Source of the DNA: a virus | DNA length: 36,446 bases | IMG/VR virus record: IMGVR_UViG_3300044647_000290 | Location: 1 to 36,446 of that record | Strand: one strand, 5' to 3' | Part shown: piece after piece, positions 1 through 36,446 of the stretch | Layout of the letters: each line of letters opens with the position of its first letter | Numbering within the stretch: the first letter of the stretch is position 1 | Notes under the pieces: generated by a model | Databases searched by the model: none | What the model was told of the DNA's origin: nothing | The model's input: the letters and a program-made list of their open reading frames with translations, nothing else | Program-made: the position numbers and the translations under genes

Positions 1-120
1 GAAGATGGCCAAAACGGTTATGACGCATTTGCCGCAGTTGTTAGCGGCGCATTACAAGGCGGCGCTAATGTCAGCATCCGATCAGGGTATGCCGCTAAGG
101 ATTTAGGCATCATCCAATGA
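1..120 (+). CDS. C-terminal fragment of an upstream head gene (probable portal)
   Basis: Reading frame 1 is open from the first base and ends at the TGA at 118-120, giving the last 39 residues of a protein that ends DLGIIQ. The stop overlaps the next start as ATGA, a sign of translational coupling with the minor head gene. In phages with this gene order the gene before a Mu F-type minor head protein is usually the portal, so that is the best guess. The fragment itself carries no diagnostic motif, and a protease or other head protein cannot be excluded. Confidence 0.5.
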   Translation, partial: EDGQNGYDAFAAVVSGALQGGANVSIRSGYAAKDLGIIQ

Positions 121-1301
121 GCACACCTGAGTCGCTATATCGCAATGCAATTGACCTTAACCGCTACAGCAACAGCGTGGCGCGGCGTGTCATTAATGCG
201 TACAACGACATCATTATTGATGCAGTTAACCAGTTGCGTGTAATTGACGATTTAGCGGCACCGGATAAGGCGGCTAGGTTGCGTGGCATCTTGGCGCAGC
301 TCAAGCAGTCGTTAGCAGGATGGGCAGGTGACGCAACCGAATTAACTGCAACCGAGCTGCAAGGATTGGCGGAGTTGCAATCTGAGTTTGTAACTCAAGA
401 GTTGCGTAAGGCATTGCCGGTTGGTAGCCGTGATGCAGTACGCACCGTGGAGATCAGCCCGCAGTTTGCGCAGTCGGTGGTCACCACTGACCCGACGCAG
501 CTCAACGTGGTGGCGCTTAGCGATGACCTGTTTGCAGCAGTGCAGGGCGCACCGCAGACATTCAGCCTTACTGCTGCCAAGGGTGCCACTATTACGCTGC
601 CCAATGGTGAGGTCATAACCAAGGCATTTCGTGGTGTTGCCGTTGACCAAGCTGAGCGGTTTAGCCAGGTGGTACGGCAAGGTTTGCTGACGGGTGAAAC
701 TACGCCCGACATCGCCAAGCGGTTGATTGGTAGCCTGCAATTTGGCGAGGAAGCCAAGACCGTACGGCAACTGGTAGCAGCAGGCGGGCAAGCAACAGCC
801 GTAGCCGATAATCAAATCATTACGCTAGTACGCACCAGCATCAATCAAGTTGCAAACACCGCCAGCCAGCAGGTATATGAAGCCAACCAAGACATTACTA
901 AAAAATATCGCTATGTGGCAACACTGGATACCCGCACCAGCAGCATTTGTCGTGCATTGGATGGTCGAGAGTTTGAATACGGCAAGGGTCCGATGCCGCC
1001 GCAGCATTTCAACTGCAGGTCAACGACAGTGCCGGTGATCGATCCAGACATCCTGCCGCCATCAACCACGGCAACTAGGGCTAGCAAAGATGGCCAAGTG
1101 CCAATCAATCAAAGCTATGGCGAGTGGCTAGCCAAGCAACCACGCAGCGTGCAAGCTGATGCGCTAGGCCCCGGCAAGGTTGCATACTTTAACAGGCTGG
1201 CGGATAAGTACGGGCCACGCAATGCCATCGCAAAACTGGTGCGTGATGATGGCGCAGAGGTAACATTAGAGCAGCTTCGTAAACGATATGGGCCTGCCTA
1301 A
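117..1301 (+). CDS. Minor head protein, Mu gpF / SPP1 gp7 type
   Basis: This 394-residue protein carries the phage head morphogenesis domain in its second half. Around residues 240-310 there is a helical stretch beginning RTSINQ, then the signature ATLDTRTSSICRALDG, then PQHFNCRSTTVPV. These are the conserved T-D-x-R-T-x-x-x-C and H-x-N-C-R blocks of the family. Such proteins enter the procapsid in a few copies next to the portal and act in head assembly or DNA ejection. The first 200 residues are less conserved and mostly helical. The gene starts inside the stop of its upstream neighbour and is followed by small head-region genes, scaffold and capsid, which agrees with the call. The family assignment is secure; the exact role in this phage is inferred. 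Confidence 0.9.
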   Translation: MSTPESLYRNAIDLNRYSNSVARRVINAYNDIIIDAVNQLRVIDDLAAPDKAARLRGILAQLKQSLAGWAGDATELTATELQGLAELQSEFVTQELRKALPVGSRDAVRTVEISPQFAQSVVTTDPTQLNVVALSDDLFAAVQGAPQTFSLTAAKGATITLPNGEVITKAFRGVAVDQAERFSQVVRQGLLTGETTPDIAKRLIGSLQFGEEAKTVRQLVAAGGQATAVADNQIITLVRTSINQVANTASQQVYEANQDITKKYRYVATLDTRTSSICRALDGREFEYGKGPMPPQHFNCRSTTVPVIDPDILPPSTTATRASKDGQVPINQSYGEWLAKQPRSVQADALGPGKVAYFNRLADKYGPRNAIAKLVRDDGAEVTLEQLRKRYGPA

Positions 1302-1584
1302 CCTCCGGCACTTCACGCCCGCTGGCATCAGCTCTGATCCTGTCGAGGCATTGGCAGGTGAAGCATGGGTGCCGGCTATCTACACCGATAAGGGCTGGGC
1401 AACAGCAGACGGCGCTAACCTGCTACTAGGTATCGAGGAATGGCGTCATGCCGCTGAAGAAGGGCAAGTCACAACAGACGATCTCGGGCAACATCAAAAC
1501 CGAGATGAAGGCGGGCAAGCCGCAAAAGCAAGCAATCGCAATCGCGCTGTCAAAAGCCGGCAAGTCACGCAAGCCGAAGGGTAA
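1288..1584 (+). CDS. Possible small protein overlapping its downstream neighbour
   Basis: This 98-codon frame starts 14 bases before the end of the minor head gene. It covers the otherwise empty stretch 1302-1447. The first 50 or so residues ([21 protein letters not shown], followed by a Trp- and Ala-containing segment) look protein-like. The last 45 codons run out of frame through the next gene at 1448, and their Gln/Asn/Arg-rich composition looks like a shadow translation. Either the protein is real with a dual-coded tail, or only part of the region is used. I do not recognise a family. Confidence 0.45.
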
Positions 1585-1591
1585 GAAGTGA
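1448..1591 (+). CDS. Small basic head-region protein, DUF6496-like
   Basis: The 47-residue product begins [20 protein letters not shown] and contains [16 protein letters not shown]. This pattern (KSQ...I..N...E...[15 protein letters not shown]) matches small proteins of the DUF6496 type that are common in phage head regions. It is very rich in lysine, suggesting nucleic-acid contact, but its function is unknown. Its stop shares one base with the next start (TGATG), which supports translation in this frame rather than in the longer overlapping frame that starts at 1288. Confidence 0.75.
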
Positions 1592-1758
1592 TGCCTAAGA
1601 AGCCTGGCCTATACGCCAACATCAACGCAAAACGCGAGCGCATTGAAGCTGGCAGCAGCGAACGCATGGCGCGTAAAGGCGAAGCTGGCAGGCCATCTGC
1701 TGCTGCATTTAAGGCTGCTGCTAAAACCGCGAAGAAACCTAAGCGCAAGAAAAAGTGA
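1591..1758 (+). CDS. Small basic conserved phage protein
   Basis: The 55-residue product begins [20 protein letters not shown] and ends in a run of lysines. Short proteins of this kind (xKKPGLYANI.AKR.RI..GS.E.M...G..G.P...AFK.AAKTAKK) recur beside portal, scaffold and capsid genes of phages. Their function is not known; the charge suggests DNA binding or packing inside the head. The start overlaps the previous stop by one base, and the stop overlaps the next gene's GTG start as GTGA, so the three small genes form a coupled set. Confidence 0.75.
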   Translation: MPKKPGLYANINAKRERIEAGSSERMARKGEAGRPSAAAFKAAAKTAKKPKRKKK

Positions 1759-2027
1759 TCACCTATCGCGGCGAGCAGTTTGAGGGTTACAACAAACCCA
1801 AGCGGACGCCTAGCAACCCAAACAAGTCTCATGCGGTGCTCGCCAAAGACGGCGACACCATCAGGCTCATACGTTTCGGACAGCAGGGCGTATCTGGCTC
1901 ACCAGCACGAACAGGAGAATCAGCAGCGGACAAGGCCAGAAGGGCATCATTTAAGGCCAGGCACGCTAGCAACATCGCCAAAGGTAAGCTAAGTGCTGCT
2001 TACTGGGCCGATAAGGTAAAGTGGTGA
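1755..2027 (+). CDS. Conserved small phage protein of unknown function
   Basis: The frame begins at a GTG that overlaps the preceding stop (GTGA) and encodes 90 residues. The sequence has a Tyr-Arg-Gly-Glu start, then KSHAVLAKDGDTIRLIRFGQ, and a basic C-terminal half ending in YWADKVKW. This pattern (SHAVLA...G..VKLIRFGQQG ... ASFKARHA.NIAKGK.SAAYWA..VKW) is familiar from phage head regions, but I know of no assigned biochemical role. The basic Ser/Arg-rich C-terminal half could contact DNA. An ATG start is not available nearby, so GTG initiation is likely. Confidence 0.75.
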   Translation: MITYRGEQFEGYNKPKRTPSNPNKSHAVLAKDGDTIRLIRFGQQGVSGSPARTGESAADKARRASFKARHASNIAKGKLSAAYWADKVKW

Positions 2028-2052
2028 CGCACTATATCCCTGCGGGATAAGC

Positions 2053-2712
2053 ATGTCCGAAGAAATCCAAACTCAGGAGCCTGCGGCTACTGATGCAATG
2101 CAACGCAGCATTGAAGCACTGGAACGCAAGAACCAAGAGCTGATTGCTGAATTGCGCACCGCTAAGTCAAAGAAGTTACCAGATGGCGTTGATGTCGATG
2201 AGCTACTTGAGTTCAAGCGACGCGCTGAGCAATCTGAACTTGAATCGCAAGGTAAGTACAGCGAAGCAAGACAAGCTTTGGAGCAGCAGTACCGTGAGGC
2301 GACGGCGCAAAAGGACCAGCGCATCGCCGAACTTGAAGTCCGCGTCCGTGAGCTTGAACTCGTTACGCCAGCCGTAACAGCACTAGCTGATCTGGTGCAT
2401 GACCCTGACATGGTGCTCAAGACCAAGTTGAGCAGCGACCAAATCGAGCGTGACCCTGACGGCACGGTGGTAGTAGTCGATGGCTACCAACGCACACCAG
2501 TGAGCGAATGGGCTAAAACCTTGCCAGCATGGATGCAAAAGCAACCAAGGCCACAAGGTAGCGGCGCACCATCAGGGCGCAGCAGTGGTGAGATGCCATT
2601 AGGCGTCAAGAACCCATTTGCGCAGGAGTCATTTAATCTCACCGAGCAATCACGACTGTTTCGTACAGACCGTGATATGTACGAACGATTGAAGACTGCT
2701 GCAGCACGCTAA
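2053..2712 (+). CDS. Capsid scaffolding protein
   Basis: The 219-residue protein is acidic, rich in Glu, Gln, Ala and Lys, and strongly predicted by eye to form coiled coil at about residues 14-105 (repeated ERKNQELIAELRTA and QKDQRIAELEVRVRELEL blocks). The C-terminal third is Pro/Gly/Ser-rich and ends in a short charged helix. The gene sits directly before the major capsid gene. This composition and position are typical of phage scaffolds, which shape the procapsid and leave before DNA fills it. No protease motif is visible. The call rests on context and composition. Confidence 0.75.
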   Translation: MSEEIQTQEPAATDAMQRSIEALERKNQELIAELRTAKSKKLPDGVDVDELLEFKRRAEQSELESQGKYSEARQALEQQYREATAQKDQRIAELEVRVRELELVTPAVTALADLVHDPDMVLKTKLSSDQIERDPDGTVVVVDGYQRTPVSEWAKTLPAWMQKQPRPQGSGAPSGRSSGEMPLGVKNPFAQESFNLTEQSRLFRTDRDMYERLKTAAAR

Positions 2713-2783
2713 GCTATCTGCAACCGGCTGCGCTGGTGATCGGGCTGCGCCCACACCGTAAACCCATTCTTTCGAGATGAATC

Positions 2784-3812
2784 ATGGCGACTCTTCGCTC
2801 TGACATCATCATCCCCGAGATTTTCACGCCTTACGTCATTGAGCAAACCACCCTTCGTGATGCCTTCTTGGCTAGCGGCGTGGTTCAACCAATGGCTGAG
2901 CTGAATGCTACCGAGGGTGGTGACTATATCAATGTCCCCTTCTTCAAAGCCAACCTGTCTGGCGACTTTGAAGTGCTGACTGACAGCACCTCACTGACAC
3001 CTGGCAAGATCACTGCTGACAAGCAGGTTGGCGTTATCCTGCACCGTGGTCGTGCTTTTGAGTCACGCGACCTCGCAGCTCTTGCTGCTGGCGCTGACCC
3101 CATGGCTGCTATCGGCGCCAAGATCGCTGATTATGTTGCCAACCAACGTCAGAAGGATCTGCTGTCTTGCCTTGCTGGTGTCTTCGGCACCCTCGGCACT
3201 ACTAGCGCATCTGCTGCTTTCTTTGGCCTTACCATCGACGGCGAATCTGGCGACACCCCTACGGTGTTGAGCCCCCGTCATGTTGCGGAAGCCCGCAGCC
3301 TGCTGGGTGACCAAGGCGACAAGCTGGCAGCCGTTGCCATGCACTCCAAGGTCTACTACGACCTGGTTGAGCGCAAGGCGATTGATTATGTCAGCACCCT
3401 TGATGCTCGCGGCACCAGCACCACCCAGTCTGGCGGCAGCATCTCTGGCGCATACGGCGGCGACAACTCCGTGCCTACCTACATGGGTCTGCGCGTAATC
3501 GTCTCTGACGATGTGCAAACTGAAGGCACTGGCTCCACCAGTGAGTATGCCACCTACTTCTTCACCCAAGGCGCTGTTGCCTCTGGTGAGCAGATGGGAA
3601 TGCAGACAGAAACTGATCGCGATATTTTAGCTAAGTCCGACGCTATGTCGATTGACCTTCACTACTGCTACCACCCCGTTGGCAGCAAGTGGGCTGTGAC
3701 AACCTCTAACCCGACTCGCGCTCAACTGGCAACAGTTGGTAACTGGTCGAAGGTGTACGAACTCAAGAACCTTGGGATCGTGCGGGCTACAAACACCTCT
3801 AACTTCGATTGA
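2784..3812 (+). CDS. Major capsid protein
   Basis: This 342-residue protein follows the scaffold gene and has the look of a phage coat protein: MATLRSDIIIPEIFTPYVIE at the start, an early FLASGVVQP segment, a mid-region rich in Ala and Gly, and a late segment (LAKSDAMSIDLHYCYHPVGS) typical of this coat family. The coding strand uses very regular codons, as expected for a highly expressed gene. An HK97-like fold is assumed from the family and not shown directly. A 71-base gap precedes it. The purine-rich TCGAGATGAATC before the ATG is a modest ribosome binding site. Confidence 0.85.
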   Translation: MATLRSDIIIPEIFTPYVIEQTTLRDAFLASGVVQPMAELNATEGGDYINVPFFKANLSGDFEVLTDSTSLTPGKITADKQVGVILHRGRAFESRDLAALAAGADPMAAIGAKIADYVANQRQKDLLSCLAGVFGTLGTTSASAAFFGLTIDGESGDTPTVLSPRHVAEARSLLGDQGDKLAAVAMHSKVYYDLVERKAIDYVSTLDARGTSTTQSGGSISGAYGGDNSVPTYMGLRVIVSDDVQTEGTGSTSEYATYFFTQGAVASGEQMGMQTETDRDILAKSDAMSIDLHYCYHPVGSKWAVTTSNPTRAQLATVGNWSKVYELKNLGIVRATNTSNFD

Positions 3813-3823
3813 GGTAACTAATC

Positions 3824-4237
3824 ATGGCTTCTATCTTTGAACTTGGCGACATTCCCGGCGGCTTGCTGCCAGGACAAATCACCCTTGCGGCGCCTACGGC
3901 TACCGCTACACTGACCGCTGCCCAAAGCTACAACTCGATTGTCCGTGGCGTCCCATCCGCTGCGGCAACTTACACCACAGCAACTGCTGCGGCTGTAGTA
4001 GCTGCAATCGGCGGCGATTGCGCGATTGGCACTAGCTTTCGTATCGTTGTTATCAACGCATCCGCTGGCGCCAATACAATTACCGTTGCAGGCGGCTCTG
4101 GCGTAACTGTCAGTGGCGTGGCAACCGTAGTGCAAAACGCATCCAAGGAGTTCATCGGCTACGTTGCTGCTGTTGAATCAGGCTCTGAAGCAATTACGCT
4201 TTATGGCCTAGGTTCTACTGCTGCTGCTGCTGCTTAA
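3824..4237 (+). CDS. Possible capsid decoration or head protein
   Basis: The 137-residue product is almost entirely small residues (Ala, Thr, Val, Gly, Ser) with alternating hydrophobic patterns that suggest beta structure. It ends in a five-alanine tail encoded by a CTG/GCT triplet run. It lies 11 bases after the capsid gene with the ribosome binding site GAGGTAACT. Small beta-rich proteins in this position often decorate the capsid. I recognise no family signature, so the role is inferred from position. Confidence 0.6.
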   Translation: MASIFELGDIPGGLLPGQITLAAPTATATLTAAQSYNSIVRGVPSAAATYTTATAAAVVAAIGGDCAIGTSFRIVVINASAGANTITVAGGSGVTVSGVATVVQNASKEFIGYVAAVESGSEAITLYGLGSTAAAAA

Positions 4238-4241
4238 TGGG

Positions 4242-4299
4242 CTTGTTCGCCTTCCGGCGACTGCGTGAACAAGAGGCTGCTTCTACGGAGGCGGCCTCT
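4242..4299 (+). terminator. Two nested hairpins after the possible decoration gene
   Basis: The first hairpin pairs CTTGTTC (4242-4248) with GAACAAG (4267-4273). The second pairs AGAGGC (4272-4277) with GCCTCT (4294-4299) and is followed by CTTTCT. The T-run is weak, so this may be a partial terminator or an mRNA-processing or stability structure that sets a high level of capsid messages. The two stems share two bases (4272-4273) and could be alternative folds. Confidence 0.4.
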
Positions 4300-4342
4300 C
4301 TTTCTATTGCAGAGCCTAAACTGATACCAACGGAGCCGGACA

Positions 4343-4906
4343 ATGGCAATCACGATAATCGCCACGCCAAACGCGGCAGACGCAAACTCGTACCTGACGT
4401 TGGCTGATGCGCAGTTGATTATTGACGGCATGGTGCTAGACGCTGATGCGACAGCATGGGGCACCGCTACCACGGACAACAAAAACCGTGCGTTGTATTC
4501 CGCTGCGCAGAGGCTTGATCGTGAACGCTTTCTTGGTGCTCGCTCTACTGACACCCAATCAATGCAATGGCCGCGAACTGGTGTTCGCAAGCCCGATACC
4601 TACATCAACACTTACGCCGTTGGTTTTCCGTTTCGAATCACAACTGATTATTTCACTGACACTGAGATCCCAGATCAAGTCAAACGTGCGCAGGTGGTGC
4701 TGGCCGTTTACCTCAACAACAACCCCGATGGCCTTGGCCTTAGCGGACTGGAAGACTATAAAAATGTCAAAATCGGCAGCATTGATGTGACGCCTAGCGA
4801 AAGCTACGGCGCTGTTGGCGCTGATAAGGTGCCCCCGATCATGGAACGCTATTTGACAGGGCTTAGAATAAGTGGACCAGGTAACGTCGCAATTCGCAGG
4901 TCATGA
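4343..4906 (+). CDS. Head-tail connector (DnaT-like adaptor family)
   Basis: The 187-residue protein begins with a short strand then ADANSYLTLADAQLIID, followed by W-x3-T-x5-RALYSAAQRLDRERF, then MQWPRTGV, then a helix VKRAQVVLAVYL. This order (NSY...A......W.....R..AL..A...LD ... WPR.G ... IP..VK.A...lA) is that of phage adaptor proteins often annotated as DnaT-like ssDNA-binding proteins. In structures of siphophage necks this helical family forms the first ring under the portal. The position after capsid and before the head-closure gene fits. The stop overlaps the next start by four bases. Confidence 0.75.
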   Translation: MAITIIATPNAADANSYLTLADAQLIIDGMVLDADATAWGTATTDNKNRALYSAAQRLDRERFLGARSTDTQSMQWPRTGVRKPDTYINTYAVGFPFRITTDYFTDTEIPDQVKRAQVVLAVYLNNNPDGLGLSGLEDYKNVKIGSIDVTPSESYGAVGADKVPPIMERYLTGLRISGPGNVAIRRS

Positions 4907-5109
4907 GCATTTTCCTTGGCGGCGGTGACGCGGTAATGCGCGCAGGGCTTGAGATCCCGACGCATGACTACATCAGCAATACCTACGACGGCAGCGGCAA
5001 CCTGACAGTGGTTGATTACTATCGCGGCGGATCAGGCGGCAAGTTAGTCGCAAAGCTAACGATGACCTACGACGCCAATGACAACCTGCTGACGGTTACC
5101 AGGAGCTAG
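4903..5109 (+). CDS. Small conserved neck-region protein
   Basis: The 68-residue product has a short N-terminal segment and then a two-copy pattern: TYDGSGNLTVVDYYRG and MTYDANDNLLTVTRS. Both are YD-x-x-x-N-L repeats, which predict a small beta hairpin or sheet. Similar short proteins occur in tail and neck regions of phages, but I know no assigned function. It starts within the stop of the connector gene (ATGA). Confidence 0.65.
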   Translation: MSIFLGGGDAVMRAGLEIPTHDYISNTYDGSGNLTVVDYYRGGSGGKLVAKLTMTYDANDNLLTVTRS

Positions 5110-5111
5110 GG

Positions 5112-5324
5112 ATGATACGCCTAGATGTCGCTACTGGTCAGGTTCTGCAGGGTGTTGACCTTCTGCAGATTTACAGCACCGATACGTTTGTCATCGGCTT
5201 GGATGGTGAGTTCAAGCTAGCGCCAAAGATTGGCACGCAGGTGCTGGAGTTTATTGTTACAGAAGATTATTACTATTTGCTATACGAGGATGATGACAAG
5301 ATGCAACTGGAGGGATTCAACTAA
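5112..5324 (+). CDS. Small acidic hypothetical protein
   Basis: A 70-residue product starting MIRLDVATGQVLQGVDLLQI and ending in an acidic, aromatic tail (EDYYYLLYEDDDKMQLEGF). It is probably a small beta protein. The ribosome binding site AGGAGCTAGGG lies within and just after the end of the upstream gene, and the stop shares a base with the following start (TAATG). I do not recognise a family. Its place between the connector and fibre-like genes suggests a structural role. Confidence 0.6.
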   Translation: MIRLDVATGQVLQGVDLLQIYSTDTFVIGLDGEFKLAPKIGTQVLEFIVTEDYYYLLYEDDDKMQLEGFN

Positions 5325-5665
5325 TGAGCGTACAACCCGGCCAGCACAATATCACCGTGCAGCGACGGGCTGATTACGACGTGTCGCTGCAGTTCAAAGA
5401 CAGCACTGGTGCTGCCATCAACCTCACCGGTTGGACCGCATACGCGCAAGTATGGAACGTTGGCCGCACCACTAAATACGCTGACTTCACGGTTACATAC
5501 ACCAACCGTGCTACCGGCACCATTGCTATTGCGTTGACGGATACGCAAACCGCTGCGTTTCCAGATGAGGCGTATTACGACGTGCTGTTAGAAGATTCCA
5601 GCGGGTTACGGAACTACTACCTTGAGGGTATCGTGTACGTCTCCGAGGGTTATACAGCGCCATGA
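5324..5665 (+). CDS. Small beta-sandwich structural protein (BppU-N-like)
   Basis: The 113-residue product has the pattern RRADYDVSLQFKDSTGAAIN then LTGWTAYAQV, later AIALTDTQTAAFPDEAYYDV. A strand ending in L-x-F-x-D-x-x-G-x-x-x-x-L-T-G-W-T followed by L-T-D-x-Q-T-x-x-F resembles the N-terminal beta-sandwich of baseplate proteins such as BppU and similar modules in siphophage accessory proteins. It is likely a virion component, perhaps a carrier for the next, fibre-like protein. The function is inferred from fold-like pattern and position. Confidence 0.6.
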   Translation: MSVQPGQHNITVQRRADYDVSLQFKDSTGAAINLTGWTAYAQVWNVGRTTKYADFTVTYTNRATGTIAIALTDTQTAAFPDEAYYDVLLEDSSGLRNYYLEGIVYVSEGYTAP

Positions 5666-6192
5666 CAACCGTAACCGTCAACGAGACTACCAACACAGTC
5701 GTTATCACCACGCCAGGCCCTGCAGGTCCGTCTGGTGCTGCTGCAACCATGACGCGCGGTCAAGTCAGCAAGATGGACGCCGGCACCATCGATATAGTTA
5801 CGCAGGGCGTGTACGTCTCCACCGGCTTAACTGGCACCTTCGACGCCGCCACGGCCAGCGGCATGACGCTTGGCACCAGCAACACCTTTGCCGTCAAGAA
5901 CACCAGCGGCAGTACCAAGCTGATGCAGATCTACGGCAGCATCGACGCCAAGACCGTCAGTGGCAACAACAAGATCCTCGGTATCAAGCTGGCCAAAAAT
6001 GGCACCGCCATAGATCAGACCGAGTGTCGCGCCTTCACTGGCTCGGGCAGCGAGGAAGCCAAGCTCGTCACCAACTGGATGATCAGCATGGCTGCCAACG
6101 ATGAAGTAGCACTGTTCATCGCCAACCACAGCAGCAATGTTGACATCACCTTTGCTCGCGGCAGGCTTGTTGCCAGCGAGGTGTTTGCATGA
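5662..6192 (+). CDS. Collagen-like stalk with C-terminal beta domain, head or neck fibre
   Basis: The 176-residue protein starts with a Thr/Val-rich strand (MTTVTVNETTNTVVITT), then a short collagen-like GPAGPSG at residues 19-25. A roughly 140-residue domain follows that is rich in Thr, Gly and Ser, with the pattern TGTFDAATASGMTLGTSNTF and, near the end, VALFIANHSSNVDITFARG. This resembles trimeric C1q/TNF-like knob domains seen in phage head fibres and fibritin-like proteins. It may coat or project from the head or neck. The stop overlaps the next start by four bases. Confidence 0.6.
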   Translation: MTTVTVNETTNTVVITTPGPAGPSGAAATMTRGQVSKMDAGTIDIVTQGVYVSTGLTGTFDAATASGMTLGTSNTFAVKNTSGSTKLMQIYGSIDAKTVSGNNKILGIKLAKNGTAIDQTECRAFTGSGSEEAKLVTNWMISMAANDEVALFIANHSSNVDITFARGRLVASEVFA

Positions 6193-6545
6193 CACTAGCC
6201 AACCCGCTGCGTAAGGTTGCCAGCAAGTTGATGGCAAAGTTTGGTGGTGTTGCAACACTACGCCGCGTGACACCTGGCGTCTACAACCCAACTACCGGCA
6301 CCGTTAGCGAAACTATCAGCGACACCGCAGTGCGCGGCGTGTTGCAGGACGTGAACCTCCGTGAGGTGAATGACCTGATCCAGGCTGGCGACAAGCGGCT
6401 GCTGATTGCAGCAGCCGATACCGCAGTAGTGCCTACGATGGCTGACCGCGTCATCATCGCAGGCCGTAGTTTGCAAGTGATTGAGGTGCGCACCATCGAG
6501 CAGGACAACACCGCGATTACCTACGAGCTAATCCTGAGGGACTAA
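6189..6545 (+). CDS. Head closure / head-tail joining protein
   Basis: The 118-residue protein has the pattern of the SPP1 gp16 / lambda FII-like stopper group: KFGGVATLRRVTPGVYNPTT near the N-terminus (a GxxxxLRR...G.YDP.TG block), a middle VRGVLQDV, then MADRVIIAGRSLQVIEVRTI. These small beta-barrel rings sit under the adaptor and close the head after packaging. The gene starts at ATGA with its upstream neighbour and ends by sharing one base with the next start (TAATG). The call is strengthened by the neck-gene order. Confidence 0.75.
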   Translation: MTLANPLRKVASKLMAKFGGVATLRRVTPGVYNPTTGTVSETISDTAVRGVLQDVNLREVNDLIQAGDKRLLIAAADTAVVPTMADRVIIAGRSLQVIEVRTIEQDNTAITYELILRD

Positions 6546-6982
6546 TGGCACGCACTATCCGCGTTGGTGATATTGGCGACTACTGCAACCAGCAGATGGA
6601 GAAGCTGCTGCGTGCGGCGGTGCTGGAAACTGACAGCCTGCTCAAGCAAGCCAGCCCAGTTGATACGGGTAGGTTTCGCGCTAGCTGGCAGGTTGGTGAG
6701 AATGCAGCGGGGTCGTACGATGCAGGCCCGCAGCAATCACCAAGTAATCTTGGCCGCGACAAGACCAGCCCACCTGCCGGACCGATGTTTCCGCTGCGCA
6801 AGATGAACTACCAGCAAGAGCGCATCGGCAACGTCTACTCAGTTCACAACAACCTGCCGTATGCAGAGCCGCTAGCTAGGGGCACTAGCAAGCAAGCGCC
6901 TGGCGGCTGGGTGCAAGGCGCCGCTAAGGACGTGCAAGGCCGCGTCAGAATTGCAGCAGCACGCATCGGCAGGGAATCATGA
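6545..6982 (+). CDS. Neck / tail completion protein, HK97 gp10-like
   Basis: The 145-residue product has the hallmark SPVDTGRFRASWQVG at about residues 37-51, and a later block with N-x-L-P-Y-A-E-P-L-x-x-G-x-S-x-Q-A-P-G-G-W-V. Both are features of the HK97 gp10 family (SPVDTG.lr.sw ... Y....E.G...maP.pf.r). These proteins complete the tail end that joins the head. It is coupled to both neighbours by overlaps of one and four bases. Confidence 0.8.
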   Translation: MARTIRVGDIGDYCNQQMEKLLRAAVLETDSLLKQASPVDTGRFRASWQVGENAAGSYDAGPQQSPSNLGRDKTSPPAGPMFPLRKMNYQQERIGNVYSVHNNLPYAEPLARGTSKQAPGGWVQGAAKDVQGRVRIAAARIGRES

Positions 6983-7386
6983 GCAGCACCTACAACGATG
7001 TCCGCGCTGCTATTGAAGGCCGCATTGCAACGCAGATGGCAATTGCTCCGGTGTATCCGGTCAGCTATCAGAACGTACCGTTTACGCCACCTAACAACAC
7101 GCCATGGCTGCAGGCGTTCATCCGGTTTGGCGACAACAACTACGCTACGCTCACCAGCTTTAACCGTCAGAATGGCACGCTGGTGGTAAATATCTTCACC
7201 CCTATCGGCGCTGGCGCTGCGGCTAACTTCACCATTGCAGAGCGCGTGAAAGACCTATTTGACCGCGCCAAGTTCAGCAGCATTATCTTTGACGCGGCTT
7301 CAGGCCCTGCGCAGGTAACACCAGCAGCACCGCAGCCGTATTACCAAACGCAACTTACGGCAACGTTTGAAGCGTACCTAGACTAG
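6979..7386 (+). CDS. Tail terminator protein (DUF4128 / gpU-like)
   Basis: The 135-residue product begins with a helix (YNDVRAAIEGRIATQM), then N-V-P-F-T-P-P-N-N-T-P-W-L-Q, then a strand with Q-N-G-T-L-V-V-N-I-F-T-P and a helix ERVKDLFDRAKF. This order is that of siphophage tail terminators, which cap the tail tube and bind the neck. The position directly before the tail tube gene supports the call. Confidence 0.8.
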   Translation: MSSTYNDVRAAIEGRIATQMAIAPVYPVSYQNVPFTPPNNTPWLQAFIRFGDNNYATLTSFNRQNGTLVVNIFTPIGAGAAANFTIAERVKDLFDRAKFSSIIFDAASGPAQVTPAAPQPYYQTQLTATFEAYLD

Positions 7387-7393
7387 TTACACT
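7366..7393 (+). promoter_or_regulatory. Candidate promoter before the tail tube gene
   Basis: TTTGAA (7366-7371) and TACACT (7388-7393) are separated by 16 bases. The -10-like element and the next three bases form TACACTGTC, which recurs in the leader of the gene at 19458. It sits partly inside the end of the tail terminator gene. It is a by-eye match only. Confidence 0.3.
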
Positions 7394-7419
7394 GTCACTA
7401 GCCAACTACCGTTCACACA

Positions 7420-8178
7420 ATGGCCGTCACTGTCCTGTCCGGTACGTCCGGCGCCCTTTACTACAAACCTGCTGGAACCACTGGCACATTTCCGGAGACT
7501 GGTGTTAATGCAAGCACTGATGTCATCACCATCCAGCAGTACCTCAACCTGAAGCCAGGCGATCCGGTTAAGTTTCGCGTAATTGACAGCCAAACTGGCG
7601 CTGCAGGCACCGGCACCTTGCCTGCGCCTATCTCGGCTGCAACCACCTACTACGTCCTGACCTACACCGCTGCTACTGGCGCGTTGACGGTTTCCACTGC
7701 TGCTGGCGGCACTATCCTCGCCATTACTGATGACGGCACTGCTGTGGCGCCCAACGAGTTTGAGGTGTACTACGCCGACTACGCCGCTGTTGGGCAGGTG
7801 CAGTCATGGAGCTTCGAGATCAGCCGCGCTGAAATCGACGTAACCACCATCGGCCAAACTGCTGGACAGTATGCGCCATTCCGCGCTTACATCCCTGGCT
7901 TTGCTGATGGCAGCGGCACCGCTAGCGTTTACGTCACCAACGAAGACGCTGCACTATCCAACCGCATGGTGGAAGACGTGCTTCAGCGTCAGCAGGTTGG
8001 TTGCGGCTTCAAGTTGTACACCGACAAGGGCACCACTGAAGCCCTTAGCCGCAGCATCGCCATGGATGCAGTGCTGCTGACCGCTAGCCTTAACATCAAT
8101 CCTGACGATGCCCAGATGGTGGAGATCACCTTCCGCCCAAGCGGTACTCCTACATTCGACTTCAGCACCTCTGCATGA
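7420..8178 (+). CDS. Major tail (tube) protein
   Basis: The 252-residue protein lies between the tail terminator and the tail chaperone genes and is followed by a strong terminator, as is usual for the abundant tube protein. It is rich in Thr, Ala and Gly with many predicted strands. Residues about 35-108 form a module (DPVKFRVIDSQTGAAGTG, then TYYVLTYTAATGALTVS) that looks like an inserted Ig-like or fibre-type repeat. The C-terminal half (SRAEIDVTTIGQTAGQYAPF, MVEDVLQRQQVGCGFKLY) is the more tube-like part. The role is inferred from order, abundance signals and composition. Confidence 0.8.
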   Translation: MAVTVLSGTSGALYYKPAGTTGTFPETGVNASTDVITIQQYLNLKPGDPVKFRVIDSQTGAAGTGTLPAPISAATTYYVLTYTAATGALTVSTAAGGTILAITDDGTAVAPNEFEVYYADYAAVGQVQSWSFEISRAEIDVTTIGQTAGQYAPFRAYIPGFADGSGTASVYVTNEDAALSNRMVEDVLQRQQVGCGFKLYTDKGTTEALSRSIAMDAVLLTASLNINPDDAQMVEITFRPSGTPTFDFSTSA

Positions 8179-8193
8179 TCGGTTACCACATGC

Positions 8194-8221
8194 GCCTCCA
8201 GCTTGCGCTGGGGGCTTTTTT
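8194..8221 (+). terminator. Intrinsic terminator after the tail tube gene
   Basis: GCCTCCAGC (8194-8202) pairs with GCTGGGGGC (8207-8215) around a TTGC loop, with one G-T pair, and is followed by six T residues (8216-8221). This is a textbook Rho-independent terminator. It would separate the head/tube transcripts from the tail assembly genes, either ending or reducing read-through. Confidence 0.85.
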
Positions 8222-8253
8222 ATGCTTAAAGTGATAGCGAATCACTGATATTT

Positions 8254-8604
8254 ATGGCAACCACGTCTGCACTGTCACGACTCAAGAAAGCTGCCAACCT
8301 GACGCCTGTCAAGCGTACGGTGAAATTAAACGATGGCACTGATTTTGAGTTTTACTCAGCGCCGCTTACGATGTCCGAACGTGAGCGGGCGCAAAAGATG
8401 CCAGGTGGTGATGACCCCAACGGCTTTGCACTAAACCTACTGGTCACCAAAGCAGTGGATGATGCCGGGCAACGGTTGTTTGCCGCTGGCGAGATCGCTG
8501 AGCTAAAGAACGAGGTAGAAGATGCTGACCTGCAGCAACTTATGCTGGCGATCATCACCAACCCGGAAGAGGTAGAGGTAGACATGAAAAGCGTTAAAAG
8601 CTGA
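8254..8604 (+). CDS. Tail assembly chaperone (gpG-like)
   Basis: The 116-residue product has N-terminal RLKKAANLTPVKRTVKL, then TDFEFYSAPLTMSERERAQK, and a C-terminal acidic helix (LQQLMLAIITNPEEVEV). This is the pattern of siphophage tail assembly chaperones, which bind the tape measure during tube assembly. It lies between the tube and tape measure genes, as expected. Its 3' end holds an apparent +1 frameshift site leading into the frame at 8600-8773. The start at 8254 follows the terminator at 8194 and a 32-base leader. Confidence 0.8.
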   Translation: MATTSALSRLKKAANLTPVKRTVKLNDGTDFEFYSAPLTMSERERAQKMPGGDDPNGFALNLLVTKAVDDAGQRLFAAGEIAELKNEVEDADLQQLMLAIITNPEEVEVDMKSVKS

Positions 8605-8773
8605 GCTAAAGAAAGACAACCTACTATTGCTTCAGCTTGGTATCGCTAAAGAGCTGGGCTACTCACTAGCCCGGCTCAACCAAGAGGTAACAATGGAAGA
8701 GCTGCTCCTATGGAGCTGTTATTTTGACCTGCAAAACGAAGAGCAAGAGCGTAGAATGAAGCAAAGGCGGTAG
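8588..8773 (+). CDS. Frameshifted extension of the tail chaperone (gpGT-like)
   Basis: In the +1 frame relative to the chaperone, codons are open from 8588 to the TAG at 8771-8773. They encode a chaperone-T-like segment with LLLLQLGIAKELGYSLARLN and then MEELLLWSCYFDLQNEEQ, a helical hydrophobic pattern usual for the T part of G-T fusions. The frame has no ATG until far in. The zero frame ends at the TGA 8602-8604. An AAA-A run at 8596-8599 would let tRNA-Lys slip +1, giving a 172-residue fusion. An independent start at a TTG codon is the less likely alternative. Confidence 0.7.
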   Translation, partial: KALKAELKKDNLLLLQLGIAKELGYSLARLNQEVTMEELLLWSCYFDLQNEEQERRMKQRR

Positions 8774-8777
8774 GGCT

Positions 8778-10853
8778 GTGTCTGTAGTTGCTAATGTCGC
8801 CATTAACGTTGACAGCTCAAATGCTGTTAGCAAGCTGCGGCAGGTGCAGACGCAGGCGCAGCAGACTGAAAAGGCATTTGGCGGCATTGCAGCAGCAGTT
8901 GGGAAGCTAGCGATTGCGTTTGCTGGGATTCAAGCGGCAAGGTTTGTATTTGTAAAAGCTGCTGAGCTAGAAAGCCAAACGCGCAGCCTAGAAGTATTAA
9001 CCGGCAGCGCGCAGAAAGCCGGGCAGATCATCAAAGAGTTGCAGCAGCTTGGCGCCGTTACACCGTTTACCAGCACTGAGCTGATCGACTCGGCCAAGCG
9101 GTTGCAAGCGTTTGGCGTTGAGGCTGGTAAGGTCGTTGAAACCACCCGCAGGCTGGCAGATGTAAGCGGCGCCACTGGCGCTGAGCTGTCTGGGCTGGTA
9201 ACTGCCTACGGCCAAGTGCAAGCCAAGGGGCGACTGCAAGGTGAAGAGTTGCTGCAGTTTCAAGAGCGTGGCGTTGCGTTGCAGACCGAGCTGCGCAAGA
9301 TGTATGGGCTCTCAGGCGAAGAGTTCCAAAAGGCGCTAGAGAAAGGGCGTATCGGGTCTGAAGCTGTAGAAGTTGCAATACTCAGGCTCACCAGTGCAGG
9401 CGGCAAGTATGCAAATGGAGCCATTGCGCAGAGTGATACGTTGAATGGTAAATTATCAACCTTGCAGGACTCGTTTGAGCAGCTTGCAAGAAATATAGGC
9501 ACATTTTTTGCGCCTGTATTCAAATTCTTGATTGATGGCATCAATGCTTTCTTGGATCGCGTAAATAACGGCTTAAGGGTTTCTGCGCAATTAAAAGCAA
9601 ACGAGCAAGCCGCAATTCAAACGCGCAATAAGTTTGGCGCATTTCGAGCTGCTAATCCATTTGACCAAGAGGCTCAGAACTTTGAAGCTAATTTACAAAA
9701 ACAATTATTCAAAGCAAGCGCGCCCCGTGGGCCTGCGGCACCATCGGCTCCCAGGCTCCCAGGCGTGCCGGCGCTACGTGGTGCTACAGCAGGCGGCGGT
9801 GGTGGTGGGCGCGCTGCAGGTGGTGGCGGGGCCAGCAAGGCTGCAGACGAAGCCAAGCGGCTGGCGGATGAACTGCAGCGGTCAGTTGAGCGTGGTGATG
9901 ACCTGTTCCGCCAATTCTCTCGTCAAGCCGTACTACTCGGCACCACATCCGAAATTGAACGCAAGCGGTTGCAGATTCAATATGAGTATCAAGACCGTGT
10001 GCGCGAAATAAATGAACTCAAAGATGCAGAGCAGAAAGTAAACTTGATGGCAGTTAATGATGAAATCAGAAGGCTGCAAACATTAGAGCTGCAAACTGAA
10101 GAACTTAAAAAGCAACTGGAAGTCTTCTATGAGCTTGCCGGATTGTCGATGGGTGGGATGCTGCCCGGCGGTGCTGGTGCATTTAGAACAGATGTAAACC
10201 TTGATCCAAATGATCGCGCACAACAGAAAATTGATGAATATAAGGCAAGGCTAACTGAACTGCAAGATCCAATCAATATGGCGCAACGCGGTGCGCAAGG
10301 TATTGGTGATGCATTTGCATCTTCATTCCAGGGCATAATAACTGGCACGCAAACTGCGCAAGAAGCATTGGCATCATTCTTTCAGAACATAGCCAAGTCA
10401 TTTCTTGATATGGCAACTGAGATTATTGCTCAGATGGTCATCATGTATGCCTTTAAGCAGTTGCTCGGATTGTTTGGCGGTGGCGCTACAGGGATTGGCT
10501 CGGTTGGCAATTTCAGCGGCGCATTTAGCGGCACTGCTGCATCGTTTAACCCGTCATCGTTTGGAATGGGTCTGCTCCCCGGCCGCGCCAAAGGCGGCCC
10601 GGTATCCAGCGGCCAAACCTACATGGTGGGCGAGCGTGGCCCGGAGCTGTTCGTACCAGGCCGCAGTGGCACCATCGTCGCTAACGACAAGATGGGCGGC
10701 GGCGGCGGTGTCAACGTGGTCGTGAACGTAGACGCCAGTGGTAGTAAGGTAGAAGGCGACGAACAAGAAGGTAAGCAGCTCGGTCGCTTGATCGCTGCTG
10801 CTATCCAACAAGAACTTGTCAAACAGAAACGCCCTGGAGGATTGCTCACATAA
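8778..10853 (+). CDS. Tail tape measure protein
   Basis: The 691-residue protein begins at a GTG (8778) just after the TAG of the chaperone extension. Residues about 60-240 match the tape-measure N-terminal domain (ELESQTRSLEVLTGSAQKAG, LQQLGAVTPFTSTELIDSAK, LQGEELLQFQERGVALQTEL). A Pro/Gly-rich linker lies at about 310-350, followed by helical coiled coil. The C-terminal part holds a hydrophobic segment (IIAQMVIMYAFKQLLGLF) and the usual ending with GGPVSSGQTYMVGERGPELF. At about 1.5 angstrom per residue it predicts a tail near 100 nm. The stop shares one base with the next start. Confidence 0.95.
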   Translation: MSVVANVAINVDSSNAVSKLRQVQTQAQQTEKAFGGIAAAVGKLAIAFAGIQAARFVFVKAAELESQTRSLEVLTGSAQKAGQIIKELQQLGAVTPFTSTELIDSAKRLQAFGVEAGKVVETTRRLADVSGATGAELSGLVTAYGQVQAKGRLQGEELLQFQERGVALQTELRKMYGLSGEEFQKALEKGRIGSEAVEVAILRLTSAGGKYANGAIAQSDTLNGKLSTLQDSFEQLARNIGTFFAPVFKFLIDGINAFLDRVNNGLRVSAQLKANEQAAIQTRNKFGAFRAANPFDQEAQNFEANLQKQLFKASAPRGPAAPSAPRLPGVPALRGATAGGGGGGRAAGGGGASKAADEAKRLADELQRSVERGDDLFRQFSRQAVLLGTTSEIERKRLQIQYEYQDRVREINELKDAEQKVNLMAVNDEIRRLQTLELQTEELKKQLEVFYELAGLSMGGMLPGGAGAFRTDVNLDPNDRAQQKIDEYKARLTELQDPINMAQRGAQGIGDAFASSFQGIITGTQTAQEALASFFQNIAKSFLDMATEIIAQMVIMYAFKQLLGLFGGGATGIGSVGNFSGAFSGTAASFNPSSFGMGLLPGRAKGGPVSSGQTYMVGERGPELFVPGRSGTIVANDKMGGGGGVNVVVNVDASGSKVEGDEQEGKQLGRLIAAAIQQELVKQKRPGGLLT

Positions 10854-11194
10854 TGGCTACCTTCCCTGACTACGATCCGACCTACTCGGCTACCAAAAGC
10901 AGCCAACCTAAGATTCGCGTCACACAATTTGGCGACGGCTACCAACAACGTGTTATTTTTGGCCTAAACCAAAATCCAAAGGAATGGCGGCTTTCGTTCA
11001 GCGTTAGCGACGCCGACGCCGACATTATCGAAGCATTCCTCGATGCCCGCGCTGATGATGCCGCCAGCTTTGACTGGAGCCCGCCGGGTGATGCCAACAC
11101 TTACAAGTGGACATGCCCAAGTTGGACCAGAGAGCTGTTTGATTTTGAACGCAGCAAAGTAGATGTGACCTTCATGCAGGTGTTTGAACCATGA
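10853..11194 (+). CDS. Minor tail protein, lambda gpM-like
   Basis: The 113-residue product contains IRVTQFGDGYQQRVIFGLN, EWRLSFSVSDADADIIEAFL and an ending with W-x-x-P-S-W-T-R. The F-G-D-G-Y-x-Q-R motif is the signature of the lambda M minor tail family. It forms part of the tail tip between the tape measure end and the L protein. Order M-L-K-I-J follows exactly as in lambda. Confidence 0.9.
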   Translation: MATFPDYDPTYSATKSSQPKIRVTQFGDGYQQRVIFGLNQNPKEWRLSFSVSDADADIIEAFLDARADDAASFDWSPPGDANTYKWTCPSWTRELFDFERSKVDVTFMQVFEP

Positions 11195-12168
11195 GCGCAC
11201 CTGCACTATGGCAAGGTAGCTACGCCTACAACGTCGGTGATGTTGTTCAGGCCACTATTCAACCCGCTAGCGGTTTCTTCTTCCGCTGCGTTGTTGCTGG
11301 TACTACTGGTGCAGTGGAACCATTTTGGCCAACAACTATTGGCAATGAGACAGTAGATGGCACCGTCACATGGATGGCAGTTACCATCCTGTCGGGTGAT
11401 TTTCAGACAGCTAACCCAAGCGCCATTATTGAGTTGTTTGAGCTGGAGCTGGTTACAGCTATCCACGGCAGCAACGAAATCTATCGTTTCCATCCAGGCG
11501 TCAACCTAGTCAATAACGGCGATGTAGTTTGGCGTGGCAATAGCTACCTGAAGTTTCCAATTGAAGCGGATGGATTTGAGTACAGCGGGCAGGGATCACT
11601 GCCACGCCCCAAGATTCGCGTCAGCAATATCTTCGGCACGGTTACAGCAATCATTCTTAGTTTGCCGGTTGGCTTGGAAGGCGCGAAGGTAACGCGCATC
11701 CGTACGCTGGCCAAGTATCTAGATGCTGTTAATTTCCCAGTCAGCGGCGACATCCTGCTAACTGAAGACAGCGATGCGCTGTTGCTTGAAGATGGCGGCA
11801 GCTTCCTGCTGGAGCCAATCAATCCAACCGAAGACACTAGCGCCGAGTTTCCGCGTGAGATTTTTTACATCGACCGCAAGAGCGCCGAAAACCGCACCTT
11901 GGTTGAGTTTGAACTGGCAGCTAGTTTTGACCTTGCTGGCGTACGAGCACCTAAGCGGCAGTGCATCGCCAACCTATGCCCATGGACGTATCGCTCTGCC
12001 GAATGCGGCTACACCGGCACCAACTACTTTGATGCCGCAGACCAGCCAGTACTGAGCGCATCTGGTGATGTATGTGGCAAGCGCCTTAATAGCTGCCACC
12101 TACGCTTTGGGCAGAATGCTGAACTACCATTCGGTGGCTTCCCCGGCGTTGGCACATTCAGCGGATGA
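11191..12168 (+). CDS. Minor tail protein, lambda gpL-like, with extra N-terminal module
   Basis: In this 325-residue protein residues 7-63 form a small module ([13 protein letters not shown], then TVAGTTG-like and GTVTW motifs) common in phage fibre-type proteins and probably carbohydrate-interacting. Residues 76-190 are the L core. The C-terminal region has Cys at 258, 263, 272, 295 and 302; in lambda gpL four such cysteines bind a 4Fe-4S cluster. Residues 188-209 hold an unusual repeated leucine-acid insertion ([20 protein letters not shown]). The gene overlaps both neighbours by four bases. Confidence 0.85.
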
Positions 12169-12872
12169 CCATGACCTGGCGCGATGCAGCATTAGATCAC
12201 GCCAAAGCGGAACAACCCCGCGAGGCATGTGGGCTGTTGGTGGTCATCAAAGGCCGCGAGCATTACATCCCATGTCGCAATCAATCGGCGGCACCAGACC
12301 AGATGTTTGTGCTGTCAACCGAAGATTATGTGGCCGCTGAAGACCAAGGCGAGGTGCTTGCTATTGTCCACAGCCATCCGAGCACATCACCGCAGCCATC
12401 ACCTGCAGATCGTGCCGCCTGTGAAGCCAGTCGTTTGCCGTGGTATATCGTCAACCCAAACCTTGAATCATGGGGCGAATGCAAGCCGTGTGGCTTTAAG
12501 GCCCCATTGATTGGTCGTGAGTGGGTGTGGGCTATCCATGATTGCTGGACACTAGCGCGTGACTGGTACGCCGAAAATGGCATCAAGCTACGCGACTGGG
12601 AACGCTGTACCAACCCAGAAGATTTTCAAGCTAAGCCGTATTTTGATGAGCGGTGGAAGGCGACAGGTTTCCGCGAGTTGCTGCCTGATGAAGAACTGGA
12701 AAGGGGCGACCTGCTGTTCATGAGCATCAGCAGCTCTGGCCTGAACCACTGCGCCGTCTACCTAGGCGATCAGATGGTGTTGCATCATATGCAGAGTCGT
12801 CTTAGCAGCCGTGACCTTTACGGTGGTTGGCTACTAAAATGTACGGGAAGGAGGTTGCGTCATGCTGCGTAA
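12165..12872 (+). CDS. Tail tip assembly protein, gpK-like JAMM + NlpC/P60
   Basis: The 235-residue protein has two peptidase-type domains. The N-terminal JAMM/MPN part shows E20, the H69-S-H71-P pair and D82 in [12 protein letters not shown], the expected metal ligands. The C-terminal NlpC/P60 part shows the catalytic Cys127 in [11 protein letters not shown] and His195 in [10 protein letters not shown]. Lambda gpK has the same arrangement. It is needed for tip assembly and may cut peptidoglycan during DNA entry. An alternative start two codons later (Met3) is possible. It overlaps the I gene by 11 bases. Confidence 0.9.
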
Positions 12873-13431
12873 GATCAAGTTGTACGGAGCCCTCGCTAAG
12901 TTTGTCGGCCATCGCGTACTGGAAGCAGATGTCGCCACTGCTGCTGAGGCGGTGCGCTTTCTGCTGACCAATTGGCCGGAACTTGAAGGCCACATGGCAA
13001 AGCAGTATTACCGCGTCCACACCGCTGGCGAAGACCTAACGCTGGATGATGTCCACAACCCAATGGGCCGTGAGATCCAGATTGTGCCGGTGATAGCTGG
13101 AGCTGGTGCCATTGGGCGGATTTTGCTCGGCATCGCGTTGATTGTCGCAACTTTTGCAATCCCTGGCGCAGCGGCATGGTTAGGCCCGACAGCAGTAAAA
13201 ATAATTGTTGGCGTGGGAACGAGTCTTGTCCTCGGCGGCGTCGCGCAGTTGCTTACGCCAACGCCTACAACCAATACAGACGAAGGCGACCCCAAGAAGA
13301 GCTTCAGTTTTAGCGGCATCCAAAACACCACTCGTGCTGGTGTGCCGGTGCCTGTTGTCTATGGCGAAATGCTGGTTGGCGGCATTGTTGTTAGCGCCGG
13401 CGCTGACATCGTGCAGGTTTCCGGCTCATGA
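12862..13431 (+). CDS. Tail assembly protein, lambda gpI-like
   Basis: The 189-residue product starts with a ubiquitin-like fold pattern ([20 protein letters not shown]). Next comes a hydrophobic, Gly/Ala-rich segment ([20 protein letters not shown] and a second one at about 112-130). The C-terminal part ([20 protein letters not shown]) matches the end of I-type proteins. It works with K and J in tip assembly. The ribosome binding site GGGAAGGAGG lies inside the K gene, and the stop overlaps the J start by four bases. Confidence 0.9.
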
Positions 13432-16400
13432 GTATCTACGGTGCTGGTGGCGGTGGCGGCAAGGGTAAGGCTGGTGGCGCCTTTCGTAAATCCACAGAAG
13501 CCAAAGACAACCTCGACTCAACGGCCTACGCCAAGATCGTTGAGATTCTCAGCGAAGGTGAGATTGAAGGGTTTGCTACACCATCACGCCTTGGCTTAAC
13601 ACCTGGCACAACGCAATACATAAATGCGTCACTGAAAGATATTTACTTCAACAAGACCCGACTGCTAAATGCTACGGCTGATAACACGCTGCCACAGGAC
13701 GCAGACTTCAACTTCAAGAACGTCACTGTTGTCAGCAAGTTTGGCACGCAAAGCCAAGCGTATGTACCAGGCTTTGATGCCGTTGAAGAAGAAGTTTCGG
13801 TTGGTCAAGACGTGGTGCTTGCAACGCCAGTTGTCAAAACTATTACGGATACCAACGTTAACGCTGTACGCCTAACCATCAGCGTGTCATTGCTGCAAAA
13901 GTTACTCGACAATGGCGACATCGTTGGTTCGTCACTATCGTTGGCTATCGAGCGGCGATATTCCGCTGGTAGCTACACCACCGTCATCACTGACACAATT
14001 TCAGGTCGCACGTCTGATTTGTATCAACGAGACTACATCGTTGATATTGCTGGTGCGTTTCCTGTTGACATTCGTGTTAGCCGCACATCAGCAGAACCGA
14101 CCAGCATCAAGGAAACGAATGCCTTCTCATGGTCAAGCTACACCGAGCTGATCTACAAAAAGCTCAAGTATCCAAACACTGCCTACGTCGCCACCCGGAT
14201 CGACGCTGAGCAGTTCAGTAATATCCCGCAACGTGCATACAAGATCCGTGGCATCAAGGTTGCTATCCCAAGCAATGCAACCGTTGACCTGGAAACCGGC
14301 AGGCTGACCTATGCCGGCATCTGGAATGGTACGTTCGGTGCTGCTGCATGGACCAGCGACCCCGCCTGGATTCTGTGGAATCTGCTCACCGACAGGCGCT
14401 ATGGATTGGGTGATCACATACAAGCCAACACACTGGACAAGTGGGCATTTTTTCAAGCCAGTAAATATTGTGGGGAACTGGTATCTACCGGCCTCAATGA
14501 CCCAATCAGCGAGCCACGATTTAGCTGTAATGTCAACATTCAATCTCAGGATGAGGCATATAAGTTAATCAACGACATGTGCTCAATTTTCCGTGCCATG
14601 CCGTATTGGGCGGCTGGATCGTTGAGCATGATGCAAGACCAGCCATCAGATCCAGTTGCATTATTTAGTCTTGCAAATGTTAGCGAAGAAGGTTTCTCCT
14701 ACGAATCCAGCAGCTTGAAGACCCGCTCAACTGTTGTCGTTGTTGGCTGGCTCAACTTAGAACTAAGTGACATCGACCGTGAAGTGGTCGAAGATCCTGA
14801 GGGTATCGCTCGCTATGGCGTGGTAACCAAAGAGGTAACAGCATTTGCAACCACCAGCCGATCACAAGCGCATCGCGTTGGCGAGTGGATTCTCTACTCC
14901 GAACGCTATGAGACTGAAGTAGTTAGTTTCACCACCAGCCTAGAAAACGGCATCATCGTTCGCCCTGGTGCAGTCATCAACATTGCCGATCCAGTCAAGG
15001 CTGGCGCCCGCCGTGCTGGGCGCATCAGTGCCGCAACTACATCTACTGTCACGGTAGACAATGCAGTTGATCTGCCATCAACCGGCACCCTTAGCGTGGT
15101 GCTAAATGACGGCATTGTTGAATCACGGGGCATAACAGATCTAACTGCTGGCGTCTATACAGTGTCACCATCGTTCAGCGTGGCACCTCAAAACGGCGCT
15201 GCATGGATGGTCGAAACTGATGACATCCAGCCAACGCAATGGAAAGTGCTTGGCCTTCAAGAGCAAGATGGCATCAACTACTCGATCACTGCGGTCAGTT
15301 ACAACAGCAGCAAATACGACTATGTAGAACGTGGCGCACCGCTTGAAGCCCGCGACATTACCAACTTGAACGAGCCACCTGCAACGCCGCAGGATTTGAT
15401 TGGCACCGAAATCCTGTACCCGCTCAACGGTCGGGTTGCGACGAAGTTGGCATTGACATGGAAAGGCGTTCGCGGCGTCAACGAATACCGCATCCGGTGG
15501 CGTGAAGAGTTTGGCAACTGGACAGAGGTTCGCAAGTATGGCCCGCTGTACGAAATTGAGGACGTAACGACTGGCAACTACCAGGTGGAGGTATATGCAA
15601 TCAGCTCTACGCAGGTGATTAGCAGCGCACCGACTGAGATGATGTTTGCGGTGACAGGCGTTGGCGCACCACCAGCGAATGTGACCGGCGTCAGCCTGGT
15701 GCCGATCAATGAAAGCAGCGCCATCATCCAATGGAATATAGCAACTGACCTTGACGTGTTAATTGGCGGCGAGGTGCTAATACGCCATGACCCACGGCAA
15801 CTGCCTACAGCAGAATGGGCAACCAGTAATGCCATCGTGCAAGCAGCAGCAGGCAATCAAACCCAGAAGCAAGTACCGCTACTAGAAGGCACCTACTTCA
15901 TTGCATTCCGCGATCAATCTGGCGTGCGTTCCGTTACGCCTGTTGGCATCCCGGCGGTGCTACCCACGCCACAGCCACGGTTAGTGGTGAAGACATGGGC
16001 CGAGGAAGATGAGTCGCCTAAGTTCAACGGCACTGACACCAACTTGGGTTATGACGCTGGCTATGACGGGCTATTCCTCGACCCAAGCGTTGACCTAGAA
16101 GGTGAGTACATCTACGAAGATGCGCTTGATCTAGGGCAGGTGTACGACATAAATGTGCAGCGTCGTGTCGTAAGTGGTGCCGTATCTTTTGGCACATTAT
16201 TCGATAGCGTGCCTGGTTTATTTGATGACCAGCCAAGCGACTTTGACGGCGGCGATCTTGACCAGGTAAATGCCGTCACCTATGTGCGCGTCACTGATGA
16301 CAACCCAGCAAGCTCCCCTACCTGGGGCGACTGGAACGAATACGCCAATGCCATTGTGCGCGGTCGCGGCATCCAGCTAAAGGTGGAAGGTGCCACACGC

Positions 16401-16691
16401 ACCACGCAGGTGGGGCTAGTCATCAGCGAACTTGGTGCCACTGCTGAACTGCAGCAACGCACTGAAACCGCTAGCAGCAGCGGCAGCAGCACTTATACTG
16501 TGACCTACGCCGATGCTTTCTACGCGGCTCCTGATGTGACCATCAGCCCATCAAACATGGCCACCGGCGATTTCTTTACGCTGACCTCGGTGACTCGAAC
16601 AGGGTTTACAGTGGCATTTAAGGACAGCGCCAGTGCAGCCGTGACACGCAGCTTTACCTACACCGCCGTTGGTTACGGGAGGGAAATCTAA
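13428..16691 (+). CDS. Tail tip attachment / host specificity protein, gpJ-like
   Basis: The 1087-residue protein begins with a Gly-rich leader, then DSTAYAKIVEILSEGEIEGF, the typical J N-terminus. It continues with SSYTELIYKKLKYPNTAYVA and DPAWILWNLLTDRRYGLGDH, both signature blocks of the family. Fibronectin-like segments follow at about residues 640-860. The last 70 residues (SSTYTVTYADAFYAAPDVTI) look like a receptor-facing beta domain. It closes the tail tip and contacts the host receptor, so its C-terminal third is likely host-range determining. It ends by sharing one base with the fibre gene. Confidence 0.95.
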   Translation: MSIYGAGGGGGKGKAGGAFRKSTEAKDNLDSTAYAKIVEILSEGEIEGFATPSRLGLTPGTTQYINASLKDIYFNKTRLLNATADNTLPQDADFNFKNVTVVSKFGTQSQAYVPGFDAVEEEVSVGQDVVLATPVVKTITDTNVNAVRLTISVSLLQKLLDNGDIVGSSLSLAIERRYSAGSYTTVITDTISGRTSDLYQRDYIVDIAGAFPVDIRVSRTSAEPTSIKETNAFSWSSYTELIYKKLKYPNTAYVATRIDAEQFSNIPQRAYKIRGIKVAIPSNATVDLETGRLTYAGIWNGTFGAAAWTSDPAWILWNLLTDRRYGLGDHIQANTLDKWAFFQASKYCGELVSTGLNDPISEPRFSCNVNIQSQDEAYKLINDMCSIFRAMPYWAAGSLSMMQDQPSDPVALFSLANVSEEGFSYESSSLKTRSTVVVVGWLNLELSDIDREVVEDPEGIARYGVVTKEVTAFATTSRSQAHRVGEWILYSERYETEVVSFTTSLENGIIVRPGAVINIADPVKAGARRAGRISAATTSTVTVDNAVDLPSTGTLSVVLNDGIVESRGITDLTAGVYTVSPSFSVAPQNGAAWMVETDDIQPTQWKVLGLQEQDGINYSITAVSYNSSKYDYVERGAPLEARDITNLNEPPATPQDLIGTEILYPLNGRVATKLALTWKGVRGVNEYRIRWREEFGNWTEVRKYGPLYEIEDVTTGNYQVEVYAISSTQVISSAPTEMMFAVTGVGAPPANVTGVSLVPINESSAIIQWNIATDLDVLIGGEVLIRHDPRQLPTAEWATSNAIVQAAAGNQTQKQVPLLEGTYFIAFRDQSGVRSVTPVGIPAVLPTPQPRLVVKTWAEEDESPKFNGTDTNLGYDAGYDGLFLDPSVDLEGEYIYEDALDLGQVYDINVQRRVVSGAVSFGTLFDSVPGLFDDQPSDFDGGDLDQVNAVTYVRVTDDNPASSPTWGDWNEYANAIVRGRGIQLKVEGATRTTQVGLVISELGATAELQQRTETASSSGSSTYTVTYADAFYAAPDVTISPSNMATGDFFTLTSVTRTGFTVAFKDSASAAVTRSFTYTAVGYGREI

Positions 16692-17704
16692 TGGCACAAG
16701 CTGACCAGACGATTCAGAACGCGACGTTCCCAACGGTACGCGCTGACATCAACAACAACCTTGCGGCATTGTTCAGTGCCAATAGTGGCAGCACTGCACC
16801 TTCAGTAACGGTTGCTTTTCAGGATTGGATTGACACCAGTGGCGCCAACCCGATATGGAAAAAGCGTAATGCTTCAAATAATGCATGGATCACACTCGGC
16901 ACAATCAGTGCTAGCACTATTGCCTTTGAAGGTACGCTGCCATCACAGACCAGTCAAAGCGGTAAGTACCTAACCACCAACGGCACTGTCGCTAGCTGGG
17001 GTGCTATCCCGCCCGGCTCAACCAAGGAAGTGTTTACGTCCAGCGGCACTTGGGTAAAACCCACTGCTGGCACCATTGCGTTGGTCACCATATGGGGTGG
17101 CGGCGGTAGTGGCACACGCAATGCTGGCGCGTTTGTTGGCGGAGGCGGCGGTGGTGCTTGTGTGCAAAGACTATTTCAGTTGTCAGACCTGCCTGGATCT
17201 GCTGCAGTTACGATCGGCGCAGGCGGTGCAGCAATTGCATCTGGCACTAATGCAGATGGCAATGTCGGCGGCACCAGTAGTTTCGGCAGTTTGATGAGCG
17301 CCTACGGTGGCGGCGGCGGCAGCAGCACGGTCGCCGGTGGCGGCGGCGGCAGTCTTAGCGCCGGTTCTGGCAGCTCAGGCGGTAATGGCCACAGCTCTAC
17401 ATTATCAGGTGGCAGTTATTCCGGTTTTACGGGGCCAAGCAAAGGTGATTACGGCGGCGGTTCCGGCGACGCCGGCAGTGGTAGCGGTGGCACTGCTTTT
17501 TGGGGTGGCGGTGGTGGCGGTGGTTGCGCAGATGGCTCCGCCACTCAATATGCTGGCGGCGATAGCCTGAACGGTGGTGATGGTGGTACATCCAACACCG
17601 GCACCGCTGCATCCGTACCAGGCGGTGGCGGCGGCGCTTCCAATCAAACAGCAGTTGCCAGTGGTGCTGGCGGTGCTGGCCTTTGTATCGTTTACATCTG
17701 GTGA
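16691..17704 (+). CDS. Tail fibre with glycine-rich adhesin-like domain
   Basis: The 337-residue protein starts with a conserved anchor (NATFPTVRADINNNLAALFS and an FQDWIDTSGANPIWKKRN block). After KEVFTSSGTWVKPTAGTIAL it becomes extremely Gly-rich from about residue 130 to the end, with many runs of three to seven Gly. It ends GGAGLCIVYIW. Gly-rich domains of this kind form stacked polyglycine sandwiches in phage adhesins and are a common hypervariable tip. It is probably a fibre or tip adhesin attached near J. The repeats make the region prone to recombination. Confidence 0.8.
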   Translation: MAQADQTIQNATFPTVRADINNNLAALFSANSGSTAPSVTVAFQDWIDTSGANPIWKKRNASNNAWITLGTISASTIAFEGTLPSQTSQSGKYLTTNGTVASWGAIPPGSTKEVFTSSGTWVKPTAGTIALVTIWGGGGSGTRNAGAFVGGGGGGACVQRLFQLSDLPGSAAVTIGAGGAAIASGTNADGNVGGTSSFGSLMSAYGGGGGSSTVAGGGGGSLSAGSGSSGGNGHSSTLSGGSYSGFTGPSKGDYGGGSGDAGSGSGGTAFWGGGGGGGCADGSATQYAGGDSLNGGDGGTSNTGTAASVPGGGGGASNQTAVASGAGGAGLCIVYIW

Positions 17705-17889
17705 TGACTATGGATTACGCAATCGTTAAAAACGGCCTTGTCATCAATGTCATCGTCTTAGACGAGCAAACAGCATGGGAGCCACCTGATGACTGCGAAC
17801 TAGTAGAGCTTCAAGATTGCGCTGGTATCGGCTGGGGCTACGTCAATGGCAGCTTTATTGCGCCATCCGATACAGAGACAGTAGAGTAG
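17704..17889 (+). CDS. Small tail-region protein
   Basis: The start chosen is ATG 17704, which overlaps the fibre gene's stop (TGATG). An earlier start at 17683 would overlap the fibre gene more deeply and adds only seven residues. The 61-residue product (MTMDYAIVKNGLVINVIVLD, ending with a Trp-Gly-Tyr and Ser-rich tail) looks like the short accessory proteins often found between fibre genes of phages. They can act as fibre caps or chaperones. Its function is unknown here. Confidence 0.7.
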   Translation: MTMDYAIVKNGLVINVIVLDEQTAWEPPDDCELVELQDCAGIGWGYVNGSFIAPSDTETVE

Positions 17890-17911
17890 GTCATAAAGGA
17901 CTGCTCCAGCC

Positions 17912-19393
17912 ATGGCTGACCGTAAGATTTCAGACTTGACAGCACTGACCACGCCAGCGTCAGGTGACTTTCTGCCAATCGTTGACATCAGCGAAGCAGC
18001 GGCAGCCAGCAAGAACAAACGCATCACGATCGAGGAACTGATGCGCGGGATGCCCGATGGCACCGCTGCTGCACCCAGTATCGCGTTTGAAAGCGACCCC
18101 AACACCGGTATCTATAGCCCAGGCGCAGACCAAGTAGCCATCAGTACGGGTGGCACGGGGCGGTTGTTTGTTGATGCAGATGGCGATGTAGGGGTTGGAA
18201 CAAGCACCCCGACGCATCCGCTTGCCTTGCGTAGAGGTGCTGGTGTTTCCAGTTACGCTGAATTTGTTGGCAATGGCGCTCCAGCTAATTTTTTGCTTGT
18301 AGGGCAAGACACAGCGGGGTTGTCGCGCATCTTTCAGAATGGTGCCAATCCCATTACCTTATGGACTAATGGTGCCGAGCGGATGCGCCTAACCTCCGCT
18401 GGCCTTTTAGGTCTGGGGACCAGTAGCCCTCGCGGTTTGCTTGACCTAGGCCCAGGGACCGGAGATGGTCCGCTTAGTAGCACACCCAGTGAATACCAGT
18501 TAATTCTTAACGCTGATCAATCAACTACTGGAGACATCTCCAGAAACATTGCTTTTGTAAATACGACCTTTGATGTATCTGCCGCAATTAACAGTTACGA
18601 CGCTGGAAGTGGCGTCTCAAACGGACTTGTATTTGCTACCGCTAACGCTGGAACGCTCACTGAAAAACTACGCATTACTCATACAGGGCTTGTAGGGATT
18701 GGAAATACAAGCCCTGCCACAACTCTGGATGTCAATGGCGACGTAACCATCACCGACAAGATTATCCACGGCGGCAACACTAATACTGCAATTCGATTCC
18801 CCGCTGCGGATACTGTTTCGGTTGAGACTGCTGGCAGTGAACGCGCCCGCATCGACACCAGCGGCAGGCTCTTAGTTGGCACGTCTACTGCGTTTAACTC
18901 AGGTTCAACTATTGAGGCGGCGGGCAGCTCTGGCGGTGTCGTTACCTTAACCAACACAAACACTGACATTACTGGCGCCAACTCTGTATTTGGTCAGATT
19001 AACTTTTACACTGCTGATACTTCTGGCGGTAATACAGGAATCTTTGCAAAAATAACCGCTGAATCAAATGGGAATTTTGATGGCAATGGTAGTCGCGGCA
19101 TGGATCTCAAGTTTTTCACAGGGAATGTAACTATTGGCGCCAATACCCCGACGGAGCGGCTTCGTATTACCAGCGCAGGTGTGCTCCAGGTGGCCGAGGC
19201 CGGCAACATCGCCGTTGGCACCACCACTGGCACCAAGATCGGCACAGCTACCACGCAGAAGCTGGGCTTCTACAACGCTACGCCTGTGGTGCAACCCACT
19301 GCTGTTGCTGATGCCACTACTGCCGTTGACGTAATTACACAGTTGAATGCGTTACTGGCAAAACTGCGGACCCTTGGCATTATTGCCACCTAA
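17912..19393 (+). CDS. Tail fibre / spike protein
   Basis: The 493-residue protein begins MADRKISDLTALTTPASGDF, a frequent N-terminal anchor of phage tail fibres. It is followed by AFESDPNTGIYSPGADQVAI and several repeats of the pattern VGIG-TSP-TT-LDVNG and ERARIDTSGRLLVGTST, which are typical beta-prism or beta-helix fibre repeats. The C-terminal end is a helix (VDVITQLNALLAKLRTLG) of the kind that trimerises fibres. An S74-type autoprocessing chaperone domain, often fused to such fibres, is not present. It likely acts in host recognition. Confidence 0.85.
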   Translation: MADRKISDLTALTTPASGDFLPIVDISEAAAASKNKRITIEELMRGMPDGTAAAPSIAFESDPNTGIYSPGADQVAISTGGTGRLFVDADGDVGVGTSTPTHPLALRRGAGVSSYAEFVGNGAPANFLLVGQDTAGLSRIFQNGANPITLWTNGAERMRLTSAGLLGLGTSSPRGLLDLGPGTGDGPLSSTPSEYQLILNADQSTTGDISRNIAFVNTTFDVSAAINSYDAGSGVSNGLVFATANAGTLTEKLRITHTGLVGIGNTSPATTLDVNGDVTITDKIIHGGNTNTAIRFPAADTVSVETAGSERARIDTSGRLLVGTSTAFNSGSTIEAAGSSGGVVTLTNTNTDITGANSVFGQINFYTADTSGGNTGIFAKITAESNGNFDGNGSRGMDLKFFTGNVTIGANTPTERLRITSAGVLQVAEAGNIAVGTTTGTKIGTATTQKLGFYNATPVVQPTAVADATTAVDVITQLNALLAKLRTLGIIAT

Positions 19394-19407
19394 GCCCAGT
19401 AGTCACC

Positions 19408-19436
19408 TTCACTTCCACGCTTAGCTCAGGTACACT
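19408..19436 (+). promoter_or_regulatory. Candidate promoter before the lysis-side genes
   Basis: TTCACT (19408-19413) and TACACT (19431-19436) are 17 bases apart. The nine bases TACACTGTC (19431-19439) also occur at 7388-7396. The location, in the gap after the fibre gene, is suitable for a promoter, but the -35 match is weak. Confidence 0.3.
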
Positions 19437-19457
19437 GTCCCCATCACTGATCATCCC

Positions 19458-19787
19458 ATGGCTACCACCGCTCTGCCTACCACTGAGTACACCTGGGGCG
19501 TCGCCCAGATGGAAAGGCACACCAGCGACGGAATTGTGATCGTGGTTCATTACGCGGTTGACGCCAACGACGGCACCTATTCCGCTGGTGCCTATGGCAG
19601 TGTTGGCCTTGAAGCACCTGAAGGCAACGTCATCCCCTACGCCGACCTCACCCCTGAAGTCGTCATCGGTTGGGTGCAGGAGAAGCTTGGCGGTGAAGAA
19701 AAGGTAGCCGAGATTGAAGCTGCCCTGCAATCGCAGATTGATGAGCAGCGCACACCCACTACTGCTGCTGGCGTGCCGTGGTCGTAA
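19458..19787 (+). CDS. Conserved small phage protein (DUF7936-like)
   Basis: The 109-residue product has an aromatic, strand-rich first half (TEYTWGVAQMERHTSDGIVI, VVHYAVDANDGTYSAG) and an acidic C-terminal half (IPYADLTPEVVIGWVQEKLG) ending in ...PW-S. The pattern YTW......DG...VV..V.....DG.....YG......P...PYADLT...VIGWV matches small proteins widespread in cyanophage and other tailed phage genomes. The function is unknown; virion association is often assumed. It follows a 64-base leader containing a promoter-like sequence. Confidence 0.8.
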   Translation: MATTALPTTEYTWGVAQMERHTSDGIVIVVHYAVDANDGTYSAGAYGSVGLEAPEGNVIPYADLTPEVVIGWVQEKLGGEEKVAEIEAALQSQIDEQRTPTTAAGVPWS

Positions 19788-19912
19788 AAGCCAAGACCGG
19801 CACCGCATCACTGCAGCACCAGCCGGGTAAACCCAAGGGAACTCGGCAGGGTAATGGCGCACGATCAAAACCAAGCCACGGGCGCAAGTTGCTGCGTGGG
19901 CAGGGTCGCTAA
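19778..19912 (+). CDS. Very small basic conserved phage protein
   Basis: A 44-residue frame starting at GTG 19778 overlaps the previous gene by 10 bases and ends TAA at 19910-19912. The product includes KAKTGTASLQHQPGKPKGTR, then QGNGARSKPSHG and LLRGQGR. Small basic proteins ending in (K/R)YRGQG(K/R) with a central TRQGNS block are familiar from cyanophages, so this is probably genuine despite its length. The role is unknown. Confidence 0.65.
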   Translation: MVVKAKTGTASLQHQPGKPKGTRQGNGARSKPSHGRKLLRGQGR

Positions 19913-19937
19913 GATACATAAGTAGCCCCCTGCCGCA

Positions 19938-20186
19938 ATGATCGAAGTTTTAGCGGCGGTGGCGGGAGCGTCAATCTCAGTGGCGGCAATGGGTGCGATG
20001 GGCTTTTCACGCCGCAGCGACCAGGCGCGTGATGCTGTTATCCGCCTGACCGCATCAGTAGAGCACATTGTCGCGCAGTTGGAGATAATTCATACTGATA
20101 TGCGCGACGCCAACCGCGAGACCTTTAGCCGCCTCAACTCAGTAGAGCAGCGTGTCAGTAAGCTGGAAGTACAACCGCGCATCTAA
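19938..20186 (+). CDS. Small membrane protein with coiled coil, lysis-cassette candidate
   Basis: The 82-residue product has one predicted N-terminal membrane segment (VLAAVAGASISVAAMGAMGF, residues 4-23) followed by a short Arg-rich stretch and a charged helical tail (RLTASVEHIVAQLEIIHTDM, SRLNSVEQRVSKLEV) with coiled-coil spacing. A TM segment plus helix next to an endolysin gene suggests a holin, pinholin or antiholin component. No family signature is certain. The next frame (20189) begins two bases after its stop. Confidence 0.65.
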   Translation: MIEVLAAVAGASISVAAMGAMGFSRRSDQARDAVIRLTASVEHIVAQLEIIHTDMRDANRETFSRLNSVEQRVSKLEVQPRI

Positions 20187-20188
20187 CC

Positions 20189-20329
20189 GTGGACTTCCTG
20201 TCCCATCCCGCATTTTGGATCATCATCGCAGCAGCGTCTGAGCTGATCGCCTTGTCGCCATTGAAGAGCAACAGCCTTGTCCAACTGGCATTTCAGATCC
20301 TGAACGTGCTGAAGGCAAAAAAGCGTTAA
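20189..20329 (+). CDS. Small membrane protein (zero-frame product of a likely -1 frameshift gene)
   Basis: The frame starts at GTG 20189 and encodes 46 residues: DFLSHPAFWIIIAAASELIA is a strong membrane segment, followed by LSPLKSNSLVQLAFQILNVL and a basic tail. Short proteins of this kind occur beside lysis genes of phages and are holin candidates. The last codons read GCA AAA AAG CGT TAA. The heptamer A AAA AAG (20317-20323) is one of the most efficient bacterial -1 slippery sequences. Slipping leads into the frame that ends at 20565. Confidence 0.7.
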   Translation: MDFLSHPAFWIIIAAASELIALSPLKSNSLVQLAFQILNVLKAKKR

Positions 20330-20565
20330 TCAGCTTTGGTAAGCCCGGCTGGCAACGTCGGCTTGAATTTGCCATCAGACAGTGGTGGTTTGAGCTGACG
20401 TTGCCCGCCAAGCTAGATAAAGCTGAAGCCGACTGGCACGCAACGCAACCTAAAGCTCCCGATCCGATCATCGTCGAGCACCCTATAGATGACACCTTGC
20501 AAACAGGTGACAGCCGCTTGCTCGGTGGCGGCATGAGTATCCACGCACCTTGGAAACGTGACTAA
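20189..20565 (+). CDS. Probable -1 frameshift fusion: membrane segment plus cytoplasmic domain
   Basis: After A AAA AAG at 20317-20323, the -1 frame continues from GCG (20323-20325) for 80 codons to the TAA at 20563-20565. The added domain begins ALISFGKPGWQRRLEFAIRQ, continues WWFELTLPAKLDKAEADWHA, and ends in an acidic-then-basic tail (SIHAPWKRD). It is clearly protein-like. Its frame has no ATG, GTG or TTG start upstream of this block: it is closed by TGA at 20239-20241, and the only early candidates are rare codons such as ATT at 20260. Fusion through frameshifting gives 125 residues. AAGCC (20341-20345) pairs with GGCTT (20360-20364), a possible stimulatory hairpin 17 bases on. I do not recognise the domain. 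Confidence 0.65.
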
Positions 20566-21634
20566 CACCGCACCGATCACGCTGGAGCAATTGTTCCGGT
20601 TTTATAAAGCGCTGCCGCATCAAGCTGCTGCGTTGCAACTGCTGGAACAGGATTTAGCAGTCAATGGCTACGCCGTTGCTATGCGCCGCGATCGCGCATG
20701 GTTTGCCACTTGGAGTCAAGACGGCAAGCAGGCCGATCTGGCCGCAGCGCTCAAGATCATCAAGGAGTTTGAAGGCTGCCACCTTGAAGCCTACTTGTGC
20801 CCCGCCAATCGGTGGACAATTGGCTGGGGTAATACCCGCTATCAAGACGGCAGAGCTGTCAAGCAAGGCGACAGCATCAACCGCATCGAGGCGGACATGT
20901 TACTTCGACAGGAGGTGGACCGCATCGCCGTCAAACTGGCTAAGGATGTGCCTGGTTGGAGGGAGATGGCTGATGACCAGCGGTCGGCGCTGGTGTCATT
21001 TGCCTATAATCTCGGCGCTGGCTTCTATGGCGCTGTTGGCTTTGAAACGATCAGCAAGCGGCTAAAAGAAAAGGATTGGGGCAAGGTGCCCGAAGCGATG
21101 ATGTTGTACAGGAACCCTGGCAGTAACTTTGAAGCTGGCCTGAAGCGGCGCCGTGAAGCGGAGGGCAAGCTATGGAGCCAAGGACTACCGCAGCAGCCGC
21201 AGGCCAGCCCATACAAGGTGAAGCCATCTGATCCGTTCAGCACCAAGCTGTCGCCACACTTCACCCTTGGCGAGTTTGCACTGGGGCAACCTGCTCGGCG
21301 CTTCACTGCTCAGCACCAGGTAGACACCGCCATCGAGCTGGCGGCATTTTTGGAACGTGTGCGCGTCCAATTTGGAGGCAAGCGCATCACCATCACCTCG
21401 GGCTACAGACCTGCAGCAATCAACCGCGCAGTTGGTGGTGCATCTAGCAGTGAGCACCTGTATGACGCGCCCAGCGTCGGCGCGGTGGACTTCTTTGTGG
21501 ACGGTGCAGACATCAATGCGGTGCAAGCCTGGTGTGACAAGGAATGGCCGTTCAGCATCGGCTATGGTGCGCCTAAGGGGTTTGTCCACCTCGGCATCCG
21601 CAAAGGCCGGCCTCGCGTTCGCTGGGACTACTGA
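20558..21634 (+). CDS. Endolysin with GH24 lysozyme and M15 peptidase domains
   Basis: The 358-residue protein starts at GTG 20558, overlapping the upstream frame by eight bases. Residues 65-208 are a GH24 muramidase: E72 in FEG, then C81 and T87 in LCPANRWTIGWG, that is the E-x8-C-x5-T triad of the P21 type. Residues 230-358 are an M15-type D-Ala carboxypeptidase-like domain, with SGYRPAAINR, H300 and D311 (SSSEH, VDFFVDG) and H344 in FVHLGI as zinc ligands. The two domains would cut sugar and peptide bonds of the wall. No signal peptide is seen, so release depends on a holin. The first 60 residues may be a wall- or partner-binding helix bundle. Confidence 0.9.
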   Translation: MTNTAPITLEQLFRFYKALPHQAAALQLLEQDLAVNGYAVAMRRDRAWFATWSQDGKQADLAAALKIIKEFEGCHLEAYLCPANRWTIGWGNTRYQDGRAVKQGDSINRIEADMLLRQEVDRIAVKLAKDVPGWREMADDQRSALVSFAYNLGAGFYGAVGFETISKRLKEKDWGKVPEAMMLYRNPGSNFEAGLKRRREAEGKLWSQGLPQQPQASPYKVKPSDPFSTKLSPHFTLGEFALGQPARRFTAQHQVDTAIELAAFLERVRVQFGGKRITITSGYRPAAINRAVGGASSSEHLYDAPSVGAVDFFVDGADINAVQAWCDKEWPFSIGYGAPKGFVHLGIRKGRPRVRWDY

Positions 21635-21635
21635 C

Positions 21636-22790
21636 ATGAACTCCGAACGTACCTACCAATGCCGCCGCACAACAGCGTGCCGGGCGTGGATTGCTGAATC
21701 CGAACTTGAATGGGTGCAGGTTTCTAGTGGCCGGCGGCCTGTATGCAAGCCAGGTATGTGCCCCAAGGGAAATCGAAACGATACGACCGCAGAACTGTTG
21801 GCCTTGCAGTTGGAGGTGCGCCGCCTAAAGGCCACTGCTAAGACCGCCAATGATGGCCAGGAGCGAGCAATTGGCGAGGTGGAGCGACTGCAGGAGCAAC
21901 TCAGCACGGCGCTGGGCATCGTGGACTGCCCAACCGACTTGGCAATTCTGCCGCCACCGATAACTGCCGTTTCTAAATCAGTGCCGGTGCTGCTGTGTTC
22001 CGATTGGCACTGCGGTGCAGTGGTGCGTCCAGCATCGGTAAACGACCTCAATGAGTTTGACGTAGGCATCTTCCACCAACGCGCGCAGGGCCTGTTCCGC
22101 AATGCGCTGAAGGTGGTAAACATGGTTCGCTCCAGCGCGACCATCACTGAGATGGTGGTGTGGCTAGGAGGTGACCTAATTGACAACTGGCTTCACCCTG
22201 AACAGGTGCAGATGCAGGAGTTAAGCCCAACGCAGCAGATCATCGAATGCGAGCGGGCCATTGTGGCGGGCCTGAATTACCTGCTTGAGCACGGCGACTT
22301 TGATCAAATCATCGTGCCTTGCAGCCACGGCAACCATGGTCGCACAACTCAGAAGATGCAGGCCGACAACAGCCATGCCACCAGCTATGAATGGCTGATG
22401 TATCAAAGCCTGCAGCGGCACTTCCGCAGTGAGCCGCGCATCGTCTGGCAGATTGCTGACGGCAACGTGACCTATCTGACAGTGCTGGGCCAGGTGTTGC
22501 GCTTCCACCACGGTGACGCCTGCCGTTACCAAGGCGGCATTGGTGGACTAACAATCCCGCTGACCAAGTGGATTCACAGAGCAGATCAAGCAATTCGCGC
22601 TGACCACACATTCCAAGGCCACTTCCATCAGCTAACGCTGGGCCAGAACTGGTCAGTAAACGGCAGCCTGATCGGTGCAACCGCTTACGGCTTGAAGCTG
22701 GGTTTTGCACCGGAGCGTCCGCAGCAGTTAATGCGGTTCATTGACTCAGCGCGTGGGTTTACCGTGTCGGCTCCCATCTTGACCGATTGA
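21636..22790 (+). CDS. Calcineurin-like metallophosphoesterase
   Basis: I start this at ATG 21636, one base after the endolysin stop, giving 384 residues. An in-frame start at 21357 would overlap the endolysin by 278 bases. Residues 9-42 hold four Cys (C9, C15, C37, C42) as a possible zinc knuckle. Residues 53-92 look coiled-coil. The catalytic part has D123-x-H125 (CSDWHC), GD at 179-180, GNH at 232-234, HHGD at 291-294 and GHFH at 328-331, the five metal-binding motifs of the family. Related phage proteins act as nucleases or nucleotide phosphatases; the substrate here is unknown. The position between lysis genes and an HNH gene is unusual. Confidence 0.85.
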   Translation: MNSERTYQCRRTTACRAWIAESELEWVQVSSGRRPVCKPGMCPKGNRNDTTAELLALQLEVRRLKATAKTANDGQERAIGEVERLQEQLSTALGIVDCPTDLAILPPPITAVSKSVPVLLCSDWHCGAVVRPASVNDLNEFDVGIFHQRAQGLFRNALKVVNMVRSSATITEMVVWLGGDLIDNWLHPEQVQMQELSPTQQIIECERAIVAGLNYLLEHGDFDQIIVPCSHGNHGRTTQKMQADNSHATSYEWLMYQSLQRHFRSEPRIVWQIADGNVTYLTVLGQVLRFHHGDACRYQGGIGGLTIPLTKWIHRADQAIRADHTFQGHFHQLTLGQNWSVNGSLIGATAYGLKLGFAPERPQQLMRFIDSARGFTVSAPILTD

Positions 22791-23096
22791 ATGGATCATC
22801 GGATTGATGGCGCCAACCTGATCCCCAAACGCAATGCAAAACATCAATTTAGACAACGCATCTTTGACGCATGGCAACACTGCTGCGCATATTGTGGCGC
22901 ATCAGCAGATACATTAGATCATATAAAGCCACGCCATAAAGGTGGCGCAACTATTGTTAGCAACTTAGTGCCAGCTTGCAAAAACTGCAATCGATGCAAA
23001 GGTAGCGAGCACTGGCAAGAATGGTTTAAGCTACAAAGTTTTTGGTCCGCAACACTGGAGAAAGAAGTGCAGCAGTGGATGGAGAACAACTACTAA
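22791..23096 (+). CDS. HNH endonuclease
   Basis: This 101-residue protein has the classical HNH core with structural zinc: CAYCG at 32-36, D43-H44 in LDHIKPRHKGG, N58 in SNLVPACKNCN, with Cys63 and Cys66. The spacing fits the McrA-like HNH group. Freestanding phage HNH enzymes act in packaging (beside terminase), as homing nucleases, or in host DNA attack. This one is the last late-strand gene and sits far from the terminase in this map, unless the genome is circular. It starts directly after the upstream stop (TGAATG). Confidence 0.9.
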   Translation: MDHRIDGANLIPKRNAKHQFRQRIFDAWQHCCAYCGASADTLDHIKPRHKGGATIVSNLVPACKNCNRCKGSEHWQEWFKLQSFWSATLEKEVQQWMENNY

Positions 23097-23220
23097 TCAT
23101 TTGATGATAAAAAACTAATGCCTGCCAGTCTTGCTGATGTTCTTTACACGCTCCAGCAACGCATACACGCCAAACATAACCAGAGCCGGTGTATATTCTT
23201 TTGATAGTAGGTTGCGGCAT
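23026..23220 (-). CDS. Small hypothetical protein after the sigma gene
   Basis: On the minus strand, ATG 23220 has the good ribosome binding site GGGGG nearby and lies 28 bases after the sigma gene's stop. The 64-residue frame begins MPQPTIKRIYTGSGYVWRV and continues with CKEHQQDWQALVFYH, which looks protein-like (aromatic, well mixed). The last 24 codons or so overlap the HNH gene's end on the other strand, so that part is less certain. The early operon therefore probably ends here. Confidence 0.5.
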   Translation of the reverse strand: MPQPTIKRIYTGSGYVWRVCVAGACKEHQQDWQALVFYHQMISSCSPSTAALLSPVLRTKNFVA

Positions 23221-23247
23221 GACAGCCCCCAAATTTCGACAGCTTGA

Positions 23248-24150
23248 TTAGCCTAAGCCGCCAAGCGGCGTGCCGTTAAGCTCCTTCCCTTTGTTGAGCA
23301 TCATTCGTAATCTAAACAGCGCCATGCGTTCAAGTTGCTGCACCCGTGATGGCGCAACGCCAAGCTTTGCAGCGATCTCAGCCCATGTCAGTGGTTGCTG
23401 TAGCCTACGGCTGCGCACTATAAACTTTGAGCGGTCGTCTAAATACTTATCAATCAACTCAAGCATCTCCTGCGCTTGATGGCTGATGCTAAGTTCATCC
23501 ATATCAATCAATGACTTAGGGTCGGCAATCATGTCAATCAGCGTTAATGTTTCGCTGTTGGCTGATATTGCATCTAAGCTATGCACTGCATGACTGCGGC
23601 GTAGTGCATCATAGATAACATTAATATCAACGCCGATATGTTCTGCTACTTCATTCAATGTTGGTGTGCGTCCTATGCGTTGCCCAAGGTCTGACGTAGT
23701 ACGCGCTATCTTTGCTAGCAGGTCATGCAACCCAGTCGGTAATCTAATCATTGCGTCGCTTTGCGATAGCGCACGTTGGATGCCTTGCTTAATCCACCAG
23801 TAGGCGTAAGTTGAAAACTTATAGCCGCGTGATGAATCAAATAGCTCAACCGCTCTGGCAAGCCCGATATTGCCCTCTTGGATGAGGTCCATGATCTCAA
23901 GTGACTTGCGCCTTCGGTTTTCGTACTTTTTTGCTACATGCACCACTAGCTGTAGGTTGCATTGCATAAACCGTTCACGGGCACGTTGACCGCTACGCAC
24001 CAGCCGCTGCTCTGCATCAGTCAGTGTGCGCTCTAGTTCTTGCAGCTCACGCATCTTGGCAATGCGTCTGCCGTATTGGATCTCTTGGTCCACTGTGAGC
24101 AGTGGATACCGCGCAATCTCGTTAAGGTATCTCTGGAATGATGGGGACAT
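23248..24150 (-). CDS. Sigma-70 family RNA polymerase sigma factor
   Basis: The 300-residue protein has a region 1.2-like start (SFQRYLNEIARYPLLTVDQE), a full region 2 at about residues 57-130 (ERFMQCNLQLVVHVAKKYEN, LIQEGNIGLARAVELFDSSR, FSTYAYWWIKQGIQRAL), region 3 (TLNEVAEHIGVDI) and a region 4 HTH near 252-285 (LTWAEIAAKLGVAPSRVQQL). It resembles cyanobacterial group 2 sigma factors but is shorter. Region 4.1 is weakly conserved. As the near-last gene of the early operon it is well placed to redirect the host polymerase to phage late promoters. Its ATG (24150-24148) overlaps the start of a plus-strand gene. Confidence 0.93.
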   Translation of the reverse strand: MSPSFQRYLNEIARYPLLTVDQEIQYGRRIAKMRELQELERTLTDAEQRLVRSGQRARERFMQCNLQLVVHVAKKYENRRRKSLEIMDLIQEGNIGLARAVELFDSSRGYKFSTYAYWWIKQGIQRALSQSDAMIRLPTGLHDLLAKIARTTSDLGQRIGRTPTLNEVAEHIGVDINVIYDALRRSHAVHSLDAISANSETLTLIDMIADPKSLIDMDELSISHQAQEMLELIDKYLDDRSKFIVRSRRLQQPLTWAEIAAKLGVAPSRVQQLERMALFRLRMMLNKGKELNGTPLGGLG

Positions 24151-24376
24151 GATGAATCCATTAGTTCATACAATGGAAGCACAGTTCCATGGCGCAGCCA
24201 ATGCAAGTGCATTACGAGCATTGCACGCCAAGGGTGATTGGAATGGCTTGCTGGAATACGCGCTGCTGTTAGCGGAGCTAGAAGCAAGCCAGCGGTCGCA
24301 GATCCGATGGTTAGTCAGCGAGGCTTGTAGTGGCATAGGCCGCGCAACTGGCGGCAAAGAATCCACCATTGCCTGA
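24149..24376 (+). CDS. Small conserved phage protein on the opposite strand
   Basis: Starting at ATG 24149 (or 24152), the 75-residue frame reads MMNPLVHTMEAQFHGAANAS, then LRALHAKGDWNGLLEYALLL and EASQRSQIRWLVSEA. The helical Leu/Ala pattern looks like small proteins I associate with cyanophage genomes (AKGD..GLL.YALLLAELEA.QRSQIRWLV). It is the only plus-strand gene within the minus-strand operon and starts head-to-head with the sigma gene. Its 3' end overlaps the end of the HTH gene by 66 bases. The function is unknown. Minus-strand frames here look like shadows. Confidence 0.7.
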   Translation: MMNPLVHTMEAQFHGAANASALRALHAKGDWNGLLEYALLLAELEASQRSQIRWLVSEACSGIGRATGGKESTIA

Positions 24377-24703
24377 TTCAGGTATCCCCATAGTGCAACC
24401 ACGGTTATGGTCCCAATGGACGCATCGCCCGCAGTGCGCTCGTTGGGTTCCCCTGCCAACAGTTTCCAGCCAATCCGGTAGCGGCGTAGCAGCTAGCTCA
24501 GATTCAGTCGGTGGTAGTACATGCTTCCAACCTTTGTAGATCACTGCATTGCGTAGTGTCTGCGTGCCTACACCCCAACGCCTAGCCAGTTGCGGCAATG
24601 TACCAACTGGCCCTTTCATCACATAGATGCGAGCAAGGCGCACTTGCTCTTCAGTCAAGCGAGCGTTGTAGCATTTCTCACCGCGTTCTATTGCTGGTTT
24701 CAT
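24311..24703 (-). CDS. HTH protein with C-terminal Cys motifs
   Basis: The 130-residue product has an N-terminal helix-turn-helix of the kind seen in phage and homing-nuclease accessory proteins: LTEEQVRLARIYVMKGPVGT, LARRWGVGTQTLRNAVIYKG, ending in WKHV. The C-terminal third has CGRC and two further Cys with a His-Asp-His (RCVHWDHNRGC), a possible zinc site. It may be a regulator. The start overlaps the stop of the small membrane protein gene (ATGA). Its 3' end overlaps a convergent plus-strand gene. Confidence 0.75.
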   Translation of the reverse strand: MKPAIERGEKCYNARLTEEQVRLARIYVMKGPVGTLPQLARRWGVGTQTLRNAVIYKGWKHVLPPTESELAATPLPDWLETVGRGTQRAHCGRCVHWDHNRGCTMGIPESGNGGFFAASCAAYATTSLAD

Positions 24704-24864
24704 GTGTGGTTCCAGTGGCGGATCACTCCGGCAACGATAAAGGCGTTGGTTAGTAGGTAGCTGCTGAGGATGGCAAGGCGCACCATGGCGATGCGGTCGG
24801 CGATGCGTGGATCAGGGTGACCCTTCTCACCGAGGGCTTTGGCCAGGACGCGCCAGTAGGTCAC
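24700..24864 (-). CDS. Small single-pass membrane protein in the early operon
   Basis: A 54-residue frame from GTG 24864 to TGA 24702-24700 is bounded by GTGA and ATGA overlaps with its neighbours. It is therefore almost certainly translated, although it is short. The sequence begins MTYWRVLAKALGEKGHPDPR and then has a membrane helix, LAILSSYLLTNAFIVAGVI (residues 30-48). Early phage membrane proteins of this size may act in superinfection exclusion or host takeover, but no function can be assigned. Confidence 0.7.
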   Translation of the reverse strand: MTYWRVLAKALGEKGHPDPRIADRIAMVRLAILSSYLLTNAFIVAGVIRHWNHT

Positions 24865-25085
24865 TGGCCCTCCAGCTCGGCGGCGATTCTCAACAGCTCA
24901 TAGCGAATGCCGTAGCTTTCCAAATTCTCTGGCACCACCTGATCCGCAGCAGCCCGCAGGGCGGTGGCTGCTACTTGTCTTGATATAAAACAAATATCCT
25001 CGTAGTTGCAATGGCCAGACTCCCAGTCCAACGGTTCGATTGCATTCGCAACGGCTTGCGCAGCGGGGGATAGGGGATTAGTCAT
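24861..25085 (-). CDS. Small protein, SPAAQAV family copy 1
   Basis: I start at ATG 25085, whose ATGACTAA overlaps the upstream stop by eight bases, in preference to a start at 25112. The 74-residue product begins MTNPLSPAAQAVANAIEPLD and contains TALRAAADQVVPENLE. The same two motifs occur in the neighbour 25078-25323, so the two genes are probably duplicates. The pattern (LSPAAQAV..A ... A..ALRAAADQV) is familiar from picocyanobacterial phages; its role is unknown. Confidence 0.7.
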   Translation of the reverse strand: MTNPLSPAAQAVANAIEPLDWESGHCNYEDICFISRQVAATALRAAADQVVPENLESYGIRYELLRIAAELEGQ

Positions 25086-25323
25086 TCGTTTCCAGTTCGG
25101 TGGCAAGGTCAAGTAAATCGTCTACTTCGATCATCATGGCGTAGGAGGAGCCATTGCAGATTGCATACTCTTCGCTACGCAGGTGCATCGCAGCAGCCCG
25201 CAGGGCGGCGGCGGCTATCTGCCGAGCTTCGTTGAGGCAATCTTCTGGGCCATAGGCGCTGCTGTTGTTGGCGGCATTCCAGACAGCCTGCGCGGCGGGG
25301 CTCAGTGGGGTGGGGTCAGTCAT
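25078..25323 (-). CDS. Small protein, SPAAQAV family copy 2
   Basis: ATG 25323 is chosen because ATGACTGA overlaps the upstream stop by eight bases, the same junction type as its neighbours. The 81-residue product begins MTDPTPLSPAAQAVWNAANN and contains RQIAAAALRAAAMHL. It is a divergent copy of the next gene downstream, with an extended acidic C-terminus (VDDLLDLATELETND). Its function is unknown. Confidence 0.7.
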   Translation of the reverse strand: MTDPTPLSPAAQAVWNAANNSSAYGPEDCLNEARQIAAAALRAAAMHLRSEEYAICNGSSYAMMIEVDDLLDLATELETND

Positions 25324-25498
25324 CGAGCCGACCTCCATCAACGATGGCGTCACACCACTCCTTAAAGGGTGTTTCAACCTGAGCCATGGCTTTGTTGTTC
25401 ACGGTGTTCGGGTTGCGGATCATGGCAATGGCAAGGCCAAGGGCATCGCCGAGGCGATCCTCAAGGCTGTTTAGTGGCACGAATTTGTAGTCAATCAT
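25316..25498 (-). CDS. Small hypothetical early protein
   Basis: The 60-residue product begins MIDYKFVPLNSLEDRLGDAL and ends in an acidic stretch (CDAIVDGGRLDD). It overlaps the upstream gene's stop as ATGA and the downstream start by eight bases. Tight coupling on both sides supports expression. I recognise no family; the composition is that of a small soluble helical protein. Confidence 0.65.
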   Translation of the reverse strand: MIDYKFVPLNSLEDRLGDALGLAIAMIRNPNTVNNKAMAQVETPFKEWCDAIVDGGRLDD

Positions 25499-26013
25499 TG
25501 ATTTGCTTGGTCATAAAGGGCATTGACGACGATGCCGCGATCGCCGGGGTAAAGATCTAAGGGAGCTTCGTTAAGCCACAAGGCCACCATGCGGATTGCG
25601 GCGCGGGCTTCCTCCTCCCAGTTGCTAACCTCATCATCTCGGCCAATAGCGTGGGCTACCTGATCCACCAGCGAACTATCAACTTGGTTTGAAATAGAAG
25701 TTGGCGTCATACCAACCCTGAAGTTGGGCGTCAGCAATGCCTGTAACTCCGCCTGTTGCTCTACAGTAAGTTTCAGAGGCTTGCTGATTTGGTAGACCTT
25801 TGATGCTTGGCGTTCAGCAGCTTCTAGCGATTCAACCCGACTACACAAAGCCAAAATGTTTGAATTGGTTTCGACGATGTGCTTGTGAGCTGCATCTTCT
25901 AGCACCTTGACCCTGGCGCGGAGTTCAAGTAGGCAGGCGTCGTGATCGTTGTCTTCGGCGTACAGCTCAATGGATTCCCATTGTTCTGGTGTTAGGCGGT
26001 AAGGCTTAGTCAT
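25495..26013 (-). CDS. Coiled-coil hypothetical protein
   Basis: The start at ATG 26013 (ATGACTAA over the upstream stop) gives 172 residues; the frame is open to 26079 but that would overlap the neighbour further. The sequence begins MTKPYRLTPEQWESIELYAE and has ACLLELRARVKVLEDA, a coiled-coil element, then another helix (ILALCSRVESLEAAERQA). The pattern RLTPEQWESIE..A......D.CLLELRARV..LE is one I associate with cyanophage proteins of unknown function. The C-terminal half (QVAHAIGRDDEVSNWEEEAR) is acidic. Confidence 0.7.
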   Translation of the reverse strand: MTKPYRLTPEQWESIELYAEDNDHDACLLELRARVKVLEDAAHKHIVETNSNILALCSRVESLEAAERQASKVYQISKPLKLTVEQQAELQALLTPNFRVGMTPTSISNQVDSSLVDQVAHAIGRDDEVSNWEEEARAAIRMVALWLNEAPLDLYPGDRGIVVNALYDQANQ

Positions 26014-26329
26014 CGAGGGCCTCCAGGGCGCGGCGGATGGTATCCCAGTCTTTGGGTGATGGCCGCCAGCCTTCTTCATGCTGTTCCACCAATGCCAGCG
26101 CCTGCTCCTTCAAGCTCGGCGGCTTGGGGCGGCGGGCGGCGCGGAGCCTATTGGAAGTGTTGGGTATGGCGTCTTCGCAAAGCCACTCACAACACGCCTC
26201 CAGCTCCTGGTCGGCGCCCCATTGGACAGCCTTGGTGGCAAGCTGCTGTCTCCAGTCTGTTGAGCTGCCAGGGATGGAGTTATACCACTGCTGCACCAGC
26301 TCAGGCGGTGGGGTGATCGGGTTAGTCAT
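26006..26329 (-). CDS. Small hypothetical protein
   Basis: The 107-residue product begins MTNPITPPPELVQQWYNSIP and ends KDWDTIRRALEALDD. The first third (PPPEL...W.......) and the last third (ALALVEQ...GWRPSPKDWDTI.RALEALDD) look like modules shared with other small phage proteins of the picocyanobacterial group. It overlaps the upstream stop by eight bases (ATGACTAA) and the downstream start likewise. The central Cys pair (ECCEW) has no evident role. Confidence 0.7.
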   Translation of the reverse strand: MTNPITPPPELVQQWYNSIPGSSTDWRQQLATKAVQWGADQELEACCEWLCEDAIPNTSNRLRAARRPKPPSLKEQALALVEQHEEGWRPSPKDWDTIRRALEALDD

Positions 26330-26507
26330 GGACGGTTGCCTCGTAGCCTTCAGCCATTAGCGATGCAGACAATGCCATGGCTAATTGTTTGGTGTATCGC
26401 TTTGTGCCGCCAGCAGCCATATCGGTCACGGTCCAGCGTATGTGATTTGTCCAGATGACGATGCGCTCATTGTCTTTCTGAAAAAAGACGGCTCGTGTTT
26501 TAGTCAT
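26322..26507 (-). CDS. Small hypothetical protein after ssb
   Basis: The 61-residue product begins MTKTRAVFFQKDNERIVIWT and ends with ALSASLMAEGYEATVHD. Its start shares one base with the SSB stop (TGATG), and its own stop overlaps the next start by eight bases. It looks like a small alpha/beta protein with a strand-rich N-terminus. No family is recognised. Confidence 0.65.
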   Translation of the reverse strand: MTKTRAVFFQKDNERIVIWTNHIRWTVTDMAAGGTKRYTKQLAMALSASLMAEGYEATVHD

Positions 26508-26854
26508 CAGAAAGCAACCTCATCGTTAGCTTGCGCGGTGCGTGGCAGGAACTCAAACCGCTGCACGCTAAATACATGCTTGCTGCGTTTGGAGCCAGTT
26601 TCCTTGTCAGCCCACTCTTGGCGGCGCACGTTGCCCGTTACAAAAATGCTGTCGCCTTTCTTGCAGCGGTCAACTACTACCTCGGCAGACTTACCCCAGA
26701 TCTCAATGTCGATTGCATTGTTGATCCAGTTGCCGTCTTTATCCTTGCCCTCTTGGATGCCACCTGCAAAGTTAGCGACCATGGTGCCGCTATCGAATGT
26801 GCGCAGTGATGGGTCAGTGATGATGCGAATGATGCCGGATGCGTAAAGGCTCAT
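26507..26854 (-). CDS. ssb: Single-stranded DNA-binding protein
   Basis: The start at ATG 26854 is preferred over 26887. It lies one base after the upstream TGA and gives the canonical short SSB N-terminus MSLYASGIIRIITDPSLR. The 115-residue OB-fold protein has AGGIQEGKDKDGNWINNAID, then IEIWGKSAEVVVDRC, GDSIFVTGNVRRQEW and a C-terminal FEFLP. The acidic tip ends NDEVAF, a truncated version of the D-D-x-P-F tail. It coats DNA in replication and recombination and lies next to recombination genes. Confidence 0.9.
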   Translation of the reverse strand: MSLYASGIIRIITDPSLRTFDSGTMVANFAGGIQEGKDKDGNWINNAIDIEIWGKSAEVVVDRCKKGDSIFVTGNVRRQEWADKETGSKRSKHVFSVQRFEFLPRTAQANDEVAF

Positions 26855-26855
26855 G

Positions 26856-27062
26856 TCAGTTAGGGGTGATTTGATTGGATTCTTCAAATGCCAGCACTTG
26901 CGCTAGCGGATACCGCACCCGTGGCGTACCAGCAGGAAAGCCGATACGCGGGATGGTGTAGTACCTAGGACCGATGCCGCGTGCGCGTTGGTTTTTGATG
27001 GCTGCTGGTTGCAACCCCCAACGCGCGGCAAGCTGGTCAGTCGTCAGGTACGGCTCAGTCAT
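26856..27062 (-). CDS. HTH DNA-binding protein (excisionase/MerR-type)
   Basis: ATG 27062 overlaps the Bet stop by eight bases (ATGACTGA). The 68-residue product begins MTEPYLTTDQLAARWGLQPA, then AIKNQRARGIGPRYYTI and PRVRYPLAQVLAFEE. The L-T-T-x-Q-L-A-x-R-x-G-x-x-x-x-x-I-x-N-x-R-x-x-G-x-G-P pattern is that of HTH_17 / excisionase-like proteins. It may be a transcription factor or, if the phage is temperate, a recombination directionality factor. No integrase is in the window. Confidence 0.8.
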   Translation of the reverse strand: MTEPYLTTDQLAARWGLQPAAIKNQRARGIGPRYYTIPRIGFPAGTPRVRYPLAQVLAFEESNQITPN

Positions 27063-27810
27063 CAAATGGATCCTCTTCAGCAGTGGCAAAGCTGGCTTCC
27101 TTATCCAGCGCAAGCGCCAGCAGGATCTCCTGCTGCTCATCGGATAGGTCACCCTTACGGGCTTCCATGCGCTCGGTCACTTTGGCTAGGGCTTCCATAT
27201 TGGTCGCCTTTGCAATGGCAGCCTTGCCAGCGGTGAATACCTTGTCATCGCCTGCAGGCAGCGCTGGTGCTGGTGTGCTGGTCACGGTAACAGGCTCGAC
27301 AGCCTGCTCCATCTCATCGCTGCTGTAGACGCCTGAGAGGTCAGCAGGGAACGCCTTTCGCAGTGCTAGGGCCTCGCTGCACTTGGCGATCATCGTGGCG
27401 CCCATCTTGGTCCATAGGCCCTGGCCAGCGTTGTAGTCAGCAAAGCGGGCAACACCAGTGAATGGATGGCTGGCACCCTTGCGCCAGATGGTGGTCTTGG
27501 CCGCAGCAGGTGGCTTGCTGCCAAGCCATACGTCAGTCCACACGCCGTCATCACCGCACCAGAGCGTCTCAGAGCCATCAAGTTGCCCAGTGCGTTCTGC
27601 AATGCTGCGCAAGCCGTCGATGCCGGCTTGGATGGTCATCTTGCCGCCACGCTTGATGGCGTATATCTGCTTGCTGAAGGGGTCAAGCCCAGTCCGCTGG
27701 CAGGCATAGGCAAATAGCCGTAGCTCATCACCGCTGCAGCCAGGTGCAATGGTGGTGCTAATCAGTTGGGTCTGCTCTGGGGTCCAGAGCGCAAGGGAGC
27801 TAGAAGTCAT
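27055..27810 (-). CDS. bet: Recombinase annealing protein, Bet (RecT family)
   Basis: The 251-residue protein has the lambda Bet signature: AYACQRTGLDPFSKQIYAIK, then KMTIQAGIDGLRSIAERTGQ, later ARFADYNAGQGLWTKMGATM and CSEALALRKAFPADLSGVYS. These blocks, in this order, define the Bet/RecT annealases, which pair complementary single strands. The C-terminal tail (ATAEEDPFDD) is acidic and ends in the kind of motif that binds partners. It overlaps the exonuclease gene by 11 bases and the HTH gene by eight. Together with the PD-(D/E)XK protein it forms a two-component recombination system. Confidence 0.93.
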   Translation of the reverse strand: MTSSSLALWTPEQTQLISTTIAPGCSGDELRLFAYACQRTGLDPFSKQIYAIKRGGKMTIQAGIDGLRSIAERTGQLDGSETLWCGDDGVWTDVWLGSKPPAAAKTTIWRKGASHPFTGVARFADYNAGQGLWTKMGATMIAKCSEALALRKAFPADLSGVYSSDEMEQAVEPVTVTSTPAPALPAGDDKVFTAGKAAIAKATNMEALAKVTERMEARKGDLSDEQQEILLALALDKEASFATAEEDPFDD

Positions 27811-28588
27811 CGGAGGTGATAGTTGTGGTGCCGGTAAGCGCCCATTTAGGCAGGCTCAGCGGTTGGATGGTGTTGCCGTAACCAGGCCATTCAGCAATGG
27901 CGCGGCAGTCGGCAATGGTCTGCAGGTTGTTGCGGCGTTCCGCTTCACCATGCAGCGCTGCAGTTTCGTCTAGCTCGTACACGCCAACGGCATACGGATA
28001 GGTTTTCTCAACAGCAATGAACACAAACCGCTCAGCGAAGGTGCCGGCTAGGTAGTGGTTCTGCTGGATGTGGTACCGCCATTGCGCAACTGACTTAGCA
28101 AACCCCTTAGGACTGGCATCAATTGTAGTCTTGAGGTCCACGATGGTGTTGCCGACGTACCAGTCAGGGCGGCACTTGCAGCGCAGTCCGGTTTGGATGT
28201 CATCCCACCAGAAGCTCTGCTCTGCCTTGCCGTCACGCAGCAGTGCTGCAGCAGCTTGATGGCTGCGCACGCTGGCGGCCATTGCTAGCGCCTGCTCCAT
28301 ATCGGTGCTGGTAACGGCTTCGATGCCAGATGCTTGCATCTCGGCTTCCATTTCCTTGCCGGCTTTGGTATTGCGCGGCAGGCAGATGGCGTAGCGCTTG
28401 CTTAGCTCGTCAGGCTCCAGCACCGCGCAATGGGTCAAGCTGCCCAGCTTCATTGCAGCCGTCTGCACTGATGGCGGACGGTCTGGTGCTAGGAAGCGGC
28501 TCCAGTAGTGGTAGGGGCTGGCAGCCACTGCATGGAGGTGGCTAGCGCTGATAGCTGGGTCGGCGTGGTAGTCAGCATTGCTGGTCAT
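27800..28588 (-). CDS. PD-(D/E)XK exonuclease (RecE / exonuclease VIII-like)
   Basis: The 262-residue protein begins DYHADPAISASHLHAVAASP, a typical YqaJ/RecE N-terminus (I-S-A-S-x-L). It has MKLGSLTHCAVLEPDEL and the nuclease core: CRPDWYVGNTIVDLKTT, where the D-W and the D-L-K form the PD-(D/E)XK active site, then QWRYHIQQNHYLAG and VFIAVEKTYPYAVGVYEL. It would resect double-strand ends to give the single strands used by Bet. The gene overlaps Bet by 11 bases. The C-terminal part ends LTGTTTITSDDF. Confidence 0.9.
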   Translation of the reverse strand: MTSNADYHADPAISASHLHAVAASPYHYWSRFLAPDRPPSVQTAAMKLGSLTHCAVLEPDELSKRYAICLPRNTKAGKEMEAEMQASGIEAVTSTDMEQALAMAASVRSHQAAAALLRDGKAEQSFWWDDIQTGLRCKCRPDWYVGNTIVDLKTTIDASPKGFAKSVAQWRYHIQQNHYLAGTFAERFVFIAVEKTYPYAVGVYELDETAALHGEAERRNNLQTIADCRAIAEWPGYGNTIQPLSLPKWALTGTTTITSDDF

Positions 28589-28785
28589 GCCGCTACCCCT
28601 GCGCGCATGGTCTGATGCAGCCTGCTAGCGGTGCCGTAGGTGGCGACCATTTCAGGAAATGCAGCAAGGATGCGGCGCTTGTTGTTGGGGTCAGCGGCAA
28701 GGCCAGCAATGCCCATTGCTTGGTAGAAGCTGCCGGCGTATTTGATGGCAGTAACGAAGGTCCAGTAGATGTCAGATTCGCTCAT
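28585..28785 (-). CDS. Small conserved early protein
   Basis: Using ATG 28785, which overlaps the upstream small membrane gene as ATGA, the 66-residue product begins MSESDIYWTFVTAIKYAGSF and continues YQAMGIAGLAADPNNKRRIL and FPEMVATYGTASRLHQ. An earlier in-frame start at 28806 exists but adds only seven residues. Small proteins with DIYWTFVTAIKYAGSFYQA are familiar from cyanophage recombination gene clusters. The role is unknown. Confidence 0.75.
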   Translation of the reverse strand: MSESDIYWTFVTAIKYAGSFYQAMGIAGLAADPNNKRRILAAFPEMVATYGTASRLHQTMRAGVAA

Positions 28786-28925
28786 GGCTTGAGATTGGTA
28801 TGGCAAGCGGGATGGTTGTGATGCGCAAGGATGGCGTTGTCACGGCCACCGGCGTAGCCAGCGGCGTAGATGACAGCGAGCAACACCAATGCGGTGATGC
28901 GATTAACCCAAGGGTTGTTGACCAT
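28782..28925 (-). CDS. Small membrane protein with His/Cys tail
   Basis: This 47-residue frame runs from ATG 28925 to TGA 28784-28782, with an ATGA overlap into the next gene. It has a clear membrane segment (ITALVLLAVIYAAGYAGG, residues 10-27), then RDNAILAHHNHPACHTNLKP, a soluble tail with four His and one Cys that could bind a metal. It may be an exclusion or host-interaction protein. It is not reported in larger frames here because of its size. Confidence 0.7.
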   Translation of the reverse strand: MVNNPWVNRITALVLLAVIYAAGYAGGRDNAILAHHNHPACHTNLKP

Positions 28926-28985
28926 GGTTCTCGGTGTGGGGTAATTAACGCCGGATTGGTTGCGGCCCCGGCTGGCCGCGTGGGG

Positions 28986-29288
28986 TTAGTAGATCAGCGC
29001 GATGTCGGCGCTGTAGCCCTGCTGCAATGCGCGGGCGTATTGCTTGCGAGCGCAAGGCTTGAGCGAGGTGCGGCGCTGGCCGTCGTAGCTGGATTCAAAG
29101 GTGCGACCATCAGCCTGCAGAAACAGAGTCTTGCCGACAATGCTCACGGCCTCCGTTTGATCAGTCGTTTCGAAGATCAGCACGTTTTGAGTGGTAGTGC
29201 CCTCGGCGCTGATCTCGGGCTGGCAAGCCAGCACGGCGCGAGTCACGTTGTAGGTGCCGTAGGAGCTGCGGAAGGTGGTAACAGTCAT
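28986..29288 (-). CDS. Hypothetical early protein
   Basis: The 100-residue product begins MTVTTFRSSYGTYNVTRAVL and continues with EISAEGTTTQNVLIFETT and SYDGQRRTSLKPCARKQYAR. It looks like a small beta-rich protein with a basic helical C-terminus (ARKQYARALQQGY). I recognise no family. It has its own candidate promoter, TTGACG-N16-TAGGAT, starting within the end of the VRR-NUC gene. This may restart transcription in the operon. Confidence 0.65.
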   Translation of the reverse strand: MTVTTFRSSYGTYNVTRAVLACQPEISAEGTTTQNVLIFETTDQTEAVSIVGKTLFLQADGRTFESSYDGQRRTSLKPCARKQYARALQQGYSADIALIY

Positions 29289-29330
29289 GGTTCTTGGGTT
29301 GGGGTGGAAGCTCTCGCCTCCTGTCCCCGT

Positions 29331-29358
29331 ATCCTACACCATGCGCCGCCCTCGTCAA
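29331..29358 (-). promoter_or_regulatory. Internal promoter candidate in the early operon
   Basis: On the minus strand, TTGACG (29358-29353) and TAGGAT (29336-29331) are 16 bases apart, a good match to the sigma-70 consensus. Transcription would start near 29324 and give a leader of about 36 bases before the ATG at 29288. It overlaps the end of the VRR-NUC gene. Confidence 0.45.
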
Positions 29359-29714
29359 CCCTGCGGTGTCGTATTGCTTAACAGTGCCTCGGCATCCTCG
29401 ACACTGCGGGCTACGCCAGCGATGCCACCTGCTGCCTGCACTGCATCTAGCCACTGCTGCTGCTCTGGCTTCACCCTGCCGGTAGGGGTCTTGACCTCTA
29501 TAGAGGTGAACACCGCCACCTGCTGCCCCACCATCTCTGGGGTGATCGTCACCGTGCGCCAGCCGATGAGATCTGCTGAGCCGCGAGCAAGCCCGAAGCT
29601 GACCGGGCGGCCATGCTGGTCCCGCAGCGTGCCAGTGTTATTGCGAAACAGCCTGGTAGCACCGGTGCTGCAGGTCAGGCGGATGTGTTGCTGGATGTGT
29701 TGTTCGCTGGTCAT
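29355..29714 (-). CDS. VRR-NUC domain nuclease
   Basis: The 119-residue protein contains GLARGSADLIGWRTVTITP and FTSIEVKTPTGRVKPEQQQW, then VQAAGGIAGVARSVEDAEAL. The G-x-x-D-(L/I)-x-G and I-E-(V/I)-K-x-x-x-G-x-x-x-x-x-Q motifs are those of VRR-NUC, a PD-(D/E)XK branch found alone in phages and fused to DNA-repair proteins in eukaryotes. Stand-alone phage versions can cut Holliday junctions or branched DNA. It sits in the recombination operon; the exact substrate here is unknown. Confidence 0.88.
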   Translation of the reverse strand: MTSEQHIQQHIRLTCSTGATRLFRNNTGTLRDQHGRPVSFGLARGSADLIGWRTVTITPEMVGQQVAVFTSIEVKTPTGRVKPEQQQWLDAVQAAGGIAGVARSVEDAEALLSNTTPQG

Positions 29715-29771
29715 TCAATCATCCTGGTTTGCCGCGCAGCCTGACATGTAATCGCGTTGACGTTCATTGTT

Positions 29772-30281
29772 TTAATAATTTGCGCATAAATTGCGCCATT
29801 CCTGCAATTTTTCAACGTCTTCCTTTAAGGAAATCACAAGGTCAGTCAAATCTGCTAATTCTGTATCTTTTGTCACTAGTACTTTTGATTCTGGCAAATC
29901 TATTTTATTGCTAAGCCCGGCCTCGATCCATTCCAACACAAGGCTGGTCACAGTGCGGCGCTCATCATCGGCATAAGCCCTAAGGCGCTCCATCAGCGGC
30001 GCCGGGCAGTTGATCGCTAGTTGGGTGCCCCTGCGATTTCGTGTTTTACTAGAAATGAAGTCACTAATCTGACGCGATCCATCAGCCACTTGATTAGCAG
30101 CATTGGTCAAAGATTCTGCATCATCATGGGCAATCCATGCCACTCGATTTTTGCCATCTGGACCATGACCCCTCTGCCTTTCAATGCCCATGTTTTTGAG
30201 TAATTCAAAAACACTAGACTTGGATACTGGCAATTCCTTGATCAATGTTGCAAGTTGAACTCTGTCCTCATTGGTGCTCAT
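29772..30281 (-). CDS. DNA-binding regulator with HTH and RHH-like parts
   Basis: ATG 30281 overlaps the helicase stop (ATGA) and gives 169 residues. The N-terminal part (MSTNEDRVQLATLIKELPVS, KSSVFELLKNMGIERQRGHG) looks like an HTH with a wing ending in VAWIAHDDAE. The middle part (LAINCPAPLMERLRAYADDE, then TVTSLVLEWIEAGL) looks ribbon-helix-helix-like. The end (TDLVISLKEDVEKLQEWRNL) is coiled coil. A regulator or partition-like function is plausible. The lower-G+C codon use of its 3' half differs from its neighbours. Confidence 0.75.
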   Translation of the reverse strand: MSTNEDRVQLATLIKELPVSKSSVFELLKNMGIERQRGHGPDGKNRVAWIAHDDAESLTNAANQVADGSRQISDFISSKTRNRRGTQLAINCPAPLMERLRAYADDERRTVTSLVLEWIEAGLSNKIDLPESKVLVTKDTELADLTDLVISLKEDVEKLQEWRNLCANY

Positions 30282-31672
30282 TTGATTTTGCTCCATTGTG
30301 CTTTGGTTTGGCGGGCGGCTAGTAAATGCTTGGCCCAACCCACTGGGTTTTTGTATCCGCGTTGGTGGCCTAGCGCAATTAGATCCTGCAACGATTGAGC
30401 GCCACCTTGCTCGCGCTTAGCCTGCTGCCTCTCAAGCTCCACCAACTCCCCCTCGACCTGCTGCAACTCCCTAGCCTCAGCGGCGAACGTATGGCCGCAC
30501 TCACCGCACTGCTTAGCCTGGCTAGCCATTGCAGCGAAGCATTGCGGGCACACCTTGACCGATGGCGCCTTGTCGCGGTCACGCTTGGTTAGGCCGTCTA
30601 GCGTCCACTCACGCGGCTCTAGGTGATGGCCAAGCCGCAGCGTGTTGCCGACGTGGTCAAGCACCACTGCAGCAGCCTTGCCGGGCGATGACCTAAGGCA
30701 GCGACCGATCATCTGCAGGTGCAGGCTGGTAGATGCAGTAGGCCGTAGCAGGATGCAGCCGCCGACCGAGGGCACGTCCACGCCTTCGCCAATGAGTGCG
30801 CACGAGGTGAGCACGCGTATCCGACCAGTACCTAGCGCCTGCAGCAGGTCACGCCGTTGCTCGCTGGTCATGCTGCCATCAATGCTTGCGGCTGGAATGC
30901 CGGCGCCCATGAACAGCCGTGCCACTGCTTCTGCATGGGCCACGCTGCAGCAGAACGCGATCGCCGTCTGCCCGTCGAGGTGTTTGCGGTAGTGGCTTAA
31001 GCAGTCGCCCATGATCGTGCCGATCCGGTGCTCAGCCTCCTTGGTGTCGAAGTCGCCCATCCGCTTGCGTAGGCCAGTGGTATCGAAGCCTGGCGGTGCT
31101 AGCACCCGCGCAGGGGCGAGGTAGCCGTTGTCGGTTAGCCAAGCAGCGCTGGGGCCCTCCACCATTGCCTGGTAGTGCTCGCCAAGGCCGCGGCCGTCGA
31201 GCCTGATCGGGGTTGCGGTAACCCCCAGCAGGTGCGCTTGGTGGAAGTGTTCCAGTGTGCGCGCCCATGTGCCGGCATTGCTGTGGTGGGCCTCGTCGAT
31301 GATCACCAACTGGAAGAAGTCACGCGGCAGCTTATGCAGCCTGCGGGCAAGCGTCTGCACGCTGGCAACCTGCACCGGCGCAGATAGGTCCATAGCGCGG
31401 TTGGCTTGGATTAGGCCGTGTTGTACAGACATGCTGGACAAGCTGCGGCTGGCTTGATCTAGTAGCTCAGCACGGTGAACAAGAATGCAGATGCGGTTGC
31501 CTTTCTTGGCGGCAGCTTGGGCGATGTGGCTGAAGCACACCGTCTTGCCAGCGCCGGTTGGCAGTACCGCCAGCACCTTGCGGTGGCCTAGCTGGTATTG
31601 CAGGCGGATGTCGGTTACTAGCTGTTGCTGGTAGGGTCTTAATTGCATGGGTTTGTTTTTGTGTGCGGTCAT
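30278..31672 (-). CDS. SF2 DEAD/DEAH-box helicase
   Basis: I start at ATG 31672 (MTAHKNKPMQLRPYQQQLV), giving 464 residues; starts at 31648 and 31711 are possible. Helicase motifs are all present: LPTGAGKT (37-44, motif I), IIDEAHH (124-130, motif II), GVTATPIRL (motif III), and QMIGRCLRS (motif VI). The C-terminal third has CPQC and CGECG, a zinc ribbon, then a Gln-rich helix. This resembles phage SSL2/UvsW-type helicases, which unwind branched DNA or help recombination. Its stop overlaps the regulator start as ATGA. Confidence 0.92.
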   Translation of the reverse strand: MTAHKNKPMQLRPYQQQLVTDIRLQYQLGHRKVLAVLPTGAGKTVCFSHIAQAAAKKGNRICILVHRAELLDQASRSLSSMSVQHGLIQANRAMDLSAPVQVASVQTLARRLHKLPRDFFQLVIIDEAHHSNAGTWARTLEHFHQAHLLGVTATPIRLDGRGLGEHYQAMVEGPSAAWLTDNGYLAPARVLAPPGFDTTGLRKRMGDFDTKEAEHRIGTIMGDCLSHYRKHLDGQTAIAFCCSVAHAEAVARLFMGAGIPAASIDGSMTSEQRRDLLQALGTGRIRVLTSCALIGEGVDVPSVGGCILLRPTASTSLHLQMIGRCLRSSPGKAAAVVLDHVGNTLRLGHHLEPREWTLDGLTKRDRDKAPSVKVCPQCFAAMASQAKQCGECGHTFAAEARELQQVEGELVELERQQAKREQGGAQSLQDLIALGHQRGYKNPVGWAKHLLAARQTKAQWSKIK

Positions 31673-31682
31673 GCTGGGGTAA

Positions 31683-31697
31683 ACACCTAAAAGGTGT
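31683..31697. promoter_or_regulatory. Perfect inverted repeat before the helicase gene
   Basis: ACACCT AAA AGGTGT is a 15-base perfect inverted repeat lying 11 bases upstream of the chosen helicase start. It could be an operator or an RNA hairpin that controls access to the start site. No clear ribosome binding site is visible between it and the ATG. Confidence 0.4.
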
Positions 31698-31750
31698 GCC
31701 AGTCTAAACAACCGCAGGAATAGTGTGAGCGTAGTGTTATGTTGAGCTAA

Positions 31751-31767
31751 ATGCCGCGATACGGCAT
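31751..31767. promoter_or_regulatory. Perfect inverted repeat after the DEDD gene
   Basis: ATGCCG CGATA CGGCAT has 6-base perfect arms and begins seven bases downstream of the DEDD gene's stop on the minus strand. There is no T-run, so it is a weak terminator at best. It may be a processing or regulatory hairpin. Confidence 0.35.
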
Positions 31768-31773
31768 GGCACC

Positions 31774-32802
31774 CTAAACAACATCACGCTCAATTAAATA
31801 CTCGCGCATTGCATGTAATGTGGTTGTCATCGCTTTGCGATAGCGGCGCCTAAAGACAAGAAACTTTTCCTTTTCATGTGGCTCAAACTCATGCAGTCGC
31901 GTTTTGCTTGCCCGCGTGCCAAGTTCAGCTATTGCTAAGTTCCTAAAGTGATGGTGCATGATGTTTGACCTAGCGGTACCACCCTTAAAATGATTAGGTC
32001 GCTGCCGCAATAGTTCTTGCATCACAAACTTAACGCCAGGCATCTGGCCATTAAACTTGCGCGTTGTGCCGTCACTGGCCACAAAGGCAGCCCACAAGCT
32101 CAAGCCGTAAATGTGCTCATTTTGTTTAGCCTTTTGTGACTTGAGAAACCAGTTGCTGCAATCCTTGTAAAGATCAGGGCTGCATGTGCCGGCATTGTAC
32201 TTTTGCAGCATTACCCTTACCGCTGCTGGCCTGCCTTCTTTTATGTACAACCTAAAAGCCGCGCAATTCTTGGCTTGATAGTCGCATCTAGCTACATTCA
32301 ACCATTCGTTCATATCTTTAAGCTGTTCATGCGCCCACTCAATGCGCGGTGGGTATTGCTGCCGTGGATTAAAATACTGCAATCCATCAAGCCCGCGATA
32401 CTGGATAATTCGGTAAACAGTTTCGGCGTCTACCTCGTCAGACTTGTCGCCCATGCCAAGCGTTGCCCGCCATTTAGGTGTTTGTGAGTGGAACCACAAA
32501 CGGATTGAAATGTCGCGCCGTAGAGCCTCTGACTTGATTGCAATAAGTTGCTCAAAGCTAAAAACCTGCGCAAGGCTTCTAACCTTTGGCTGCATGTGCG
32601 CATTTTCCACCACTACTACATCACCAGCGGTTGCAAATGACAATGCGGCAAATTGATCAGGCAGCACCTTTTTGTATGTGCCGTCGCAATGCAAATGAAA
32701 GTAGCCAGAGCCATAATCACAGCCCCAAACGCGCTGACCGACGTGAATCGGTTGCGGCCCTGGCATGGGCGCCGGCTCCGGCAAAAAGCTGATCTGTTCC
32801 AT
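31774..32802 (-). CDS. RuvC/DEDD-like nuclease-fold protein, first gene of the early operon
   Basis: No family is certain for this 342-residue protein. Its first 135 residues show an RNase H/RuvC-like layout: D29 in a first strand (WGCDYGSGYFHLHC), E66 at the end of a hydrophobic strand (GDVVVVENAH), a helix with SLAQVFSFEQLIAIK, and then D122 and D125 in KSDEVDAETVYRII. D-E-D-D with a K-(S/T)-D-x-x-D-A motif is shared by RuvC resolvases and IS110-type transposases. The C-terminal 190 residues are unknown, with basic, His-rich stretches (RSNIMHHHFRNLA). A Holliday junction resolvase for the recombination operon is the simplest reading. Leading position after the control region suggests early expression. 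Confidence 0.6.
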   Translation of the reverse strand: MEQISFLPEPAPMPGPQPIHVGQRVWGCDYGSGYFHLHCDGTYKKVLPDQFAALSFATAGDVVVVENAHMQPKVRSLAQVFSFEQLIAIKSEALRRDISIRLWFHSQTPKWRATLGMGDKSDEVDAETVYRIIQYRGLDGLQYFNPRQQYPPRIEWAHEQLKDMNEWLNVARCDYQAKNCAAFRLYIKEGRPAAVRVMLQKYNAGTCSPDLYKDCSNWFLKSQKAKQNEHIYGLSLWAAFVASDGTTRKFNGQMPGVKFVMQELLRQRPNHFKGGTARSNIMHHHFRNLAIAELGTRASKTRLHEFEPHEKEKFLVFRRRYRKAMTTTLHAMREYLIERDVV

Positions 32803-32872
32803 ATGGCAAGTGGTGCGGCGGGTGACTTGCTAAACAGCGCCTGAGCGCTATGCAGGGCTAAACCCGCCTGGC

Positions 32873-32907
32873 TTGCGCATCGTAACCCATTGGGTTACCA
32901 TTGGCAA
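32873..32907. promoter_or_regulatory. Bidirectional promoter-operator with 17-bp palindrome
   Basis: GTAACCCA T TGGGTTAC (32882-32898) is a perfect palindrome. Leftward, TTGCCA (32907-32902) and TACGAT (32884-32879) are exactly 17 bases apart. Rightward, TTGCGC (32873-32878) and TACCAT (32896-32901) are also 17 bases apart. The palindrome lies within both spacers and reaches into both -10 boxes, so a bound dimer would block both the DEDD operon and the RHH-primase operon. The match is by eye; the leftward promoter is the stronger. Confidence 0.6.
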
Positions 32908-32923
32908 GTGCTCCGCGACCCCA

Positions 32924-33088
32924 ATGCCCCTTTGCCCGCCTTTTAGCCTGCGATTGACGCGGGAGCAGATCCAGTGGCTTGACCAGTGGTCTGGCGATCA
33001 GATGTCACGCGGTACCGCTGTCAGGCTCCTCATTGCCGAAGCCATGCGCCTCCACCGCGACGGCATCCTGCCAGCGACCAAGCGATGA
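32924..33088 (+). CDS. Small ribbon-helix-helix protein, candidate repressor
   Basis: ATG 32924 gives 54 residues: a short strand (FSLRLTREQIQWLDQW) and helices (SRGTAVRLLIAEAMRLHRDG), which is the beta-alpha-alpha pattern of RHH DNA-binding proteins (R-L-T-x-x-Q-x-x-x-L-D ... S-R-x-x-A-V-R-x-L-I-x-x-A). RHH proteins bind palindromic operators as dimers and usually control their own promoter. The palindrome at 32882-32898 lies 26 bases upstream. An earlier TTG start (32873) would fall inside the promoter and is rejected. Its stop overlaps the primase start (ATGA). Confidence 0.75.
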   Translation: MPLCPPFSLRLTREQIQWLDQWSGDQMSRGTAVRLLIAEAMRLHRDGILPATKR

Positions 33089-35574
33089 GCATCCTCGACG
33101 CAGCAAACGGCAGGTGGCCCGACCTGCTGACGGATCTTGCTGGCCTTACCGGTGATCAGTTAACCGATAAGCACCAGCCGTGCCCGTTATGTGGCGGCAA
33201 GGATCGCTATCGTTTTGATGATCAAGACGGTACCGGCTCTTGGTACTGCAATAAATGTGGTGGCAAGGCCTGCACCGGCGGCGGTGGCAATGGCATGGAT
33301 CTACTGATGCGCAAGACGGGATGGGATTTTGCCGAAGCCGCCAAGCGCATTGAGCAGCATCTGGGCCTAGCCAAACCAATGCCTGCGCCACCACTTAAAG
33401 GTTGGGACGCTCACTGGCGCTACAGCGATACGTTTTATGTTGTGCGCCGCGATCTACCAGGCGACGAGAAGGAGATCCGTCCGCTGTGGTTTGACGGCGA
33501 ATCCTGGAAACGCAAGGCACCGCCAGCACCCCGTCCGCTCTACTGGGCTAGGCGCGACCCGACTGCAGCAGTGCTCATATGCGAAGGCGAGAAAGCCACT
33601 GATGCAGCGCAGCGTCTATTCCCATCTGCTGCTTGCTGCTGCTGGCCATCGGGCTGCAAAGCCATCGACAAAACCGACTGGTCACCGCTAGCGGGCAGGC
33701 GTTGCGTCCTATGGCCTGATGCGGATGCACCTGGCCGCGAAGCAATGGCCAAGTTGGCGCCAAAGCTGCTTAAAGCTGGTGCCGCCCAAGTCCGCATTGT
33801 CCAGCCACCTGCTGATGTCGATGAAGGCTGGGATCTGGCAGATGCAACATGGTCGCCAGCAGAGGCATCCACCTATCTCAAGGCCAACCGCTCGACACCC
33901 ATTGAGCTGCCCGAGCTGGCGCCACTGCCTGAGCCTGAGCCAGCCATTGATCCTGATCCGCTGCCGGCGGTAGGCGAATATTTCACCTGCCTTGGCTTTG
34001 ATAACGACTCCTATTACTACCAACCCAACAGCACTGGCCAGGTCACGCGCCTATCACGCAGCAGCCACACCGGCACCAACCTCGTAGCCATTGCGCCGCT
34101 CTCCTACTGGGAATCGCTGTACCCATCCAAAACTGGCGCCAACTGGACCGCAGCAGCCGGCAGTCTCTTTGCGCAGCAGGCTGCAGCAGGTGTCTACAGC
34201 CCTGATCGCATCCGCGGTCGTGGCGCATGGTGGGATAACAAGCGCACCATCCTGCACCTAGGTGACCGGCTCATCGTTGATGGCATCCCGCAGCGCACAT
34301 CCGATGGCATCAGCAACAGCGCCTACATCTATCAGCGCCTTGCCAGGCTGCATGGCTCCAATGGCGCCAAGCCGCTCACCGACACCGAGGCATACGAGAT
34401 CGGTGAGCTAGCCGAGCGCTTCCACTGGGAGGTACCCGCATCAGGCTTGCTACTAGCCGGCTGGGTGACACTTGCGCCAATCTGCGGTGCTCTTGCCTGG
34501 CGCCCTCATGCTTGGCTTACCGCTGGTGCCGGTTCCGGTAAATCGGCAGTGCTTGAGAAGTACGTCGTCCCATTGCTTGGCGACATGGGCCTGATCGTTA
34601 GCGGTAACACCACTGAGCCTGGTATCCGCCAAGAGTTGCGTGCTGATGCGCGACCAGTGGTCTTCGATGAAGCTGAATCCAATGAGCGCTCAGACCAAAT
34701 GCGAATGCAAGCCATCCTTGGCCTTGCCCGCGTTGCATCCAGTGAGTCCAAGGCGCATACCCTTAAAGGCAGTCCAGAAGGTGACAGCCAGCGTTACACC
34801 ATCCGCTCAATGTTTCTTATGAGCAGTATTGCTACCGCACTCAAGCAAGGTGCTGATAAGTCACGCTTTGCGCAGCTTACATTACGCAACTCAAGTGACA
34901 TTGCCAAAGATGAGCGCATTGCTCACTGGGAGTCCCTAGAGCGTGATCTTGATCGCTGCATATCAGAATCAACTGGTCAGCGATTGCAAGCTCGCACTAT
35001 TGCACTCATCCCCACAATACGCGCCAGCGTGCGTATCTTCACCCGTGCAGCAGCAGAAGCATTTGATAGCCAACGCCTAGGCGATCAATACGGCACTCTT
35101 CTAGCTGGAGCATGGTCTTTGCAGTCCAGTGAGGTCGCCACACGCGAGCAGGCATGGAATCTAATTGAGCAGAACAATTGGGAGCCATACAGTCAATCAA
35201 CTGAGGTGCCAGATGAGAAGCGTTGCCTACAACGCATCCTGCAACATCAGCTTCGCGTTGAAGGTGACAAGACCGTTACACGCACCATCAGCGAGCTTGT
35301 GGACCTTGCCTTGCACCACGGCAATGACCTCAACGTGACCGCTGAACTAGCCGAAGCCACCCTTGGCCGCAATGGCATCAAAGCCGAAGCTGGCCTGCTT
35401 TACGTCTCCAATACTGCCAACGCCGTGGCATCCATCCTCAGCGATACGCCATGGAGCAATTGCTGGCCGACGGTGCTTGCGCGCCTAGCTGGTGCTGGCC
35501 GCCCTGGCGTCACCCGATTCCGTGGGATGTCAGGCACCAGCAGGGCTGTCAGCATTCCAGTAGCCACAATTTGA
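33085..35574 (+). CDS. Primase-helicase with zinc, TOPRIM and P-loop domains
   Basis: I start at ATG 33085, which overlaps the RHH stop, to give 829 residues. C33, C36, C55 and C58 form a zinc ribbon (CPLCGGKDRYRF, WYCNKCGG). A TOPRIM-type primase active site follows: E167 in ICEGEK, then D212 and D214 in LWPDADAPGR. The second half is an ATPase: Walker A GAGSGKS at 481-487 and Walker B VVFDEAE at 525-531. A DUF927-like middle (residues 300-470) joins them. It would unwind DNA and prime synthesis. This fusion is usual in phages and some plasmids; it ends just before the repeat array at 35577. Confidence 0.93.
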   Translation: MSILDAANGRWPDLLTDLAGLTGDQLTDKHQPCPLCGGKDRYRFDDQDGTGSWYCNKCGGKACTGGGGNGMDLLMRKTGWDFAEAAKRIEQHLGLAKPMPAPPLKGWDAHWRYSDTFYVVRRDLPGDEKEIRPLWFDGESWKRKAPPAPRPLYWARRDPTAAVLICEGEKATDAAQRLFPSAACCCWPSGCKAIDKTDWSPLAGRRCVLWPDADAPGREAMAKLAPKLLKAGAAQVRIVQPPADVDEGWDLADATWSPAEASTYLKANRSTPIELPELAPLPEPEPAIDPDPLPAVGEYFTCLGFDNDSYYYQPNSTGQVTRLSRSSHTGTNLVAIAPLSYWESLYPSKTGANWTAAAGSLFAQQAAAGVYSPDRIRGRGAWWDNKRTILHLGDRLIVDGIPQRTSDGISNSAYIYQRLARLHGSNGAKPLTDTEAYEIGELAERFHWEVPASGLLLAGWVTLAPICGALAWRPHAWLTAGAGSGKSAVLEKYVVPLLGDMGLIVSGNTTEPGIRQELRADARPVVFDEAESNERSDQMRMQAILGLARVASSESKAHTLKGSPEGDSQRYTIRSMFLMSSIATALKQGADKSRFAQLTLRNSSDIAKDERIAHWESLERDLDRCISESTGQRLQARTIALIPTIRASVRIFTRAAAEAFDSQRLGDQYGTLLAGAWSLQSSEVATREQAWNLIEQNNWEPYSQSTEVPDEKRCLQRILQHQLRVEGDKTVTRTISELVDLALHHGNDLNVTAELAEATLGRNGIKAEAGLLYVSNTANAVASILSDTPWSNCWPTVLARLAGAGRPGVTRFRGMSGTSRAVSIPVATI

Positions 35575-35576
35575 CC

Positions 35577-35841
35577 GTTACGGTCGCCTTTGCTTGTTAC
35601 GGTGCCTGTTACGGTAAAAACCTTGTCGTGGACTGGGTTGTTACGCTTGTTACGCCTGTTACGGTTGCGCGGTAGAGCCCCCCTTATATAAGAAGCCCTA
35701 CCTACCTACTGATCTGCCTGTCCTCTTGTATGTATGTCTCTTCTGAAAAAGGCGTAACAACGTAACAAGCGGCTAAGATCCCGTTGCTGGCGGGCGATCT
35801 CGGGTGTTACGGTAGGCGTAACGCACCGTAACAGGCGTAAC
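35577..35841. repeat. GTTACG repeat array, candidate iteron-type origin
   Basis: Twelve copies of an 8-base unit GTTACGNN (mostly GTTACGGT or GTTACGCC) lie in 265 bases. Forward copies start at 35577, 35596, 35608, 35640, 35649, 35658 and 35806. Reverse copies occupy 35751-35758, 35759-35766, 35815-35822, 35825-35832 and 35834-35841. Most clustered copies are 8-12 bases apart, about one helical turn. The two arms face each other across an AT-rich TTATATAAGAAG (35684-35695). Placement between primase-helicase and clamp genes suits a replication origin; binding sites for the RHH protein at 35850 are the other choice. The stretch holds no gene. Confidence 0.7.
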
Positions 35842-35849
35842 ACCCCCCC

Positions 35850-36134
35850 ATGCAAGAGATCAAAGTTCGTTTTGAGCCCGCTGACCTGACCGCATTGGAC
35901 CACCAAGCGGCAGTAGCAGGCACCAGCCGCTCAGCGTTCATTCGCAACAAAGCGTTAAGCCTGCCGGTTGCACGGTTGAACACGGTGGAGTACCATGCGC
36001 TGGTTGCTGATGCAGTTGGCGCTATGCGCGGTGACTTGCCTCGGCAGCAGGTTGAATATCTCGTTGCTTATGTCATCACCAGACTTGATAAACATCAGCG
36101 CCAAGCAGTCGCCGGTCATCAACCGCTTGCATGA
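35850..36134 (+). CDS. Ribbon-helix-helix / MobC-like DNA-binding protein
   Basis: The 94-residue product begins with a strand IKVRFEPADLTALDHQAAVA, then GTSRSAFIRNKALSL, the RHH pattern of plasmid MobC and relaxosome accessory proteins (I-x-x-R-x-x-x-x-E-x-x-x-(L/I)-x-x-x-A-x-x-x-G-x-(S/T)-x-S-x-F-I-R). A helical C-terminal part with ARLNTVEYHALVADAVGAMR and YLVAYVITRLDKHQ could mediate oligomers. Its start lies eight bases after the last repeat, so it probably binds the array, as an initiator accessory or autoregulator. The next ORF starts inside its 3' end. Confidence 0.75.
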   Translation: MQEIKVRFEPADLTALDHQAAVAGTSRSAFIRNKALSLPVARLNTVEYHALVADAVGAMRGDLPRQQVEYLVAYVITRLDKHQRQAVAGHQPLA

Positions 36135-36288
36135 CTGCATGACGCAAGCGATGGCATATGCCCATGCCATCCGCGACAATGCTCAAGATGACGGCGTGCC
36201 CATCCCCATGGAACTCGTCGCCAGCTTTCAAGCCGATTACAACAACATCATCGCTGCACTCAATGAAGCTCACAATCTCGCAAGCTGA
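36070..36288 (+). CDS. Small hypothetical protein before the clamp gene
   Basis: ATG 36070 gives 72 residues starting MSSPDLINISAKQSPVINRL and ending with IPMELVASFQADYNNIIAALN. A longer in-frame start at 35995 would lie deep in the RHH gene and is less likely. It overlaps the RHH gene by 65 bases and the clamp gene by 26 bases. The product is helical and soluble; I recognise no family. Confidence 0.55.
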   Translation: MSSPDLINISAKQSPVINRLHDCMTQAMAYAHAIRDNAQDDGVPIPMELVASFQADYNNIIAALNEAHNLAS

Positions 36289-36446
36289 TCTAGACCATGC
36301 ACTGCGCACCATTGCGCCCGCAGTAGGTGTCCGCAGCTCACACCCGATCCTTGACTGCTGCCTTATCACTGCTGGCGGTGGCAATGTCACCATCACCGGC
36401 TACAACCTTGACCTAGGCATCACGGTGACCATTCCAGCAGTGGTTA
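36263..36446 (+). CDS. dnaN: DnaN-type sliding clamp, N-terminal part (runs off the window)
   Basis: The open frame from ATG 36263 to the window end encodes 61 residues: MKLTISQADLDHALRTIAPA, then VRSSHPILDCCLITAGG, and TITGYNLDLGITVTI. This has the MK(L/V)...Q..L...L..I...V..R..HP(I/V)L....(L/I)......(L/I)T..(D/N)L.(L/I)GI pattern of the first domain of bacterial beta clamps, closest in feel to cyanobacterial DnaN. It overlaps the preceding gene by 26 bases on the same strand, so it is likely a phage gene rather than the host locus. The rest of the protein is not visible. Confidence 0.8.
   Translation, partial: MKLTISQADLDHALRTIAPAVGVRSSHPILDCCLITAGGGNVTITGYNLDLGITVTIPAVV

Follow-up and report, generated by a model that had tools for sequence, protein, structure and literature searches.

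A GTTACG repeat array as a probable phage replication origin read by the C-terminus of the adjoining primase-helicase

What a dense cluster of the hexamer GTTACG does in the genome of a phage, and which protein reads it, are the questions raised by the locus described here. The window, that is, the whole stretch of DNA analysed, is a virus record at its full length of 36,446 bases, and the cluster fills the gap between a primase-helicase gene and a gene for a small NikA/RHH-like protein. To our knowledge, few phage origins are known outside model systems, and many have been guessed from skew or repeats. The original prediction, made from the DNA of the window, was that of an iteron-type phage origin bound by a MobC/RHH protein, and both parts of it were followed up by comparison with related phages and by structure prediction.

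The array and the genes around it

Twelve exact copies of GTTACG, seven forward and five reverse, were found at 35577–35841, so the coordinates and counts of the original prediction proved exact (Table 1). As it had also stated, the left arm was all forward and the right arm mostly reverse (five reverse copies and one forward), and the spacing was mostly 8–12 bp, a range that included 7 of the 11 start-to-start steps, the remaining four being of 19, 32, 95, and 45 bp. In contrast, its placement of the repeats on a single face of the helix did not hold, since the commonest spacing was 9 bp and not 10–11 bp; helical phasing was rejected on these spacings. The AT-rich segment predicted between the arms was present, but only mildly AT-rich in the window, with the lowest GC content, 0.43, at 35700–35759; in many relatives, the corresponding segment reached 60–88% AT.

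Simulation did not reproduce such a density: under a second-order Markov null, the maximum of GTTACG per 275 bp was 3 in 60 simulated windows, against the 12 observed, and the best count of any hexamer per 275 bp was 5–7 in 15 simulated windows. Outside the array, 16 further copies were scattered over the window, for the whole of which 10.4 are expected. GC skew, which had been put forward as a check, showed no inflection at the array, neither in the window nor in the genome of the cultured Synechococcus phage S-H1, and was uninformative as origin evidence.

Table 1. Coordinates of the array, of the adjoining genes, and of the proposed functional parts in the window.
Feature	Position	Strand	Remarks
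Primase-helicase, 829 aa from M34 of the open reading frame 32986–35574	33085–35574	+	Proposed initiator
C-terminal winged-helix domain, residues 743–862	35212–35571	+	Proposed iteron-binding domain; AlphaFold2 domain model
Exchangeable cassette, approximate extent (primase C-terminus and array)	35270–35870	+	Mapped on relatives
Codon of R844	35515–35517	+	Arg with all G-words; Trp/Tyr (His in distant relatives) with C-words
Codon of S856	35551–35553	+	Ser/Ala with G-words; Lys/Arg/Gln with C-words
Left arm, outer group: three GTTACG (35577, 35596, 35608)	35577–35613	+	
Left arm, inner group: three GTTACG (35640, 35649, 35658)	35640–35663	+	9-bp spacing
Inter-arm segment (CCCCCTTATATAAGA ... 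CTTGTATGTATGTCTC)	35664–35752	no strand	Proposed melting region; GC minimum
Right arm, inner pair: two reverse GTTACG (35753, 35761)	35753–35766	-	
Right arm, single forward GTTACG	35806–35811	+	Lone forward site at the equivalent place in many relatives
Right arm, outer group: three reverse GTTACG (35817, 35827, 35836)	35817–35841	-	
NikA/RHH-like small protein	35850–36134	+	Pfam NikA-like, 1.5e-6; array does not require it
Sliding-clamp gene (DNA_pol3_beta), 5' part	36263–36446	+	Continues past the window end

The first repeat begins 3 bp after the stop codon of the primase-helicase gene (35574). The product of this gene matched Pfam Zn_Ribbon_Prim (8.5e-14) and PHROG 35358 (4e-137), and is made up of a zinc ribbon, a Toprim part, a Rep/Cch-like helicase, and a C-terminal winged-helix domain, the last two as predicted by the models described below. 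Its start is likely M34 (33085), because 21 relatives have an in-frame stop ahead of the position that corresponds to M34, in the first 33 codons of the tblastn match. On the other side of the array, the open reading frame 36158–36445, covering the beginning of the sliding clamp, matched Pfam (5.5e-6) and PHROG 947 (8.6e-13). The RHH and clamp genes were usually either both beside the array or both missing, like one module (window 35850–36446; L006–L085).

The window also contains head and tail genes of lambdoid type, encoding a major head protein, a tape measure, a minor tail protein, and the central tail fibre J. In addition, Pfam searches revealed a phage-encoded sigma-70 family protein with regions 1.2 to 4 at 23248–24150 (minus strand), and RecT adjoining a DUF3799 PDDEXK protein at 27055–28588 (minus strand); the latter two are likely a recombination pair, which could serve the cassette exchange described below.

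Repeat words, residues, and cassettes among relatives

Homologues of the primase were found in 80 viral contigs, in phage S-H1, and in bacterial genomes. As the closest bacterial-genome homologues were mostly those of Cyanobium, Synechococcus, and Vulcanococcus, the host is probably a picocyanobacterium. Comparison of the array among related phages, another check proposed at the outset, showed that many of them carry an array directly after the primase gene, as in the window, and that the two-armed layout recurs at this same place: three words forward, then an AT-richer segment, followed by two words in reverse, one forward, and three in reverse (window and 25 relatives). This layout was retained where the downstream genes are quite different. 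The word itself was specific to each group (GTTACG, GT[TA]ACG mixtures, CTAACG, CT[TG]ACG, or CTCACG), yet nearly all the copies within one array had changed together. Phage S-H1 bears an array of the word CTAACG right behind its primase gene. The same layout was present in the Bdellovibrio phage phi1422 with the word GTTACC, and a related array in phage KLER1-1 with the word GTTAGC. No array was detected downstream of the helicase in the distant myophage relatives Dolphis, PHB04, ST4, and Touem01, so the coupling of primase and array is not universal in this helicase family.

Inspection by eye of the segments between the arms showed two stretches, one like GTATGTAT adjoining the right arm and one like CTATAAGAGAG adjoining the left arm, that recur in several relatives, even those with differing iteron words (window 35680–35735, phi1422). 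Palindromes of the form CCCTTGC...GCAAGGG separate the groups of sites in the arrays of several relatives, for example downstream of the primase of L029 and L049.

Among 82 aligned primase proteins, columns 844 and 856 split the words that begin with G from those that begin with C without overlap, with R against W/Y at position 844 and S/A against K/R/Q at position 856, and no other among the 829 primase columns did so. On a core-primase tree, built on residues 34–740, the first base of the word had switched five times, and both residues had switched in all five independent pairs (sign test p 0.0625, the minimum attainable with five pairs). Relatives from bacterial genomes, held out and gathered through core peptides, with neither the tail nor the word entering the search, obeyed the rule in 27 of 29 cases (20 with Arg and G, 7 with His and C), the exceptions being L344 (Tyr with G, where the alignment is ambiguous) and L347 (Lys with G). 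When distant relatives were combined with the rest, 77 of 79 rows agreed with the rule for position 844, counts that are not probabilities, as the rows share kinship; in phi1422 and L140 the aligner had left a gap or a shift at this residue, which was therefore positioned by visual inspection. A tree of the C-terminal tails gave seven word changes, only two of them on well-supported branches, and in these two, residue 844 changed in the same direction in nearly every pairing and in the opposite direction in none. The comparison indicates that the word is tracked by the last residues of the primase-helicase and not by the RHH protein.

A natural exchange was apparent from a pair of closely related contigs with different words, L029 (GTTACG) and L037 (CT[TG]ACG). 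Their DNA was about 90% identical over 2.2 kb upstream and again from +300 onward, and only about 50% identical, with one stretch of 74%, from -300 to +300 around the primase stop; the RHH proteins were 94% identical and the primase cores nearly identical too. The converse was found between L029 and L039, both with GTTACG, in which the -300/+300 block was 97–99% identical and its surroundings less so. Because the identity between L029 and L037 falls only in this block, the alignments indicate that about 600 bp, comprising the last ~100 primase residues and the array, have been swapped as one cassette. The contiguity of the two in the DNA is what would make reader domain and array exchangeable together. 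Pairs such as L029/L037 and L039/L054, natural switches of specificity, offer an entry to what drives the turnover of origin types.

Predicted fold and the case for an origin

The full primase-helicase was modelled with AlphaFold2 from 56 aligned sequences with a mean pLDDT of 80.9, and its C-terminal 151 residues from 69 sequences with a pLDDT of 89.3 (96–98 in the core). The predicted model places residue 844 on one strand and residue 856 on the other strand of the last beta-hairpin, a putative wing, and the class-specific residues 848–852 surround the turn between these strands. The best Foldseek match of the full model was SaPIbov1 Rep (8tch, E 2.1e-4), and by VIA-align the closest solved fold over helicase and C-terminus was that of SCCmec Cch (5dgk, Z 10.1 over 417 residues, up to model residue 828), followed by SaPIbov1 Rep (Z 9.0 over 359 residues). 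The Toprim part matched DnaG and T7 gp4. Poxvirus E5/D5 also appeared among the fold matches (E about 0.002–0.03), and no Pfam D5 match was obtained for the primase-helicase of the window. Searched alone, the C-terminal domain gave no significant Foldseek match, and in a second look its best match was the C-terminus of 8tch itself, a weak one (Z 4.9). A sequence-profile search of solved structures (PDB) gave no credible relative, solved Rep structures included; a Rep/Cch-like helicase core is recognised in the putative initiator by predicted fold only.

We consider it likely that the array is a phage replication origin of the SaPI/PICI iteron type, bound by the C-terminus of the upstream primase-helicase itself, because its organisation is analogous to that of SaPI Rep and PICI origins. 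The origin part of the original prediction was in this way well supported by comparison, through the conserved layout and place of the array and the fold of the adjoining helicase; the covariation of word and residues, the cassette exchange, and the resemblance of that fold to self-loading initiator helicases come from the same comparison. From these we infer how binding, ring loading and its direction, melting, and origin firing may follow one another. The C-terminal winged-helix domain would bind the GTTACG words in both arms, and would thereby load helicase rings oriented towards the AT-richer segment that separates the arms. The helicase would then melt this segment and travel outward, the fused DnaG-type primase would make primers, and the replisome would take over, here with the sliding clamp of the phage itself. 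Exchange of the ~600-bp cassette would change the specificity of the origin and leave the rest of the replication gene and its neighbours untouched.

Other readers and other functions were weighed against this reading. One, which is very unlikely, is that the NikA/RHH protein binds the array as initiator, partition protein, or autorepressor. RHH proteins often bind short repeats, and the gene is the next one, starting 8 bp past the last repeat, with a NikA-like Pfam match (Table 1). However, neither an RHH nor a clamp gene was found downstream of the GTTACG arrays of L031, L032, L033, and L043, so these genes are not needed; RHH proteins 92–94% identical stand beside GTTACG in L029 and beside CT[TG]ACG in L037 and L030; and no RHH column separated the word types (best MI 0.74 of 0.94). 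The RHH protein was rejected as reader of the array, and the MobC/RHH binder of the original prediction is very probably wrong. It is also very unlikely that word and tail travel together by linkage only, with another phage or host protein as reader. Because the tail adjoins the array and the two fall together in the exchanged block, part of their covariation could be co-inheritance by linkage; yet only two of the 829 columns, both in a predicted winged-helix beta-hairpin, make up the rule, it holds among relatives with 25–55% tail identity from several phyla, and a host reader leaves unexplained the differing words among phages with near-identical flanking genes.

Binding of the array by the primase-helicase C-terminus for control, be it operon autoregulation, copy-number control, or a decoy, and not for replication start, seems unlikely to us as well. 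The two inward-facing arms flanking an AT-richer segment suit an origin, the layout is kept also beside quite different downstream genes, and the fold relatives are self-loading initiators, against which stand the control roles that iteron-bound initiators often have and the place of the array between co-directional genes, where a promoter driving the RHH and clamp genes could be located. No sigma-70-like promoter was found in 35500–35900, although cyanophage promoters may differ.

Relation to known replicons and wider occurrence

A self-loading initiator with its own iterons downstream is of a kind already known from SaPIs and PICIs. The C-terminal domain of the SaPI Rep helicase reads an iteron origin that directly follows the rep gene (PMC7581432), and in PICI origins two sets of iterons flank an AT-rich region, an organisation described as common to no other known bacterial replicon (PMC6092414). 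The phage system shares with them an origin directly 3' of the initiator gene, in the window and in relatives, a helicase with the predicted fold of SaPIbov1 Rep, and two repeat arms around an AT-richer segment; the C-terminal domain as setter of origin specificity is suggested here by residue-word covariation and cassette exchange. In contrast to these satellites, the genome encodes capsid, tape-measure, and tail proteins, the helicase is fused to a Toprim-type primase, the hosts are probably picocyanobacteria, and no sequence relationship to solved Rep structures was detected. Thus, the array may function in the manner of a PICI replicon, but with head and tail proteins encoded in the window the element itself is no PICI. 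The original remark that a plasmid-like origin is unusual for a phage was partly right, the known parallel being this satellite replicon.

Other systems share single traits. The isolated C-terminal domain of Cch2 binds repeats downstream of its gene (PMC7581432), whereas Cch and Cch2 belong to a staphylococcal chromosomal cassette with a separate primase-polymerase, and only three 5-nt iterons are described for Cch2. In the PLE, a Vibrio satellite, the DNA-binding domain of the initiator RepA covaries with the origin and is swapped with it as a module, and turnover of origin types has been reported (PMC8263062). The PLE differs in being a satellite element, with an N-terminal reader domain and three semi-palindromic iterons of ~30 bp. 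Lambda O is a phage initiator with which type-specific iterons are inherited; unlike the system described here, these lie inside the O gene, and O is neither helicase nor primase. P4 alpha, a primase-helicase that binds the repeats of its origin via its C-terminus, is a lead only as a parallel, P4 being a satellite. An iteron plasmid replicon with a RepA/Pi/TrfA-type initiator was considered and rejected, as no Rep_3-type gene was found beside the iterons, the Pfam domains in the flanking genes being those of primase, RHH, and clamp only.

As far as the searched literature shows, what is new is such a system in complete picocyanobacterial phages, the two-residue rule, and the exchange cassette. 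On the reading favoured here, origin and reader can be assigned jointly from sequence, the residue-base rule predicting the word from the protein, and complete phages are seen to carry a replicon of the SaPI/PICI style. A literature search on iteron-bearing cyanophage origins returned only the Vibrio PLE work and none on cyanophages, and the matches listed for the word GTTACG looked like primer and 16S papers.

In order to see the word independently of the gene, 2.9 million viral contigs were scanned for three close TGTTACG words, by the DNA word alone, which returned at least 120 loci. Among the matches listed, 61 of 120 were dense two-strand arrays, against 1 of 80 with a scrambled word; the 61 are not all independent cases, as some lie on contigs that are also among the primase relatives. 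For at least 37 of these arrays, a replicative-helicase gene has its 3' end no more than 300 bp away, the gene being of the window's own family, of AAA_25 with PrimPol or Toprim, of the DUF5906/D5 type, or of the VapE type. Because dense GTTACG arrays also stand right at the 3' ends of genes from further phage helicase families (L126:7412–9355, L143:9079–11061, L108:7626–9425, and L197:1458–2969), the scan suggests that the same word is used in unrelated replicons.

Taken together, these data permit a broader reading, which we offer tentatively and hold to be rather doubtful as a whole: picocyanobacterial tailed phages may have interchangeable origin types, resembling incompatibility groups, via the ~600-bp cassette, with a wing code in which Arg specifies G and an aromatic residue or His specifies C at the first base, and GTTACG may have been reached separately by unrelated helicase families. 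If so, exchange of the origin would enable phages to evade satellites, decoys that mimic the origin, or nucleases directed at it.

Finally, several diverged copies of the primase-helicase were present per picocyanobacterial genome, many with arrays of their own and perhaps belonging to prophages or satellites, such as L306, L308, and L340 in one Synechococcus genome, and L319, L321, L334, L337, and L355 in Cyanobium sp. Cruz-8D1.
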